Origin: Priestia megaterium
Lineage (GTDB): Bacteria; Bacillota; Bacilli; Bacillales; Bacillaceae_H
Reading direction: 5' to 3'
Assembly (NCBI RefSeq): GCF_009497655.1
Contig: NZ_CP023317.1
Coordinates: 3,811,501-3,875,500 of the forward strand
Length of the DNA stretch: 64,000 nt
Shown here piece by piece: positions 1 through 64,000 of the stretch. Position 1 is the first letter of the stretch, and every line of letters starts with the position of its first letter. The translations under genes were made by a program, and so were the position numbers. The notes beneath the pieces are model-generated. The model did no database searches. It was not told the origin of the DNA and worked only from the letters and a program-made list of their open reading frames with translations.

Positions 1-307
1 TGCCTAGATTCTCTGTTCGTACATTTTGCACTTCATTTTGTTTAGAAAGGTATTTAGTTAAGTATGGTACATAACCGCCTTTTTTAGACTCATCTCCTAC
101 TCCTTCAGTTAATGAGTCGCCAATGGCTACAATATCTAAATCTACAGGGAAAAAGCCTTTCGGAATATGCTTTTTAGGTGTTAAATCCACTTCTTTCTGA
201 ACGGCTTCTTCTTTATTGTCCGTTGGCAAAAAAGTCGTCGTCGAACAGCTCGCTAACACCACCGCACTCATACTGCTTATCACTATACTTTTCCATTTTC
301 TCATCAT
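1..307 (-). CDS. ypmR: SGNH/GDSL-type lipase-esterase lipoprotein, YpmR-like (5' part only)
   Basis: Only the first ~102 codons are present; the gene runs off the left edge. The start is the first of two adjacent ATGs at 307. The N terminus is a lipoprotein signal: basic MMRKWK, a hydrophobic stretch, then lipobox VVLASC, so the mature protein should be lipid-anchored outside the membrane. Around residue 60 comes IVAIGDSLTEG, the block I motif of SGNH hydrolases with the nucleophilic Ser. In B. subtilis ypmR lies next to ypmQ, which is also the next gene here. Substrate unknown. Confident in family, less in symbol. Confidence 0.85.
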   Translation of the reverse strand, partial: MMRKWKSIVISSMSAVVLASCSTTTFLPTDNKEEAVQKEVDLTPKKHIPKGFFPVDLDIVAIGDSLTEGVGDESKKGGYVPYLTKYLSKQNEVQNVRTENLG

Positions 308-396
308 AACACCTACTAACTATGCTGTATTCTCGCTGTCACAAGCAATACTGCTTACCGCTCTGAATAACTATATCTTTATATCTTATCATACTA

Positions 397-402
397 TGTC
401 AA
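397..402 (-). promoter_or_regulatory. Candidate -35 element for the ypmR-like gene
   Basis: On the minus strand TTGACA sits ~90 bases upstream of the ATG, in an AT-rich gap after the upstream gene's terminator. No clean -10 follows at 17 bases; the closest sequences are AAGATA/AGATAT. Treat only as a plausible sigma-A promoter. Confidence 0.3.
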
Positions 403-465
403 GTTGATATTTTACTACGTTTCTTATATATAGTATATGTAAAAAAAAGGATAAGCATGTTTCTT

Positions 466-518
466 TCATAAAAATATCCGCTCACACATCGCTGTAAAGA
501 TAGCTGTGTTTGGCGGAT
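466..518 (-). terminator. Rho-independent terminator after the Sco1-like gene
   Basis: Interrupted inverted repeat ATCCGC...GCGGAT with inner arms around ACACA/TGTGT, followed on the minus strand by ATTTTTATG. It lies 20-70 bases beyond the stop of the Sco1-like gene and separates it from ypmR. Confidence 0.65.
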
Positions 519-540
519 AGATTTGACGATTTTATAGCTC

Positions 541-1119
541 TTACTGAAGGGTTTTAATATCTTTTATCATATCATCATAAGGAGGATCAGTCACTCCCTG
601 ATAAGATTTTTGAACCACTCCATCTTTGTCAATTAGAAAAAAATACGTACCGTGAATAACCTGCGGATCTTCTTGCGGCTTTTTCACAATCATCTTAAAT
701 TGATCCAGCGCAAACTTTTCAATTTCCGCTTGTTTATAGCCCGTTAAGAAATCCCAATTCGAAAAATCAGCGCCAAATTTAGTCGCATAGTCCTTCATTT
801 TCTGAGGAGTGTCCACTTCAGGGTCTACGCTAAATGAAACAAAGCGAACGTCCAGACCTTCATCCTTAGCCATTTTTTGTAATTTAGCCATATGAGCCGT
901 CATTGGGGGACATACGGTTTCGCAGCTTGTGAAGATAAAGTTAGCTACCCAAACGTTCCCTTTCAGCTGACTTAGCCCTACTTTCTTTTGATCTTGGTTA
1001 ACATAAGAAAAAGAGTCCATCTTCCAATTAAGCGGATTTTCTATTTTGGAACCACAGGCTGTTAACATCATGCAACTAATAAGCAGTAAAAAAAACAATT
1101 TATAAGACCAGCTTTTCAT
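541..1119 (-). CDS. ypmQ: Sco1/SenC family copper-binding thiol-disulfide lipoprotein (YpmQ)
   Basis: Sco proteins deliver copper to the CuA site of cytochrome c oxidase or act as thiol-disulfide partners. The 192-residue product has a lipoprotein signal ending in lipobox MLTACG. A thioredoxin-like fold follows with the Cys pair in TSCETVCPP and the distal His in VIHGTYFF: together the three Cu ligands of the family. I chose the ATG at 1119, six bases downstream of AGGAGG; an in-frame GTG further up would bury that ribosome site. It lies 24 bases after the kinase gene's stop and is probably co-transcribed with it. Confidence 0.9.
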   Translation of the reverse strand: MKSWSYKLFFLLLISCMMLTACGSKIENPLNWKMDSFSYVNQDQKKVGLSQLKGNVWVANFIFTSCETVCPPMTAHMAKLQKMAKDEGLDVRFVSFSVDPEVDTPQKMKDYATKFGADFSNWDFLTGYKQAEIEKFALDQFKMIVKKPQEDPQVIHGTYFFLIDKDGVVQKSYQGVTDPPYDDMIKDIKTLQ

Positions 1120-1143
1120 ATGTTCCTCCTGCACGGTTAAAGT

Positions 1144-2760
1144 TTAGTCATAGCTAGGGAAAATCAAGATAAACGTTGAACCTTTTCCTGGTATGCTTTC
1201 CACTTCAATTCTTCCATTCATTTGTTCCACCAGTTGATAAGAAACCATCAGACCAATCCCTGTTCCTTTTTCTTTTAAAGAATAAAACGCTGTTCCTAGC
1301 CGGTTCACTTGTTCACTGGTCATGCCTATACCAGTATCTTCAATTTGAATATGTACATGCCCTTCTCGCTTGTAAAGCCCCACTCGAAGCGTTCCCCCAG
1401 CTCTCATGGCTTCAATTCCATTTTTCATAATATTAAGCAGAACTTGATTCAATTCGTTTCGGCTGCCGCGAACATACATCTCTTCTTTTGCGTCTAATTC
1501 TATGAGTATATTGTTTGTTAATAAAGCATAAGAAGATAATAAATCTACTAAGCTTGTAATACACTCCAAGCAGTTAATAAAACGATGCTGGTGAACATCC
1601 GGCTTGGCTAACGATAAATAGTCATGAATAATCGCTTCTGCTCTGTCCATTTCATTAATCATAAGATGAATGTAACTTAATTCAGTGTTTGAAAGCTTTG
1701 TGTTATCTTGAAACAGCTGCAAAAACCCTTTTACCACCGTCATAGGATTTCGAATTTCATGCGCTACAGAAGCAGCTAATTGGCCAATTGCATTCATTTT
1801 CTCCGCTCGCTGCAATTCCTTTTGCATCCTCGTTTTTTCCATAATAACTTCCAATTCATCAATCGCTTTGGTAATTCCGTCTTTTGTATGACTGAGATCT
1901 GTTTCTACATTCAGGTGTTCTTTTGTTACTGACACTTGATGAAAAAGCTGCTGCAGCCGCTCGGTCATTTCATTAAATCTTGTGTGTACATTCCCTAACT
2001 CAGAATCATCTTCGTGTGTCAGCTTCACATCAAATTTCCCTTGACTCACCGCTTGAATTCCTTCTATTAATTCCCCAAGGGGCGACATTAATCGCCTTAG
2101 TCCCCAGTCTTGAATCACAATAATGAAGGTAAACAGAAGCGTAAACGCAACGACCAAAGACACAATTAAACGTTTTTGATAGATATAGATAGCGCTTGCA
2201 TCTACATCTACACCAAGAATAGCCACAACTTTTCCAGAGCTGTTTGTAATAGGCGATAAAACGGTTATCCACGTCCCGAATTCGTCTTTGTATGTAGATG
2301 TTACGATATTTTTCTTTTTTCGTTCTGCTTCCTTAAATGATTTGTAAAATTCTTCTCCCCCATAATAAATCATGGACGGCTCTAGCGATTGCTTAATTTT
2401 CTTATTCGCTGTTACGATAATCTTATTTCCATGCGATTTGAATTTTTCGGTCGTCATAATATATCCCTGCAAGTACGACGGATGCAATTCATAAATCTTT
2501 CTGAACTGCTTTTCTAGCTCGTCTTTTTCAGGAATCGGCCCGTTCCTTGAATCCACTGCTGCTATTACGTCTTGTTTAGATAAAGACTCCCTCCATAAAT
2601 CGGCCATAATTAACACATGCTGCGTTAACGTCTCTTTTGCCATTTTTTTTTGAACTTGATAGCTAATGGCTAAAGAAATGACTCCAAGGGCAACTACAAT
2701 TAAAGTAGAAAATAAAACCGTTTTGTTAAACACACTCAAATTTCGAATATATTTTTTCAT
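1144..2760 (-). CDS. Membrane sensor histidine kinase, dCache-HAMP-HisKA-HATPase, orphan
   Basis: Predicted membrane kinase of 538 residues: TM1 ~14-33, an extracellular Cache-like sensor ~35-195, TM2 ~197-216, HAMP ~217-272, dimerisation/phosphoacceptor region with H-box SVAHEIRNPMTVVKGF (His334), and a C-terminal HATPase with N box NIMKNGIEAM and G boxes DTGIGM and GTGIGLMV. No response regulator is adjacent. An H-box followed by VKGFLQLF is typical of Bacillus phosphorelay kinases that phosphorylate Spo0F (KinB-KinE type), so a role in sporulation initiation is likely but inferred. The signal is unknown. The tight spacing to a Sco1-like gene is unusual. Confidence 0.88.
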   Translation of the reverse strand: MKKYIRNLSVFNKTVLFSTLIVVALGVISLAISYQVQKKMAKETLTQHVLIMADLWRESLSKQDVIAAVDSRNGPIPEKDELEKQFRKIYELHPSYLQGYIMTTEKFKSHGNKIIVTANKKIKQSLEPSMIYYGGEEFYKSFKEAERKKKNIVTSTYKDEFGTWITVLSPITNSSGKVVAILGVDVDASAIYIYQKRLIVSLVVAFTLLFTFIIVIQDWGLRRLMSPLGELIEGIQAVSQGKFDVKLTHEDDSELGNVHTRFNEMTERLQQLFHQVSVTKEHLNVETDLSHTKDGITKAIDELEVIMEKTRMQKELQRAEKMNAIGQLAASVAHEIRNPMTVVKGFLQLFQDNTKLSNTELSYIHLMINEMDRAEAIIHDYLSLAKPDVHQHRFINCLECITSLVDLLSSYALLTNNILIELDAKEEMYVRGSRNELNQVLLNIMKNGIEAMRAGGTLRVGLYKREGHVHIQIEDTGIGMTSEQVNRLGTAFYSLKEKGTGIGLMVSYQLVEQMNGRIEVESIPGKGSTFILIFPSYD

Positions 2761-2878
2761 CGGTATACTCCGGATTCAAAAGAATAGTAACCAGCACAGC
2801 ATTCGCTGGTAGAAAGTTGATTCTATTATATCACACGTTCGTCCACTTCTCTTTCTCCTTTTTCCAAAAAAGAGAAAG

Positions 2879-2913
2879 CCAAAAAAGTGACTTGCAAAAA
2901 GCAACTCACTTTA
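2879..2913 (-). terminator. Rho-independent terminator of the degV-family gene
   Basis: The inverted repeat AAGTGAGTTGC / GCAAGTCACTT around a T5 loop ends in a run of T on the minus strand. The upstream arm overlaps the TAA stop of the DegV gene. Confidence 0.8.
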
Positions 2914-3753
2914 TTCAGCAAAATACATAAAACCAATTGCACCAATACCCGTATGCGTCGAGATAATAGGCGTCGTATCTTCAATCGAAAATTGCGTATA
3001 GCCTCTTGCCTTCACGATTGATTCTTTTAGCTTAGAAGCGAGCCCAAGTCCATCTGCATGTACAAGCCCTACTCCTTTAATACTTTTTCCTTCTGTATGC
3101 TCTTCGAACTGCTTCGTTAAAAACTTAACAATTTGAGAATGACTGCGCACTTTAGCAACAGGAGTATATACTCCGTCAGCTAGGGAAGCAATTGGCTTAA
3201 TATTTAAAAGAGAACCGATTAGCCCTTTTCCACGTCCAATACGTCCACCTTTAACCAAATTTTCAAGCGTATCGACTACGACAAAAAGATTCGTATTTTG
3301 ACGCACCTCTTCCAAGCGCGCGACAATTTCTTCTACCGTATGCCCCTCTTCAATCATTTTCACCGCTTCAAAGACTTGAAACGAAAGAGCTTTTGTAATG
3401 TACATAGAATCGACAACGGTGATATTTCCTTCTACCATTTGAGCCGCGCTTTCAGCTGCTCGAACGGTTCCGCTCATTCCTCCAGTCATATGAATGGAAA
3501 TGACGTCATACCCTTCACTCACTAATCGTTCATATACTTCAACAAAAGAACCAATAGCCGGCTGAGAGCTTTTTGGTAATTCTTTTGAATTTTTCATTTT
3601 TTCAATAAAATCTGTCGGCGTTAATTCCACGCGATCCAAATATGTTTCATTATCAATATTAATACATAAAGGTATCATCTCAATACCGTATTTTTCAGCT
3701 TCTTCCAACGTTAAATCAATTGTTGAATCCGTTACCACTTTAATTTTCGACAT
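2911..3753 (-). CDS. DegV family fatty-acid-binding protein (FakB-like)
   Basis: Soluble protein of 280 residues, the usual DegV length. It opens with KVVTDSTIDL, the start of the EDD/DegV fold, and carries SSQPAIGSF, the HMTGGMSGT loop and GGRIGRGKGLIG. In characterised Firmicute homologues (FakB) this fold binds a fatty acid and presents it to the kinase FakA for phosphorylation and entry into phospholipid. Which acyl chain is bound cannot be read here, and Bacillus carries several paralogues, so I give no symbol. Single-gene unit ending in its own terminator. Confidence 0.9.
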   Translation of the reverse strand: MSKIKVVTDSTIDLTLEEAEKYGIEMIPLCINIDNETYLDRVELTPTDFIEKMKNSKELPKSSQPAIGSFVEVYERLVSEGYDVISIHMTGGMSGTVRAAESAAQMVEGNITVVDSMYITKALSFQVFEAVKMIEEGHTVEEIVARLEEVRQNTNLFVVVDTLENLVKGGRIGRGKGLIGSLLNIKPIASLADGVYTPVAKVRSHSQIVKFLTKQFEEHTEGKSIKGVGLVHADGLGLASKLKESIVKARGYTQFSIEDTTPIISTHTGIGAIGFMYFAE

Positions 3754-3871
3754 GTGTTCACCCCTATAAGATGCATTGCAGACTAGTATAACATGAACGC
3801 TTACAACAATATAGTTATAATAGAATGCAAGTTTTGCTAATTCGTAAAATGCATGTTCAACCTTTTAGATC

Positions 3872-3921
3872 AACAAAAAAAGTTGACTCTGCTGAAATAT
3901 TCAGAAAAGTCAACTTTTACG
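3872..3921 (-). terminator. Terminator after ypmP
   Basis: AAAAGTTGACT...AGTCAACTTTT stem immediately after the ypmP stop, with a T-rich tail on the minus strand. Confidence 0.8.
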
Positions 3922-3922
3922 T

Positions 3923-4174
3923 TTATGCATTATGCTTTAATACATGAGACTTAAAGAGCTGTTCGTAATCTTTCCATTTCAGCACGCGTTTTAAATATTC
4001 TTGAAACGAGTAGGTTTGCTTCGGAACTGATTCGTTCGTGATTTGTCTAATAAATAAATCAAGTTTTGCAGATAACATGAACCGAAACGTGCTATTTTCC
4101 TCTAAAACTGGAATTTCAGTAATTTTTACTTTTTGACCATTGACATGTTTAAATTCAAGGCTTTTTAATAGCAA
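3923..4174 (-). CDS. ypmP: YpmP family small protein (DUF2535)
   Basis: Small, basic, soluble protein of 83 residues with LLKSLEFKHVNGQKV at the start and LKWKDYEQLFK near the end, resembling B. subtilis YpmP (DUF2535, function unknown). ypmP is also next to ilvA in B. subtilis. I chose the TTG at 4174 because AGAGGG lies nine bases upstream; the TTG nine bases earlier would have almost no spacing. No ATG start exists in this frame. Confidence 0.8.
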   Translation of the reverse strand: MLLKSLEFKHVNGQKVKITEIPVLEENSTFRFMLSAKLDLFIRQITNESVPKQTYSFQEYLKRVLKWKDYEQLFKSHVLKHNA

Positions 4175-4262
4175 GGCGATCAACCCTCTTTTTACCCGTT
4201 TATTTTATTATAATGCTTGAGGTACTTTCTGTCTTGATAAAATAAAAAGAAAACACAAATAT

Positions 4263-4314
4263 TTTTTAAAATAAAAATGCTTCATCAACTTATTCGACAG
4301 TTGATGAAGCATTC
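4263..4314 (-). terminator. Terminator of ilvA
   Basis: AATGCTTCATCAACT and its complement flank an 8-base loop, followed on the minus strand by TTTTTATTTT. It lies 22 bases beyond the ilvA stop. Confidence 0.88.
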
Positions 4315-4335
4315 CTTTTTAAAACGACCTTCTAT

Positions 4336-5607
4336 TTAAATAAATAAGTGAAACAAGTTGCTTTCTTTATTAATTTCTGTGTAAGGAAATCCTTTTTTAT
4401 CCATACGATTAATTAGTGGATAATAATCTTCTTTATGCTTAAGCTCGATTCCCACAAGTGCAGGCCCGCTGTCTTTGTTATTCTTTTTCGTATACTCAAA
4501 GCGCGAAATATCGTCTGTCGGTCCAAGCACTTCGTCTAAAAATTCACGAAGAGCTCCTGCGCGCTGAGGGAAGTTAACGATAAAATAATGCTGTAATCCT
4601 TCATAAATCATCGAACGTTCTTTGATTTCTTGCATACGTCCAATGTCATTGTTGCCTCCGCTGATGACGCAAACAACCGTTTTTCCTTTAATTTGCTCAC
4701 GGTATGAGTCAAGAGCAGCAATCGAAAGAGCTCCTGCTGGTTCTGCTACAATCGCATTTTCATTGTATAGAGATAAAATGGTTGTGCAAACCTTGCCTTC
4801 AGGAACAACTACAATATCGTCCACAAGCTCTTTACTGATGTCATACGGAAGCGTTCCAACTGTTTTAACAGCTGCTCCGTCTACAAATGGATCGATTGCC
4901 GGTAGCGTCACTACATTTCCATTTGCTAAAGATGTCTGCATACCAGGCGCGCCTGCTGGTTCTACCCCAATCACAGCTGTTTGAGGCGAGATGCTTTTTA
5001 CGTATGTGCCGACACCGGAAATTAATCCGCCCCCGCCGATACCCGCAAATACGTAGTCAATTTCATCTTCACAGTCATTGAACATTTCAACGGCTACTGT
5101 ACCCTGTCCTGCAATAACGTCTACATCATTAAATGGATGAATAAATGTTCGATGCTCCTCTTCACTGCATGCAATAGCTTGTTCATAAGAATCATCAAAC
5201 GTATCTCCGATTAGTACGACCTTTACGTTATCTTTGCCTAGAAATTTCACTTGATTAATTTTTTGGCGTGGCGTTGTGCTCGGCATAAAGATTTTACCAT
5301 CGATATTTAAATGACGGCACGCATATGCTACACCTTGTGCGTGGTTTCCTGCACTTGCACAGGCAATTCCATTTTCTAATTCTTCTGGGGATAACTTTTT
5401 GATTCGATTGTACGCACCGCGGATTTTAAATGAGCGCACCACCTGTAAATCCTCACGTTTTAAATAAATATTACATTCATATCGTTCAGACAAAACGTCA
5501 TTACGCTGTAGTGGTGTATGCACAACAACATCTTTAATCAATTGATTTGCAATCATGATGTCCTCTAAATGTACGTGTTTTGTTCGATTATCTACTTGTT
5601 GTTTCAT
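4336..5607 (-). CDS. ilvA: Threonine dehydratase, biosynthetic (IlvA)
   Basis: PLP-dependent deamination of threonine to 2-oxobutyrate, the first committed step to isoleucine. The 423-residue product has the PLP lysine in SFKIRGAYN, the Asn motif ASAGNHAQGVA and glycine-rich IGGGGLISG. A single short C-terminal ACT-like regulatory region (from ~335, HYFIVNFPQRAGALREF) makes it the short Bacillus form, not the two-ACT enteric form. The ATG at 5607 follows GAGGAAGGAAG by seven bases. No T-box leader is visible upstream. Monocistronic, flanked by terminators. Confidence 0.95.
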   Translation of the reverse strand: MKQQVDNRTKHVHLEDIMIANQLIKDVVVHTPLQRNDVLSERYECNIYLKREDLQVVRSFKIRGAYNRIKKLSPEELENGIACASAGNHAQGVAYACRHLNIDGKIFMPSTTPRQKINQVKFLGKDNVKVVLIGDTFDDSYEQAIACSEEEHRTFIHPFNDVDVIAGQGTVAVEMFNDCEDEIDYVFAGIGGGGLISGVGTYVKSISPQTAVIGVEPAGAPGMQTSLANGNVVTLPAIDPFVDGAAVKTVGTLPYDISKELVDDIVVVPEGKVCTTILSLYNENAIVAEPAGALSIAALDSYREQIKGKTVVCVISGGNNDIGRMQEIKERSMIYEGLQHYFIVNFPQRAGALREFLDEVLGPTDDISRFEYTKKNNKDSGPALVGIELKHKEDYYPLINRMDKKGFPYTEINKESNLFHLFI

Positions 5608-5658
5608 AACCAACTTCCTTCCTCTTCTACCATTATTAATTTGTACATTATATCACAT

Positions 5659-5673
5659 AAAATTTAGAAAAAT
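5659..5673 (-). promoter_or_regulatory. ilvA: Weak CodY-box-like sequence upstream of ilvA
   Basis: AAAATTTAGAAAAAT matches 11 of 15 positions of the CodY consensus AATTTTCWGAAAATT, ~55 bases upstream of the ilvA start. CodY controls branched-chain amino-acid genes in Bacillus, but AT-rich leaders give such matches by chance. Confidence 0.25.
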
Positions 5674-5838
5674 CATTATTTTTCATTAATAATGACTAAA
5701 AAAACTTTTCTAACTATTTTACTGTCCACATACTTTACATATGTTTAGCAAACGCTAAATAGACTTACAAAATTGCCCATACTTTCTACATGCAGCTGAT
5801 GCTATAACAGGTATAAATTAAGAAAGGTTGTGGAATAA

Positions 5839-6057
5839 ATGGAGTTTTCACTTCAAAGTTATGAAAGTGCCATTCCGTGCGAAGTAGTTGCAGATGAAGA
5901 AAACGGTAGATATATGCTTCGCAAAGCAGATACAAGCGGAGAAGTTTTTAATACACCAAGCGAGCTGATTCAATGGATTGAAGCAAACTGGAGCGCTGAA
6001 CAGTTTGTTAGCACAGCCGCTTTTCACGAAATGATGAAGCAATTAAAATCAATATAA
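5839..6057 (+). CDS. Small acidic protein of unknown function
   Basis: I do not recognise this gene. It encodes 72 residues, acidic and soluble, starting MEFSLQSYESAIP. The aromatic segment IQWIEANWSAEQF (~49-61) and the C terminus FHEMMKQLKSI look helical. GAAAGG lies ~12 bases before the ATG, a rather long spacing. It is transcribed away from ilvA and followed by a dispersed repeat ending in a hairpin. Codon use resembles its neighbours and no other frame is open, so it is probably real. Confidence 0.6.
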   Translation: MEFSLQSYESAIPCEVVADEENGRYMLRKADTSGEVFNTPSELIQWIEANWSAEQFVSTAAFHEMMKQLKSI

Positions 6058-6059
6058 AA

Positions 6060-6305
6060 AGAGATTGAGACATAACGAAATAGACCCCACCTAAAGACGT
6101 CTAATATGAATCGGTTTTTACACCGCAGTTGATTTCCGTGCAAGACTTCGCTTTCCGCGGGCGGTGAGCCTCCTCATTGCTTCCGCTCCCGCCTGAGTCT
6201 TCGCCTTGCCCTCCAATCAACTGCTAAAAGCACCTACAGACATGAAACCTACGTTCACCATCACAAAGAAAGGTCCGAACGATGAATCGTTCGGATCTTT
6301 CTTCA
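6060..6305 (+). repeat. Dispersed structured intergenic repeat, copy 1 (shortened core)
   Basis: Starts GAGATTGAGACATAACG (6061), then a GC-richer core 6126-6223 bounded by CAGTTGATT and AATCAACTG with inner arms GCAAGAC / GTCTTCGCCTTGC. ATGAAACCTACGTTCACCAT follows and it ends in a hairpin. The same order of blocks recurs at 42768 and 50752. This core is ~98 bases against ~130 in the other copies, missing the inner block after the GAGCCTCCTC segment. Confidence 0.85.
6274..6300. terminator. Bidirectional hairpin between the 72-aa gene and dfrA
   Basis: TCCGAACGAT-GA-ATCGTTCGGA, a perfect 10-bp stem with a 2-base loop, T-rich on both sides (CTTTCTT on plus, CCTTTCTTTG on minus). It lies between converging genes. 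Confidence 0.7.
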
Positions 6306-6351
6306 ACTACCATACTTTTGTCCCAGACTCGCATTTTTTTAATAAGGGAAA

Positions 6352-6837
6352 TCAGCTTCGCTCGTATACGGTAAAATAATAAGTGTAGGGATTTTTTTCA
6401 TCTTTAATTCCTTGCTGCTTCGAAATAACTTTCCATTCGCTCAAATCAATCGCAGGAAAATGTGTATCGCCGTCAAAAGATTCTTCAATATGCGTAATAT
6501 AAAGTCGGTTTGCAACGTCTAATGTTTGCTCATACAGAGTAGCTCCACCAATCACAAAGAGCTCGTCTTCTTTTTCAGCATCTAATGCTTCTAGTTCCTC
6601 AACTGAATGAATAACGGTTGCTCCTTCTTGCTGATAATCTTTTTGACGCGTAAGAACCACATTTTCGCGATTAGGGAGCGGTCGTCCAATTGATTCAAAT
6701 GTTTTTCTTCCCATTACAATCGTATGACTCGTTGTGATGCGCTTGAAATACTTTAAATCTTCCGGAAGACGCCATGGCAAATCATTCTCTTTACCAATCA
6801 GCCTATTTTGATCCATTGCGACAATGAGGGAAATCAT
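6352..6837 (-). CDS. dfrA: Dihydrofolate reductase (DfrA)
   Basis: NADPH-dependent reduction of dihydrofolate to tetrahydrofolate, regenerating the cofactor oxidised by thymidylate synthase. The product has 161 residues, the normal length. Active-site strand [26 protein letters not shown] with the catalytic acidic residue, [13 protein letters not shown] and the NADPH-binding [11 protein letters not shown] are all intact. The ATG overlaps the thyA stop as ATGA, so translation is coupled to thyA. The Trp in LPWRLPEDL is the form of trimethoprim-sensitive chromosomal enzymes, but resistance cannot be judged from this. Confidence 0.97.
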
Positions 6838-7628
6838 ACGCTCACAGCTCCTTTAATGTGAGGATGCGCATTATAATCTACTAACTCAAAGTCTTCAAAT
6901 TTAAAGTCAAAAATTGATTTTACGTCTGGATTGATTTTCATTTTTGGTAATGCATGAGGCTCGCGCGTCAACTGCAGGTTTACTTGTTCGATGTGATTGC
7001 TGTAGATATGCGCATCACCAAACGTATGAACAAAATCACCCGGCTCTAAATCACACACTTGTGCCACCATCATTGTAAGCAGCGCATATGAAGCTATATT
7101 AAACGGTACGCCTAGGAAAATATCAGCTGAGCGCTGATACAATTGACAAGACAATTTGCCGTCCGCTACATAAAACTGAAATAAGCAGTGACAAGGCGGC
7201 AAAGCCATATTGTCTACATCAGATACATTCCAGGCGCTTACCATTAAGCGGCGCGAATCAGGATTGTTTTTGATTTGATTAATAACATTTGTAATTTGAT
7301 CAATTTTTTCGCCGTCCGGCGTTGGCCATGAACGCCACTGATGGCCATATACAGGGCCAAGCTCGCCGTTTTCATCCGCCCATTCATTCCAAATGCGCAC
7401 GCCGTTATCTTGTAAATACTTAACGTTTGTATCTCCTTGTAAAAACCAAAGCAGTTCATGAATAATTGATTTCAAATGAAGTTTTTTTGTCGTTAATACC
7501 GGGAAACCTTCTTGTAAATTAAAACGCATTTGATAGCCAAATGTGCTAATTGTACCTGTTCCTGTCCGATCTTCTTTTTTTGTTCCATTTGCTAACACAT
7601 GCTCGCAAAGTTCAAGATATTGTTTCAC
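6834..7628 (-). CDS. thyA: Thymidylate synthase (ThyA type)
   Basis: Converts dUMP to dTMP with methylene-THF. I placed the start at the GTG at 7628, giving 264 residues, the canonical length, with AAAGGAAG eight bases upstream; the frame stays open further but upstream starts lack a site. Motifs: DRTGTGT, the catalytic Cys in [27 protein letters not shown] and HIYSNHIEQ. Forms a two-gene operon with dfrA (4-base overlap). It is of the 264-aa E. coli-like class (ThyB in B. subtilis). Confidence 0.95.
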
Positions 7629-7759
7629 TTCCGACACTTCCTTTATTAAAAAGTCCTTTTCTATTGTATAAGTGTTCACGCGCTAAGTAAACAACTAAAT
7701 CTCAGCTCATATAGAAAAGTTCTTTATCATGTAGGTACGCGATTTCCCCGAAAAAAAAA

Positions 7760-7862
7760 CGAGAATGAGACCCAATGAAACCTACGTTTACCATGACCAT
7801 AAAAAAATCCGAACGAATTTCATTCTCTCTCAAGAATCTCGATTCATCGTTCGGATCTTCCT
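7760..7862 (+). repeat. Internally deleted copy of the dispersed repeat, with terminator hairpin
   Basis: GAGAATGAGACCCA resembles the repeat's left end and joins directly to its right end (ATGAAACCTACGTTTACCATGACC), so the whole core is absent. It finishes in ATCCGAACGA...TCGTTCGGAT (7807-7856), whose loop holds a second weak inverted repeat. It lies just beyond the purU stop and can terminate purU on the minus strand. Confidence 0.7.
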
Positions 7863-7896
7863 TCGGCTAAACTACTTTTTAACAGCTTAGTCTTTG

Positions 7897-8799
7897 TTAA
7901 TTAAATACAATTGTGCGGTTTTCATGCACTAAAATGCGGTCTTCTAAGTGCCATTTCACAGCGCGTGCAAGCACCGTACGTTCAATTAAGCGGCCTTTTT
8001 TCTTTAAGTCATCCGCATCATCACGGTGATTCACGCGTTCAATATCTTGTTCAATAATTGGTCCTTCATCCAAGTCGTCCGTTACATAGTGAGACGTAGC
8101 ACCAATTAATTTTACGCCTCGTTGATATGCACGTTCATATGGACGTGCTCCAATGAATGCCGGTAAGAATGAATGGTGAATATTAATAATGCGATACGGA
8201 TTTTCAGCCACAAAGGTCGGCGTTAAAATTTGCATATAACGCGCTAAGATAATTACATCAATATCATAATCTTTTAATACTTGAAGCTGTTTTGCTTCTG
8301 CTTCTTGACGAATGTCTTTTGTCGCTGGTATATGCTTAAATGGAATGCCAAACGATTCAACTACTTCGCGCGCATCTTCGTGATTGCTTACAACGACAGC
8401 GATGTCTGTCATCAAGTCTCCGCTTTCCCACGCCCACAGCAGCTCTAGCAGACAGTGAGGCTCTTTTGACACAAAAATAGCTGTTTTTTTCAAATTATGA
8501 GCATATGTAAACTGCCAGTTCATCGAAAATGTATCGGCAATCTTTTTGAAGCTTTCTTCTAGCTTTACTTCTTTAGCTAATAAATCCTCACATTCAAATT
8601 CGAAACGGATAAAAAACATGCCGCCTTCATGGTTTGTTGAATGTTGACTTGATTCTACAATATTTGCACCGTGCTCATGTAAAAACGTAGACACAGCGGC
8701 TACAATACCCGGTTTGTCCGGACAGCTAATTAGCAGCCGACCTCGGTTTTTATATTTCTCTTTATATGAAGTTAAATGTTTTTGAATATGCGATTTCAT
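7897..8799 (-). CDS. purU: Formyltetrahydrofolate deformylase (PurU)
   Basis: Hydrolyses 10-formyl-THF to THF and formate, balancing one-carbon pools. The 300 residues hold an N-terminal ACT domain (~20-95, LLISCPDKPGIVAAVSTFL) and a C-terminal formyltransferase-like hydrolase domain with NIHHSFLPAF (catalytic Asn/His) and TSHYVTDDLDEGPII (Asp). The ACT domain and the absence of a Fmt-type C-terminal domain separate it from PurN and Fmt. RBS AGAGAGGG precedes the ATG. It stands alone, ending in the repeat-borne hairpin. Confidence 0.95.
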   Translation of the reverse strand: MKSHIQKHLTSYKEKYKNRGRLLISCPDKPGIVAAVSTFLHEHGANIVESSQHSTNHEGGMFFIRFEFECEDLLAKEVKLEESFKKIADTFSMNWQFTYAHNLKKTAIFVSKEPHCLLELLWAWESGDLMTDIAVVVSNHEDAREVVESFGIPFKHIPATKDIRQEAEAKQLQVLKDYDIDVIILARYMQILTPTFVAENPYRIINIHHSFLPAFIGARPYERAYQRGVKLIGATSHYVTDDLDEGPIIEQDIERVNHRDDADDLKKKGRLIERTVLARAVKWHLEDRILVHENRTIVFN

Positions 8800-8880
8800 G
8801 TAATTCCCTCTCTTTTTTTAAATATACAGACAATTGTACCATTATCCTTGTAGCGATGCGACATTGAAATAAGGCTTTGA

Positions 8881-8911
8881 CAAAAGAAAGCCGAAACGTT
8901 TGCTTCGGCTT
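8881..8911 (-). terminator. Terminator of the siderophore operon
   Basis: AAGCCGAA...TTCGGCTT, an 8-bp GC-rich stem followed on the minus strand by TCTTTTGTC. It lies ~130 bases past the last operon gene. Nothing else is recognisable at 8912-9040. Confidence 0.8.
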
Positions 8912-9040
8912 GCGTATTTGTTGTTCTACCATCTACTCCATCAAATCGTTCATTCACTGATCTTTACGTTCTACACATACATAAAATGAGTGTTTCCTAA
9001 AGTGCTGCAGCTCATCCCCTTCGCTTCCTGCTTTTCCTTA

Positions 9041-10846
9041 TTATTGCACGGCTTTTTCACTAACTTCATGCAAGGCATTCCTCACCGTACCATATTCGCT
9101 TGCGTGAGGACGATCTCCGTCATCTTCGTATCCGTAATCAAACATTCGATTTCGATTTAACGTTAATTTCGTAATGGTTGGACGTAATAAATCAAACAGT
9201 TCAAATCGTTTTTTCAAATGTGGAAATGATGCTTGATAATGCAAGATTTCTGCTCGTACACTTTTCCAAAAGTCTGCTTCTTCTACACCTTCATGCTCTT
9301 CTAAGATGCTTGCTAAATAGCGGAAGTGACAAACAAATAACCCTGTTAAAATAAACTGCGTCAATCCTTCCGGCTCTTCGCTGCGCAGCACTTCTTTTAA
9401 TTCAAAAGATAGCTGCTGCAGTTCTTCAAACGGCTGATCGCTAATATTCACGTCGTCTACAAAATCCTTCATAATAATTCGAACGGGCTTGTTGTTTTTA
9501 AGAACCAGTACCGTATTTTGACCGTGCGGGGAAAATACAGTGCCGTATTGATACAAGTAATGAAGTAGCGGCGGCAACACAGCGCTGGTTAGCGCATCAA
9601 TCCACTCGTTAGGAGTTAAGCCTGACTTTTCAATATATGACGAAACTAAAGCTTTCCCTTTACTGTCAACATGTAAAAGCGCAGCTAGCGTAATCGCATG
9701 CTCTCCTTCTTCTAGCTCTTGATAAATGCTTTCACGCCAAACGACTCCAAGCATCTCTAGATACTGATAAGGCGCATTTTTAATAGAAGCGAACGTCGGC
9801 TGAGTTACGTTTAACGTAGCCACTTCACCTAAAAGTCCTACTTTGCACGTATCTTTTAAAAACGCATCGCGATCTCGTATGCCTTTAATGTGCTGAGTGA
9901 CTTGAGGTGCAATGACCGTCCGCTCACTTGGAAGCCCTCTGTATACAAGGGTATTTAATATACTCATGGGAAGCTTTACATGATATTTATCTCGATTTGT
10001 TGTATTCACAAATGTCCGAATCGACTGCTGAGGAAAGTATTGATCTTCACCTTCTCCTAACGGAACAATTAAATCATTTGCAATGTATTCAGCGAATAAA
10101 GGAACAATTACGTTCATCCACTGCCATTCATGAACGGGAATATAATAATAGTCCGCTTTCGAAAGGCCTTGGCTTGTTAATTCTTTTTCAAATTCAGCTA
10201 GCCTCTCACCGCTTAGCTCCTGCTTCATAACATCATCAAAGCCGAGGGTATCCAACGAATGAAATGAAGCAATTTGCTTCTCTACAGCAATCCATGAAAG
10301 CTGAATTTCTTGTTTTTGCTCAGGCGCAAACCGAAGATAGTCATCATAACCAAACCCAATGCGCCCTTTATTATACGTAATCCAAGGATGTCCCGTCATT
10401 TCACCTTCTAGCTCTGCGTAATCCATATCTGCTAATTCATCAGCTGATTTTCGATTTTGTAAATGCAAATCTGCTATTAATGTATGAAAATATTCTTTTG
10501 CTAAGTGACCTGCGGTTGAGCTAGACATTCCTTTGTCTTCAGATAGGCTAATTAACAGCTGCAAGGCCTCCGAAAATGTAGGGGTTGACGTTTTAGATGT
10601 CAACTTAATACTTTCTGGTAGTACAGAAAAACTGTCAAACAATCGTTGTTTCGCTTGATATGTATACGTAACGCCCCGGTGATCTTCCCATCGATACGTG
10701 GCAAGCGCACCCTGCTTTTGCAGCTGTTTTGGCTCAATAATATTTTCATACATAAATTCCTGCAGCATTTTAGCTAAAAGCTGTCGATTTGCTTTTTCCC
10801 ATGATTGCTTATTAAATACGGAAAGATTCGTTTCTTTGATTTTCAT
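9041..10846 (-). CDS. NIS siderophore synthetase, IucA/IucC family (RhbF-like)
   Basis: ATP-dependent synthetase joining a citrate carboxylate to a hydroxamate amine. Length 601 residues. Family marks: a Ser-Arg-Thr motif in FPQQSIRTFVN, IPVHEWQWMNV (the HPWQ-type motif), KLPMSILNTL, and C-terminal FSPHGQNTVLVL. It is the last gene of the operon, its ATG overlapping the exporter's stop as ATGA. By position and length it corresponds to rhbF of the rhizobactin locus, expected to add the second N-hydroxy-N-acetyl-diaminopropane arm; the order of action is inferred. Confidence 0.9.
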   Translation of the reverse strand: MKIKETNLSVFNKQSWEKANRQLLAKMLQEFMYENIIEPKQLQKQGALATYRWEDHRGVTYTYQAKQRLFDSFSVLPESIKLTSKTSTPTFSEALQLLISLSEDKGMSSSTAGHLAKEYFHTLIADLHLQNRKSADELADMDYAELEGEMTGHPWITYNKGRIGFGYDDYLRFAPEQKQEIQLSWIAVEKQIASFHSLDTLGFDDVMKQELSGERLAEFEKELTSQGLSKADYYYIPVHEWQWMNVIVPLFAEYIANDLIVPLGEGEDQYFPQQSIRTFVNTTNRDKYHVKLPMSILNTLVYRGLPSERTVIAPQVTQHIKGIRDRDAFLKDTCKVGLLGEVATLNVTQPTFASIKNAPYQYLEMLGVVWRESIYQELEEGEHAITLAALLHVDSKGKALVSSYIEKSGLTPNEWIDALTSAVLPPLLHYLYQYGTVFSPHGQNTVLVLKNNKPVRIIMKDFVDDVNISDQPFEELQQLSFELKEVLRSEEPEGLTQFILTGLFVCHFRYLASILEEHEGVEEADFWKSVRAEILHYQASFPHLKKRFELFDLLRPTITKLTLNRNRMFDYGYEDDGDRPHASEYGTVRNALHEVSEKAVQ

Positions 10847-12000
10847 CCTTCATTCTCCTTTACTTGTCTTAGAATAGGGATTGTTTTATTACGCAGCGGC
10901 ATTACAGCGCTAGCAGCTAGCAAAGCAGCTGCTCCCGCTACTAAAGGAAATGCCAAATCCACTTTGCTGATTTCTAATGCTACAATCGGTGCAATCAGCA
11001 GAGCGATATTTTGAACAGCAATAAGCCAGCTGTAATAGTAAGCAGCCGCTTCTTTACTTTTTCGAAATAAATAGATATCCAGTATAACCATGCTGAGATA
11101 AAACCCGGCTCCATATAAAATTCGGCTGATAATAAACACGCTGAGATGATCAGCATATGCCTGCAAACACAGCACCAAAACACTAGCACCCGTTATGCCA
11201 TAAAAAAGCGGTATAACGTTGCCGTTCAATAGTTTGGTAGGTACCGTAAGCTTTAAGACAATCGCCATAATACTCGGCATCGCATACAGCAAAGCGCCGC
11301 CTTGACTGCTCATGCCATATGTTTCATGTGTAAACAATGTAAAATAAGGGCGAATGACATTGTGCCCAAGGTAAAAAAAGAAAATCGCCAGCAAATAAAA
11401 AAAGATGGGCTCGTTTATGCTTTGAATGGATGCCGGTGTTTTTTCTGCTTTTAAAGGTAATGCTTTTCTTGTTAAGAGCCATACGGCCAGTACCATATCA
11501 ATTAAAGCAAAGTATTGATATACGTTAAGCGGCATTTCCCATGCAATAACCGTACTTCCAAACAAGCTAGCGACAATAATCGCCGTATGAACAATAAATA
11601 CATACGTTGTTGCAGCACTTGCCTTTTTCTGTCCTTTTTTCATGCCGCCTACTAAATAGGGGTACAAAAGATATAAACTGCTTTGAAATAGGAGCAGCAC
11701 TAAGGAAGTAGCTAAAAATCCATAAAAAGTAGAAACTTCGCTCAAAATGACTTTAATTAAGGCCGTCATTAAAAGTGACGTTACAACTACATATTTTACG
11801 TTCCATTTCTTAAACAGCATTCCCCATAAAGGTGTCATAACAATGACCACAATCCGGCAGCAAATAATGAAAAAAGACGTCATCGCCACTCCATCTACAT
11901 GAAATGCATGTGTAAAATACTGTGGATAAAATGGTGATAATAATACTTCTGACGTCATGGTCATAAACAAGCAGATAAAAACAAAGCGCGGAGAAATCAT
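10843..12000 (-). CDS. MFS transporter, probable siderophore exporter
   Basis: Predicted 12-TM major facilitator protein of 385 residues. N-terminal half: SPRFVFICLFMTMTSEVLLS, then MTPLWGMLFKKWNVKY as the loop 2-3 A-like motif. The second half begins after KAEKTPASIQSINEP (~195-210). It sits between rhbE- and rhbF-like genes, overlapping the latter by four bases, so it is translated with the biosynthetic enzymes. Location inside the operon and the lack of binding-protein or ATPase partners argue for export of the finished siderophore; import is not excluded by sequence. Confidence 0.82.
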   Translation of the reverse strand: MISPRFVFICLFMTMTSEVLLSPFYPQYFTHAFHVDGVAMTSFFIICCRIVVIVMTPLWGMLFKKWNVKYVVVTSLLMTALIKVILSEVSTFYGFLATSLVLLLFQSSLYLLYPYLVGGMKKGQKKASAATTYVFIVHTAIIVASLFGSTVIAWEMPLNVYQYFALIDMVLAVWLLTRKALPLKAEKTPASIQSINEPIFFYLLAIFFFYLGHNVIRPYFTLFTHETYGMSSQGGALLYAMPSIMAIVLKLTVPTKLLNGNVIPLFYGITGASVLVLCLQAYADHLSVFIISRILYGAGFYLSMVILDIYLFRKSKEAAAYYYSWLIAVQNIALLIAPIVALEISKVDLAFPLVAGAAALLAASAVMPLRNKTIPILRQVKENEG

Positions 12001-12003
12001 TTC

Positions 12004-13293
12004 TTAAAATCCGAACTTTTGGAAAACAGTATTTTTATATATTTTGTACACGCTTTTGCCTGCAATTTGGTTAATCAAAACAGCATTGCGATAAGCGCCT
12101 AAACCTAAGTCCGGTGCTCCAACTCCGTGTGTATGAAGCTCTCCGTTTTGCACAAATAGCGGGGCTCCTTTCTTCTTCATCTCAACTTGATAGCGTTCGT
12201 TAATTTTCAGCTGGCCTTTTTCATCGAATAGTACATGTTCTTTTAAACCTTCCATAAAAGCAGGCTCTTTTGCATGATAGCCAGTAGCCATAATGACAAT
12301 TTCACTTTCTTCTTTTTCAAATGAGTCCTGCTCGTATTGGTGAAGAGTCAGAAGATGTGTATCGTTTATCTTTTCAACGCCTGCAAGTTCCGTAAGCGCG
12401 CGCATCGTTAGAGGCACTTCTTTTCCTCCAATTGTTCGTTCGTAAATCAAATCATAAATATTCCCGATTGTTTCAAAGCTTATTCCTTTATAGAGGAGAG
12501 CTTGATTTCGTAAAACGCTCTCTTTTTTCTCTTCGGGCAATCTGTAAAAATAGCGGGTATAATCCGGTGAAAAATGTTCAAGGCCAAGCTTTGAATATTC
12601 CATTGGATAAAAACCTTTTGAGCGCGTATACCAATTCAGCTTATACTCAAACTCAGGCTGCTGTTGAAGTAAATCATAGACAATTTCAGCTGCACTTTGA
12701 CCAGAGCCAATTACGGTTATGCTTTTAGCCTGCAGCGTTTGCTGACGCTTCATTTTGTAATGAGCGGAGTGATAAAACGTATCGCTTGCCACTGTTTGAA
12801 AGTCTCTTGGCACTACGGGCTGCGTACCTACTCCAGTAACAAGATGATAGCTGTAATAGGTATAAAGCTTTCCTTCTTTTTCAACTGTTACTTCGTAGTA
12901 AGGCTTAGCGTCTTCATGCATTTTTACTTCTTTTACTGTGCTGTTAAATTCAAGCCCACTCAGCTGGCTCGCTACCCAGCGGCAATAGTGATTGTATTCA
13001 TTTCTCGGAATATGAAACTTTTCAAAGAAATAAAACTGATACAAGCGCTCATGCTCATGCAAATAATTTAAGAACGTGTATGGACTCTTCGGATCCACCA
13101 TCGTGACCACATCTGCCATAAACGGCACTTGAAGTGTTGTCCCTTCTAAAAGCATTCCTGGATGCCAATTAAACTCATCCTTTTGTTCAAAACATTTATA
13201 TGTACAATCTTTTTTATCAATTAAAGCGGCTAATCCTAAATTAAATGGACCAACTCCTACTCCAATTACGTCTAAAATGTCCCGTTGTTCCAT
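12004..13293 (-). CDS. FAD/NADPH-dependent amine N-monooxygenase (RhbE/IucD-like)
   Basis: Hydroxylates the primary amine of the siderophore precursor, here most likely 1,3-diaminopropane or its derivative. The 429 residues have the FAD motif GVGVGPFNLGLA, NADPH motif VIGSGQSAAEIVYDL (~195-210) and the late ATGYHAKEPAF of N-hydroxylating monooxygenases. I chose the ATG at 13293 behind AAGGTGG (5-base spacing); the GTG three codons earlier would overlap that site. It begins inside the acetyltransferase gene (22-base overlap), indicating coupled translation. Confidence 0.92.
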   Translation of the reverse strand: MEQRDILDVIGVGVGPFNLGLAALIDKKDCTYKCFEQKDEFNWHPGMLLEGTTLQVPFMADVVTMVDPKSPYTFLNYLHEHERLYQFYFFEKFHIPRNEYNHYCRWVASQLSGLEFNSTVKEVKMHEDAKPYYEVTVEKEGKLYTYYSYHLVTGVGTQPVVPRDFQTVASDTFYHSAHYKMKRQQTLQAKSITVIGSGQSAAEIVYDLLQQQPEFEYKLNWYTRSKGFYPMEYSKLGLEHFSPDYTRYFYRLPEEKKESVLRNQALLYKGISFETIGNIYDLIYERTIGGKEVPLTMRALTELAGVEKINDTHLLTLHQYEQDSFEKEESEIVIMATGYHAKEPAFMEGLKEHVLFDEKGQLKINERYQVEMKKKGAPLFVQNGELHTHGVGAPDLGLGAYRNAVLINQIAGKSVYKIYKNTVFQKFGF

Positions 13294-13865
13294 TCGCTCC
13301 ACCTTCTTTCAAATACTTCTCTTTCACATTTCATCAGTACACCCGTTTTATCAGGCAGCGACACTTCTTTCATGAATTGAAACCCGCATTTTTTAAATAC
13401 TGCAATCATTTTTTCATTTCGTCTATCTGGCTCCGCTATTACTTTAGCAGTGTCTGCTACGTTAAACTTATGCTTTAGCAAACTAAGAAGGAGCGGATAA
13501 ATATAGCCTTTTCCTAAAAAAGCAGGTTCTCCAATCAATAAATGAATTCCTTGATCTCCTTTTTCATAAGGATAATAGTTACTGATTATGTCACCTTCAA
13601 CCATATAAGATTCCCAATAGCTCATAGGTACACCATCAATTTCTCCGATTAGCAGCTTTTGATGAGAATCAGCTAGAAATGTTTTTAAATGCTGCTCGTA
13701 CGCCTGTTTTGAAATATTTAAATTCCAATACGGAATAACATGCGGTTCATGCATCCACTTGTACAGCCGTTCGAAATCTTTTGCAAAAGAAACAGAGCGA
13801 AAGGTAATGCTCTGCTCCTTTTGCTGAATCATAAATGGATACTGCGTTTGCAAGGCTGATTTCAT
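13272..13865 (-). CDS. GNAT-type siderophore N-acetyltransferase (RhbD/IucB-like)
   Basis: Acetylates the hydroxylamine to the hydroxamate, using acetyl-CoA. The protein has 197 residues. ITFRSVSFAKDFERLYKWMHEP is typical of the AlcB/IucB/RhbD group, and the acetyl-CoA loop lies in LIGEPAFLGKGYIYPLL. Its ATG overlaps the stop of the preceding synthetase as ATGA, and its 3' end overlaps the monooxygenase. Acetyl, rather than a long acyl chain, is inferred from schizokinen being the known product of this species. Confidence 0.9.
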   Translation of the reverse strand: MKSALQTQYPFMIQQKEQSITFRSVSFAKDFERLYKWMHEPHVIPYWNLNISKQAYEQHLKTFLADSHQKLLIGEIDGVPMSYWESYMVEGDIISNYYPYEKGDQGIHLLIGEPAFLGKGYIYPLLLSLLKHKFNVADTAKVIAEPDRRNEKMIAVFKKCGFQFMKEVSLPDKTGVLMKCEREVFERRWSEWNNGTF

Positions 13866-15616
13866 ACACGTACACCTGCAGATTCGAACAATGGATTCTC
13901 GACATTTACATAAACAGACTGTGTTTCAAGAGATCCTACCAGCTCATCCATATCATGAACGCGCGTTAAGAAGTTGGCTTTGCAAGGAAGCACTTTCTCT
14001 TCTAACATTGATGAAACAAGCCCTGTATGATCATTTTCTTTGTACATCTCGATCTCTTGTCGCAAAATCAATAGCAGATCTGATTCTTGAGCGAGGCCAG
14101 CTGCACCAAAAGCGTTAACTAATCCTAAAATATGATTAAAAAATACGTAATAACGAAATCTTTCTTCTGCTACAGCGTCATCACAGACCGTATCGCTTTC
14201 TCCGTTTAAGGAAGGAAGCAGCTTGCGAAGCTCTTGTTCCTTTGATTTCATAAAGTAATAGCCTTGGTTATCGCGGTAGTAAAACACCGATGGATATCCG
14301 TTTTCATCAAGTTTAATAACGGAGTTTTGCTGATGAGCTTCCAGCGCAATTCCTTTTTGAGTGTAAAGCCACATCATAGGATGAAAAGATACGTCTAAAT
14401 AGCGTTTAAACCAGCGCTTGCTTACATCTTCAGTCGTGCTATTTTCACTTGCAGCAATGTGATGAATAATATTTTCAATTTGAGAAGCTTCTCCAAACAC
14501 ATGATCTTGACACAAACTGGCTAGAAGTGTTGTACGATCCCCTTGCTTACCTTGAAAAGGATTGCTTCGAATCATAACTTCAAATCCAAGCTCCTTTTCT
14601 CCAAGCGTGATGTAAGCAGGGTCTTCAATTACTTGAAAAGCCGGATGATTTTCGTGAAGCTCCGCCTGTAATCCCTTTTGCAATAAACGGCTAACTTCTA
14701 CCCCTCTGCTTAATTCTTTGCGTTTGTTCACTCTCAGTGAATTAGTGATTTTTACCGGAATGGAAAATTTATACATCACATCTGCATTGTTACTGTATAC
14801 GGTTCGAACAGACGAAGTCGGATAAAACGGCTGACCGTGTGGCCCTAGATAAGCAAGCCTGCCTTTTTGAATCCATTGGCACACTTCTTCTTTTCCTAAA
14901 AGATAACGAGCTTGTAGCGGATGCATAGGTATAAGTGAATAATCGTCCGCTTGGCAATAAGACTGTATGAATTCTTCAGAAACCGTCTTATCTTTTTTCA
15001 GCTGCTCTTTAATAAGCTGTGAAGCGGTTTGATTTCCAGCGGACTGTTCTGCAACGAGAGATGCATGCGCTTTAAAATAATGAAGCTGAAATTCCCCGTT
15101 CACTTCAGGTCCAAATACCTCTTCTTCTTCAGGTAATATCCCTTGGCGGCTTTTAGGTGTTGGATGCAGCTGGTGCCCAATAAGCAGGGACTGTTCAGAT
15201 TCTAAGAACGTTTTGTCCCATTTATAGCACGTTTCTAACTCTTTCTGCCTTTTTTCAATGAATAATTTCATATTTTCATAGCTTAATAGAACACGTATAA
15301 TTAGCTCATTTACTTGTACTAAATGATCCGTTACTTCTTTTAAAAGAAAGGCCAAAAGAGTGACGATATCTAACTCCTTAATCTCCTCTTGCTGAATACG
15401 ATAAGAAAAGTTTGAAAAGAACAAGTGACGTCCGGTGGCTGAGCGGTACTTTACTGGAAAGTAAAGAGTTACCGGCTGTTTTTCTAGTCTAAGAACGAGC
15501 GTTTCCTCACTTTTTATTTCTGAAACGGACTGCCATACTCCCTTACCTGTCTCTCGAATATAGCAATTAATAATGTTTTGCATCGTAATAAAATTAGCCG
15601 ATAACTGAGCGTTCAC
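13862..15616 (-). CDS. NIS siderophore synthetase, IucA/IucC family (RhbC-like)
   Basis: Second citrate-condensing synthetase of the operon, 584 residues. Motifs: LIPMHPLQARYLL (HPxQ), the SxRT motif in YPTSSVRTVYS, KFSIPVKITNSLRVNK and C-terminal LEAHQQNSVIKLDENG. The start is a GTG at 15616 supported by AAGGAGGAG at good spacing; it lies 23 bases inside the decarboxylase gene. The ATG 33 bases on would lack a site. It matches rhbC in the rhizobactin order and probably makes the first citrate amide bond. Confidence 0.9.
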   Translation of the reverse strand: MNAQLSANFITMQNIINCYIRETGKGVWQSVSEIKSEETLVLRLEKQPVTLYFPVKYRSATGRHLFFSNFSYRIQQEEIKELDIVTLLAFLLKEVTDHLVQVNELIIRVLLSYENMKLFIEKRQKELETCYKWDKTFLESEQSLLIGHQLHPTPKSRQGILPEEEEVFGPEVNGEFQLHYFKAHASLVAEQSAGNQTASQLIKEQLKKDKTVSEEFIQSYCQADDYSLIPMHPLQARYLLGKEEVCQWIQKGRLAYLGPHGQPFYPTSSVRTVYSNNADVMYKFSIPVKITNSLRVNKRKELSRGVEVSRLLQKGLQAELHENHPAFQVIEDPAYITLGEKELGFEVMIRSNPFQGKQGDRTTLLASLCQDHVFGEASQIENIIHHIAASENSTTEDVSKRWFKRYLDVSFHPMMWLYTQKGIALEAHQQNSVIKLDENGYPSVFYYRDNQGYYFMKSKEQELRKLLPSLNGESDTVCDDAVAEERFRYYVFFNHILGLVNAFGAAGLAQESDLLLILRQEIEMYKENDHTGLVSSMLEEKVLPCKANFLTRVHDMDELVGSLETQSVYVNVENPLFESAGVRV

Positions 15617-17114
15617 GTAATCGCTCCTCCTTTTTCTCCAACTGTTTGCCTAAAGCAACAACTTCCTCTAAATGAGTGACAACAGAATCAAATGTAATCA
15701 TAGGATTTAACATCGTTAGTTTTAAATAGACTCGTTCTTTATGCTTTGTTTTTGCCATGATAAACGTGCCTTTTTCGTATAAGTGCTGCTGAATAAGCTG
15801 ATTCAACCTATTTTCATAATGCTGCTGCTTTTGACAATCACTATATAAAATATCTGGTACATAGCGAAAGACAACCGCGTTCATATAAGGGTCATTTAAC
15901 ACTTCTACATTCCTTTGTTTTTGTAAGTAGTCAGCTGTTTGCTTAGCAGTTTCAATCGTGTGGTCAACCATTTCTCCGTATTCATTTGCACCTACTGCAC
16001 CGAAAGTAAGCCAGAGCTTCAAGGCGTCAAACCGCTTTGTCGTTTGAATGCTGCGGTCTACTAAGTGCACATGCTCATCTTCTTCAGGATTTAAATAATC
16101 TGCATGAAGCTGAATGTGTTTAAACATAGCTGAATTTTTCAGCAAAAATGCTCCGCAGCTTACAGGCTGATAAAACCATTTATGAAAATCCATCGTAATA
16201 GAATCTGCTCGTTCAAGAGCTTTTAAGCGTTCACGATATTTATGCGAAAATAGCAGCGCTCCTCCATAAGCGGCGTCAGCATGGAGCCAGAGCCCTTCTT
16301 TTTTAGCAAGCTCACTTATTTCAAAAAGAGGATCTACGCTCCCAAAATCTGTTGTACCTGCCGTTGCTACAATAGCAAAGGGAAGGTTGCCCTGAGCTTT
16401 CACTTCCTGTATTGCTTCTTCTAAGCTTTTTATATCCATTTCATGCTGCTCATTGCACTTTACACTCACCACTGCACGCATGCCCAGCCCAAGCTGAGCT
16501 GCAGATTGTTGCACCGTAAAGTGCGCTTTTTCCGAGCAGAAAATCCGCAGTTTTTTAGCTTGGAACGGTAAGCCTTCTTTACTAACATCCATTGAAAAGG
16601 CAGAATGGCAATATTCATTACGAGCAAGCAGGAGTCCCATATAATTTGACTGCGTCCCTCCGCTTGTAAAAATGCCTGAAGATGAGCTTGGATAACCAAT
16701 TTGTTGTGTTAACTCATCAATCACTTTATCTTCTATATACGTAGCTGCCGGACTTTGATCCCACGAGTCCATAGATTGATTCAAAGCAGAAATCATCACT
16801 TCCGCAGCAAGAGCCGGTATAATCGGAGGGCAATGCAAGTGCGCCATTGCTCCGGGATGCGAAATATGAAGCGAATGATTCATCACTACTGCTTGTACGT
16901 TATCAAATAAATCTTCTAGCGGCTGTTCGTGCTTGCTAAAATAGACAGAACGATTGACTAAGTTTGACAGCTCTTCAACGTCGATGTGAGTATAAGCGGA
17001 CTTTAATTCATAGTAGTGACGTTTGATCATCTCAGTCATTCCGCCTATCATCGCTTCATAATTCTCGAGGCTTTCCTTTGTTGATGATAAAAACCACTTT
17101 TCAAACGGTGCCAT
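15594..17114 (-). CDS. L-2,4-diaminobutyrate decarboxylase (RhbB-like), PLP enzyme
   Basis: Group II PLP decarboxylase of 506 residues producing 1,3-diaminopropane from 2,4-diaminobutyrate. The catalytic region SITMDFHKWFYQPVSCGAF carries the His-Lys with the Schiff-base lysine; ATAGTTDFGSVDPL and LWLHADAAYGGALL are the other family blocks. It starts one base after the aminotransferase stop (TAG-A-ATG) and ends inside the synthetase gene. The aminotransferase beside it fixes the substrate as diaminobutyrate rather than glutamate or an aromatic amino acid. Confidence 0.92.
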   Translation of the reverse strand: MAPFEKWFLSSTKESLENYEAMIGGMTEMIKRHYYELKSAYTHIDVEELSNLVNRSVYFSKHEQPLEDLFDNVQAVVMNHSLHISHPGAMAHLHCPPIIPALAAEVMISALNQSMDSWDQSPAATYIEDKVIDELTQQIGYPSSSSGIFTSGGTQSNYMGLLLARNEYCHSAFSMDVSKEGLPFQAKKLRIFCSEKAHFTVQQSAAQLGLGMRAVVSVKCNEQHEMDIKSLEEAIQEVKAQGNLPFAIVATAGTTDFGSVDPLFEISELAKKEGLWLHADAAYGGALLFSHKYRERLKALERADSITMDFHKWFYQPVSCGAFLLKNSAMFKHIQLHADYLNPEEDEHVHLVDRSIQTTKRFDALKLWLTFGAVGANEYGEMVDHTIETAKQTADYLQKQRNVEVLNDPYMNAVVFRYVPDILYSDCQKQQHYENRLNQLIQQHLYEKGTFIMAKTKHKERVYLKLTMLNPMITFDSVVTHLEEVVALGKQLEKKEERLRERSVIG

Positions 17115-17115
17115 T

Positions 17116-18480
17116 CTATTTATTCACCCACTTCTCTTCTGCTGCTTTTACCGCTTCTTCAAATTTCGTTAATATTTCATCCGTTTGTTGTTTTGTTAAA
17201 ATTAATGGAGGAAGCAAACGAATAACAGCACCATGCCTTCCACCGACTTCTAAAATGACGCCTCTGTCAAAACATTCTTTTTGAATCAGCTTAGCTAACT
17301 CACCGTTTGCAGGATGACTGCCGATTTTATTAGCCGGCTTTGTCGCGTCGATGATTTCAACACCCAGCATCAAACCTCTTCCGCGTACATCCCCAATCGA
17401 CAATACTTGCTTTTGAATATGTCTTAGCTGGCTTTGAATGTAGGCTCCCAACTCGTGAGCATGCGCAGGTAAGTTTTCTTGTTTTATAAATTGCAGAGTA
17501 GCCCGTCCTGTAGCCATTGCAAGCTGATTTCCTCTAAAGGTGCCGATATGTGCACCTGCTTCCCATTGATCAAGCCTTTTATCATACAGAACAACGGATA
17601 ATGGAAGGCTTCCTCCAATTGCTTTAGACAGTACTAATACATCCGGTTCGATATCAGCGTGCTCAAATGCATACAGTTTTCCTGTTCGTCCAATTCCAGT
17701 TTGAACTTCATCCACAATAAGCGGAATATCTCGTTCTTTTGTAATTCGGCGAAGCTCTTTTAACCACGGAATCGGTGCTGGAACAGAACCTCCTTCTCCT
17801 TGTACAATTTCTACTACAACACCCGCTGGAGTCACAATTCCGCTTTCAGGATCATCCAGCATATTTTCAATATATGTACTAATATACGTGTGTCCTTCAG
17901 CACCTACGCCAAAAGGGCAGCGATATTCATATGGGTAGGGTAAAAAATGTGTATCTGGCACTAGCGCATGAATGTGCTTTTTTGGACTCGTTGTACCGCT
18001 GATGCTTAATGTTCCGTGTGTGGAGCCGTGATATCCCCCTTGAAAAGATAAAATCGTTCGGTTGCCTGTTGCTGTTTTCACAAGTTTCAAAGCCGCTTCA
18101 ATTGCGTCTCCTCCAGTGGGACCGCAAAACTGAATTTTCGCTTTGTTTGCGAAATTTTCCGGCAAACTAGCGAACACTTCATCGATAAAAGCTTCTTTTA
18201 CAGGCGTTGTTAAATCTAATGTATGTAAAGGAATAGATTTTGCTAAAACGTCTTGAATTGCTTCATGAACTACGTGATGGTTATGACCAAGAGCAAGTGT
18301 GCCGGCTCCGGCTAAACAATCAATATACTCTTTTCCATCCATATCCGTGATCACGGCGCCTTTTGCCTGTTTAATCGCAATAGGAAGGCGTCTAGGATAA
18401 GATCTTGCATTGGATTCTCGTTCATTTTGCATAGCAAGCAGCATTTCGTTTGATGTAAGTTGTTTCGTTGACGTTGACAT
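17116..18480 (-). CDS. Diaminobutyrate-2-oxoglutarate aminotransferase (RhbA/Dat-like)
   Basis: Class III PLP aminotransferase of 454 residues that makes L-2,4-diaminobutyrate from aspartate semialdehyde and glutamate. Motifs: GPTGGDAIEAALKL, GGYHGSTHGTLSISG, IVDEVQTGIGRTGK and the PLP lysine in VLSKAIGGSLPLSVV. The start ATG lies seven bases after AGGAGG. It is the first gene of the operon, directly behind a Fur-controlled promoter. Its gene neighbours favour this role over ectoine (EctB) or GABA transamination; no ectA/ectC is present. Confidence 0.93.
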   Translation of the reverse strand: MSTSTKQLTSNEMLLAMQNERESNARSYPRRLPIAIKQAKGAVITDMDGKEYIDCLAGAGTLALGHNHHVVHEAIQDVLAKSIPLHTLDLTTPVKEAFIDEVFASLPENFANKAKIQFCGPTGGDAIEAALKLVKTATGNRTILSFQGGYHGSTHGTLSISGTTSPKKHIHALVPDTHFLPYPYEYRCPFGVGAEGHTYISTYIENMLDDPESGIVTPAGVVVEIVQGEGGSVPAPIPWLKELRRITKERDIPLIVDEVQTGIGRTGKLYAFEHADIEPDVLVLSKAIGGSLPLSVVLYDKRLDQWEAGAHIGTFRGNQLAMATGRATLQFIKQENLPAHAHELGAYIQSQLRHIQKQVLSIGDVRGRGLMLGVEIIDATKPANKIGSHPANGELAKLIQKECFDRGVILEVGGRHGAVIRLLPPLILTKQQTDEILTKFEEAVKAAEEKWVNK

Positions 18481-18505
18481 ATCATATCCTCCTGTTTGTT
18501 CGATT

Positions 18506-18524
18506 GATAATGATTTTCATTAAC
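18506..18524 (-). promoter_or_regulatory. Fur box 1 (downstream of the siderophore promoter)
   Basis: GATAATGATTTTCATTAAC matches the 19-bp Fur consensus GATAATGATTATCATTATC at 16 positions. It lies between the predicted transcription start and the ribosome site of the aminotransferase gene, ideal for iron-dependent blocking. Confidence 0.85.
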
Positions 18525-18531
18525 AATTACA

Positions 18532-18561
18532 ACAATAAATGATAATGATTATCACTGTCAA
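18532..18561 (-). promoter_or_regulatory. Sigma-A promoter of the siderophore operon
   Basis: On the minus strand TTGACA (18556-18561), an 18-base spacer, then TATTGT (18532-18537). Fur box 2 fills the spacer, so repressor and polymerase must compete. Confidence 0.75.
18541..18559 (-). promoter_or_regulatory. Fur box 2 (inside the promoter)
   Basis: GATAATGATTATCACTGTC, 16 of 19 to the Fur consensus with the first 14 positions perfect. With box 1 it makes two sites 35 bp centre to centre, as at other tightly iron-repressed Bacillus siderophore promoters. Confidence 0.88.
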
Positions 18562-18710
18562 TAATTATTCTGAAAATATGAAATTATTCCTATTTCACTC
18601 TACAGTCGGAAAAACGCAGTATTTCTCTTATGTATCAAGGGTTAAAAGAGTTTTATGTTGTTTTCCAATTAGGGAAAACTATGTAATAAGTCCCTTTCTA
18701 TTTCCAAATA

Positions 18711-18742
18711 AAAAAGTGCTACAATTTCTTGTAGCACTTCTG
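18711..18742 (-). terminator. Terminator of cutC
   Basis: AAGTGCTACAA-TTTC-TTGTAGCACTT stem followed by TTTTTATTTGG on the minus strand, directly after the cutC stop. The gap 18562-18710 shows nothing else I can support. Confidence 0.85.
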
Positions 18743-19435
18743 TTACTTTTGTTTATTCATCGTCTCTTTTGCAGCTTTTACACTCCTTGGGTCAAGCGGT
18801 TTCGTATACTGACAATTTACTCGAACCCCTGAACCAATACGAATTTCTTTCACGGGAGTAACGGATAAGAACGCTTGAAGATTTTCAGGCTTCAGCCCTT
18901 TTGTCCCGATTAAAATAATATCTTTATCTTTCATTCTTCTTAACAGCTTTTTAATATGAGGAATACCGTTTAGCGCACTTTTATCCGCTCCCGAAGTCAT
19001 AACACGCTGAATTTGCTTATAGCTTAAAAGCGTTTCAAGCGCCTTTTCTTGATCACTGATTTCATCAAACGCTAAATGAAACGTTACGTTCATTTCTCCT
19101 GCCGCATCCAGCAGTCGCTTTAAAGCTTGCTCATCGATAATTTTGTCTTCTGTTAAACAGCCAATTTCAATTCCATCAATGCCAATTTCTCTTGCATAGT
19201 GAATATCTTCAATCATTGTTTGCAAATCATCTTCATCATATTGAAAAGATTGATTATGTGGACGGATCATCACAAATATTGGGATATGTATCGTTTCTTT
19301 CACTTTTTTCATCAAACCGTAGCTTGGGGTTAAGCCGCCTTCACCGATTCCAGTTACAAGACTTATACGATCGGCACCATGTTCCTGGGCAACTTTAGCA
19401 TCATGTAAGGTTGCAGCTGTGACTTCTAATATCAT
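18743..19435 (-). CDS. cutC: CutC family protein (TIM barrel)
   Basis: CutC-family TIM-barrel protein of 230 residues: MILEVTAATLHDAKVAQEHG at the N terminus, ADRISLVTGIGEGGLTPS, IPIFVMIRPH, FHLAFDEISDQEKAL and the C-terminal RIGSGVRVN. The family was linked to copper tolerance in E. coli, but a direct copper role is disputed and no enzyme activity is established. Here the gene follows a methionine/histidine-rich repeat protein on the same strand, a context that makes copper worth testing, although a hairpin lies between the two. Confidence 0.9.
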   Translation of the reverse strand: MILEVTAATLHDAKVAQEHGADRISLVTGIGEGGLTPSYGLMKKVKETIHIPIFVMIRPHNQSFQYDEDDLQTMIEDIHYAREIGIDGIEIGCLTEDKIIDEQALKRLLDAAGEMNVTFHLAFDEISDQEKALETLLSYKQIQRVMTSGADKSALNGIPHIKKLLRRMKDKDIILIGTKGLKPENLQAFLSVTPVKEIRIGSGVRVNCQYTKPLDPRSVKAAKETMNKQK

Positions 19436-19563
19436 TCTAAAAACACCCTTTCCCCTTTAATATAGAGCTTTTGCCTTCTTTTCCCTGTATTTATACTTAA
19501 AAAACTCTACCAAACTCTCTTATGTAAGAAAACACCCAAAAGATGTGATTAATATTTGCAAAA

Positions 19564-19620
19564 AATTGAATGTCATGGAAAAAGAGTAAGAACTATTCTT
19601 TTTCTCATGACGTTTCAATT
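19564..19620 (-). terminator. Large inverted repeat after the Met-rich gene, probable terminator
   Basis: Interrupted palindrome: AATTGAA-TGTCATG...CATGACG-TTTCAATT with inner arms AAAAAGA/TCTTTTT. It lies ~65 bases past the stop of the Met-rich protein gene. The T-tract is poor, so it may instead be an RNA-stability element. Confidence 0.5.
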
Positions 19621-19686
19621 AATAAAATTCTATATTTATACTAAAGATCCAAAAATACATCCCTTTTATCTAGGGTAAAGGATTTA

Positions 19687-20523
19687 TTAAAAAGAGCGTG
19701 GATTTGTTTGTTGCATGAACATCCACTCATTTAAAGAATGAGGCTGCTGATGACCAACGGGTGCTGAGAAATCGCGGCATCCGCAATCATGCATCGGCAT
19801 TTGACCCATCCCTCCGTGCATTGGCGGCATTCCACCTTGCATCGACATTTGACCCATTCCTCCGTGCATTGGTGGCATTCCACCTTGCATCGGCATTTGA
19901 CCCATTCCTCCGTGCATTGGCGGCATTCCACCTTGCATCGGCATTTGACCCATTCCTCCGTGCATTGGCGGCATTCCACCTTGCATCGGCATTTGGCCCA
20001 TTCCTCCGTGCATTGGCGGCATTCCACCTTGCATCGGCATTTGGCACATTCCTCCGTGCATTGGCGGCATTCCACCTTGCATCGGCATTTGGCACATTCC
20101 TTCGTGCATTGGCGGCATTCCACCCTGCATCGGCATTTGACCCATCCCTCCGTGCATTGGCGGCATTCCACCCTGCATCGGCATTTGACCCATCCCTCCA
20201 TGCATTGGCGGCATTCCGTCTTTCATCGGCATTTGATCCATCCCTCCATGCATTGGCGGTAGTTCTCCGTACATTGGCATTTGATTCATGTCTTTTTGCA
20301 TAGTTGGCATTTGACTCATTCCGCCATGCATCGGCGGCATTCCGTCTTTCATCGGCGGCATTTCTCCGTGCATCGGCATTTGACTTGTGCCTTCTTGTAT
20401 CGGCATTGCCTGCATTTCCTTTGCAGAAGGCATTGGCGGCATTTTAGCAGGTTTAGGTGCTGCTTGCATATATGGATTGGATATCGGTTGTCCGGTTTGT
20501 TTCATTCCATACGAATTTCTCAT
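19687..20523 (-). CDS. Met/Gly/Pro-rich tandem-repeat protein of unknown function
   Basis: I do not recognise this 278-residue protein. A short N terminus (MRNSYGMKQTGQPISNPYM) leads into ~210 residues of repeats. The regular part is nine near-identical 16-residue units MPPMHGGMGQMPMQGG, preceded by three looser ones carrying KDG or YGE variants. Two units have Cys for Gly (GMCQMP). The tail MPMHDCGCRDFSAP...NEWMFMQQTNPRSF is unique. There is no signal peptide or membrane segment. MxxM, MH and CxC groups could bind Cu(I), and cutC is next; Met-rich, low-complexity proteins also occur in spore coats. Both roles are inference. RBS GGAAGGAG precedes the ATG. Confidence 0.75.
   Translation of the reverse strand: MRNSYGMKQTGQPISNPYMQAAPKPAKMPPMPSAKEMQAMPIQEGTSQMPMHGEMPPMKDGMPPMHGGMSQMPTMQKDMNQMPMYGELPPMHGGMDQMPMKDGMPPMHGGMGQMPMQGGMPPMHGGMGQMPMQGGMPPMHEGMCQMPMQGGMPPMHGGMCQMPMQGGMPPMHGGMGQMPMQGGMPPMHGGMGQMPMQGGMPPMHGGMGQMPMQGGMPPMHGGMGQMSMQGGMPPMHGGMGQMPMHDCGCRDFSAPVGHQQPHSLNEWMFMQQTNPRSF
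19795..20227 (-). repeat. In-frame 48-bp tandem array inside the Met-rich gene
   Basis: About nine copies of a 48-base unit, nearly identical over successive units (for example GTGCATTGGCGGCATTCCAC recurs on the plus strand). The third-position differences are few, so the array has expanded or been homogenised recently. The unit length is a multiple of three and lacks stops in several frames, which is why other frames stay open. Confidence 0.9.
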
Positions 20524-20625
20524 TTTTAAGGGCTCCTTCCCATTCTCTTACTCTGTTTACGTTATTCTTTTTACAATCAATCTGAAATTCGTCCATACGA
20601 AAATAGGCTTTCTACACATTCAAAA

Positions 20626-20655
20626 TTGTAGAACGTATAAGAAAAAAGCTATAAT
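20626..20655 (+). promoter_or_regulatory. phr: Sigma-A promoter of the photolyase gene
   Basis: TTGTAG (20626-20631), 18-base spacer, TATAAT (20650-20655), about 33 bases before the start codon. Confidence 0.55.
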
Positions 20656-20688
20656 CGAGGCAAATTGCAAATAGAAAGGTGGCACATG

Positions 20689-22116
20689 ATGAAGAAAACC
20701 ATTATCGTATGGATTCGAAAAGATTTTCGGTTAGTAGATAACCCAGCTCTATTTCACGCAGCGAAAGAAGGAATGGTTGTACCTGTTTATATTCATGATG
20801 ACGATGAAGAAAGCTCAATGGGAAGTGCAAGTAAATGGTGGCTTCACCATGCGCTAAATGACTTCAAAACTTCGATCGAAAAAATAGAAGGAACGCTGAT
20901 TATAAAAAAAGGAAACCCTAAAGATGTGTTGCAAAAGTTAATCCATGAAACGAATGCGCAAGATATTTATTGGAACAGACGCTATGAACCACATGCGCTA
21001 AAAAGAGATAAAGAGCTTCAAGCTTTTTTTTCAGAGCAACAAATAAATATTCGCACATTTGAGGGATTTCTCCTTCATGAACCTTGGAAAATCAAAAAAG
21101 AAAATGGAGATCCTTATAAAGTATTTACAGCTTACTATAAAGCTTCTCAAAAACATGCCGTATCTTCTACTGTAAAAAAAGTTACTTCCATCCACGCCTT
21201 TTCTTCATCGATTGAATCTCTTTCAGTCTCAGATCTGGATTTGCTTCCAAGCATACCGTGGGATGAAACGATTAAGTCTACGTGGGACGCTACGGAACAA
21301 GGCGCTATTAATAGCTTCAAAACGTTTTTAAAGAATAAGCTGCTGCATTATGAAAAAGGACGAGATTTTCCTGCTGAAGCATTCAATTCATTCCTTTCTC
21401 CTTATTTCGCTTCAGGACAGCTCTCAGCTCGCGTTCTTTATCATTATTTAAGAAATAAAGCAGAAAAAGTAAGCTCTAATGCTTTTGAACATCAAGCTGA
21501 AATGTTTATTCGCCAACTTGTATGGAGAGATTTTGCTTATCAGCTGCTTTATCATTTCCCACACACTACAAGTGAACCGCTGAATGAAAAATTCAAGCAA
21601 TTTCAGTGGGCGGACGGCAATGAAGAGCTTCAAGCTTGGAAAAATGGAAAAACCGGCTATCCCCTTGTCGATGCCGGAATGCGGGAGCTGTGGGAAACAG
21701 GGTTTATGCACAATCGAGTTCGAATGGTAGCTGCTTCCTTTTTAGTAAAACACCTTTTAATTCATTGGAAACACGGAGCAAATTGGTTTTTTGATACCTT
21801 AGTAGACGCAGATTTAGCTAACAACACAATGGGCTGGCAGTGGGTTGCAGGCTCGGGAGCAGACGCCGCGCCATATTTTCGTATCTTTAATCCAACTGCT
21901 CAATCAGAAAAATTTGATAAAGAAGGAGAATATATTAAAAAGTGGCTTCCAGAGCTTAGAGATCTGCCTTCCCCCTACATTCATAAACCTTGGGAGGCTC
22001 CAGCAGACGTATTAGAAAAAGCAAACGTTACGCTTGATAAAACATATCCCACTCCAATTGTCGATCATAAAGCAGCTAGAGAGCGTGCGCTAGAGCATTA
22101 TCAAGACATCAAATAA
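20689..22116 (+). CDS. phr: Deoxyribodipyrimidine photolyase (class I CPD type)
   Basis: Light-driven repair of cyclobutane pyrimidine dimers. The 475-residue product has an N-terminal antenna-binding Rossmann domain (IIVWIRKDFRLVDNPAL) and a helical FAD domain with GRDFPAEAF, FIRQLVWRDFAYQLLYHFP, KTGYPLVDAGMRELWETGFMHNR and NNTMGWQWVAGSGADAAPYFRIFNP, including the Trp and Asn residues expected of photolyases. Of two adjacent ATGs I chose the second (20689), six bases from AAAGGTGG; 20686 is only three away. It is divergent from the Met-rich gene, single-gene, with a very strong terminator. Confidence 0.95.
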   Translation: MKKTIIVWIRKDFRLVDNPALFHAAKEGMVVPVYIHDDDEESSMGSASKWWLHHALNDFKTSIEKIEGTLIIKKGNPKDVLQKLIHETNAQDIYWNRRYEPHALKRDKELQAFFSEQQINIRTFEGFLLHEPWKIKKENGDPYKVFTAYYKASQKHAVSSTVKKVTSIHAFSSSIESLSVSDLDLLPSIPWDETIKSTWDATEQGAINSFKTFLKNKLLHYEKGRDFPAEAFNSFLSPYFASGQLSARVLYHYLRNKAEKVSSNAFEHQAEMFIRQLVWRDFAYQLLYHFPHTTSEPLNEKFKQFQWADGNEELQAWKNGKTGYPLVDAGMRELWETGFMHNRVRMVAASFLVKHLLIHWKHGANWFFDTLVDADLANNTMGWQWVAGSGADAAPYFRIFNPTAQSEKFDKEGEYIKKWLPELRDLPSPYIHKPWEAPADVLEKANVTLDKTYPTPIVDHKAARERALEHYQDIK

Positions 22117-22155
22117 GAGGTATTATTCACCTCTTATTTGATGTCTTAATTTTTT
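22103..22155 (+). terminator. Strong terminator of phr
   Basis: A perfect 19-bp stem, AAGACATCAAATAAGAGGT and complement, around a 7-base loop, then AATTTTTT. The first arm contains the phr stop codon. The rest of the gap to 22355 is AT-rich; TTGATT (22259) and TATAAT (22280) with a 15-base spacer are a weak promoter candidate for the kinase. Confidence 0.92.
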
Positions 22156-22355
22156 AAATGTGTAAAAATTCCCATTTTTTATCTATTTGCAACTAAAAAC
22201 ATGTATTTGAAATCCCTTTATAGGGTTTTCAAGCCCAATTCCCCTCTCTATAGCACATTTGATTTTTCATATTTTTTCCTATAATTTGAATATATAATAA
22301 TGATTATATGTGCTTGAGAACTCTCTCACTGCATAGATCTGATTGGAGTGATTCG

Positions 22356-23561
22356 ATGCCCGTTTGTCCTTCTTGTAACTATAAGGAAGATTATAATTTT
22401 TGCAGAATGTGCGGCACTCAAGTTCGGCACACCTTCACTAACCAAGAAGATCAGCTTTTTTATCCATTAAAAGATCGAATCATTGCGGATGACAATGAAC
22501 CAAAGCATCAAGCTATTTTATCTCATACGCATGATTTAGTATGTGCTATTACTGAAGATGGCATTTATGAATACGCTTCTCCTTCTTACGCTAAAACATT
22601 AGGGGTTTATCCTGATGAACTTATTGGACAACATGTGCTTATCAATGCGTATCCTGAAGACAAGCACCTAATCTCGACTATTTTAGCTAACATGAGCAAA
22701 ACAAAAGATGCCTCCACATTTGAATACCGGAAGTTTCACGTGAATGGCACCATCGTTTTATTAGAATGTAAAGGCGCTCCAATTATCACAGCTACTGGAG
22801 AAATCGAAGGGTTTGTATTTATCTCACGAGACGTAACAGAGAAAAGACAAGCAGAGAAAAAGATCCAGAATTCAGAAAAACTCTCTGTCATTGGTCACCT
22901 TGCTGCAAGTATCGCACACGAGGTTAGAAATCCTTTGACAACCATTAAAGGGTTTATACAACTGTTCAGTGAGACACAGCAGCCGAAAAAAACAATGATT
23001 TATCGAGATCTCATTCAGCACGAGCTCTCACAAATTGAACATATTATCGCAGAATTTATGAGTTTAGCTAAACGAGAGTACGCATATACAGAAAGCCTTA
23101 TTATGACAGACTTGCTAGATGAGGTATTAAAGCAATTTGAACCGGTTACCGAAGTCAAAGACATCCACATCATTCGCCATTATCCAAAAGAATATCCCCT
23201 GCTCATTAGTGGGCAAAAAACACAGCTAACCCAAGTATTTATTCATATTATACAAAATGCCATTGATTCTATGGAAAGCGGCGGCAAGCTGGCTGTATCG
23301 ATTGAAAAATCAGCTAGAGAAACGCTATGCATTGTGATAAAAGATAGCGGATGTGGAATTGACTCAAAGCGTATCCCTCATATAGGAGAGCCTTTTTATA
23401 CAACAAAAGAACGAGGAATAGGCCTGGGACTAACCATTTGCAACAAAATTATTAACGAGCATAATGGCTTTTTCCACGTATCAAGTGAAGAAAATGACGG
23501 CACAAGCATTACCATTACCCTGCCTATGAAAACGCCTGAACTTTATGTGGTAGAAGTGTAA
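22356..23561 (+). CDS. Soluble zinc-ribbon-PAS-histidine kinase, orphan
   Basis: Cytosolic kinase of 401 residues without membrane segments. The N terminus is a zinc ribbon, MPVCPSCNYKEDYNFCRMCG (C-x2-C-x9-C-x2-C). A PAS domain (~55-170, LVCAITEDGIYEYASPSYAKTLG) leads into HisKA with SIAHEVRNPLTTIKGF (His188) and a HATPase with NAIDSMESGG, DSGCGI and GIGLGLTICN. No response regulator is near; the H-box resembles the Spo0F-phosphorylating sporulation kinases. I chose the ATG at 22356 behind GGAG; the frame extends 16 codons upstream without a ribosome site. The zinc ribbon at the front is unusual for this family. Confidence 0.88.
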   Translation: MPVCPSCNYKEDYNFCRMCGTQVRHTFTNQEDQLFYPLKDRIIADDNEPKHQAILSHTHDLVCAITEDGIYEYASPSYAKTLGVYPDELIGQHVLINAYPEDKHLISTILANMSKTKDASTFEYRKFHVNGTIVLLECKGAPIITATGEIEGFVFISRDVTEKRQAEKKIQNSEKLSVIGHLAASIAHEVRNPLTTIKGFIQLFSETQQPKKTMIYRDLIQHELSQIEHIIAEFMSLAKREYAYTESLIMTDLLDEVLKQFEPVTEVKDIHIIRHYPKEYPLLISGQKTQLTQVFIHIIQNAIDSMESGGKLAVSIEKSARETLCIVIKDSGCGIDSKRIPHIGEPFYTTKERGIGLGLTICNKIINEHNGFFHVSSEENDGTSITITLPMKTPELYVVEV

Positions 23562-23600
23562 AAGAAGCCATCTAATTTACTCAGATGGCTTCTTTCTTTA
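23562..23600. terminator. Bidirectional terminator between the kinase and YdjM-like genes
   Basis: AAGAAGCCATCT-AATTTACTC-AGATGGCTTCTT, 12-bp stem, between two converging genes, with T-rich flanks on both strands. Confidence 0.85.
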
Positions 23601-24083
23601 AAACAGCTGGGTGTACAGCTGATACTTATAAAGCATATAGAAACTTCCTATCACTGCCAGGTAAAAGATGAGAGTCTCTGCTCCACCACCTGTTTCATAT
23701 GTTAAAGGAGGCTTAAACTTCTTCTTGCTAAGAGGAGAGAAAAAAGGTACCCCTCGTTTAGAAAAGAAATCTCCAAGAATATGAAAAGCGTACCCATAGG
23801 CTATCCCTAATGTAAAATCGTTGTTATACATCGTATGTAAATAAAAAATAAGTCCACTTGCAAGAATAGAATGCGTGATACCTCGGTGTCCAAAAATAGA
23901 TTTAATGACTTTTGCGAGACCAAGAGATCTTCTACCAATATATGAATTTGGTTCATCTATATCAGGAAGCAGCGCTCCAATCGCAATGCCTACAACATAA
24001 GGAAATGTAAACGAAGCTTCTCCTGTTATAGCCACACCGGCACCGGCAGCAATCGATGTTGCAATATGTGTGTGATATCTCAA
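23598..24083 (-). CDS. YdjM-like membrane metal-dependent hydrolase (DUF457)
   Basis: Membrane protein of 161 residues with ~4 hydrophobic helices and the DUF457 metal-site residues: RYHTHIATS at the N terminus, LLPDIDEPNSYIGRR, FGHRGITHSI and AYGYAFHILGDFFSKRGVPFFSP. The family is named for E. coli YdjM; its substrate is not known. I chose the TTG at 24083, five bases after AAGGTGG, because the GTG three codons earlier overlaps that site. It is a single gene sharing a terminator with the converging kinase. Confidence 0.82.
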   Translation of the reverse strand: MRYHTHIATSIAAGAGVAITGEASFTFPYVVGIAIGALLPDIDEPNSYIGRRSLGLAKVIKSIFGHRGITHSILASGLIFYLHTMYNNDFTLGIAYGYAFHILGDFFSKRGVPFFSPLSKKKFKPPLTYETGGGAETLIFYLAVIGSFYMLYKYQLYTQLF

Positions 24084-24199
24084 ATATGCCACCTTCTTTC
24101 TTTTTCAACTTAAGGCAAGCACCGTAACCAAAATCATACATATGTTCGCCCAACGTTAACTATAAGTGAAGGTGGTAAAAATGTCAAAATAATCTATAG

Positions 24200-24367
24200 T
24201 TATGTAAACTGCATACCGACTAACCCGATAAGCATCACAAGAAAACTAATAAGAGTACCCTTTCCATTTTTCTTTGCTCTTCCATCTTTTTTGACAATGG
24301 AATAAATCCACGTACTCGAATACACAGCGAATCCAAGAAAACCAAATAACGTGATATATGTAAACAT
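24200..24367 (-). CDS. Small two-helix membrane protein, unknown
   Basis: Predicted 55-residue protein, MFTYITLFGFLGFAVYSSTWI at the N terminus, a basic middle (KKDGRAKKNGKG) and a second hydrophobic helix LISFLVMLIGLVGMQF. Hairpin topology with the basic loop inside is likely. The ATG at 24367 is seven bases from AAAGGAG; the longer open frame upstream has no site. I do not recognise a family. Confidence 0.65.
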   Translation of the reverse strand: MFTYITLFGFLGFAVYSSTWIYSIVKKDGRAKKNGKGTLISFLVMLIGLVGMQFT

Positions 24368-24491
24368 GCCGAAACTCCTTTGCTTGTCATTACTATTAAC
24401 TATACGAGATTTTTTCAAAAAAAACAAAGTAGTATGACGGCTTGTTTAATATCTCTTTCTTTTTCTTATACTAAGAAGAGGAGGGATGGCT

Positions 24492-24734
24492 ATGCACCAA
24501 AAGCAGTTGGAAGATATATTTGACTTTTATGGACTGAGCGAGGTTTATCGAGGCAAATTTGAAGATGTTGAACACCACTGGTTATTTAAAGACGCCGAAC
24601 CAACTATACTAGAAGATTTTTTTAATTCTCACGATTGCGAAGACCTTGCATGCTGTACTCTTGAGGAGTTTTGTTTTTTATTCATGAATTTCCAATCAAT
24701 CCATGCACAAATTCCCCACGTGTACTATTACTAA
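24492..24734 (+). CDS. Small acidic protein rich in Cys and Phe, unknown
   Basis: Predicted 80-residue acidic protein with FYGLSEVYRGKFEDVEHHWLF in the first half and CEDLACCTLEEFCFLFMNF, four Cys within ~15 residues, in the second. The ATG at 24492 lies six bases after AGGAGGG; the ATG at 24486 is too close to it. The strong ribosome site and a terminator directly behind support expression. No family recognised; the Cys cluster could bind metal, but there is no spacing pattern I can name. Confidence 0.68.
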   Translation: MHQKQLEDIFDFYGLSEVYRGKFEDVEHHWLFKDAEPTILEDFFNSHDCEDLACCTLEEFCFLFMNFQSIHAQIPHVYYY

Positions 24735-24771
24735 AAAAGTGATTTCGCAGGAAAGCGAAATCACTTTTTAT
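24733..24771. terminator. Bidirectional terminator between the 80-aa gene and gabD
   Basis: AAAAAGTGATTTCGC-AGGAAA-GCGAAATCACTTTTT, a perfect 15-bp stem, A-run before and T-run after, serving both converging genes. Confidence 0.92.
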
Positions 24772-26195
24772 TAAAAGCCTAAAGAAATATATTTTACTTC
24801 TAAATATTCTTCAATTCCGTAATGTCCGCCTTCACGTCCAAGTCCACTTTCTTTAAAGCCGCCAAACGGCGCTTGTGGTGTAGAAGGTAGTCCATCATTT
24901 AGCCCTACAATACCATATTCTAAAGCTTCAGCAATACGAATAGCTTCTGAAATATTTTCAGTGAACACATAAGCTGCTAATCCGTAAGGCGAGTTATTTG
25001 CACGGCGAATAACTTCTTCTTCTGTTTGATACGTTGCAATTGGAGCAATTGGTCCGAATGTTTCTTCGTACATACAAAGCATGTCATCCGTTGCACCATC
25101 TACAACCGTAGGCTCAACAAAAAGTCCGCTTCCCTCTTCGCGTACAGCCCCTCCAGTCAAGACGTTTCCACCCTTTGCTACAACATCATCTAAGTGGCGC
25201 TTTACTTTTTCTAACGCTTTTTCATCGATTAAAGGTCCGATATCCGTACCTTCTTCTAAGCCGTTTCCGACTTTCAGCTGACTAACAGCTGCTGCAAACT
25301 GCTCTGCGAACGGTTTAGCAATAGACTCGTGCACGTAGATGCGGTTTGTACATACGCATGTTTGACCAGCGTTACGGAATTTAGAAGCAATTGCATTTGT
25401 TACTGCTTTATCTAAATCAGCATTTGCTGTTACGATAAACGGAGCGTGTCCTCCTAATTCTAAAGACACTTTTTTAACCGTATCAGCTGCTCCGCGCATT
25501 AATAGTTTACCTACTTCTGTAGAGCCCGTAAACGATAGTTTGCGTACGCGTCCATCTTGCAGCCACGCTTCTCCAATTGCTTTTGCATCTCCTGTAACTA
25601 CATTCATTACCCCTTTTGGAATACCTGCTTCCTGCGCCAGCTCTGCTAGACGAAGAGCCGTTAGTGGCGTTTGTTCTGCCGGTTTAATAACCGCTGTACA
25701 TCCAGCTGCTAAAGCTGGCGCTACTTTACGCGTAATCATAGCTGCTGGGAAGTTCCAAGGTGTAATAGCTGCCATAACTCCCACAGGCTGCTTATGAGCA
25801 AATAATCGTTTATTAGGAGAAGAAGCTGGAATTGTTTCTCCGTAAATGCGTTTTCCTTCTTCTGCGTACCATGAAACGAATCCGTTGGCATAGCCAATTT
25901 CACCTTTTGCTTCTTTAAGAGGCTTACCTTGCTCGACTGTCATGATTTCAGCAAGTTCATCGGTGTGTTCTTCGATCAGCTGATGCCATTTAAATAATAA
26001 TTTACCGCGCTCTTCTGCTGTTTTTTTAGACCATGTTTGAAACGCTTCATAGGCAGCATCTGCTGCTAGCTTTGCTTCTTTTTCTCCGCCTTTTGCAACG
26101 GTAGCTACTACTTCATTTGTTGCTGGATTTACCACTTCGTATGTATCATTTGCTGAAACAAATTCTCCGTTAATATATAAGTTTGCTTGCTTCAT
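24771..26195 (-). CDS. gabD: Succinate-semialdehyde dehydrogenase (GabD)
   Basis: Oxidises succinic semialdehyde to succinate with NAD(P)+, the last step of the GABA shunt. The protein has 474 residues of the aldehyde dehydrogenase family: TPWNFPAAMITRKVAPALAAG, FTGSTEVGK, the base Glu in LELGGHAPF, and the nucleophile Cys in GQTCVCTNR; the second nearby Cys is common in SSADHs. C-terminal PFGGFKESGLGREGG is intact. It follows gabR by 31 bases on the same strand. Confidence 0.95.
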   Translation of the reverse strand: MKQANLYINGEFVSANDTYEVVNPATNEVVATVAKGGEKEAKLAADAAYEAFQTWSKKTAEERGKLLFKWHQLIEEHTDELAEIMTVEQGKPLKEAKGEIGYANGFVSWYAEEGKRIYGETIPASSPNKRLFAHKQPVGVMAAITPWNFPAAMITRKVAPALAAGCTAVIKPAEQTPLTALRLAELAQEAGIPKGVMNVVTGDAKAIGEAWLQDGRVRKLSFTGSTEVGKLLMRGAADTVKKVSLELGGHAPFIVTANADLDKAVTNAIASKFRNAGQTCVCTNRIYVHESIAKPFAEQFAAAVSQLKVGNGLEEGTDIGPLIDEKALEKVKRHLDDVVAKGGNVLTGGAVREEGSGLFVEPTVVDGATDDMLCMYEETFGPIAPIATYQTEEEVIRRANNSPYGLAAYVFTENISEAIRIAEALEYGIVGLNDGLPSTPQAPFGGFKESGLGREGGHYGIEEYLEVKYISLGF

Positions 26196-26226
26196 ATTTC
26201 TTCACTCCCTGCTTAAATTTATCTAC

Positions 26227-27606
26227 TCACTGTTCGGTACTGTCCGACACATATTTTCGAATTTTACGGCTCGCTTGTGATTGACTAATACCAAGCTGTT
26301 CGGCTACTTTGTAAGATGACCTATGCTGTTCAAACGCCTTGATGACCATTTCTTTTTCCACATGTTCAATCATTTCAGGAAGCGTATGCACAGGTGGATC
26401 GATAGCAAACTCTTTTGCAAATGGCAAGTCTTTAAGCGTAATCATTTCTTCTCCTATAACAACCAGACGCTCAATGATATTTTCCACTTCACGAACGTTT
26501 CCTTTCCATTCCTGCCCTAAAAATGCATCTAATGCCTTTGGTGATAAGCGTACATTACGTTCGTATACCGTATTAAAATGATGAAGAAACTGATAGACAA
26601 GAGGCAGAATATCTTCTTTTCGCTCTCGTAAAGGTGGGATCGTAATTGGCACCACGTTAAGTCGATAGTACAAATCACGTCTAAACTTTCCTTCTTCGAC
26701 CATTTGCTCCAGATTTTGATTCGTAGCAGCAATAATTCGTACGTCTATTGATACTGCTCTTGTTGAGCCCACGGGACGAATTGTACGGTCTTGCAGTACA
26801 TGGAGCAACTTACTTTGTGCTGAAAGAGAAAGTTCACCAATCTCATCTAGAAAAAGCGTGCCTTCGTTCGAAAGCTCAATGATCCCTTTTTTCCCTTCGC
26901 GAAATGCTCCAGTGAACGTACCGCCTTCATAGCCAAATAGCTCTGACTCAATAAGCTGTTCAGGAAGCGCTGCACAATTAAGCTCATGATACGGCTGCTG
27001 TTTTCTTGTACTAAGCTGATGAAGCAGTTTTGCTACTCTGCTTTTTCCTACCCCTGTTTCTCCAAGTAAGAGAACGGTTGTATTTACAGAAGCAACTCGT
27101 TGAATGGTTGAAAAAACTTTTTTCATCGCTTCGCTTTTTGTTACGATTCCTTCTAAATCTACGGATTCGTTTAACTCTTTTTTATAGTTTTCAAGCTGTT
27201 CTTCCATCTCTTCTACTTTTCGTTTTAATTCCATTAAGTCTGTGAGATCTCGAGAATAGCTAATAACACTTTTCAATTGCCCGTCATTAGTAAATACTGG
27301 CCTAGTCCGCACATGAAGATATCGGCCTGAGTTTGTTTTTTGAACCAATTCAATTGCTTGATTAGATTCAATCACCTTTAACGTGGCCGAAGGATAAAAG
27401 ATGCCCATTTCCTGAAGTTCTTTTACGTGCTTTCCAATAAAATCTTCCACTTTCAAAGCATAATTTTTTTCACACTCTGAATTTACAACTAATACATACC
27501 CATTTGCATCAGTTACAAAGATTTCATCAAATGATGACTCAAATATATCGTAAAGTTCGTCGTTAATTTGCTGAATCTGCTTTTTATGAATGGTCATTTG
27601 AATCAC
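26227..27606 (-). CDS. gabR: Sigma-54-dependent activator of the gab cluster (PAS-AAA+-HTH)
   Basis: Enhancer-binding protein of 459 residues: PAS ~15-125, short coiled linker (KRKVEEMEEQLENYKKEL), AAA+ domain with Walker A GETGVGKS and Walker B GTLFLDEIGEL, and a C-terminal Fis/TyrR-like helix-turn-helix (YKVAEQLGISQSQASRKI). The sigma-54 contact loop reads GTFTGA instead of GAFTGA. The last 50 residues look more like TyrR than Fis. Its place between gabT and gabD matches the sigma-54 activator GabR of the B. cereus group. The signal is probably a small molecule bound by PAS, perhaps succinic semialdehyde or GABA; that is inference. Confidence 0.88.
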   Translation of the reverse strand: MIQMTIHKKQIQQINDELYDIFESSFDEIFVTDANGYVLVVNSECEKNYALKVEDFIGKHVKELQEMGIFYPSATLKVIESNQAIELVQKTNSGRYLHVRTRPVFTNDGQLKSVISYSRDLTDLMELKRKVEEMEEQLENYKKELNESVDLEGIVTKSEAMKKVFSTIQRVASVNTTVLLLGETGVGKSRVAKLLHQLSTRKQQPYHELNCAALPEQLIESELFGYEGGTFTGAFREGKKGIIELSNEGTLFLDEIGELSLSAQSKLLHVLQDRTIRPVGSTRAVSIDVRIIAATNQNLEQMVEEGKFRRDLYYRLNVVPITIPPLRERKEDILPLVYQFLHHFNTVYERNVRLSPKALDAFLGQEWKGNVREVENIIERLVVIGEEMITLKDLPFAKEFAIDPPVHTLPEMIEHVEKEMVIKAFEQHRSSYKVAEQLGISQSQASRKIRKYVSDSTEQ

Positions 27607-27702
27607 CTTTTCGTCAAAAAATAATTATTATTTTATTTTATCAGAAAATGAAAAATCTATAAATAGAGTGTCCAAACATATCCATTCTTTGTGATTCATG
27701 AA

Positions 27703-27734
27703 GAATGAGTGAAGAGTTCTCTCTTCACTCATTC
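27703..27734. terminator. Perfect hairpin between gabT and gabR
   Basis: GAATGAGTGAAGAG-TTCT-CTCTTCACTCATTC, a flawless 14-bp stem with a 4-base loop, 12 bases past the gabT stop. The minus strand has no T-run after it, so it may attenuate or stabilise RNA rather than stop transcription fully, which would allow partial read-through into gabR-gabD. Confidence 0.6.
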
Positions 27735-27745
27735 CTCAATTTCTC

Positions 27746-29101
27746 TTATACTTCAACCGTTTGCTGCACGCTTGCTTCTAGTGCTGCTTCAAAAATAGCT
27801 AAGCCTTCTTCTAGCTGCTCATCTGTAATAACAATCGGCATTAAGATACGAAGAACGTTTCCGAATACTCCCGCGCTAAGCAGTAATAATCCACGTTTGT
27901 TTGCTTCTTTTACGATGCGCTGTGTAAGCTCTTTATCCGCTTCTTTTGTTTCGCGGTCTTTCACAAGCTCGATAGCAGACATAGCTCCTAATCCGCGGAT
28001 ATCACCGATACAGTCATATTTTTCTGCTAATTTTTCAAATCGTGATGTTACCACTTTTCCAAGGTACTCACCGCGTTCATTTAGCTTTTCTTCTTCAATG
28101 ATATCAAGTACAGCTAAAGCCGCTTCACATCCAAGAGGGCTTCCGCAGTACGTTCCGCCAAGCTCACCAGGATTAGATTCATCCATGATTTCAGCGCGGC
28201 CGATGACACCACTAATCGGTACACCAGCTCCTAGTGATTTAGATACTGTAATTAAATCTGGTGCAACGTCAAAGTGTTCAATACCGAAGTAGCGTCCCGT
28301 ACGTGCAAAACCAGCTTGAATTTCATCTGATACAAATAAAATTCCGTGCTCTTTACATAATTGATACACTTCTTGCACAAAACGTTTACCTGGAACAATG
28401 AAACCACCTTCGCCTTGAATTGGCTCCATTACAACAGCTGCAATCGTTTCTGGTGCTACTTCTGTATTTAAGAAGTTTTTGAATTCAGTGATCATAAACT
28501 CTTCGTATGCTTCAACTGATAATCCTTGTGGGCGGCGATACTCATAAGGATATGGAGCTTTGTATACTTCAGGAGCAAACGGTCCAAATTCATATTTATA
28601 TGGCTTTACTTTACTTGTCATTGTCATTGTCATTAATGTACGGCCGTGGAAACCGCGGTTAAATGAAATAATTCCTTGACGCTTTGTATATTTACGAGCA
28701 ATTTTCACTGCATTTTCTACAGCTTCTGCTCCGCTATTTAAAAGTAATACTTTCTTGTCAAATTCACCAGGAGCAATTGCTGCTAGTCTTTCTGCAAGCT
28801 CTACATATGACTCATACATCATGACATTAAATCCTGTGTGAATAAAACGGTCTACTTGCTTGTGAAGCGCTTCTTTCACTTTTGGATGACTATGACCTAC
28901 ATTGATTGTGCCAATTGCCCCTACGAAATCAATAAACGTATTGCCATCGACATCTTTAACGATCGCCCCTTCAGCCGTATCAGCAAATGTCGGAATGCCA
29001 TAACTTACACCTTTCGGAATGGCACGGTGTCTTCTATCTAATAATTGCTTTGCATTTTCTCCCGGTAAATTTGTTGCTACTTTGCTAAAAGTTTGACTCA
29101 T
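27746..29101 (-). CDS. gabT: 4-aminobutyrate aminotransferase (GabT)
   Basis: Class III PLP aminotransferase, 451 residues, moving the GABA amino group to 2-oxoglutarate and giving succinic semialdehyde. Motifs: NSGAEAVENAVKIARKYT, FNRGFHGRTLMTMTMT, FVSDEIQAGFARTGR and the PLP lysine in TVSKSLGAGVPISGV. It is the first gene behind a sigma-54 promoter, with gabR and gabD following on the same strand, so one inducible unit probably supplies the complete GABA shunt. Confidence 0.94.
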   Translation of the reverse strand: MSQTFSKVATNLPGENAKQLLDRRHRAIPKGVSYGIPTFADTAEGAIVKDVDGNTFIDFVGAIGTINVGHSHPKVKEALHKQVDRFIHTGFNVMMYESYVELAERLAAIAPGEFDKKVLLLNSGAEAVENAVKIARKYTKRQGIISFNRGFHGRTLMTMTMTSKVKPYKYEFGPFAPEVYKAPYPYEYRRPQGLSVEAYEEFMITEFKNFLNTEVAPETIAAVVMEPIQGEGGFIVPGKRFVQEVYQLCKEHGILFVSDEIQAGFARTGRYFGIEHFDVAPDLITVSKSLGAGVPISGVIGRAEIMDESNPGELGGTYCGSPLGCEAALAVLDIIEEEKLNERGEYLGKVVTSRFEKLAEKYDCIGDIRGLGAMSAIELVKDRETKEADKELTQRIVKEANKRGLLLLSAGVFGNVLRILMPIVITDEQLEEGLAIFEAALEASVQQTVEV

Positions 29102-29146
29102 TTTTTATCTTCCTCTCATATTAAATAATTCTTCAATTAGTTTATA

Positions 29147-29163
29147 TGCAAAAAACGTGCCAA
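29147..29163 (-). promoter_or_regulatory. gabT: Sigma-54 (-24/-12) promoter of gabT
   Basis: Minus strand TTGGCACG-TTTT-TTGCA fits the -24/-12 consensus TGGCACG-N4-TTGCW exactly. The -12 GC lies ~47 bases before the gabT ATG. A PAS-AAA+ sigma-54 activator is encoded in the same cluster. Confidence 0.93.
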
Positions 29164-29214
29164 CTTTTAAAAGGCTGAAAAATAAGCATTTTTAGATAAT
29201 TCTAACGATAATTC

Positions 29215-29250
29215 ACTTATCGATAAGTCAATATAAACTTATCAACAAGT
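29215..29250 (-). promoter_or_regulatory. Paired palindromes, probable activator-binding sites for gabT
   Basis: ACTTATCGATAAGT (29215-29228, perfect palindrome) and ACTTATCAACAAGT (29237-29250) lie 22 bp apart centre to centre, two helical turns, 55-100 bp upstream of the sigma-54 promoter. Location, spacing and symmetry fit an enhancer for a dimeric activator such as GabR. Confidence 0.7.
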
Positions 29251-29292
29251 CAAAAATGACTCTCTTTTCACATAAAGTGCAGGAATTTTATA

Positions 29293-29322
29293 TTGCCATA
29301 AAAGGAACAAGGCTTTTATAAT
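29293..29322 (+). promoter_or_regulatory. Candidate sigma-A promoter of the yneK-like gene
   Basis: TTGCCA (29293-29298), an 18-base spacer and TATAAT (29317-29322), 56 bases upstream of the start codon. Confidence 0.5.
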
Positions 29323-29377
29323 AAATGTATAAATATAGTAATGTTATGATTAATCTCTTTATAAAGGAGTGAAAAAT

Positions 29378-29803
29378 ATGCTAGAGGGCTGGTTTTTATG
29401 GGTTATTTTATTTTGGGTTGTCTTTTTAATGAGCATGTTTGCTATCGGCGGATTTTTTATGTTCAGAAAATTTTTAAAGCGCTTACCAAAAGAAGACGGC
29501 ATGTCTGAACTTGATTGGCAAGATCACTATCTTTCCAAAACCATTCACCTTTGGTCAGCGGATCAAAAGCAGCTATTAAACGTTCTTGTTGAACCAGTAC
29601 CTGAACTATTTCGCGATGTGGCCAAACAAAAAATTGCAGGGAAAATTGGGGAACTCGCACTTGAGGAACAAGCCGCCTCTATAACAGAAGACTTAATCGT
29701 ACGTGGATACATCTTAGCTACGCCTAAACGTGATCATAAATTTTTATTAAAAACATTAAAAAAGCAAAAAATAGATGCCGTCCCCTATCAGCATTTATTT
29801 TAA
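29378..29803 (+). CDS. yneK: YneK-like membrane-anchored protein (DUF2621)
   Basis: Single N-terminal TM helix (~5-28, FLWVILFWVVFLMSMFAIGG) followed by a ~110-residue soluble, mostly helical part (LKRLPKEDGMSELDWQDHYL). At 141 residues it fits B. subtilis YneK, function unknown, whose neighbours there are ccdC and ccdA, as here. I start at the ATG at 29378, eight bases from AAAGGAG; the GTG nine bases earlier overlaps that site. Confidence 0.8.
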   Translation: MLEGWFLWVILFWVVFLMSMFAIGGFFMFRKFLKRLPKEDGMSELDWQDHYLSKTIHLWSADQKQLLNVLVEPVPELFRDVAKQKIAGKIGELALEEQAASITEDLIVRGYILATPKRDHKFLLKTLKKQKIDAVPYQHLF

Positions 29804-29806
29804 ATC

Positions 29807-29838
29807 AAAAAAGGTGGCTGCGTAGCCACCTTTTTTAA
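29807..29838. terminator. Bidirectional terminator between yneK and ccdC
   Basis: AAAAAAGGTGGCT-GCGT-AGCCACCTTTTTT, 13-bp stem with A- and T-runs, between converging genes. Confidence 0.93.
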
Positions 29839-30326
29839 TTTAATATCGTTGTATTTCCAAGACGATCATTGTGCAGCTTTCGTTCGAGCTTTTTGTACGA
29901 TGTGTACATCGCAATGCGCCAAGGTACAATCATACCAAATGCTAAAATCCAGAACATACCGCCAAGCTGGCCAACATCAATTGAAGAACTTAAATATATT
30001 TTCATTGCAATTCGAATAATAAGCAAACCAATAATAATGAATGCAAAAGCTTTTGAACGCTTCAAGTAAATATGATCGTCACGAATTTCAAATTTAGACG
30101 TTTTAATTAACAGGATTGAGAAGATCATGCCTGCTATTAACGCCTCAAGCAGTTCTGCACCCGTTACTCGAAACATTGGAAAGATAAACATTAACGCTCC
30201 CGTACTCATAAAAAAAGGCGGAAGTATAATTTTTTTTGCATTCGTTGGTTTATCAGCAGCTTTCATTCGAACAACTAATATGAAAGAAGCCATAAAAATT
30301 GCGACAAGTGTTGAAGCAATAACCAA
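29835..30326 (-). CDS. ccdC: CcdC family membrane protein (YneJ-like)
   Basis: Membrane protein of 163 residues with ~5 TM helices, the CcdC/DUF1453 type: FILVVRMKAADKPTNAKKIILPPFFMSTG near the N terminus and FWILAFGMIVPWRIAMY near the end. In B. subtilis ccdC sits beside ccdA and was named for cytochrome c maturation, though deletion has little effect. The start is a TTG at 30326, six bases after AAGGAAGG; no ATG precedes the first helix. Confidence 0.82.
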   Translation of the reverse strand: MVIASTLVAIFMASFILVVRMKAADKPTNAKKIILPPFFMSTGALMFIFPMFRVTGAELLEALIAGMIFSILLIKTSKFEIRDDHIYLKRSKAFAFIIIGLLIIRIAMKIYLSSSIDVGQLGGMFWILAFGMIVPWRIAMYTSYKKLERKLHNDRLGNTTILN

Positions 30327-30400
30327 TGAAATCCTTCCTTTACTATAGTTTAGTGTGTACTTATATTATAATCCAAAAAACATCAGAAGTAAAAGTGCAA

Positions 30401-30436
30401 CAAAAAAACAGAAGAGGATCTCTTCTGTTTTTATTT
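30401..30436 (-). terminator. Terminator of the UPF0316 gene
   Basis: AAAACAGAAGAG-GAT-CTCTTCTGTTTT stem overlapping the TAA of the UPF0316 gene, with TTTTTTTG on the minus strand. Confidence 0.9.
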
Positions 30437-30988
30437 AGTAGAGGTAATATCTGCTTTTGCTTTTTGCTTTTGTTTTTGCTTTTTCATTGCTTTTAGTAAG
30501 AACCCGCCTTTAAATTTACGAGGCTCGTATGAAATAATGAAAGCACGAGGCTCATATTCTTCAATGAATGCTAATAGCTCTTCTTCTCTACTTCTTTTTG
30601 TTAAAATGTCTAATCTATAGCGTGCACTGTCTCTTCCTTCACCTTGGTACACAGTAACACCAAAACCTTCCTGTCGAAGGCGGTTAATTAACTCTTCATT
30701 TTTGGTCATAAGGTTAACTAAGAATGTTGTATATCCGATAGCAAGCCTAGATTCGATATAACTTCCAAGTATAATTCCCACTCCAAATCCAACTGCGTAT
30801 ACAACCATAGCAAGCGTGCTTTGATCTCCTGAAAATACTAGGGATAAGCCAAATACATAAATTAACGCTTCAACAAATCCAAAAACTGAGGCATACATAC
30901 TCATACCTTTGACTAAAAAAATTGTGCGCAGCGTCAAGATCGGTACATAGATCAGTTGCAAAAGCAAGATTAACAAAATATCTTTCAA
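30431..30988 (-). CDS. UPF0316 / DUF2179 membrane protein (YebE-like)
   Basis: Predicted 185-residue protein with three N-terminal TM helices (LLILLLQLIYVPILTL; ALIYVFGLSLVF; VVYAVGFGVGIILGSYIE), then a cytosolic DUF2179 domain (GFGVTVYQGEGRDSARYRLDILTKR) and a Lys-rich tail. DUF2179 domains are thought to bind small ligands, but no function is set for UPF0316. I prefer the TTG at 30988, six bases from AGAGGTG, over the GTG overlapping it. It separates ccdA and ccdC, a position not found in B. subtilis. Confidence 0.78.
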   Translation of the reverse strand: MKDILLILLLQLIYVPILTLRTIFLVKGMSMYASVFGFVEALIYVFGLSLVFSGDQSTLAMVVYAVGFGVGIILGSYIESRLAIGYTTFLVNLMTKNEELINRLRQEGFGVTVYQGEGRDSARYRLDILTKRSREEELLAFIEEYEPRAFIISYEPRKFKGGFLLKAMKKQKQKQKAKADITSTK

Positions 30989-31145
30989 TTTATACACCTC
31001 TTTTTAACAATTAAAAATATGACGATTTCATTGTATCACTCCGTATTTATAGAAGATATAGTAAAAATAAATTTTTCTATATATTTTTTCGAGTCATATT
31101 CTTGCTTATTTCCTAAGAGCTAAAATGAACGTTTGGTCTTTAAAA

Positions 31146-31187
31146 AACAAAAAAGAACCTGCCAACTTCCAGATTCTTTTTTGTATC
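31146..31187 (-). terminator. AT-rich terminator of ccdA
   Basis: ACAAAAAAGAA...TTCTTTTTTGT with a ~16-base loop, 12-50 bases past the ccdA stop. The T-run is good but the stem is GC-poor. Confidence 0.55.
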
Positions 31188-31198
31188 GTTTTCCCTTT

Positions 31199-31915
31199 TT
31201 AAAAGCCCGTAAACCCTCCAAATACGCTCGTTGTATAAATAATAATTTTTGTCATCCAGTCAAAATATAAAATAAACCCCATGCCAATCATTGCGTATCC
31301 GCCAACTTTCATCATGGAATTCATATGTTTTTTTAACCAATTCATTTTTCCAATAAAGAATGTCATGATAAAGAACGGAATAGAAAACCCAAGTGAATAC
31401 GTTATCATGTACAAAAGACCGGATCCTGGGTTTGTCGCTGCAAGCGCCATAACCGATACTAAAATAGGTCCCGTGCAAGGAGTCCAGCCGGCAGCAAAAG
31501 CCATACCAATAAAAGAAGAACCTAAGAGTCCAGCCGGCTTATTGGCGAATTGAACTTTATGTTCCTGCATAAGAATTCGAGGCTTAAAAATCCCTAGTAC
31601 AACTAGACCAAAGAAAATAATAAGAATAGCGCCAATCTGCCGAATTAAATCCTTATAGTTAAAAAACCACTGACCAATAAAGGATGTCGCAAAACCAATC
31701 ATAATAAAGATAACAGAAAATCCCAGCAGAAAAAAAGCTGTGTGAATAAAAGCTTTGCGCTGATGTGACCTAGCGCCTTCCTTTAGCTCGCTGACTGATA
31801 CTCCCGTTATGTACGATAAAAAAGCTGGATACAAAGGCAAACAGCAGGGTGAAATAAACGATAAAAAGCCTGCGCCAAATGCCAAAAATAAATTTAAATC
31901 TCCCACATTTCCCAC
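31199..31915 (-). CDS. ccdA: Cytochrome c biogenesis membrane protein CcdA
   Basis: Moves reducing power from thioredoxin across the membrane for apocytochrome c and spore-thiol reactions. Six TM helices in 238 residues, with the two redox Cys in LSFISPCCLPLYPAFLS (TM1) and AAGWTPCTGPILVSV (TM4). The GTG at 31915 stands almost on an AAGGGA; the GTG at 31906 has better spacing and would give 235 residues as in B. subtilis, so the start is open. The Sco1-like protein at 541 may share the oxidase-assembly pathway. Confidence 0.93.
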   Translation of the reverse strand: MGNVGDLNLFLAFGAGFLSFISPCCLPLYPAFLSYITGVSVSELKEGARSHQRKAFIHTAFFLLGFSVIFIMIGFATSFIGQWFFNYKDLIRQIGAILIIFFGLVVLGIFKPRILMQEHKVQFANKPAGLLGSSFIGMAFAAGWTPCTGPILVSVMALAATNPGSGLLYMITYSLGFSIPFFIMTFFIGKMNWLKKHMNSMMKVGGYAMIGMGFILYFDWMTKIIIYTTSVFGGFTGF

Positions 31916-31944
31916 TTCCCTTTTTTGTTCTTTTTGTTCTTTTT

Positions 31945-31961
31945 CGTTACCATTTTGTAAC
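31945..31961 (-). promoter_or_regulatory. Inverted repeat upstream of ccdA, possible operator
   Basis: GTTAC-CATTTT-GTAAC, a 5-bp palindrome with 6-base spacer, 30 bases before the ccdA start and ~60 before the divergent Spo0E-like promoter. I cannot assign it to a known regulator. Confidence 0.3.
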
Positions 31962-31982
31962 CAAATTGTCTTATCTCACTTC

Positions 31983-32011
31983 TTTCAAATAGTACCATTA
32001 TCTTGTATAAT
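31983..32011 (+). promoter_or_regulatory. Candidate promoter of the Spo0E-like gene
   Basis: TTTCAA (31983-31988), 17-base spacer, TATAAT (32006-32011), 35 bases upstream of the TTG start. Confidence 0.55.
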
Positions 32012-32045
32012 TAGGTAAACGACTTGTTAGAAGGGATACATAGCA

Positions 32046-32222
32046 TTGGCCAAAAAAGATATTCTATTAGCGATTGAAAAGAAACGAGAAGAACTCATCC
32101 GCATAGTCCGAGTAAGTGGATTAAACTCTCCACCTGCTATTAAACATAGTCAAGAATTAGATCATTTATTAAACGTTTACAATGAATTCCCTGCTCAAAC
32201 AACAGAAACAACCTCTTCATGA
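32046..32222 (+). CDS. Spo0E-like aspartyl-phosphate phosphatase
   Basis: A 58-residue protein with the Spo0E pattern: LLAIEKKREELIRI, a GLNSPPAI loop and the hallmark SQELDHLLNVYNEF. Spo0E-type proteins dephosphorylate Spo0A~P and delay sporulation. The start is a TTG at 32046 about ten bases from GAAGGG; the frame has no ATG, so an annotation requiring ATG or >60 codons would miss it. In B. subtilis a Spo0E-like gene (ynzD) is found in the same chromosomal region. It has its own promoter and terminator. Orthology to ynzD is inferred. Confidence 0.85.
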   Translation: MAKKDILLAIEKKREELIRIVRVSGLNSPPAIKHSQELDHLLNVYNEFPAQTTETTSS

Positions 32223-32238
32223 AGGTTGTTTCTTTTTT
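32203..32238 (+). terminator. Terminator of the Spo0E-like gene
   Basis: AGAAACAACCT-CTTCATGA-AGGTTGTTTCT followed by TTTTTTT. The stop codon lies in the loop. Confidence 0.9.
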
Positions 32239-32244
32239 TCACCT

Positions 32245-34050
32245 TCACTCTATCAATTCTTTATAAATCTCTTTTACTCCTGTTTCTTTATTGAAATTTT
32301 CCTCTTTTTCACTGTGCTGAAGCTGATACATATTATAGTACAAACCGCCTTTATCTAGCAGTTCAGCATGCGTTCCTTTTTCGACGATTTTCCCTTTATG
32401 CAATACTAAAATACAATCGGCGTGTTGAATAGTTGATAAACGATGGGCAATCGCAATCGTTGTGCGGCCTTTTCCCATATCTCTTAACACTTCTTGAATC
32501 GCTTCTTCCGTTTCTGTATCGATATGGGCTGTTGCTTCATCAAGAATAAGGATTTTAGGGTTTCGAATCACCGTTCTTGCAAATGCTAAGAGCTGACGCT
32601 GACCGCTTGATAAAGTTGAACCTCTTTCCACTAGCACTTCATTATACTTATTAGGAAGAGCTTCGATAAATGCGTGAGCTTGCACAAATTTCGCCGCTGC
32701 TTTTACTTGCTCATCAGAAAAATGGTCTTCATGCAGCGTAATATTTCGCTTTACGGTATCGGCAAATAAAAAGGCATCTTGCAGCACCAGCCCTACCTGA
32801 TCTCGAAGCTGTTTATTTGAAAAGGACGACAGTGGTTTATTATCGATCAAAATGTCTCCTTTTTGCTGCTCATAAAAACGCATTAATAAATTAATGATGG
32901 AGCTTTTCCCGCTTCCAGTATGGCCTACTAAAGCCACTGTTTCTCCTTCGTTTACCGTAAATGATATATCAGAAAGCACATCTCGAACACCGTCATAGGA
33001 AAACGTGACGTTTTTGAATTCTACCGTTCCTTTTTGTACCCCCTGCTTTTGTTCTCCTGTCATCACTGGATTTTTTTCTTCCTCATCCATCAAATCAAAT
33101 ACCCGGGAGGCTGATACCATCGCTTGCTGATACATAGAAAGACGCTGCATCATTTCATTAACGGGCTCAAAAAAACGATCCAAATAGTTGATAAACGCGT
33201 AAAGAACACCAATTTTAACAGGACTGTCAGCTACGGAAATGCCAAAATAACTGAGCACAAGAATAACGGCTAAAATATAAAGAATTTCGACAGCAGGCCT
33301 CAGTAGCAAACCATCTAACTTAATATTGCGCATGCCCGCTTTGTAGTGCTCATCATTAATTTCTTCAAATTCCGAGCGAAGCCGCTTTTCTTGACGAAAT
33401 AATTGAATAATGGACATGCCTTGCAAAGACTCATGAAGCTTGGCATTTAACTGACTTAGCTTTTCTCGGAGCTGTCCGTAGTAAATAGCGCTGTAATGCT
33501 GATAAAGCTTCATAAGTCCCCAAATAAACGGGAGAAGAACTAAACAGTAAAAAGCCAGCTTCACATCTAGCATAAACATCGCTATAAAAATACCAATCAA
33601 AAATACCCCATTTTGAATAAAAACCGCGATGACTTCTACAAACATTTCTTTCATAGCTTCCGTGTCATTTGTAATTCGAGAAACAAGGCTTCCCGTTGGC
33701 GTGTTGTCAAAAAAGCGAAGCGCCAGACGATGAACATGAGAAAAAACGTCAATTCGAATCTGCTGAATAATTTGAAGCGCAATATTCTGAAACTGCAGAA
33801 GCTGAAAGTATTGAACGACAATTTTTAAAAGCTGTAAAAGCAAATAACTGCTTGCAAGCCACACCAGAGGCTGAAGAGGCAAATACTTAGGAGTTAAATA
33901 ATCGTCAATGAAAATTTTAATCAAAATGGGCCCTAATAAATCAGCAGCCGTAGCAATTAATAATAGAGTGAACGCTAAAAAAAATGATTTTTTATGCGGA
34001 ATTGTATAGTGAAACAGACGTTTATGTACCGAAGAATGCTCAATTTTCAT
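32245..34050 (-). CDS. ABC exporter half-transporter, canonical NBD (YheH/BmrD-like)
   Basis: Fused type IV exporter subunit of 601 residues: six TM helices (~20-310), then a nucleotide-binding domain with Walker A GHTGSGKS, signature LSSGQRQLLAF and Walker B ILILDEATAHID with the catalytic Glu. The signature is LSSGQ rather than LSGGQ. It overlaps the upstream half-transporter by 11 bases, so the two are translated together and should form a heterodimer. The pair resembles YheI/YheH (BmrC/BmrD) multidrug exporters; YknU/YknV and YfiB/YfiC remain alternatives and the substrate is unknown. Confidence 0.85.
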   Translation of the reverse strand: MKIEHSSVHKRLFHYTIPHKKSFFLAFTLLLIATAADLLGPILIKIFIDDYLTPKYLPLQPLVWLASSYLLLQLLKIVVQYFQLLQFQNIALQIIQQIRIDVFSHVHRLALRFFDNTPTGSLVSRITNDTEAMKEMFVEVIAVFIQNGVFLIGIFIAMFMLDVKLAFYCLVLLPFIWGLMKLYQHYSAIYYGQLREKLSQLNAKLHESLQGMSIIQLFRQEKRLRSEFEEINDEHYKAGMRNIKLDGLLLRPAVEILYILAVILVLSYFGISVADSPVKIGVLYAFINYLDRFFEPVNEMMQRLSMYQQAMVSASRVFDLMDEEEKNPVMTGEQKQGVQKGTVEFKNVTFSYDGVRDVLSDISFTVNEGETVALVGHTGSGKSSIINLLMRFYEQQKGDILIDNKPLSSFSNKQLRDQVGLVLQDAFLFADTVKRNITLHEDHFSDEQVKAAAKFVQAHAFIEALPNKYNEVLVERGSTLSSGQRQLLAFARTVIRNPKILILDEATAHIDTETEEAIQEVLRDMGKGRTTIAIAHRLSTIQHADCILVLHKGKIVEKGTHAELLDKGGLYYNMYQLQHSEKEENFNKETGVKEIYKELIE

Positions 34051-35803
34051 TTTTCGTCTCTCCTTCTTCTACCGCACGTTCAAGCTGCTGTCTATCGTAC
34101 ATATCCTGATACCAGCCGCTCACGCTAAGCAGTTCCTCATGAGTTCCTCGCTGAATAATTTTCCCTTTATCAAGGACAAGAATCAGGTCTGCATGAGTAA
34201 CCGAGCTCAGCCGATGCGCTGTAATAATCGTTGTTCGATTTTGACGTTTTTGCCTCAACGCTTGTAAAATACCCGCTTCCGTTTTTCCATCTACCGCTGA
34301 TAGCGAGTCATCTAAAATTAAAAGCTCAGGATCTAATAGAAGAGCTCTTGCAATCGAGATACGCTGTTTTTGTCCACCAGATAACGAAACGCCTTTTTCA
34401 CCTACTATTGTTTGATAGCCATCTGTAAAATCGAGGATGTCTTTATGTACATTTGCAACTTTAGCCGCTTCTTGAATTTCTTGATTGCTTGCGTCTTCTT
34501 TTCCGAACGCGATATTAGCAGCGACTGTTGTTGAAAACAAAAAGTGATCTTGAGGAACATATCCAATGCTTTTGTACAGTGAATCAAAAGCATAATCTTT
34601 AATGTCTTTTCCTCCCCATAAAACAGCTCCGTCGCTTACATCAAATTCACGAAGCAACAGCTTTAAAAGCGTGGTTTTCCCAGCACCCGTCTTTCCGACA
34701 ATCCCTAACGTTTGACCGCGAGAAAGTGTAAAGTAAATTTCGTTTAACGTGTATTCGTCTTCTTTACCATACGAAAACCTATGAATAACAGCTTCAATAT
34801 TTCCTGTTGGCAGTTCAACACTAGGATGCGCTGCTTCTTCAATCGAATTTTCTTCTTTTAATAAAGAAAATACCCTGTCATATGATGCTCTTCCTCGTTC
34901 CACAATGTTAAATAGCCAGCCAAACGCGAGCATCGGCCAAATAAGAAGGCCCAAATAAGTTGTAAAGGTAACAAGCTGTCCCAGTGTTAACTCTTCACTA
35001 ATCACCATCTTGCTGCCAAAAATAAGAGCAAGTAAAAAAGAAAGTGCTACAATAATCGAAATGGTCGGATCAAACAATGCATCTACTCGTGCTACTTTCA
35101 TGTTCTTTTGAACAACATCTGCAGACTTCATACGAAATTCTTCGACATCAGCTGCTTCTTCCCCAAACGTCTTAATGACTTTAATTCCGCTAATGCTTTC
35201 TTGAACCTTATCATTTAAAGTAGAAAATGCTGCTTGTGCGTGATGAAACCGCGCATGAAGCAATGTACCATAGTAACTTGTTAAAACGGCCATAAGCGGC
35301 ATAGGAATAAGGCAAATAAGCGTTAATTTCCAGCTGATTGTTAGGGCCATTGTGCATAGAACAAGCCCTCCTGTGACAATGGAATCCACGAGCGTCAAAA
35401 CGCCCGAACCTGCAGTTTGTTGAATAGCTTGAATATCATTCGTTGCATGGGCCATCATATCCCCAATTCGCCGCCGCTGATAAAAGGCCTGATTCATCCT
35501 GGTAAAATGAGTGTAGAGGGTATTTCTCAGCTGCTTGGCTAGTTTAACAGATGAACCAAATATCATAATACGCCATATGTATCTTGTGAAATAGGCCACA
35601 ACAGCAGCTCCTAGCAAAATGCCAACCATCTGCATTAAGCGCTTTCCATTCAGCGTCCCTTCTTTAATGCCATCTACCGTTAAACCAATAATTTTAGGCG
35701 GGAGAAGTTCTAATGCTGCCACAATAATGAGCAGCGCTATCCCCGTTATGTAAGACTTTTTTTCCTGTTTGAAAAACCACCATAACTCTCGAAAAATTTT
35801 CAT
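34040..35803 (-). CDS. ABC exporter half-transporter, degenerate NBD (YheI/BmrC-like)
   Basis: Partner of the following gene, 587 residues: six TM helices (first IALLIIVAALELLPPKIIG), NBD with Walker A GKTGAGKTT, signature LSGGQKQR and Walker B LLILDDSLSAVD. The residue after Walker B is Asp in place of the catalytic Glu, the mark of one non-hydrolysing site in heterodimeric exporters such as BmrC/BmrD. EFD/YVPQDHFLFSTTV forms the Q-loop region. RBS AGGGGG precedes the ATG. Confidence 0.85.
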   Translation of the reverse strand: MKIFRELWWFFKQEKKSYITGIALLIIVAALELLPPKIIGLTVDGIKEGTLNGKRLMQMVGILLGAAVVAYFTRYIWRIMIFGSSVKLAKQLRNTLYTHFTRMNQAFYQRRRIGDMMAHATNDIQAIQQTAGSGVLTLVDSIVTGGLVLCTMALTISWKLTLICLIPMPLMAVLTSYYGTLLHARFHHAQAAFSTLNDKVQESISGIKVIKTFGEEAADVEEFRMKSADVVQKNMKVARVDALFDPTISIIVALSFLLALIFGSKMVISEELTLGQLVTFTTYLGLLIWPMLAFGWLFNIVERGRASYDRVFSLLKEENSIEEAAHPSVELPTGNIEAVIHRFSYGKEDEYTLNEIYFTLSRGQTLGIVGKTGAGKTTLLKLLLREFDVSDGAVLWGGKDIKDYAFDSLYKSIGYVPQDHFLFSTTVAANIAFGKEDASNQEIQEAAKVANVHKDILDFTDGYQTIVGEKGVSLSGGQKQRISIARALLLDPELLILDDSLSAVDGKTEAGILQALRQKRQNRTTIITAHRLSSVTHADLILVLDKGKIIQRGTHEELLSVSGWYQDMYDRQQLERAVEEGETKNEN

Positions 35804-35851
35804 CGTATCCCCCTAGCCCCACAACCATTTTCTTATCTCTATCATAAAACA

Positions 35852-35886
35852 AAAGACACCCTTCTGAATAGAGAGTGTCTGTCCAA
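35852..35886 (-). terminator. Terminator of yneF
   Basis: AGACACTCT-CTATTCAG-AGGGTGTCT (one G-T pair) followed on the minus strand by TTTGTTTT, just past the yneF stop. Confidence 0.75.
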
Positions 35887-35893
35887 TTAACCA

Positions 35894-36106
35894 TTATTTA
35901 ATTTGGCCGTTCATTGCTTTCATCATTTGGTTAATTTTTTTCTGCGATGGTTTCATGCCCATTTGCATCATCATCATTTTTAACATTTGTTCATTAATTG
36001 GTGGATTTTTCTTCAGATAGCTCATCATATACTTACGAGCAATGAAAAATCCTAGCGCTATCCCAACAATTAATGCTAGAACACCAACTAGAATATACAT
36101 TCCCAT
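35894..36106 (-). CDS. yneF: YneF family membrane protein (UPF0154)
   Basis: A 70-residue protein with a single N-terminal TM helix ([20 protein letters not shown]) and a cationic, Met-rich tail: [25 protein letters not shown]. Length and tail are those of the UPF0154 family, whose role is unknown. AAGGAGG lies ten bases before the first ATG; the second ATG two codons on is possible. In B. subtilis yneF follows sirA, as here. Confidence 0.9.
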
Positions 36107-36196
36107 GGTATTACTTCCTCCTTCGTGTTGTCTAACTTACAGTGTACTAGACCATACGCTATTATACAATATTTCCGTTCCAATTTCCTTAAATAA

Positions 36197-36637
36197 TTAC
36201 ACAAATTTTCTTGTTTTCACAGGCCTCAGCCAGCCGTATTCATCCGTTCCATAATTCACTGCTAAAAAACAAGGATCTAGCTTGCGTAATACTTCAAAAA
36301 AAGCTGTCTCAGCATCAACATTGCCATCTCCTTCAATTGTTATACAGCGATTCGTTAATTTTATAGATGCTCGACTTTTTTTATGAGGATATTCCAGCAC
36401 AAACGTCTCTTGATGAGTAAAAAAATGAGGATAATGAGAAAACGCCTGAAGTAATTCTCGTTGAATAAATGAATTGGGCAGTTGGCGAGTAATGTAATGA
36501 ACTTGTTTTTGTAAATGCGTTTCCTGCAAGTGACGTTTCATTTTATATTCAATCAGCAGCTGATAAATGAGCTTTTCTCTTCGAAAATAGGATGATGCAA
36601 CTTCTTCCTCCATTAAATATACTTCATACGTTCTCAC
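36197..36637 (-). CDS. sirA: Sporulation inhibitor of replication SirA (YneE)
   Basis: SirA binds domain I of DnaA and blocks new rounds of replication as cells commit to sporulation. The 146-residue protein keeps the C-terminal family signature (AETAFFEVLRKLDPCFLAVN, then YGWLRPVK). The N-terminal EEEVASSYFRREKLIYQLL aligns to the DnaA-contact face in memory of the B. subtilis protein. The start is a GTG at 36637 behind GGGAGG (8 bases). It lies between tkt and yneF as in B. subtilis, where it is Spo0A-activated; I could not identify a 0A box here. Confidence 0.88.
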   Translation of the reverse strand: MRTYEVYLMEEEVASSYFRREKLIYQLLIEYKMKRHLQETHLQKQVHYITRQLPNSFIQRELLQAFSHYPHFFTHQETFVLEYPHKKSRASIKLTNRCITIEGDGNVDAETAFFEVLRKLDPCFLAVNYGTDEYGWLRPVKTRKFV

Positions 36638-36740
36638 GATTCATCCTCCCTTTCGGCTCGTTCTTTTTTGTACCATTATACCGAATGGTGTACGCAATGC
36701 TTGTCTATCGATGAAAAAATTTCTTTGTTTTTTTGTCGAA

Positions 36741-36775
36741 AAAAAAGAGCAGACCATAGGAGTCTGCTCTTTCTT
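36741..36775 (-). terminator. Terminator of tkt
   Basis: AAAGAGCAGAC-CATAGGA-GTCTGCTCTTT stem followed on the minus strand by TTTTTCGAC, just past the tkt stop. Confidence 0.88.
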
Positions 36776-36786
36776 GTGAAAAAGAA

Positions 36787-38793
36787 TTATGCATTAAGCA
36801 AGCTTTTCACTTTTGCTACTACATTTTCAACTGTAAAACCAAATTCTTTCATGATTGTTTCACCAGGAGCAGATGCACCGAAGTGATTAATACCAAGAAC
36901 TTGTCCCTCGTCTCCAACATAGCGTTCCCAGCCAAGTGTAGAAGCCATTTCAATACCTAAACGTTTTTTCACTGATTTAGGGATAACACTTTCTTTGTAC
37001 TCAGCAGATTGCTCTTCGAAACGATCCCATGCAGGCATACTTACTACAGATACATCAATGCCTTCTGCAGCTAATGCTTTTTGTGCTTCTACTGCTAGGC
37101 TTACTTCAGAGCCTGTTGCAAGTATTAATGCATCCGCTTGGTCTTTACCAGCTTTAGATACAACGTACGCGCCTTTAGACACGCCTTCGTATGCATTTTC
37201 TTTTGTACCTTCAAGCGTTGGCAAGTTTTGACGAGTCAATACAAGCGCCGTTGGGCGGTCAGTTGATTCTAATGCTAAGCGCCATGCAGCAGCTGTTTCA
37301 TTTGCATCTGCAGGACGAACCACTGAAAGACCTGGCATTGCACGAAGTGATGGCAATTGTTCAATTGGCTCATGTGTTGGGCCGTCTTCTCCAACTGCGA
37401 TACTGTCATGTGTGAATACATATGTTACAGGAAGCTTCATTAAAGCTGCTAAGCGAATTGCTGGGCGAAGATAATCAGAGAATACAAAGAATGTTCCTCC
37501 GAATACTTTTACACCGCCGTGTAGAGCCATACCGTTTAATGCAGCTCCCATTGCAAATTCACGTACACCGAACCAAATATTACGTCCGCTGTAATCAGCT
37601 GCAGTGAAGTCTTCTGAACCTTTAATCATTGTTTTATTTGACCCAGCTAAGTCAGCTGAACCGCCGAAGAATTGAGGTACAGCTTGTGCTACTGCGTTTA
37701 ATACTTCTCCAGAAGAAGCACGGCTAGCTAAGCTTGAACCCGTTTCGTATGCTGGAAGCGTTTCTTCCCAGCCTTCCGGTAACTTTCCTTCTACTGCTAG
37801 TTCAAATTGACGACCTAGTTCAGGATATTTTTCTTTATACTGTGCAAATACATCGTTCCATTCGTTTTCTTTCTTTTGGCCATCTTCAGCAATTGTAGCT
37901 TTGAAGTGAGCATACACTTCTTCTGGCACATAGAAATCTTCTTCAAATGTCCATGCATAAGCTTCTTTTGTTAATTTTGTTTCATCGGAACCTAATGGAG
38001 AACCGTGCACGCCAGAAGTACCCGCGTGGTTTGGAGAACCAAATCCGATTGTTGTTTTTACTTCAATTAGCGTTGGGCGTGTTAAATCGCCTTTTGCTTC
38101 TTCAATTGCGTTTGCAATCGCTGTCAAGTCATTGCCGTCTTCAACGCGAATTACTTGCCATCCGTAAGCCTTGAAACGATCTTCTACGTTCTCAGAGAAC
38201 GAGCGATCTAAATCTCCGTCTAAAGAAATATCATTTGAATCGTATAAAACAACTAAGCGTCCTAATTTTAAGTGTGCCGCTAATGAAGCTGCTTCAGCAG
38301 ATACACCTTCCATTAAGTCTCCGTCACCACAAATACCATACGTAAAGTGGTCTACAATTTCTAAACCTTCTTTGTTGTATGTTTCAGCTAAATGACGTTC
38401 TGCCATTGCTTTACCAACAGCCATTGCAATACCTTGTCCTAGTGGACCAGTTGTTGCATCAACACCTGCTGTATGACCGAACTCTGGATGACCTGGTGTT
38501 TTGCTTCCCCATTGACGGAAGTTTTTAAGGTCTTCAATTGATAAGTCATATCCAGCTAAATGAAGCAAGCTGTATAATAGTGCCGATCCGTGTCCTGCTG
38601 ATAATACAAAGCGGTCACGGTTGAACCAGTTTGGATTCTTTGGATTGATGTTCATAAATTTTGTCCACAATGTATATGCCATTGGAGCAGCTCCCATTGG
38701 CATACCTGGGTGACCTGAATTTGCTTTCTCAATCGCATCGATTGATAAAGTACGAATTGTTGCAATCGAAAGATCTTCAATACGTTGTGTCAT
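36787..38793 (-). CDS. tkt: Transketolase (Tkt)
   Basis: Thiamine-diphosphate enzyme of the non-oxidative pentose phosphate branch. The 668-residue product has ThDP/Mg-binding [19 protein letters not shown] and HGS histidines in [10 protein letters not shown] and [15 protein letters not shown], the pyrimidine-domain [21 protein letters not shown] and C-terminal [18 protein letters not shown] chose the ATG at 38793 nine bases after GAAAGGA; the frame is open ten codons further up without a ribosome site. Standard core gene, single unit. Confidence 0.96.
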
Positions 38794-38914
38794 ACTCTTC
38801 ATTCCTTTCAAAACTATGTACATATGTTATCATACTAATGATTTGCTTATTTGTACAATACTTGAACCAAAAAAATTTCCACTTTTACAGTTTTTGTGTG
38901 CCTTATTAAAAATA

Positions 38915-38948
38915 TACAAAAAACTAGAGGGAACTCTCCCTCTAGTTT
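38915..38948 (-). terminator. Terminator of the yneA-yneB-ynzC operon
   Basis: AACTAGAGGGA-GAGT-TCCCTCTAGTT (minus strand) followed by TTTTGTATATTTTT, 14 bases past the ynzC stop. Confidence 0.9.
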
Positions 38949-38960
38949 TACTAGAACGTC

Positions 38961-39191
38961 TTAGTGAAGACGCTTCTTTTTGCTCTCTTTTAACTTCTTA
39001 GGCGTAACATCTTTACCTTCCTCGTCCACAACTTTAATCGTATGAAGGTGGTTTGTCATAGATTGTCGGAAAACTTTTAAATATTCCTGACGTAGCTCTT
39101 GCTGTTCTTTCGCTTCAGATTCTGTCAGACCTTCAGCCTTTGCCTTTTTTGAAAGAGCATTAATACGAGCAAGTTTATCTTTTGATAGCAT
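38961..39191 (-). CDS. ynzC: YnzC family protein (UPF0291/DUF896)
   Basis: Small helical protein of 76 residues: [39 protein letters not shown] and a basic tail [13 protein letters not shown]. The B. subtilis protein is a two-helix hairpin of unknown function, made as part of the LexA-controlled yneA-yneB-ynzC operon; gene order and promoter arrangement are the same here. RBS AAGGAG precedes the ATG. Confidence 0.92.
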
Positions 39192-39260
39192 ATAAAACCT
39201 ATCTCCTTATAATCAATAATTAAAATTACCGAACCGTTCCGGCAACATGTAGTCATCTTA

Positions 39261-39962
<702 letters not shown>

Positions 39963-39982
39963 TCAGGAACGGCCGTTACACA

Positions 39983-40312
39983 CTACTGTTCAATTGCCAC
40001 TTGATTATGTAACTCTTTTTTTAAAACAGGAATATATAATTTATCTCCAGGAGATAAAGACTGGGCAGTGTCTGAGTTTAGATCATTGACGTCTTCAACC
40101 CATTTGACAAATTCATTGGTGGTCAAATGATGGTGATTATGATACTTGTTGGACAAGTCCCAAAGCGTATCTCCTTTTGTAATAGTAACCGTTGAATATT
40201 TGTCTAAATCTACTTTATCCGCTCCTAAAACCAGCGTCAATACATATGTAAGTGCAGCGATAACTGCAAAAAAAATAGCGTAATGTTTCATAGAATGTAA
40301 GAATTGGTGCAT
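39983..40312 (-). CDS. yneA: SOS cell-division suppressor YneA (LysM)
   Basis: YneA delays cell division during DNA damage. The 109-residue protein has one TM helix (~10-30, YAIFFAVIAALTYVLTLVLG) and an extracellular LysM domain (STVTITKGDTLWDLSNKYH ... LSPGDKLYIPVL), the known build of YneA. It is the first gene of the SOS operon, read from a promoter covered by LexA boxes. RBS GGGGGATC precedes the ATG. Confidence 0.9.
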   Translation of the reverse strand: MHQFLHSMKHYAIFFAVIAALTYVLTLVLGADKVDLDKYSTVTITKGDTLWDLSNKYHNHHHLTTNEFVKWVEDVNDLNSDTAQSLSPGDKLYIPVLKKELHNQVAIEQ

Positions 40313-40330
40313 ATTATGATCCCCCTATCA

Positions 40331-40343
40331 GAATATATGTTCT
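40331..40343 (-). promoter_or_regulatory. LexA (SOS) box A, near the yneA start site
   Basis: GAATATATGTTCT: a weak match to the Bacillus SOS box CGAAC-N4-GTTCG (GAACATATATTC on the minus strand). It lies just downstream of the yneA -10. Confidence 0.6.
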
Positions 40344-40344
40344 T

Positions 40345-40373
40345 ATTTTATTGAGAACATTTGTTTCTGTCAA
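40345..40373 (-). promoter_or_regulatory. yneA: Sigma-A promoter of the yneA operon
   Basis: Minus strand TTGACA (40368-40373), 17-base spacer, TAAAAT (40345-40350). SOS box B sits entirely in the spacer. Confidence 0.85.
40355..40367 (-). promoter_or_regulatory. LexA (SOS) box B, in the yneA promoter spacer
   Basis: GAACATTTGTTTC, matching GAAC-N4-GTTT; the middle of the three boxes and placed so that bound LexA excludes polymerase. Confidence 0.85.
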
Positions 40374-40383
40374 TGGAATTCTT

Positions 40384-40397
40384 CGAACTTATGTTTG
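40384..40397 (+). promoter_or_regulatory. LexA (SOS) box C, at the lexA promoter
   Basis: CGAACTTATGTTTG, the best SOS match of the three, overlapping the lexA -35. It gives lexA autorepression. Confidence 0.88.
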
Positions 40398-40423
40398 TAT
40401 ATTGACACATCACGTGGTATAAT
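40395..40423 (+). promoter_or_regulatory. lexA: Promoter of lexA (extended -10)
   Basis: TTGTAT (40395-40400), 17-base spacer, TATAAT (40418-40423) preceded by TGG, an extended -10. The tempting TTGACA at 40402 is only 10 bases from the -10. Confidence 0.75.
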
Positions 40424-40458
40424 TCACCTAAAGAATAGCTAAAATCGAGGTGAAAAAT

Positions 40459-41076
40459 ATGAAGCTATCAAAACGTCAACAAGACATACTAGATTTTATT
40501 AAGCACGAAGTAAAATTAAAAGGTTATCCGCCTTCTGTTCGTGAGATTGGGGAAGCGGTGGGATTAGCCTCTAGCTCCACTGTACACGGGCATTTAGCTC
40601 GTTTAGAAAGTAAAGGGTTAATTCGCAGAGATCCAACAAAACCAAGAGCAATCGAAGTTCTTCAACTAGACGAAGTAAACATCCCTAAAAGCAATGTCAT
40701 TAATGTTCCTGTTATCGGTAAAGTAACAGCGGGTCTTCCTATAACAGCCGTTGAAAATGTGGAAGAATATTTCCCTCTTCCAGATAAATTCGTTTCTCCA
40801 GATGATCATGTATTTATGCTTGAAATTATGGGAGAAAGTATGATTGAAGCAGGTATTCTAGATGGCGATATGGTAATCGTACGTCAGCAGCAAACTGCTA
40901 ATAACGGAGATATTGTGGTCGCTATGACCGAGGACAACGAAGCAACGGTAAAACGTTTCTTTAAAGAAGAAAATTTCGTTCGTTTACAGCCTGAAAATTC
41001 AACGATGGCGCCTATTATTCTTCGCCACGTAACGATTTTAGGAAAAGTCACTGGTGTATATCGCACGATTCACTAA
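40459..41076 (+). CDS. lexA: SOS repressor LexA
   Basis: Repressor of the SOS regulon, self-cleaving when RecA filaments form. Length 205 residues as in B. subtilis. Winged helix at the N terminus ([36 protein letters not shown]); cleavage site Ala-Gly in [11 protein letters not shown]; catalytic Ser in [12 protein letters not shown] and Lys in [11 protein letters not shown]. The ATG at 40459 lies behind GAGGTG; a GTG nine bases upstream would overlap that site. Divergent from yneA, sharing three SOS boxes. Confidence 0.97.
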
Positions 41077-41093
41077 TCACACACTGTATGTAA

Positions 41094-41127
41094 AACCAAC
41101 TAATCATGATGTTAGTTGGTTTTTTAC
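41094..41127 (+). terminator. Terminator of lexA
   Basis: AACCAACTAA-TCATGATG-TTAGTTGGTT followed by TTTTTACG. Confidence 0.9.
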
Positions 41128-41285
41128 GTTTGTTTTCTAAAAAAATTGGCATATTATAAATGATACGTCGAATCATTACAGGCAGGTAGAGCGGTTTTTA
41201 TAAAGCCTGTTTTACCTTTTACTTTCTGTCTGCATTTTTTCGACTCTCAAAAAAAATACAACCGACTATAAGAAGGATGTAGTTT

Positions 41286-42731
41286 ATGACCAATACACCA
41301 AGGAAAACAGAACCATTTCAAACTATTATGCCTACCAAAGCAATGAACATGTTTCTTTTTCCTTTTTCCTTTGATCGAAAAAATAAAGAGCAGCTTGTTC
41401 ATGCACTAGAAGCAAATATGTTTGAGTTTTTTTCCATTCAAAACAAACATGTAGAAAAAGAATACTACGGAGAACAGTATTACGTATCTCATGATAGCTT
41501 GGATCAATATTTTCTTCCTTACATTGAATGTATTCTATTTCCTGATTCGTGCGAAAAAGAAGGCTTGCTTCGATTTTCAAAAAAAATAGACCATACCGTT
41601 ACGCTACAAACTTCCTCCACCACCGTGTCTAGCAACGTGCTGTCTGTGGATGTTTTTTTATGTCCTTTTGAAATTGGCGTCATGACCATTCGCACTGAGA
41701 TGAGTCATAATCATTACACCTATGATGACATTTTAGAATTCATGAATCATTTTCGTGTATTAGAACCGAAGCTTGCTGAAGAGCATGGATCCACCATTAC
41801 CTATGAACATCATCGCTATAGCAAAGTACAGGATTATATTTTTTCACAGCTCGCGCCATTTTTGAACGAACACATCAAAAAAGAAGCGACGCGTGAACAG
41901 CACGTCGGGAGTCTTCCTTATTTTATCGATGAACGGATGTTTGTATTAAGTTATGTAACGGTAAATCAAGAGCAAGAGATTAACTCCACAACTTTATTTC
42001 GTACTGGGCAGCTAAATAGCTATACGCCTGACGGGAAACCGTTTATCTCTGCACACAACCATGAGTATATTAAAACGTATAATACCAAACACGTGTATTC
42101 CAGATGGGCTCCTGAAACCTATTACGTTATAACAGACCATGTGTTTTCGTGTATTTCTAAATCGACAGACTCTAAAACGGATCAGCTTTTGATGAATCAT
42201 CTATTTGGCCAACATTACTATAATTTATTTTTGCATTTTTTCTATAAAATCGTGTTGCTAAAACTATCCTATGAGTATTCTCAGCTCACGTTTCATAAAA
42301 ATTCAGAGGGCATCGAGCGACTAATTCGCTCTATTACTGTATTTTCAGGTAAATATTTATTTTTAGAAATTAGCTCTCGCACGGAAGGTCAAGAGTTTTC
42401 TGAGCTCTTTAAAAAAATCTTCCACATCAATTCTCTTTATCAAGAAGTCAAAGAAACCCTTGGTACTTTGTATCAAAATCAAGAGAAAATCGCGGCCAAG
42501 CGTCACAATTACTTATTATTAATTTTAACGATTTATACCGTTCTTTCCGGTATTTACGGAATGAATTTAGTTATTAGCAAGCTAAAGGGAAACATCAATT
42601 GGGATAGTATGAAGCAGTTTTCTATCTTTGAATATATCGCTTTAATAGTAGCTTTATCAGGAATTCTGATCAGCATTAGTCTCGGAGTGAGTTCCCTATG
42701 GAATTTATTAAAAGATCGATTTAAAACATAA
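41286..42731 (+). CDS. Divergent CorA-like two-TM membrane protein, function unknown
   Basis: I do not recognise a close family. The 481-residue protein has ~395 soluble, aromatic-rich N-terminal residues, a helical stretch (~365-395, ELFKKIFHINSLYQEVKETL) and two C-terminal TM helices. The first (LLLILTIYTVLSGIYGMNLV) ends in YGMN, the pore signature of CorA Mg2+ channels; then a short polar loop and FEYIALIVALSGILISISLG. This matches the end of CorA in layout, but the loop lacks the usual MPE and the N-terminal domain shows no CorA similarity I can see. RBS AGAAGGATG precedes the ATG. A dispersed repeat follows. The 155-base leader holds ACAGGC...GCCTGT arms but no clear riboswitch. Confidence 0.7.
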   Translation: MTNTPRKTEPFQTIMPTKAMNMFLFPFSFDRKNKEQLVHALEANMFEFFSIQNKHVEKEYYGEQYYVSHDSLDQYFLPYIECILFPDSCEKEGLLRFSKKIDHTVTLQTSSTTVSSNVLSVDVFLCPFEIGVMTIRTEMSHNHYTYDDILEFMNHFRVLEPKLAEEHGSTITYEHHRYSKVQDYIFSQLAPFLNEHIKKEATREQHVGSLPYFIDERMFVLSYVTVNQEQEINSTTLFRTGQLNSYTPDGKPFISAHNHEYIKTYNTKHVYSRWAPETYYVITDHVFSCISKSTDSKTDQLLMNHLFGQHYYNLFLHFFYKIVLLKLSYEYSQLTFHKNSEGIERLIRSITVFSGKYLFLEISSRTEGQEFSELFKKIFHINSLYQEVKETLGTLYQNQEKIAAKRHNYLLLILTIYTVLSGIYGMNLVISKLKGNINWDSMKQFSIFEYIALIVALSGILISISLGVSSLWNLLKDRFKT

Positions 42732-42767
42732 AAGCTGTTCGCATCAGAAAATACATTATAAAAAAGA

Positions 42768-43065
42768 AGAGATTGAGACATAACTAAACCAAGCAAGTCT
42801 AAAGGGAAACAAATGAAATAAATAAGCTAGCAGGGATTGCTTGTGACATCGCAGTTGATTTCCGTGCAAGACTTCGCTTTCCGCGGGCGGCCGGTGAGCC
42901 TCCTCGTCGCTTGCGCTCCTGCGGGGTCTCACCCCTTCCGCTTTTCCCGCAGGAGTCTTCGTCTTGCCCTCCAATCAACTGCTGGAAAGAACTAAACAAA
43001 TGAAACCTACGTGCACCATAAAAAACGAACCACTAATCAAACATGATGATTAATGGTTCGTTTTT
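42768..43065 (+). repeat. Dispersed structured intergenic repeat, copy 2 (full length)
   Basis: GAGATTGAGACATAAC at 42771, a core 42852-42981 bounded by CAGTTGATT/AATCAACTG with inner arms GCAAGAC/GTCTTGC, GTGAGCC/GTCTCAC and GCGGG/CCCGC, then ATGAAACCTACGTGCACCAT and a terminal hairpin. The core is GC-rich against an AT-rich surrounding and looks like a branched RNA or DNA fold. Confidence 0.88.
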
Positions 43066-43066
43066 C
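43019..43066 (+). terminator. Terminator ending repeat copy 2
   Basis: AAAAACGAACCA and its complement with inner arms TAATCA/TGATTA, then TTTTT. It can end transcription of the CorA-like gene. Beyond it, 43067-43281 is AT-rich with no feature I can support. Confidence 0.8.
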
Positions 43067-43281
43067 GCTTCGACTAAAATCCTTTTTTCCCAACCTCTTT
43101 TATCTATTACTAAATCACTGCCTACTCCACTGAACCTTTTATTACACGTTGTGCCGCTGTTGTAATTTCAGAACAATCTAACATTATACTCTATAAGAAA
43201 AATATATACAAAATAATAAAATATGGTATCATAGGGTAGGAATTTTGTACCTTATCTTTGAAATAATTTGCAGGAGGTAAT

Positions 43282-44787
43282 ATGCTTAACTCATTTTTAT
43301 CCAAAAGCCTGATTCTTTTATGTGTCATGATTCTTACATGGTCTCTATGGGGCAGTTATAGTGCGATGACAAATTCATTGGACTTAAAAGGCTTGGCTTT
43401 AAGTAATTCATTTATTATTGAAGGAATATGTATCACTTTCCTTGTCATTTTTCTAATAGCTATTGCAAGTAGATACATGAACAAAACTGTTTTTTTTATT
43501 TCACTGATTGTTTTGACCTTAGGTGTTCGATTAGCATGGATGCTTTCTGTTCAAACACCTGTAAAATCTGACTTTCTTGTCATGTTAGATGCCGCACGTA
43601 ATATCGCAAAAGGAAATTATGAATTTAACCAAAGCGTTTATTTCACTACATGGGTATATCAGCTAGGCTTTTCATTCTATGAATCTATTGTTATTCGCTG
43701 TTTTGGAGATAGCATTTTTACATTAAAATTGTTAAATATTTTTTATTCTACTGGAACCGTTATTTTTATTTATCTAATTGGCGCTAAAGTATTTAACGAA
43801 CTTGCTGGGAGAATGGCAGCTTTCCTATATGCGTTCTACATTCCGAACATTCTCTACAGCTCAGTGTTAACCAATCAGCATTTAGCTACTTTTTTATTTT
43901 ATGCAGCTTTTTACCTTATTATAAAAAGATTTGCTCATAACAAGTTTAGCTGGCTTTATATTGGTCTTCTATTGTCGTTAGGAAATTTAATGCGCCCTCT
44001 GGGACCCATTATTATCGTTGCTGTTTTCATTTATTTCATCTTGCAAATTCTTCAACCTTACATTAAAGCGAAGGATGCTGCTGAGTTAAAAACTCGTCGA
44101 AAGAAAATAGGAAAAAACCTCGTAGGCGTACTGGCTACTTTTTTTATTGCAAATGCGCTGATCAACTACTCTTTTGTAGCGAGCGGTATTTCTAAATATC
44201 CTTTAAGTAACAGAGATCCTTTATGGAAATTCGTTATTGGCTTTAATTATGAAACAAGCGGTTCTTATTCTTCAGAGGATGCTAGTCGTTTTATGGGTAT
44301 GCCAATTGGAGAAAAACGAGCTGAAGCAGAAAAAGAAGTAATTAAAGAGCGAGTAGCAGATAAAGAGCAACTTTTAGATCTCTTTCACATTAAATTCCTG
44401 AATATGTGGGGAGGAACGGATGCATCTACATTTTGGAGTATTTCATTAACTCCTCAAGAAGATGTACCTTTTAATAAAGAGAAATTAATTAGTGCTGCTC
44501 AAAGTTATGAAAGAATCATTTACGTTTCAACTACTATTCTTTCCATTATTGGACTTATATGTTTATTCCTGAAGAAGCAGGATAAATATCCGTATACACT
44601 GTTTTTATTACTAATCATAGGATACGTTCTTATTCACTTGCTTATTGAAATTCAAACTCGCTATCGATTCTTTATTTTCCCAAGCTTTATGCTGCTCGAA
44701 GGGTTTGGTATTTCAGTGATTCTATCTTATTTACTAGTACGGTTTACTAAAAATAAGACCCAGGCAAAATGTGAAGAGATAAATTAA
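43282..44787 (+). CDS. Polytopic GT-C type glycosyltransferase
   Basis: Membrane protein of 501 residues with ~11 TM helices. A short extracellular loop after TM2-3 with acidic residues (VKSDFLVMLDAARNIAKGNY) fits GT-C enzymes, which take sugars from polyprenyl phosphate outside the membrane. NLMRPLGPIIIVAVF and EIQTRYRFFIFPSFMLLEGFG resemble the ArnT/PMT-like group. With the next two genes (GtrA flippase, GT2) it makes a three-component glycosylation cassette; here it would be the final transferase. Target (teichoic acid, lipid or protein) unknown. RBS AGGAGG precedes the ATG. Confidence 0.8.
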   Translation: MLNSFLSKSLILLCVMILTWSLWGSYSAMTNSLDLKGLALSNSFIIEGICITFLVIFLIAIASRYMNKTVFFISLIVLTLGVRLAWMLSVQTPVKSDFLVMLDAARNIAKGNYEFNQSVYFTTWVYQLGFSFYESIVIRCFGDSIFTLKLLNIFYSTGTVIFIYLIGAKVFNELAGRMAAFLYAFYIPNILYSSVLTNQHLATFLFYAAFYLIIKRFAHNKFSWLYIGLLLSLGNLMRPLGPIIIVAVFIYFILQILQPYIKAKDAAELKTRRKKIGKNLVGVLATFFIANALINYSFVASGISKYPLSNRDPLWKFVIGFNYETSGSYSSEDASRFMGMPIGEKRAEAEKEVIKERVADKEQLLDLFHIKFLNMWGGTDASTFWSISLTPQEDVPFNKEKLISAAQSYERIIYVSTTILSIIGLICLFLKKQDKYPYTLFLLLIIGYVLIHLLIEIQTRYRFFIFPSFMLLEGFGISVILSYLLVRFTKNKTQAKCEEIN

Positions 44788-44807
44788 ATGGAAGGGATTA
44801 TGCAACC

Positions 44808-45200
44808 GTGATAAAATTCCTGAAATTCGGATTTGTAGGTATAATGAATACCCTGCTCACTATTATCAGTTACTTAGCACTGATTCATTTTGATATGAAT
44901 TATATATTGGCTAACGTACTATCCTATTTCATTGGCGTCATAAACAGCTACTATTGGAACAAATCGTGGGTGTTTCAAGCAACTGTACATAAATGGATGT
45001 TAGCTCAATTTTTCATCGTAAACCTTATTACTTTAGCAATTAATACATCTTGCTTATTCCTTCTTGTACACTATACACCTGCTAATCCGATAATTGGACA
45101 ACTGTTGTCTACTTGTATAGGAATGTTTTTTAATTTTTTTCTTAATAAAATATGGACGTTTAAGCACACAAACAATCACTCGATAGGAGGTAAAGCATGA
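44808..45200 (+). CDS. GtrA/GtcA family membrane protein, probable lipid-sugar flippase
   Basis: A 130-residue protein with four TM helices: FLKFGFVGIMNTLLTIISYLA at the N terminus, NVLSYFIGVINSYYWNKSWVF (typical N-W motif) and the C-terminal FNFFLNKIWTFKH. GtrA proteins are thought to flip undecaprenyl-phosphate-linked sugar outward. The start is a GTG at 44808; an ATG eight bases upstream runs into a stop. It overlaps the next gene as ATGA. Confidence 0.9.
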   Translation: MIKFLKFGFVGIMNTLLTIISYLALIHFDMNYILANVLSYFIGVINSYYWNKSWVFQATVHKWMLAQFFIVNLITLAINTSCLFLLVHYTPANPIIGQLLSTCIGMFFNFFLNKIWTFKHTNNHSIGGKA

Positions 45201-46174
45201 AAGAACTAATTTCAATCGTGGTACCTATGTATTTTGAAGAAGAAGTAGCTAATGAATGCTATAATCGCTTGCTTTCCGTCATGCATGAAAATCACATTAA
45301 CTATGAATTCATTTTCGTCAATGACGGCAGTACAGACCGAACAATTGAAATCTTAAAGGACGTAGCAGCTATGGATTCTAACGTAAAAATTATTGATTTT
45401 GCCCGTAATTTCGGGCACCAAACTGCCGTCACAGCAGGTATTGACTATGCTCAAGGTGATGCTATCGTAATTATTGATGCTGACTTACAGGATCCGCCTG
45501 AAATGATTCCTGAATTAATTGCTAAATGGCAGCAAGGCTATGAAATTGTATACGCAAAGCGCAAGAAGCGAAGCGGAGAGACCTTTTTTAAATTGACAAC
45601 GGCTAAGTATTTTTATCGCTTTTTAAATTATATGTCCGATATTGAAATCCCAAAAGACACGGGAGATTTTCGTATTATCGACCGAAAAGTTGCGGACGTA
45701 TTCAAAAAAATGACTGAACGCAATCGTTTCGTAAGAGGAATGATGTCTTGGGTCGGCTTCAGGCAAACATATGTAGAATATGAGCGCGATGAGCGTTTTG
45801 CTGGTGAAACAAAATATCCTTTAAAAAAGATGATCAAGTTTGCTTCAGATGGAATTATTGGGTTTTCAACGAAACCTTTACGTTTAGTAATGGTTATTGG
45901 CTTGTTATCAGTTTTTGTATCACTTCTCGTTTTAAGTTATTCGATTGTTGTTTGGCTGATAGGTGAAAATATTCAGCCTGGCTGGACTTCGATTATGGTA
46001 GCTATCACTTTCTTTAGCGGTATTCAGCTACTTGGTTTAGGTCTAGTGGGACAATACATCGCAAGAATTTACGATGAAAGTAAAAATAGACCTATTTACG
46101 TTGTACGTGAAACTATTAACTTTTCTGCGGCTTCAACAGATTCTCAAAACGTGCGTGAAAAAGTATATAGCTAA
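45197..46174 (+). CDS. GT2 polyprenyl-phosphate glycosyltransferase (GtrB/CsbB type)
   Basis: Family 2 enzyme of 325 residues that loads a nucleotide sugar onto undecaprenyl phosphate. N-terminal GT-A domain: ISIVVPMYFEEEVANECYN, FVNDGSTDRTIEIL (DGS), IIDADLQDPPEMI (DAD metal site) and TGDFRIIDRKV. Two C-terminal TM helices (~230-255 and ~265-285) anchor it. It resembles CsbB/YkcC in Bacillus. Which sugar is used cannot be read from sequence. Last gene of the cassette, directly before a strong terminator. Confidence 0.9.
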   Translation: MKELISIVVPMYFEEEVANECYNRLLSVMHENHINYEFIFVNDGSTDRTIEILKDVAAMDSNVKIIDFARNFGHQTAVTAGIDYAQGDAIVIIDADLQDPPEMIPELIAKWQQGYEIVYAKRKKRSGETFFKLTTAKYFYRFLNYMSDIEIPKDTGDFRIIDRKVADVFKKMTERNRFVRGMMSWVGFRQTYVEYERDERFAGETKYPLKKMIKFASDGIIGFSTKPLRLVMVIGLLSVFVSLLVLSYSIVVWLIGENIQPGWTSIMVAITFFSGIQLLGLGLVGQYIARIYDESKNRPIYVVRETINFSAASTDSQNVREKVYS

Positions 46175-46217
46175 AAAAACAAGGAAGAAAACAACTGTTT
46201 TCTTCCTTGTTTTTTAT
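46174..46217. terminator. Bidirectional terminator, glycosylation cassette / CDF gene
   Basis: AAAAAACAAGGAAGAAAACA and its complement with a 4-base loop, a perfect stem of about 18 bp, between converging genes. Confidence 0.93.
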
Positions 46218-47191
46218 TCTTTTTGAAGCTGTAAATCGCTTGTCACCCAGTCAGGAATTCCATCATCTTCATCAAATTCAATAATGACATCCGTTATTCC
46301 TTTTTCCTGTAAAATACGATTTTCGAGACGATCTTTAATATCATCCGCTTCTGCTACTGTTAAAGAAGGATCAATTTCTACTTTTAATTCAACGTGAAGC
46401 TCTTCTCCTTCTTTCATCACCATTAACGTTTGAATATCACGCACTTGTACATCTTGCATAACAATGGCGCCAATTTTCATTTCCATTTCTTTATCTGCTT
46501 CACCAAGCGCTCCGGCAGCGTTATCTAAAAATACTCGTCCTACTACAAAAAACATCATAAGACCAATTAGCATAGAAGCAATTCCTTCAGCTTGATGAAA
46601 AGGCGTAAACCGCGAAATAAAAACGGCGATTAAAGCCAATACGCCTCCTCCAGTAGCTACCAGATCTTCCATAAAAACAAGCTTAGTTGCTGGCTTTGCT
46701 TTCTTTAGATGAACAAAGCTTTGCGTAAAAACATTGACCTCTGCAGTATTCATTCCGACATCGTGCAAAATTTCTTTCATTGCCTTAAAGAGGACAAACA
46801 TCTCAAGTAATACCGAGATGCCAAGTACTGCAATATTTAAAATAAAGCCTGAAGACTTCGTCGGATGAAGAATATGATGATACCCTTCTTTAATCGTTTC
46901 AAATGCCATAATTCCTACTACAAGAACCGCCCCTAATAAAACGAGATTAACCAATCGTCCAAATCCGTTTGGAAATCGTTTGGTCGGAGCTTTTTTGCTT
47001 AATGCTGAACCTATAAAAACAAAGAACTGATTTGCTGCGTCCCCTAAGCTGTGCATCGTTTCAGCAAACATCGCTACATTTCCCGTTAAAGCAAAAGCAA
47101 TCCCTTTAATAATGGATATAATGGTATTAACTATAGCGGCCATCATGGCCGATTTATTTCCTTTTCGCAATAACTTAATTAATTCACTCAT
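46214..47191 (-). CDS. Cation diffusion facilitator family transporter
   Basis: Divalent-metal/proton antiporter of 325 residues: six TM helices and a C-terminal cytosolic domain. The TM2 metal motif appears as FAETMHSLGDAANQ (D/H-x3-D form), the TM5 one as VFMEDLVATGGG. ETMHSLGDA with His-Asp rather than His-x3-Asp/Asp-x3-Asp makes metal choice (Zn, Mn or Fe) uncertain. The cytosolic part has HVELKVEIDPSLTVAEADDI. Single gene. RBS GGAGGG precedes the ATG. Confidence 0.9.
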   Translation of the reverse strand: MSELIKLLRKGNKSAMMAAIVNTIISIIKGIAFALTGNVAMFAETMHSLGDAANQFFVFIGSALSKKAPTKRFPNGFGRLVNLVLLGAVLVVGIMAFETIKEGYHHILHPTKSSGFILNIAVLGISVLLEMFVLFKAMKEILHDVGMNTAEVNVFTQSFVHLKKAKPATKLVFMEDLVATGGGVLALIAVFISRFTPFHQAEGIASMLIGLMMFFVVGRVFLDNAAGALGEADKEMEMKIGAIVMQDVQVRDIQTLMVMKEGEELHVELKVEIDPSLTVAEADDIKDRLENRILQEKGITDVIIEFDEDDGIPDWVTSDLQLQKE

Positions 47192-47256
47192 GCAATCCCT
47201 CCGTTTGTGCCTTTGATGAGATTCAATTATGGTTAGTGTATGTGAATTTAAAAATT

Positions 47257-47291
47257 AAAAACCTCCAACATATAAGTTGGAGGTTTTTAGT
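47257..47291 (-). terminator. Terminator of kimA
   Basis: AAAAACCTCCAAC-TTATAT-GTTGGAGGTTTTT, followed by AATTTTTAAATT on the minus strand, just after the kimA stop. Confidence 0.92.
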
Positions 47292-47300
47292 CATGTTTCA

Positions 47301-49127
47301 TTATTTTTTAAAACGATAAGGTACCGTTGTAACGATTACGTTTTTACGGTAAAGCAAATGTGCTTTTAACAGCAGACTGGACTGATTATGAAGGATGTTT
47401 TGCCAGCTTTTTTTCGTGATGAACTGCGGAATAACAACCGTAATAGCCATATTATTTTCACGGGCTTTTTCTTCAGCCATATCGATGAATCGAAACAGCG
47501 GACGCACAAGACTGCGGTATTGAGAATGAAACGTAACAATACGAATATCAGGCTGCCACTTTTCCCACTTCTCTTCCATTCTCTTTTCGCTTTCTCGGTC
47601 AAAAGCAACGTGCACCGCAATAACGGTATCACCAATCGTTCTTGCATAGTTCAATGAATTTTCCACTACCTTTGTCATTCCTGCTACAGGAACAATGACC
47701 ACACTTCCTTCAAGCTTTCCAATCTTTTCTCCTTGCTTAATACGAAGCTGCTCTCCTACCGCTTCATAATGCGTATGAATGCGATGAAAAATATAAACGA
47801 TAACCGGTAAGAAAACGAGCACGGACCATACTTGTGAAAACTTCGTTGTAAACAAAATGATTAGCACCGTTAAGGTAATGAGGGCACCAATTAAGTTAAT
47901 GGTTAGCTTTCCTTGCCAGCCGGCCGGCTTTTCTCTAAGCCATTTGACAATCATGCCTGTTTGAGAAAGCGTAAATGGAATGAACACTCCAACTGCATAA
48001 AGAGGAATTAATTGTTCCGTCGCTCCTTTAAAGGCGACAAGTAAGACAATAGAAGCAATTCCAAGGGTCACAATTCCATTTGAATAGCCTAGTCGATCGC
48101 CGCGAATTTGAAACATTCTTGGCATGTATTTATCAGACGATAAGTTTACGGCAAGCAAAGGGAAAGCTGAAAAACCTGTATTCGCCGCTAGCACTAAAAT
48201 CAGAGCTGTGGTACCTTGAATAAAATAATAAAATCCATTTCGTCCAAATACACTCGATGCAATTTGTGATACAACCGTTTCATCTGCTTTTGGAGAAATG
48301 CCAAGCCAATAAGCTAAAAACGTGATGCCAGAAAATAAAACGGCTAAAATACCGCCCATCAGCATTAATGTATGAACAGCATTTTTTGCACCTGGATCTT
48401 TAAAGTTAGGCACTGCATTTGAAATAGCTTCTACACCAGTCAATGCCGAACAGCCTGATGAAAAAGCTTTTAATAATAAAAACAAACTAATACCTGGCAC
48501 CACGGTACCGAGAGATGTATGAAGCTCAGGTGAAACTTGACCTGTCACTATTTTGAAGAAGCCCACCGCTATTAACAAAATAAGAGCAATAACAAATAAA
48601 TAAACCGGATAAGCTAAGACAGAAGCGGATTCTGTTACACCTCGTAAATTTAAAACCGTAATAAAAATCACCAGCAAACACGCAATTACTACGTTATAGT
48701 GATGCAGCGTTGGAAAAGCCGAAGTTAAAGCATCGGTTCCTGCTGAAACACTCACGGCAACTGTTAAAATATAATCTACTAACAGTGATCCCCCAGCGAT
48801 AAGTCCAGGATTTTCTCCTAAATTGGTTTTCGAAACAATATAAGCTCCTCCGCCTTGCGGATACGCATAAATAATTTGACGATATGAAAGAATTAAAGCC
48901 GTCAGCAGCACCAATACCCCAATCGCAATTGGAATCGAATACCAATAGGCAAGCACGCCCACTGTTGCAAGGACAATCAAAATCTGTTCTGTTCCATAAG
49001 CCACTGAAGATAAGGCATCTGATGATAAAATAGCCAGCGCTTTAAGCTTACTAAGCTTTTGATCGCCTAACTCTTTTGTTTTGAGCGGCTTTCCAATCAA
49101 TAATCTCTTGAGAACTGAATAGTTCAC
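47301..49127 (-). CDS. kimA: High-affinity potassium transporter KimA (YdaO)
   Basis: APC-superfamily K+/H+ symporter of 608 residues: 12 TM helices (first ILSSDALSSVAYGTEQILIVL), KFSGCSALTGVEAISN-type central motif (FSSGCSALTGVEAISNAV) and a cytosolic C-terminal domain (~465-608, GSVVIVPVAGMTKVVENSLN). Length and motifs match B. subtilis KimA, and a c-di-AMP riboswitch stands directly upstream, which confirms it. The start is a GTG at 49127 eight bases after GGAGGG. c-di-AMP also inhibits KimA activity in B. subtilis. Confidence 0.93.
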   Translation of the reverse strand: MNYSVLKRLLIGKPLKTKELGDQKLSKLKALAILSSDALSSVAYGTEQILIVLATVGVLAYWYSIPIAIGVLVLLTALILSYRQIIYAYPQGGGAYIVSKTNLGENPGLIAGGSLLVDYILTVAVSVSAGTDALTSAFPTLHHYNVVIACLLVIFITVLNLRGVTESASVLAYPVYLFVIALILLIAVGFFKIVTGQVSPELHTSLGTVVPGISLFLLLKAFSSGCSALTGVEAISNAVPNFKDPGAKNAVHTLMLMGGILAVLFSGITFLAYWLGISPKADETVVSQIASSVFGRNGFYYFIQGTTALILVLAANTGFSAFPLLAVNLSSDKYMPRMFQIRGDRLGYSNGIVTLGIASIVLLVAFKGATEQLIPLYAVGVFIPFTLSQTGMIVKWLREKPAGWQGKLTINLIGALITLTVLIILFTTKFSQVWSVLVFLPVIVYIFHRIHTHYEAVGEQLRIKQGEKIGKLEGSVVIVPVAGMTKVVENSLNYARTIGDTVIAVHVAFDRESEKRMEEKWEKWQPDIRIVTFHSQYRSLVRPLFRFIDMAEEKARENNMAITVVIPQFITKKSWQNILHNQSSLLLKAHLLYRKNVIVTTVPYRFKK

Positions 49128-49246
49128 GTAATTTCCCTCCGATGATTGCTTAGCTACTATTCACTGTTCGTTGCTAAGCTCCGTTACAAGTTCATGAATA
49201 AGTGATATTATCCCTAAAAAATACCTTTTTATGTTAAAAAAGCGCA

Positions 49247-49278
49247 CAAAAAAAACACTAAGGGTTCTCAGCGTTTTT
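49247..49278 (-). terminator. Riboswitch-controlled terminator before kimA
   Basis: Minus strand AACGCTGAG-AACC-CTTAGTGTT (9 pairs, two G-T) followed by TTTTTT. Its 5' arm AAAACGC (49271-49277) can instead pair with GCGTTTT at 49301-49307, the antiterminator. Confidence 0.85.
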
Positions 49279-49299
49279 ACACAGCTTAAACCTCCTCTC

Positions 49300-49425
49300 C
49301 AAAACGCTTATGGGGTTAGCTGTCGGATTCGGGCTATGAGAGTAGCCCTACCTTTTAAAAAAAAGGATTCACCCCAAGTGACAATGCACAAATTTGGGTC
49401 CCCCACTTCTGACGAATTAAGCGAT
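49300..49425 (-). promoter_or_regulatory. c-di-AMP riboswitch (ydaO/yuaA type)
   Basis: On the minus strand P1 closes by CGCTTA (49418-49423) and TAAGCG (49305-49310). Between are the conserved blocks GGGGGACCCAA, CTTGGGGTGAATCC, GTAGGGCTAC...GCCCGAATCCG and ACAGCTAACCCCATAAGCG, the ydaO consensus. Bound c-di-AMP stabilises P1, frees AAAACGC and lets the terminator form, switching kimA off. The gap upstream to 49540 probably holds the promoter; I could not fix its boxes. Confidence 0.95.
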
Positions 49426-49582
49426 AACAGGTCAATATAATTTTCGGTTAAAGAGTATGATCGATAACATGTTTCTTTCATAACTATCCTTTGTTCTTAG
49501 ATAATATACTCCCGTACAAATGGTTTGTAAAGCATTATTTTACGTAAACGATAAAATAGTACTTAAGGCGCTTTTAAGGGGA

Positions 49583-49622
49583 AAACAAAAGGCCTTCTGC
49601 CTGCTTACAGAAGACCTGCTTT
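49583..49622 (-). terminator. Terminator of the amidase gene
   Basis: AGGTCTTCTG-TAAGCAGG-CAGAAGGCCT, then TTTGTTTTCCCC on the minus strand, directly after the stop. Confidence 0.82.
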
Positions 49623-49624
49623 CT

Positions 49625-50665
49625 TTAACTTTTTGCTTTTAAAACGGCTGCTAGCTTGTTTTTCGTTTGAGGACCATAAATGCCATCTACATCATAAGGA
49701 AGATACACAAGCTGAAAACGTCTGACTGCATCTTTCGTTTGTACTCCATATATTCCGTCTACTGACCCTACTTTAAAACTAACCGCGTTTAATGCTCTTT
49801 GAAGCTGTTTCACTGCTTCTCCAGAATCGCCTTGTTTTAAAATTCCATTGGGAAGTGGATATTGTTCAGAAGGTGGTGTTGGAGTAGGTGTTGGTGAAGT
49901 TCCTGAAGGAATAACAATTGTTTTTCCAACCTGTAGTGTTAAAGGATCAGAAAGCCCTGTATTCGCTTCTTGAAGCTCCTGTACTGTTATGCCGTACTTC
50001 TGTGCAATACTGTACAGCGTATCTCCTTGCTTAATTGTATACGTTTTTTCACCTGGTTCAGAAGGTGATGGATTTGGTGTCGGTGTTGGAGATGGCGATG
50101 GATTTGGAACTGCACGACGAGGTAAATTTAAATATACGGCAATTCCTTTTGCATACGATTCACCCATGCTTTTTAAAAAAGCTTCATTTTGAAGAAGTGC
50201 TGCATCGGCGCTCCTATCAATAAAAGCTATTTCAGTTAGTACTGCAGGCATATTTGTTAAGCGAAGCACCGCATAATTGGCCGATTTTCGTCCACGATTC
50301 GGATGATTATACGACAGCAGCGTTGGCTGTACTTGCCCGTGCACAATCGATTGAAACGTTTTACTAGCATTGCTAGCGCTTCTATAAACATAATCTTCGT
50401 ATCCTGTTCCTCCACCGGCATTTACGTGAATAGACATAAATGCATCTGCCCCCCACGAATTAGCTTGAGAAGCGCGCTGAGATAACGATAAAAAAGTATC
50501 TGTGGTACGGGTGGTTTTAATCGTAAAGTCACTGTAAGTGCTATTTAAATAGCTTATTAAATATTGTTGAATTTTTAACACTAAGTTTTTTTCATACAGT
50601 CCATTCGCTCCAACTGCTCCTGCATCTGCCCCACCATGTCCTGCATCAAGATAAATTTTTTTCAT
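49625..50665 (-). CDS. N-acetylmuramoyl-L-alanine amidase with LysM and PG-binding domains (CwlC-like)
   Basis: Zn-dependent amidase cleaving the MurNAc-L-Ala bond. The 346 residues hold an Amidase_3 domain ~1-180 (YLDAGHGGADAGAVG with the first Zn His; Glu in GLYEKNL; MSIHVNA; TEIAFI with catalytic Glu), a Pro/Ser/Thr linker, LysM ~210-253 (YTIKQGDTLYSIAQKYG) and a PG_binding_1 domain ~275-345 (LKQGDSGEAVKQLQRAL). There is no signal peptide, as in the mother-cell lysis enzyme CwlC and phage endolysins. No phage genes are near, so a late sporulation (sigma-K) role is more likely. Confidence 0.9.
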   Translation of the reverse strand: MKKIYLDAGHGGADAGAVGANGLYEKNLVLKIQQYLISYLNSTYSDFTIKTTRTTDTFLSLSQRASQANSWGADAFMSIHVNAGGGTGYEDYVYRSASNASKTFQSIVHGQVQPTLLSYNHPNRGRKSANYAVLRLTNMPAVLTEIAFIDRSADAALLQNEAFLKSMGESYAKGIAVYLNLPRRAVPNPSPSPTPTPNPSPSEPGEKTYTIKQGDTLYSIAQKYGITVQELQEANTGLSDPLTLQVGKTIVIPSGTSPTPTPTPPSEQYPLPNGILKQGDSGEAVKQLQRALNAVSFKVGSVDGIYGVQTKDAVRRFQLVYLPYDVDGIYGPQTKNKLAAVLKAKS

Positions 50666-50751
50666 ATTACTTGTCCCTCCTTATTGTTAACATATGCATG
50701 AGGGAAAAAAGTGCTACGTATACTAGCCTACTTAGTGAAAAATTACTAAAA

Positions 50752-51050
50752 AAGGAGATTGAGACATAACGAAATCACTTCAAACTCAAAACGAACAAAT
50801 GGGATAAATGCGCTAGTATGGATGGCTTGTTACATCGCTGTTGAATTCCGTGCAAGGCTTCGCTTTCCGCGGGGGGGCTGGTGAGCCTCCTCGTCGCGTG
50901 CGCTACTGCGGAGTCTCACCTATTCCGCTTTTCCCCCAGGAGTCTTCGCCTGCCCTCCAATCAACTTCTAGAAGCAACTAAATAGATGAAATCTACGTTC
51001 ATCCTACCAATAAAAAAATCCGCACAATTCATCGTGCGGTTCCCTCCTCC
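50752..51050 (+). repeat. Dispersed structured intergenic repeat, copy 3 (degenerate)
   Basis: GAGATTGAGACATAACG at 50757, core ~50838-50966 with CTGTTGAATTCCG in place of CAGTTGATTTCCG and AATCAACTT at the right, then ATGAAATCTACGTTCAT and the hairpin AATCCGCAC...GTGCGG (51018-51041). Outer arms have decayed while the centre (CTTCGCTTTCCGCGGG, GGTGAGCCTCCTCGTCGC) is kept. It lies between two minus-strand genes. Confidence 0.85.
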
Positions 51051-51126
51051 TAACATACTTTTGGTCCAGATTCTATTCTGGTTGATTAAATAGATCAGGA
51101 GGGTCTATTATTTATAACGTTAGGAC

Positions 51127-51228
51127 CTATTTAAAAAGCAGAACGCCTACAACAATGAGAATAATCCAAATTGGAATGCTTATCAATATCCCTATCACTA
51201 AACCTTTAAAGAAATTTCCTTCTTTCAT
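51127..51228 (-). CDS. 33-residue single-TM small protein
   Basis: A 33-codon frame: MKEGNFFKGLVIGILISIPI then WIILIVVGVLLFK. A polar, basic start is followed by one ~25-residue hydrophobic helix and a terminal Lys, a standard single-pass small membrane protein. GGAGAGG lies 12 bases before the ATG, somewhat far. No family recognised; hydrophobic content could arise by chance in AT-rich DNA, but the frame is clean and ends right after the helix. Confidence 0.5.
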   Translation of the reverse strand: MKEGNFFKGLVIGILISIPIWIILIVVGVLLFK

Positions 51229-51437
51229 TTTTATTACATTCCTCTCCAACAGTATTTTCTAACGATACTATGATTGGCTGAAAACTCTCTGAAGTTATAC
51301 TGAAATACAGTGCAGAGTGAACACATAAACAATCTCACTATCTGTTATACACTACTTTTACTTATAGATTCAATGAGACAAAAAGCTCATCCTTTTTGAT
51401 TCATGTAAACAAATTCTTTCTTGTATGTAACAAAACA

Positions 51438-51480
51438 ATAAAAAAGCTCCCTGTAAATTATACGACAGGCAGCTTTTTTA
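51438..51480. terminator. Hairpin with T-runs on both strands, second terminator beyond glnA
   Basis: AAAAAAGCTCCCTGT...ACAGGCAGCTTTTTT (one mismatch). It is ~110 bases past glnA and could back up the first terminator. Between 51229 and 51437 I see no other gene. Confidence 0.65.
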
Positions 51481-51540
51481 TAAACAAGCTATATTATTCA
51501 ATTTACGTATGTAGAATGTTATTTATTCATTGTGAAAAAC

Positions 51541-51584
51541 AAAAAAGTCGGAGAGAACGTACAAACGATCTCTCCGACTTTTAA
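51541..51584 (-). terminator. Terminator of glnA
   Basis: AAAAGTCGGAGAGA...TCTCTCCGACTTTT, a 14-bp stem with T-run on the minus strand, adjacent to the glnA stop. Confidence 0.93.
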
Positions 51585-51587
51585 AAA

Positions 51588-52922
51588 TTAATATTGGCTC
51601 ATGTATTGGTCACGTTCCCAAGGATGAACTTGTGTACGGAACATATCCCACTCGATTTCTTTCGCTTCAACGAAGTGCTCTGCTAAGTGTTCACCTAATG
51701 CAGAAACCATCACTTCGTTTGATTGGAAGCTATCTAAAGCTTGAGCTAATGTTGCAGGTAAATCTACGATACCTTCTTCAACACGCTCTTCTTTTGTCAT
51801 TACATAGATATTACGATCAATAGGTTTTGGAGCTTCAAGATTGTTCTTGATTCCATCTAAACCAGCTTTTAATAGAACAGCCATTGCTAAATATGGGTTA
51901 GCAGCTGGGTCTACGCTACGTACTTCAACACGAGTTCCTACGCCGCGAGAAGCTGGGATACGGATTAATGGGCTACGGTTGCGAGCAGACCATGCAACAT
52001 AACAAGGAGCCTCATATCCAGGTACTAGACGCTTATAAGAGTTTACAGTAGGATTTGTTACTGCTGTAAAGCTGTGTGCGTGCTTGATGATACCTGCGAT
52101 AAATTGACGAGCAGTATCACTTAGCTCTAGATTACCGTTCTCATCATAAAATGCGTTTTGGCCATCTTTGAATAACGAAACGTTACAGTGCATACCTGAA
52201 CCGTTCACACCAAATAATGGTTTTGGCATAAATGTAGCATGTAAGCCATGTTTACGTGCAATTGTTTTTACAACAAGTTTGAACGTTTGGATATCATCAC
52301 AAGCTTTTAATGCAGCAGCATATTTGAAGTCGATCTCGTGTTGTCCAGGAGCTACCTCATGGTGAGATGCTTCAATTTCAAAGCCCATTTCTTCAAGCTC
52401 TAATACGATGTCACGACGGCAGTTTTCACCAAGGTCAGTTGGCGCTAAGTCGAAGTAGCCACCTTTATCATTTAATTCTAATGTAGGTTCGCCTTTTTCG
52501 TCTAATTTGAATAAGAAGAACTCTGGCTCAGGTCCAAGGTTAAAATCAGTAAATCCTAACTCTTCCATCTCTTTTAACACACGTTTTAAGTTATTACGTG
52601 GATCGCCATCAAACGGAGTTCTATCTGCATTGTAGATGTCACAAATAAAACGTGCTACTTTACCTTTTTCAGATGTCCAAGGGAAAATAACAAATGTATC
52701 AATATCCGGGAATAGGTACATATCTGATTCTTCAATACGTACAAACCCTTCAATAGAAGAACCGTCAAACATCATTTTGTTGTCTAACGCTTTTTCTAAT
52801 TGACTTACTGGAATTTCAACGTTTTTAATTGTTCCTAAAATGTCAGTGAACTGAAGACGAATATACTTTACATTCTCTTCTTGAACTTTGCGGAAAATAT
52901 CTTCTTTTGTGTACTTTGCCAT
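51588..52922 (-). CDS. glnA: Glutamine synthetase type I (GlnA)
   Basis: ATP-dependent synthesis of glutamine from glutamate and ammonia. 444 residues, the GSI-alpha length without adenylylation loop. Motifs: [77 protein letters not shown] and IRIPASRG. In Bacillus it is feedback-inhibited by glutamine and then captures GlnR and TnrA. It follows glnR by ~80 bases with no terminator, so the two form an operon under GlnR control. Confidence 0.97.
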
Positions 52923-53005
52923 CGTGTGATCCTCCCCTAAATCTCTATATAATATTTATAATCTATACCCCTCATATACGAACGGCATAAATATTGATAA
53001 CTTTA

Positions 53006-53413
53006 TTAATGAAAGAACCTGGACATATCTCCTTGATTTAAAGTTGCTCGATTAAAACGGCCTGCTTGCATAAGTTCTGCACGAAGCATTTTTCGCAACT
53101 CATCGTCCGTTAATTCTGGCTTTGCTGTTTCTGCCACAACTTTTTCTTCTTGCTTATGCCCTTTTTGCTCCTTTTGAAGATGAAACAGCTGTTTTACACC
53201 TGCTAAGTTTACACCTTGTTCGATTAGATCGCGGATTTCAAGCAGCTTATCAACATCGTTAAATGAGAATAGTCGTCGATTTCCCTCTGTTCTTACCGGT
53301 GCAACTAATTCATGTTCTTCATAGTAGCGAATTTGGCGAGCAGACAACTCAGTTAACTGCATCACAATTCCAATCGGGAAAAGTGGCGTATTTCTTCGAA
53401 TGTTGTCACTCAT
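53006..53413 (-). CDS. glnR: MerR-family nitrogen repressor GlnR
   Basis: Represses glnRA and other nitrogen genes in excess nitrogen. The 135-residue protein has a MerR winged-helix domain ([36 protein letters not shown] in segments) and a C-terminal tail [20 protein letters not shown]-like ([19 protein letters not shown]), the part contacted by feedback-inhibited glutamine synthetase. Its promoter has two GlnR boxes. RBS AAAGGAGG precedes the ATG. Confidence 0.96.
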
Positions 53414-53443
53414 TTCAGTTCCTCCTTTGGATTAACTATTTAC

Positions 53444-53472
53444 ATTGTATGCTATGTTAGTTCACCTGTCAA
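53444..53472 (-). promoter_or_regulatory. glnR: Sigma-A promoter of glnRA
   Basis: Minus strand TTGACA (53467-53472), 17-base spacer, TACAAT (53444-53449), 31 bases before the glnR start. Confidence 0.9.
53455..53471 (-). promoter_or_regulatory. GlnR box 2, degenerate, in the promoter spacer
   Basis: TGTTA-GTTCACC-TGTCA: one mismatch to TGTNA-N7-TNACA. It overlaps the -35 and spacer. Confidence 0.7.
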
Positions 53473-53477
53473 CCGAA

Positions 53478-53494
53478 TGTTAGTAATTCTAACA
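53478..53494 (-). promoter_or_regulatory. GlnR/TnrA box 1, upstream of the promoter
   Basis: TGTTA-GTAATTC-TAACA, an exact match to TGTNA-N7-TNACA, just upstream of the -35 and 23 bp from box 2. Confidence 0.9.
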
Positions 53495-53595
53495 TAAATT
53501 TTTCTGAACATTTTTTCTATACAAATAAATAGCACTTCGTTTATTTTTATAGCTTATCTTTTTCCTTCTTAACGGGGAGAAATAATCTTTCTATC

Positions 53596-54861
53596 TTATA
53601 AAAGTTCTTTTGTCAGTAATTGATCTACCGCCATGCATATTGCTACTTTTACATGAGCATACGTTAATCCGCCCTGCACGTAAGCGACATAAGGCGGCCT
53701 GATAGGACCATCTGCCGTAAGCTCGAGGCTCGCTCCTTGTATAAACGTTCCTGCTGCCATAATCACATCATCTTCATACCCTGGCATATAAGCAGGATAC
53801 GCCGTTACGTGTGAATTAATTGGCGAAGCGAATTGAATTGCCTGACAAAAAGCCACCATTTTATCGGGGTCATCAAACTGAACGGATTGAATTAAATCTG
53901 TTCGTTCACTGTCCCACTTCGGTTCACTTTGCATACCAAGCTCTTCAAACATAGCGGATGAGAAAACCGCTCCTTTTAAGGCTTGACCTACTACGTGCGG
54001 CGCCAAGAAGAACCCTTGATACATTTCTTGCAAGCTATACAGCGTCGCTCCAGCTTCTGCACCGATTCCAGGAGTTGTCATTCGGTATGAACAAGCTTCC
54101 ACTAGGTCTTTTCGTCCTGCAATATAGCCACCGATTTTAGCGAGACCTCCACCAGGGTTCTTAATAAGCGACCCCGCCATCAAATCTGCTCCTACATGCG
54201 TTGGCTCGATTGTTTCTACAAATTCACCGTAGCAGTTGTCAACAAATACAACAACGTCAGGCTTAATGCTCTTTACAAACGAAATCATTTCTTTTATTTG
54301 AGCGACTGTAAAAGAAGGACGAATGCCGTACCCTTTTGAACGCTGAATGCCTATCATCTTTGTATGCTCATGAATAGACGCTTTCACTTCTTCAAAATCC
54401 ACTTGACCTTCCTCAGTTAAATCTACTGATTTATAGCTAATGTTATATTCTTTTAAAGAACCTACACCGCTTCCTCGTATGCCAACGATTTCTTCAAGCG
54501 TGTCATAAGGCTTTCCGGTTATATATAATAGTTCATCTCCAGGACGCAGTACACCAAACAGCGAAATGCCGATTGCATGCGTGCCTGAAATAATTTGCGG
54601 ACGCACTAGACATGCTTCTGTTCCAAAAACGTCCGCATATACTTTCTCCAACGTATCGCGGCCTAGATCGTCGTAGCCATACCCCGTTGTCGGATTAAAA
54701 TGTGAATCACTCACTCGGTTTTGCTGAAAGCTTTGCAGCACTCGAAATTGATTTGCTTCAATACGCTCGTCAATTTTCTCATGTACGGGCTTAATCTGCT
54801 TTTCTACTTTTGCAGCAAGTTCCCGAATGCGTGCCCCGTTTTTTAACTGATCAAACATCAT
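53596..54861 (-). CDS. ynbB: YnbB family PLP enzyme (methionine gamma-lyase/aluminium resistance family)
   Basis: Cys/Met-metabolism-type PLP protein of 421 residues: LVRPQIISGTHAIGISLFG, VFVDNCYGEFVETIEP and the PLP lysine region DLMAGSLIKNPGGGLA. Members are annotated as aluminium-resistance or methionine gamma-lyase-like proteins, but the real substrate is not settled. I chose the ATG at 54861, nine bases after GAGG; the TTG overlapping the hflX stop (54876) is the alternative. It follows hflX and precedes glnR, as in B. subtilis. Confidence 0.88.
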   Translation of the reverse strand: MMFDQLKNGARIRELAAKVEKQIKPVHEKIDERIEANQFRVLQSFQQNRVSDSHFNPTTGYGYDDLGRDTLEKVYADVFGTEACLVRPQIISGTHAIGISLFGVLRPGDELLYITGKPYDTLEEIVGIRGSGVGSLKEYNISYKSVDLTEEGQVDFEEVKASIHEHTKMIGIQRSKGYGIRPSFTVAQIKEMISFVKSIKPDVVVFVDNCYGEFVETIEPTHVGADLMAGSLIKNPGGGLAKIGGYIAGRKDLVEACSYRMTTPGIGAEAGATLYSLQEMYQGFFLAPHVVGQALKGAVFSSAMFEELGMQSEPKWDSERTDLIQSVQFDDPDKMVAFCQAIQFASPINSHVTAYPAYMPGYEDDVIMAAGTFIQGASLELTADGPIRPPYVAYVQGGLTYAHVKVAICMAVDQLLTKELL

Positions 54862-54872
54862 TTCTTTGTTCC

Positions 54873-56135
54873 TCAACTTTCTTCAAGCGTTTGTAGCTTT
54901 TTGTAAAGGGGATGCTCTTTTGCAATATACCCTTTGCACTGATACTTCTCAGTTTCTTCATTGAACTTTAACGACTCAAGAATAGAGACCGTTTTTAGTT
55001 CAGCGAGCATTTTTCCTTCATAAGCCGGCAGCAGCACATGAAAAAACGCCATTTCTTTTTTCATTTCTTCTTGAATTCTTTCCCCAAGCTTCACTAAATC
55101 CGTAGCTTTAAAAGCGCTCATTGATAACGATGTTGAAGCGGATGGGACAAATAGTTCATGCTGCATATCTTCTTTATTGTAAACTGTTAGCATCGGAATG
55201 TTCGTTACGTTCAGCTCTTCTAGTAAGCGATGCACTGTTTTTTCGTGGTTGTTGTAATCTGGATTAGATGAATCTACCACGTGCAGAACAAGGTCAGCTT
55301 CGGTTACTTCTTCAAGTGTTGAACGGAACGCGGCTACTAACGTTGTTGGAAGATCTTGAATAAATCCAACCGTATCCGTTAACAGCGCCGTTAATCCTGA
55401 CGGAAGCGTATACTGTCTTGTCGTTGGATCAAGAGTTGCAAACAGCTGATTTTCTTCAAAAATACCAGCTTCTGTTAAGCGGTTAAAGATCGTCGATTTA
55501 CCAGCGTTCGTATAGCCCACAATTGCAATTTGATAGACATGATTACGCTTACGTCTTTCTCGATAACGTTCGCGGTGACTTACCACTGTCTTTAACTGAC
55601 GCTTAATTTCATCAATTTTACGGCGAATATGTCTGCGGTCACTTTCAAGTTTCGTTTCACCAGGACCTCTTGTTCCAATTCCGCCTCCAAGACGCGACAA
55701 AGCGGTACCTTGTCCTACTAACCTAGGCAGCAGATAATTTAATTGAGCAAGTTCCACCTGCATTTTTCCTTCTCGCGTTTGAGCACGCTGTGCGAAGATA
55801 TCCAAAATCAGCTGCGTGCGGTCAATAACACGCGCAGATAACCCTGCTGACAAATTGCGGATTTGACTGGGTGACAATTCATCATTAAATACAATTAAAT
55901 CAGGCTCTAACTCTTCTTCAAGAGCCACAAGTTCTTCTACTTTCCCTTTTCCAATATAAGTAGCTGGATGAATGCGATCGCGCTTTTGCGTTAACCTTAC
56001 CAGCACTTCGCCTTTTGCAGTCTCAGTTAAAGATGCTAGCTCATCCATTGAATATTCAAAACGTTCGTCATCGTCATGAAGCTGACATCCGACTAAAATT
56101 ACGCGTTCAAGTTCAGTATTCATTTCTGCTGTCAA
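54873..56135 (-). CDS. hflX: Ribosome-associated GTPase HflX (YnbA)
   Basis: GTPase that splits or rescues stalled 70S ribosomes. 420 residues: N-terminal HflX domain ([41 protein letters not shown]) and G domain with G1 [10 protein letters not shown]3 [11 protein letters not shown]4 YNKEDM. The C-terminal extension is short. The start TTG at 56135 lies eight bases after AGGGAAGG; a later ATG (four codons on) has no site. Confidence 0.93.
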
Positions 56136-56412
56136 AGATTTTTCCTTCCCTTACTATTAAATTGACAAATCATTCATATCATATCAAAAAAATCTCCATT
56201 TCTCCATCTTTGCAAAAGAGACAGAATACATTGTCTTTTACTAGTTTAACACCCTTTTTAAAATCTATAAAACGATGATTAAAAAAACATTGAAATATCA
56301 CGAAATTCTGTATACAATTTGAATTGGTTTACTTATCGAAATTTGAATCAGGCTGCCTGATTTTAAAATAATAGTCGCTACTTGGTGAAAACAGAATAAA
56401 GGGGATAGCATC

Positions 56413-57024
56413 ATGACTTGGGACGTACTTAGCATTATTGGAACGATTGCTTTTGCAATCAGCGGAGCTTTCATTGCGATGGAAGAGGAATATGATATTT
56501 TAGGCGTTTACATACTCGGAATCGTAACGGCTTTTGGCGGAGGAGCCATTCGAAACCTGCTTATCGGTGTACCGGTGTCTGCCCTTTGGGAACAAGGACT
56601 CTTTTTTCAAATTGCTTTATTATCTATCACTGCCACTTTTTTATTTCCAAACAATATCTTAAAACATTGGAAGCGATGGGGAAATTTTTCGGACGCCATT
56701 GGCCTTGCAGCATTCGCGATTCAAGGAGCGCTTTATGCCACTCATATGAACCATCCGCTTAGCGCGGTTATTGTAGCTGCGGTCTTAACAGGAAGCGGCG
56801 GGGGGATTATCCGAGATTTATTAGCACGCCGAAAGCCTACTGTTCTTAAAGATGAAATTTATGCCGTATGGGCGATTATCGCAGGATTTAGCGTAGGGCT
56901 CCATATTACAAACACGCCTGTAGAACTTTATACGTTATTTATCTTGCTTGTAGGCCTTCGGATGTGTTCATACATTTACAAATGGCGCCTGCCGATTAAA
57001 ACGATTCGACAACCAAATATGTAG
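56413..57024 (+). CDS. TRIC-like cation channel family protein (UPF0126)
   Basis: Seven-TM protein of 203 residues built from two repeats: first AFAISGAFIAMEEEYDILGVY with GGGAIRNLLIG, second AFAIQGALYA with GSGGGIIRDLLARRKP. The paired GGG-I-R-D/N motifs line the pore in prokaryotic TRIC channels, which conduct K+ in structural work. Length and pattern are typical. RBS AAAGGGG precedes the ATG. Monocistronic. Confidence 0.9.
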   Translation: MTWDVLSIIGTIAFAISGAFIAMEEEYDILGVYILGIVTAFGGGAIRNLLIGVPVSALWEQGLFFQIALLSITATFLFPNNILKHWKRWGNFSDAIGLAAFAIQGALYATHMNHPLSAVIVAAVLTGSGGGIIRDLLARRKPTVLKDEIYAVWAIIAGFSVGLHITNTPVELYTLFILLVGLRMCSYIYKWRLPIKTIRQPNM

Positions 57025-57057
57025 AAAAAAGCCTTTCATGACGAAAGGCTTTTTTTC
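57024..57057. terminator. Bidirectional terminator between the TRIC gene and spoVK
   Basis: AAAAAAGCCTTTC-ATGAC-GAAAGGCTTTTTT, 13-bp stem with runs on both sides, between converging genes. Confidence 0.92.
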
Positions 57058-57994
57058 ACAGCTGAATATCGCTTGACGTTAAAGTTAAAAGCTCGTTACG
57101 TTCAAAGCTTTCTTCTTCTAAAAGCCTCATGGATTGAGTACGTATGGAACGTTCAATAATGTTTCGCACATATCGACCGTTACTAAAATCCCTAGGCGTC
57201 TGATTGTACTTCACGTCCATAAAATGATCTTTTAGCTTTTTATAGGCCTCTGTACTAAACTGATACTGCCTGTCATTCATCATGTGACCCGCAATGTCCA
57301 TCAGTTCATTAACATCATAATCCGGAAAATCAAAAATAAACGGAAACCTAGAGCGCAGTCCTGGATTAAGACTTAAGAAATTTTCCATTTCTCTTGGATA
57401 ACCAGCTAAAATCAATACAAACTTATCATTTGAATCTTCCATATGTTTGACCAATGTATCAATCGCTTCTTTTCCAAAATCTTTTTCTCCCCCTCTTGCA
57501 AGAGAATAAGCCTCATCGATAAATAAAATACCTCCAAGCGCTTTTTTTACAAGATCTCTCGTTTTCTGAGCGGTATGACCAATGTATTCTCCAACTAAAT
57601 CTGCACGCTCTGCTTCAATTAAATGTCCTTTAGACAAGATGTTCATATTCAAAAATAATTTACCCAGCAGGCGGGCTACCGTCGTTTTCCCTGTTCCTGG
57701 ATTTCCTTTAAACATCATATGCAGCGCCTGCTTTCCCGCTTTTAAGCCCTGTTCCTCTCTTTTTTTGTTAATATATAGCCACGCATATATTTCTTTTATC
57801 ATTTTTTTCAATTCTTCCATTCCAACCAGTCCGCTCATTTCTCGTTCAATTTCCCGAAGCGGCTCATGATTTATCACAGCTTTTTTGGCAGGACGCGGAA
57901 TTGATGTCGTATACGATTTTTCCTTTTTTGTTTCATTATTTAAAATGATATTAATTTGCCCATTATTTTTAAGAGTTATCGGCTGTTCCACCAT
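57056..57994 (-). CDS. spoVK: Stage V sporulation protein K (SpoVK), AAA+ ATPase
   Basis: CbxX/CfxQ-type AAA+ protein needed for spore maturation. The 312 residues include Walker A FKGNPGTGKTTVARLLG, Walker B GGILFIDEAYSLARG, sensor ILAGYPREMENFLSLNPGLRSRFP and SNGRYVRNIIERSIR. Start is uncertain: ATG at 57994 has AGAGGTG three bases away, the next GTG codon six; an ATG at 58012 has no site. The 5' region (58025-58055) carries ATCGCAT-AGCTGC-ATGCGAT, of unknown use. In B. subtilis it is sigma-E controlled and lies near hflX, as here. Confidence 0.93.
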   Translation of the reverse strand: MVEQPITLKNNGQINIILNNETKKEKSYTTSIPRPAKKAVINHEPLREIEREMSGLVGMEELKKMIKEIYAWLYINKKREEQGLKAGKQALHMMFKGNPGTGKTTVARLLGKLFLNMNILSKGHLIEAERADLVGEYIGHTAQKTRDLVKKALGGILFIDEAYSLARGGEKDFGKEAIDTLVKHMEDSNDKFVLILAGYPREMENFLSLNPGLRSRFPFIFDFPDYDVNELMDIAGHMMNDRQYQFSTEAYKKLKDHFMDVKYNQTPRDFSNGRYVRNIIERSIRTQSMRLLEEESFERNELLTLTSSDIQL

Positions 57995-58149
57995 GTTCAC
58001 CTCTCGTTTCATCCCACTTCTCTGTATCGCATAGCTGCATGCGATGAACGATACGAAGACAATGATCTCTTATTACCGAAGAAATAATCGTCTATTATAA
58101 GGTTTATGTTCAATGAGTAAAAACAATGTTAAGAAACTTTTCTAAGCCT

Positions 58150-58196
58150 TTATTTACATAAAAAAAGCATCCGAATATGCGGATGCTTCTCTTTAA
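58150..58196 (-). terminator. Terminator of hfq
   Basis: AAAAAGCATCCG-AATATG-CGGATGCTTCT stem with TTTTTTATG on the minus strand, just after hfq. Confidence 0.88.
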
Positions 58197-58199
58197 TCT

Positions 58200-58424
58200 C
58201 TATTCAAGTTCTACTGTAATATTTTTATTTGGTACAAATGTCGAAATCGCATGTTTATAAATCAGCTGCTGTTTTCCTTCAGATTCAATTAGCACAGTAA
58301 AATTATCAAATCCTTTAATTAGTCCTCTTAATTGAAAACCATTTAAAAGAAATACCGTCACATAGATATTTTCTTTACGTAATTGATTTAAAAATTGATC
58401 TTGAATATTAACTGATTGTTTCAT
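58200..58424 (-). CDS. hfq: RNA chaperone Hfq
   Basis: Hexameric Sm-like RNA-binding protein of 74 residues. Sm1: [20 protein letters not shown]...[18 protein letters not shown]; Sm2: [12 protein letters not shown] with the YKHAI motif. It lacks the long C-terminal tail of enteric Hfq. It sits 32 bases downstream of miaA on the same strand, the usual miaA-hfq pair. RBS GAGG precedes the ATG. Confidence 0.97.
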
Positions 58425-58456
58425 TATTCGGCCTCCTCGTTTCTCTATCTGTTTAC

Positions 58457-59434
58457 TTAATTCGCTTCTTTCTTCAGCTTTCCTGCAATATATGTAAAAA
58501 TTTCAGCAAACTTTTCGGGAAATTTGTCAACTTCCATCTCTATCCATTTTACAGGCATTTTATTTCGAAACCATGTTAACTGACGCTTTGCATATCTGCG
58601 TGAATTTTGTTTCAACTGTTCAACGGCTTCTTCGAGCGTACAGCGTCCCTCAAAATAAGCATAAAGCTCTTTGTAGCCGATAGCTTGAATTGATTGTACA
58701 TCATGCAGACCACTTTCGTACAATGATTTGACTTCCTCAAGCAGTCCAGCCTGCATCATCATATCGACTCGGTGATTAATTCTCTCATATAATACGTCTC
58801 GATCCATTGTAAGTCCAATAATGGTTACATCGTATAATAACTCTTGCGACTGTTCTTTTGTATAGTCACTGAATTTTTTGCCGGTTACTTCATAAACTTC
58901 AAGCGCTCGAATTACACGGCGATGGTTATTTTTATGAATAGCAGCCGCACTGTCTGGGTCAATTTCTTTGAGCTTCTCATACAGGGGATCAATGCCATGA
59001 GCTTTAATAAATACTTCCATTCGTTCACGAACTTTTTCATCACTAGGCGTTTCTGTGAACTGATAATCATAAATAACGGATTGAATATAAAGACCCGTCC
59101 CTCCAACAATCATCGGCATTTTTCCTTTAGCATGAATATCATCGATTTGTTTTCTTACAATCTCTTGAAATTCTGCCACAGAAAACGATTCATCCGGCTC
59201 CTTAATATCGATCAGGTAATGGGGAACACCCTGCATCTCTTCTTCTGACACCTTTGCTGTTCCGATATCCATCCCTTTATAAATTTGCATCGAATCACCT
59301 GAAATAATTTCTCCGTCTAACTGTTTGGCAAGTTCAATGCTTAATTTTGTTTTACCAACCGCAGTTGGTCCAATAATGACAATAAGTTTTGGTTTCTCTC
59401 CCGTCATAACAACACTACTTTCATCTATAGGCAT
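58457..59434 (-). CDS. miaA: tRNA dimethylallyltransferase (MiaA)
   Basis: Adds dimethylallyl to N6 of A37 in tRNAs reading UNN codons. 325 residues: P-loop [51 protein letters not shown] and the tRNA-binding [13 protein letters not shown]. The start is uncertain: ATG at 59434 or at 59407 (316 residues, closer to the B. subtilis length); neither has a strong ribosome site. A terminator after mutL lies just upstream. Confidence 0.95.
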
Positions 59435-59477
59435 TCACATCATTCCATTTTATCCAAATGGTCATGATTTATTCAAC

Positions 59478-59503
59478 AAAACGGCTAGCTGCAGCTAGCC
59501 GCA
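59478..59503 (-). terminator. Terminator of mutL
   Basis: CGGCTAGCTGCAGCTAGCCG, a perfect 20-base palindrome, followed by TTTTGTTG on the minus strand, just past mutL. An 8-bp stem with a small loop can form. Confidence 0.8.
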
Positions 59504-59507
59504 TTGC

Positions 59508-61385
59508 TTACATCACTCGCTTAAACATTTTTTCCATTTCATACGTCGAATGATGAATAATAATTGGTCGTCCGTGCGGACACGTAAATGGATCCGTTGT
59601 TTTTCTTAACGTTTCAAGTAAAGCAAAAATCTCATCGTTTCGCAAATGATGATTCGCTTTAATCGATCCTTTACAGCTCATCATAATAGCCGCTTCTTCT
59701 CGTAACTTCTCGATATTGACTCGTTTCATCGTAAAGATTTGCTGAATCATTTCTTCAATGGTTTCCTGTTCCTCTCCTTTTGGAAACCACTGCGGATGTG
59801 AACGAACGATATAGGAGTTTTGTCCAAACGGTTCTAAAAAGACTCCTACTTCAGCAAGCATGTCTTTGTATTCTTCTAAAATCAAGGCTTCATTTCCCGA
59901 GAACTCTAGCGTAAGCGGCATAAGCAGTTCTTGAACTTCTGAATCTACTTCTCCAAGCTTTCGCTTAAAATATTCGTACTTAATTCTCTCCTGCGCCGCG
60001 TGCTGATCAATAATAAATAATCCTTTTTCATTTTGTGCCAAAATATACGTTCCGTGCATTTGTCCAATTGGGTACATCGCAGGAACACGCGGTTCTGGCT
60101 GTTCTTTGGCTGAACGGTTTGGTTCTGGAATAGGTGCGTTTTCTTCCACCGATTCTTCATAGTGTTCTATTTCTCGAAACGTTGGCTCAAGTTCTTCATC
60201 TTGACGTATGACCTCTGTTTTAACAGGCGGCATGATCTCGTCTACACGAGCGGTAGTCTCCTTAAAGCTAGGCTCGCGAACCGTATCAGACGGCTGATAG
60301 CCAGACGGTTTAGACTGATGATCAAATGTAAAGGTCTGCTGCTCAGTTGGCTGCACAGCTGATTTTGACTTGGTTGGTACTACAGCATCCGGAATTAACT
60401 GCTGCTTTTTAAAAGCAGCTTTTACTCCTTGTTCAATAAGCTCAAACAGCTCCGCTTCTTTACTTAAACGCACTTCTAGTTTCGCTGGATGAACATTCAC
60501 GTCCACTAACAAAGGGTCCATTGTAATGGTTAAAAACACGATTGGAAAACGGCCGATAGGTAAAAGGGTATGATAGCCCTGCTGTACCGCTTTTAACAAC
60601 CCGTAGTTTTTAACAAAACGACCGTTAATAATGGTGGACATATAGTTGCGAGAAGCTCGTGTAATTTCAGGAAGGGCAACGTAACCATTCACTTCATAAT
60701 CAAGAGACTGAACGTTAATCGGAATCATTTTTTTGGCGACTGCCATTCCATAAATAGCTGCAAGCACTTGGCGCACATCTCCGCTTCCGTTCGTATACAG
60801 AAGCTGTCTTCCTTGATGCATCAGCCGAATTGAAACTTCAGGATGAGACATCGCAAGGCGATTGACGACATCCGTTACGTTACCAAGCTCCGTGTTTACC
60901 GTCTTCATATATTTTAAACGTGCAGGTGTGTTAAAAAATAGGTTTTCAATAACAAGTTCGGTACCTTTTCGGCTTGACGTTAATTCGTGATGAACGATTT
61001 CTCCGCCTCTAAGTTTAAGGTGAGTGCCGGCTTCTTCTCCCGTACTCGTTTTGAGTTCAAGCATTGAAACCGAAGCAATACTTGGCAAAGCTTCACCGCG
61101 AAATCCTAACGTTCGAATTCGAAATAAATCTTGTTCTGTTTTGATTTTACTTGTCGCATGTCTTTTAAAAGCGGTCAAGCAGTCTTCAGAAGCAATGCCG
61201 TCTCCATTATCCAATATACGAATTTTTGAAAGCCCAGCTTCTTCTAGTTCAATTTCAATAACTGTACTGTTTGCATCAATAGCATTTTCGACTAGTTCTT
61301 TCACCACCGAAGCAGGTCGTTCAACAACCTCTCCGGCAGCAATTTTATTTGAAAGTTCGTCTGAAAGCTGCACAATTTTACCCAC
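59508..61385 (-). CDS. mutL: DNA mismatch repair protein MutL
   Basis: Links MutS recognition to strand cleavage. 625 residues: GHKL ATPase ([39 protein letters not shown]), a variable linker (~335-430, many Pro/Glu), and the C-terminal endonuclease domain with [18 protein letters not shown] and a CKG motif in [14 protein letters not shown]. The endonuclease motif is present, consistent with a methyl-independent Bacillus system lacking MutH. It follows mutS by 18 bases. Confidence 0.97.
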
Positions 61386-61403
61386 AGACTCACTCCTCTC
61401 AAT

Positions 61404-64000
61404 CTATTTCTTTTTTAATGATTTTTGCAGTTCATACATCGCATTCATTGCGTCTAAAGGCGTCATTTCTAAAATATCGAGCTCTTTTAAACGATCGATA
61501 ATTGCTTTTTCACGTTTTGAAAGCGCAGGCTTTTCTTTTTTCTCTTCTATTTCAAAGAACGAAAGCTGATTGGCTTCATCTGCTTTTTTACGATCTGCAC
61601 GTTCTTCTTGAACCAAAGAAGCACCTTCTTGTGGAACTTGTTGTGTTATCTCTTCTCTTTTTGGAGCCTGACGTACAGGTTCACGCTCAGAAAATTGTTC
61701 TAAATCGTGTAAGATGACGCGAGCTCTCTCCAGAAGCGGATCTGGAAGTTCTGCTAGTTCCGCTACGTGAATACCATAGCTTTTATCTGCGGCACCATCT
61801 TTGATTTTGTGTAAAAAGACGACTTTCCCATTTTTTTCAACCGCGCTTACATGAACATTTTTAAGCGCAGGAAGCGACTCATCGAGTACGGTTAATTCAT
61901 GATAATGAGTAGAAAATAGTGTCTTACAGCCAATATGTTCATGAACGTATTCAATAATTGCTTGAGCAAGAGCCATTCCGTCATACGTAGACGTGCCCCG
62001 TCCAATTTCATCTAACAGGATCAGACTCGACTGAGTGGCATTTGTCACTGCATTCTTCGTTTCTAGCATCTCGACCATAAACGTACTTTGACCTGAAATT
62101 AAGTCATCAGCTGCTCCGATACGTGTAAACACTTGATCAAAAATCGGCAGAACCGCTTCGTCAGCTGGCACAAAACAGCCAATTTGAGCTAATATCGCCG
62201 TTAAAGCGACCTGACGCATGTACGTACTTTTACCAGACATATTTGGTCCTGTAATCAGTAAAATTGAACTATCATCTGTCATTTGACAGTCGTTTGGCAC
62301 ATATTCCTGCGAATTCATTACTTTTTCTACTACTGGATGGCGTCCATTTTGAATCGAAATGTCTTCACTTGAAAAAATAGGCTTAGTGTAATGACGTTCT
62401 TCACTGATTTTTGCAAAGCACTGCAGTACGTCAAGCTCACTTACTTTTTTAGCAAGTTCTTGCAGCCTTGGAATATATGCTTTTACTTCTTCACGAATTT
62501 GTAAAAACAATTCATATTCCAGCTCTACAATTTTCTCTTCCGCTTCTAAAATCAGCGCTTCTTTTTCTTTCAGCTCAGGCGTAATAAAACGTTCTGCATT
62601 GGTTAACGTCTGTTTTCGTTCATACATTCCTTCAGGCAAAAGATGCAGATTTGCCCGCGTTACTTCTATATAATAGCCGAACACGCGATTATAACCAATT
62701 TTCAGTGAGCGAATCCCTGTTTTCTCACGCTCTTGCTGTTCAAGTGACGCAATCCACGTTTTTCCGTTTCGGCTTGCATCTCGGTATTGATCAAGCTGTT
62801 CATGATAGCCGTCATTAATAATGTCTCCTTCTTTAATTGACAAAGGAGGGTGCTCTTTTAATCCTCTTTCAAGAAGATTAGCTAATCGCTCACAAGGATC
62901 AATGTCTTCAACAAGCTTTGTGGCATAAGGATGATTCAAACGATTCACAACCTCTTGAATATGAGGCACATTTTGCAATGATTTTTTTAATTGAATTAAA
63001 TCACGAGCATTTACATTCCCAAAAGCTACTCGACCAGCTAAGCGTTCTAAATCATATACGTCTTTTAACAACTCACGCAGTTCTTCTCGTTCAAAAAACT
63101 GTTTCATTAAGACATCTACCATATTCAAACGATTATCAATATCCGCTTGTTTTAAAAGCGGACGGTCAATCCAATTTTTTAATAAACGGCCGCCCATTGC
63201 CGTAACGGTCTGGTCTAATAGCCATAGAAGCGAGCCTTTCTTTCCTTTTGAACGAATCGTTTCGGTTAACTCTAGGTTTCGCTTAGAGAACAAATCAATT
63301 TTCATATATTCATTGATTTGATAAAACTGCACGGGCTGTAAGTGCTCAAGCGAACGCTTCTGCGTGCGAGTTAAATACTGAAGAATACGCGCAAACGTTG
63401 TAATAAGCTTTTGCTGCTGAAGCGACTCTACTAAATAATCTAGTCCTTCTACTTGATCTGTACTATTCTCATAAGAAATGGTAATCGTCATGCGCTCTTT
63501 TAGTGTTTGTAATAAGTCAGCAGGAAACTCAGAGCTTACAACGACTTCTTTTGCTTCTTTTGCATAAATCTCTGAGACGATATCGTGAAATGAACTAACA
63601 AGCGTTACGCTGTTTTCTCCTGTAGACAAATCAGAAAGAGCAAGACCAAACGTTTGATCCTCGAACGCAGTAACAGAACAAATATAGTTATTTTCCTTTT
63701 CATGCAGTCCGCGTTCATTCATCAGTGTTCCGGGTGAAATCACCTGCACCACTTCTCGCTTTACAACACCTTTTGCATGCTTAGGGTCTTCTACCTGCTC
63801 ACAAATAGCTACTTTAAATCCCTTTTCAATTAAACGCTCGATATACGTAGGAGCAGAGTGATACGGAACCCCGCACATCGGAATTCGCTCTTGTCCTCCT
63901 CCGTCTCGACTTGTTAATGTTATTTCAAGTTCTTGAGAAGCTGTCGTAGCATCTTCAAAGAACATTTCATAAAAATCACCTAATCTAAAAAATAAAAAGG
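61404..64000 (-). CDS. mutS: DNA mismatch repair protein MutS (5' end beyond the window)
   Basis: Mismatch-binding ATPase. The frame continues to the window edge, past an internal ATG at 63965, reading [13 protein letters not shown]: this is the Phe-x-Glu mismatch-contact motif, so the gene is 5'-truncated by the window, missing ~25-30 codons. Later parts: connector and lever domains, ATPase with Walker [17 protein letters not shown], Walker [17 protein letters not shown], and a C-terminal extension ending [14 protein letters not shown] (a beta-clamp-binding motif, QLSFF) before the dimer helix. Confidence 0.97.

Follow-up and report, generated by a model that had tools for sequence, protein, structure and literature searches.

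A methionine-rich tandem-repeat protein, whose gene lies next to cutC in Priestia megaterium, is probably a late mother-cell protein of the spore surface in which methionine density is the selected trait. A spore-surface protein was considered probable, rather than a copper protein tied to cutC, because the promoter of the gene resembles some promoters at sugar loci that are probably of spore-surface type. Across two genera the repeat array turns over, while the methionine fraction, the slot, the promoter element, and a Cys pair persist. As composition and not sequence is kept, the family is followed poorly by sequence search and well by synteny and promoter. The host is a spore former common in laboratory and industrial use. 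The window is the whole stretch of DNA analyzed, 64,000 nucleotides long.

A preliminary description had placed the gene at 19687–20523, which was exact (minus strand, 278 aa), and its account of the protein agreed with what was measured. The nine nearly identical 16-residue units that it reported were found at residues 104–247, with degenerate units ahead of the nine in-register ones, and one methionine per 3–4 residues corresponded to 70 Met in 278 aa (25%). The mean in the window was 3.3% Met and the next highest value 5.5% (38 ORFs of at least 200 aa, the Met-rich ORF included). The two units said to carry Cys are those at residues 136 and 152, and the CxC tail is DCGC (Table 1). As the longest hydrophobic run was four residues, neither a membrane helix nor a signal peptide can be seen; the lack of the latter had also been claimed. 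Tandem Repeats Finder gave 10.3 copies of 48 bp at 19790–20284 (93% matches), and the score of 801 was the top among its five rows for the window. The 48-bp repeat leaves several other frames open at 19731–20303 (up to 180 aa), which were regarded as by-products because the repeat length is a multiple of three.

Neither Pfam (at E 0.001) nor NCBIfam (at E 1) gave a match for the protein, and no description of it was found in the open-licence literature searched (Met-rich, spore-coat, and B. megaterium spore topics), so the earlier statement that no described family has this repeat holds for these sources. AlphaFold, run with a nine-row alignment, returned a mean pLDDT of 47.7 and a pTM of 0.17, with no fold except one short C-terminal helix. 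This low-confidence model is of the disordered type, and the protein is predicted to be intrinsically disordered.

Table 1. Coordinates of the Met-rich gene, its signals, and its neighbors in the window.
Feature	Position	Strand	Details
Met-rich repeat protein CDS	19687..20523	-	278 aa, ATG start
Nine 16-aa in-register units (MPPMHGGMGQMPMQGG), residues 104–247	19783..20214	-	Tandem Repeats Finder and translation
DCGC Cys-pair motif, C-terminal tail	19777..19788	-	translation
Ribosome-binding site GGGAAGGAG	20533..20541	-	read directly
Promoter-like element GCCTA-n9-GGACGAATTTC-n16-GAATAACGTA	20558..20608	-	spacing identical across 12 genomes from 5 lineages (2 genera)
GCCTA (TAGGC on the other strand)	20604..20608	-	GCCYA in 11/11 genes
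GAATAACGTA, sigma-K-like -10	20558..20567	-	GAATAnnnTA in 11/11 genes
Terminator-like hairpin between the Met-rich gene and cutC	19573..19610	-	stretch 19550–19630, z -4.62
cutC, next gene downstream	18743..19435	-	PF03932, 177.6 bits
DNA photolyase, divergent neighbor	20665..22116	+	PF03441 and PF00875

The same slot was occupied in every genus genome examined. A Met-rich repeat ORF was located upstream of cutC, on the same strand, in 10 of 10 Priestia genomes (G000–G009), and both genomes of a sister genus (G010, G011) had a Met-rich ORF there. An ORF was counted as Met-rich if it had at least 12% Met and at least 60 aa, in cutC neighborhoods of about 3 kb or more on each side; 91 genomes had a cutC match, and neighborhoods were covered in the 10 genus genomes plus 40 further ones, the sister genus among them. 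No such ORF was present in the 38 other cutC neighborhoods examined, four of which come from two further genera of the family. Two shorter ORFs beside cutC among the 40 others (53 aa with 19% Met and 54 aa with 13% Met) were taken as chance and set aside.

Protein searches with the window's sequence gave matches in six of the ten genus genomes and none on plasmids. The order-wide protein-alignment search matched 9 of 397 genomes, every one in the genus; it missed the two sister-genus genomes, found by synteny, and G004, where the gene is split with its 3' part on one contig and the promoter and start on another. Four near relatives were 91–94% identical in the alignment. The gene apparently occurs as two tandem copies in G009 (L032 4323–5846), and this duplication may be an assembly artefact because an N and a stretch of duplicated promoter sequence separate the copies.

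The promoter-like element ahead of the gene had the form GCCYA-n9-GGACNAANTYC-n16-GAATAnnnTA in 11 genes, with invariant spacing and 31–34 nt ahead of the start codon, and all 21 specified positions were present in 12 of 12 genomes of the re-scored set, G004 included. Read on the other strand, GCCYA becomes TRGGC, which we take to fit the GerE half-site core TRGGY, and GAATAnnnTA presumably resembles the sigma-K -10 CATAnnnTA, with A replacing the first C. The distance from GGAC to the -10 is 23 nt, and no sigma-K -35 (AC) occurs at the usual spacing, which a passage of PMC517825 gives as 14–16 nt between -35 and -10. Sigma-K promoters that depend on an activator may lack a -35. The element was assigned to the Met-rich gene and not to the photolyase because G007 retains it without a photolyase there. 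A simple promoter scan gave no sigma-70-type site on the gene's strand from 20523 to 20680, and a sigma-70 promoter just upstream was rejected; comparison by eye with the consensus sequences for sigma-H, ECF, and sigma-E factors gave no accepted reading of the element. The photolyase is the divergent neighbor in both genera (by Pfam in the window and L105; by eye in L106 and at the remaining genus loci), with the exception of G007, and the contig of G004 does not show it. In G003 and G008 it is read as two ORFs of 126 and 291 aa (L012 6682–8132, L015 6772–8222) and looks interrupted.

When the own genome was searched with the strict pattern, the element was found at one site only, upstream of the Met-rich gene, and with just this one match the genome's own coat genes do not visibly share it. 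Across 397 genomes of the order, a scan that tolerated up to three mismatches gave one match each in 19 genomes, 10 of the genus and 9 outside it, against 4 in the reversed control. In the scan pattern, the gap from GCCYA to GGAC exceeded the true one by a single base, and true sites consequently cost two to three of the three mismatches; its sensitivity was therefore low, and the two sister-genus sites were missed. With the spacing corrected, 914,612 bases of collected loci were re-scored, and the matches outside the genus reached 20 of 21 positions in L147, 19 in L145, 18 in L162, 17 in L146, and 16 in both L160 and L158. A further match in L031 (G005) scored 16, and the next best in the window 14.

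The four best of the nine re-scored extra-genus loci all belong to a set of sugar-nucleotide loci, to which five of the nine matches belong: two with intact target genes, two with remnants, and one without a readable target. Where no family match is given, the names of neighboring genes in relatives were assigned by eye. In L145, the element is followed by an operon that has, besides a nucleotidyltransferase, an rmlB-like dehydratase, RmlD, and an RmlC-type epimerase. In L162, it precedes a galU-like gene (301.5 bits, below the cut-off of 326.8), from which a UDP-glucose dehydrogenase gene diverges; a gene of the CotS spore-coat family (327.5 bits against a cut-off of 172.7) lies about 3.7 kb from the galU-like gene. 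By eye, the target in L146 was recognized as the remnant of an rmlA-like gene next to an epimerase and a glycosyltransferase, and that in L160 as a galU-like remnant of 27 codons adjacent to a UDP-glucose dehydrogenase. No target was readable in L147, where the element adjoins a UDP-glucose dehydrogenase. Independent support amounts to about three families, since L145–L147 are one genus. The remaining matches (L158, which adjoins an ECF-sigma gene, L159, L161, and L163) were taken as chance, being about as many as the control gives. It was also observed that the element survives ahead of decayed nucleotidyltransferase remnants in two genera (L146/L168, L160/L166).

From their gene content, we infer that the element-bearing sugar loci are putative spore-polysaccharide clusters. 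In B. subtilis, the paralogous nucleotidyltransferase genes ytdA, spsI, and yfnH are described in a section of PMC4670728 as being under sigma-K, with YtdA localizing like a coat protein, and the sps operon is described in a section of PMC517825 as sigma-K-controlled and GerE-enhanced. For B. thuringiensis, part of PMC4750369 reports exosporium genes under sigma-K control, several of them with GerE. Likely relatives of ytdA and spsI in other genera carry the promoter-like element of the Met-rich gene; ytdA and spsI encode enzymes, unlike the Met-rich gene, and the comparison concerns regulation only. A promoter-based search of this kind is suggested as a way to place orphan coat-type genes in a regulon. 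The same promoter context bears on the idea that the protein stores methionine or sulfur for use in spore outgrowth and is degraded upon germination. A very high Met content in a spore former would suit such a store, but the promoter looks mother-cell-type and the protein would for this reason lie outside the spore core, so we consider a reserve unlikely.

The preliminary description had offered two readings, one of them a copper-buffering protein linked to CutC. Taken further, the protein would buffer Cu(I) and work with CutC, its Met and Cys clusters holding cytosolic copper. The adjacency on which that reading drew was confirmed and extended, as the gene adjoins cutC codirectionally in all 12 genomes from the two genera, and dense Met and a Cys pair are present in each; Met clusters could, by analogy, bind Cu(I). 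However, a terminator-like hairpin lies between the genes. The stretch 19550–19630 folds more stably than 200 of 200 shuffles, a control made for the window's hairpin only; the consensus terminator scan of the window did not list the hairpin. A hairpin whose tail has no fewer than 5 T in 10 positions precedes cutC in 10 of 12 genomes, with a sequence that differs by lineage; in G007 and G009 the hairpin is weak. The two genes are therefore likely to be transcribed separately and to be linked by position, although a functional link is possible given adjacency across two genera. Further points against copper are that His is not kept across lineages (4–6% in the window's species group, 1–2% in the others), that the protein has no export signal, that no such ORF of at least 60 aa was found beside cutC in the 38 other genomes examined, and that the element recurs at sugar-nucleotide loci and not at copper genes. 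The known Met/His copper proteins Ctr1, SilE, and CopC have Met clusters in common with the Met-rich protein, which differs from them in the absent export signal, the unconserved His, and the lack of a visible copper operon. A search of the open-licence literature for Met-rich repeats and copper gave no paper. The copper reading is thus weakened, and we regard it as improbable.

The units themselves have been replaced between lineages. They are MPQMPMQGGMMPNSMQG in G007, MQGMP in G002 and G004, QMPMMNGQEMMPG in G005 and G009, and of the MPGMGQGMSGQP type in the sister genus. Across the lineages of both genera, Met stays at 23–32% and Leu+Ile+Val at 0–4.4%, and richness in Gly, Pro, and Gln is common to all. 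A Cys pair stands beside the array in every lineage (CxC, CxxC, or C-n4-C), as DCGC in the window's group (five genomes), G007, G002, and G004, and as CPSC or CSTGTC by lineage in G005, G009, G010, and G011. The two Cys within units of the window's gene are additional to this pair.

Unit positions were compared in three of the five lineages (G007 and G002 left out, one of the two G009 copies used). Met positions were changed in 11/220 cases vs 52/484 at other positions in the first lineage (Fisher p 0.015), 6/135 vs 49/216 in the second (p 2e-6), and 10/128 vs 58/288 in the third, the sister genus (p 0.001); these p-values overstate independence because the units are related copies. At the DNA level, bases changed in 2.4% of Met-codon positions vs 22.9% of third positions of non-Met codons in the window's group, and the corresponding values were 2.0% vs 28.2% in the second lineage and 7.3% vs 27.8% in the sister genus, where first and second positions of other codons had the same rate as Met codons.

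Retention of Met while other residues vary would also be expected of a cytosolic oxidant sink of stationary phase, recycled by methionine sulfoxide reductases and unrelated to spores, and so would a Leu+Ile+Val content of at most 4.4% even though one-step changes of ATG yield these residues. Against such a sink, no methionine sulfoxide reductase gene was recognized by eye among the neighbors, and the promoter context indicates spore-type loci; we give it little credence. If the ORF were a product of DNA repeat expansion and largely or wholly functionless, the replaced units and the protein search matches confined to one genus would be accounted for. This reading is very improbable, since in 12 genomes the promoter element is retained, as are the slot, the Met content, and the Cys pair, and given the contrast between Met codons and third positions in the window's group.

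The other reading in the preliminary description, a protein of the spore coat or outer layer, gained from the element at nucleotidyltransferase genes and from a likeness to SafA, but found no backing in coat homology, as no homology to a coat protein was detectable. SafA (TIGR02899), an inner-coat morphogenetic protein, was above the NCBIfam cut-off in 10 of 10 genus genomes, and all five copies read (L051, L052, L056, L058, L060) have DCGC within a C-terminal region rich in Met, Pro, and Gln, in the style of the Met-rich protein. Unlike the latter, SafA has an N-terminal LysM domain, about 6% Met, and a different locus. Homology between the two was rejected (best BLASTP alignment, E 0.20), and DCGC is possibly a shared anchoring motif. 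In the own genome, the DCGC DNA pattern had 18 matches vs 14 for the reversed control and was not clearly enriched; ORFs of at least 40 aa read DCGC at 6 of the 18, two of them being the Met-rich gene and SafA. DCGC as a coat marker was consequently not upheld.

Lineage-specific low-complexity proteins are known from spore surfaces, namely those of the CotG/ExsB type, rich in Lys, Arg, Ser, and His, and BclA, with collagen-like Gly-X-Y repeats. They share with the Met-rich protein fast repeat turnover, narrow distribution, and compositional constraint; we know of no spore-surface protein of either type with 25–32% Met. A very high Met content in a small disordered protein occurs in MrpX of Azospira, a periplasmic Met-rich oxidant scavenger paired with a sulfoxide reductase. 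The Met-rich protein differs from MrpX in having no signal peptide and no sulfoxide reductase neighbor recognized by eye.

As a spore-surface protein, the product would be a cytosolic, disordered chain rich in Met, Gly, Pro, and Gln that becomes a component of the spore's coat, crust, or exosporium; we infer both the timing in sporulation and the surface location. The Cys pair next to the array, whichever form it takes, would anchor or cross-link the protein. The array would turn over quickly through unit duplication and replacement, with selection retaining dense Met and little Leu, Ile, or Val. The thioethers would most likely form a sacrificial oxidant-absorbing or adhesive matrix, and the oxidant-sink role of Met is the favored and least supported part of this proposal. 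A more specific form, a spore methionine armor made of a disordered, Cys-tethered surface protein that is selected for thioether density and has its units swapped between species, is put forward tentatively and is itself rather doubtful. Its methionines would absorb peroxide, hypochlorite, and singlet oxygen before these reach the spore, and they might be renewed only at the next sporulation. If the protein is on the spore surface, its gene would offer a genetic handle on whether a Met-rich layer protects from oxidizing disinfectants or tunes adhesion.

Some other features were noted on the way. A second cutC-like gene, 37% identical, is located at G000:C1:736074-736628, and two cutC matches were obtained in six of the ten genus genomes. 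On the minus strand of the window, a row at 13862–18480 with a class-III aminotransferase and a PLP-dependent decarboxylase (both by Pfam) and an IucA-like synthetase (by eye) is presumably a siderophore-type cluster. A second small Met-rich ORF (35894–36106, minus strand; 70 aa, 20% Met) has one N-terminal hydrophobic stretch, and it resembles a known family of small membrane proteins.
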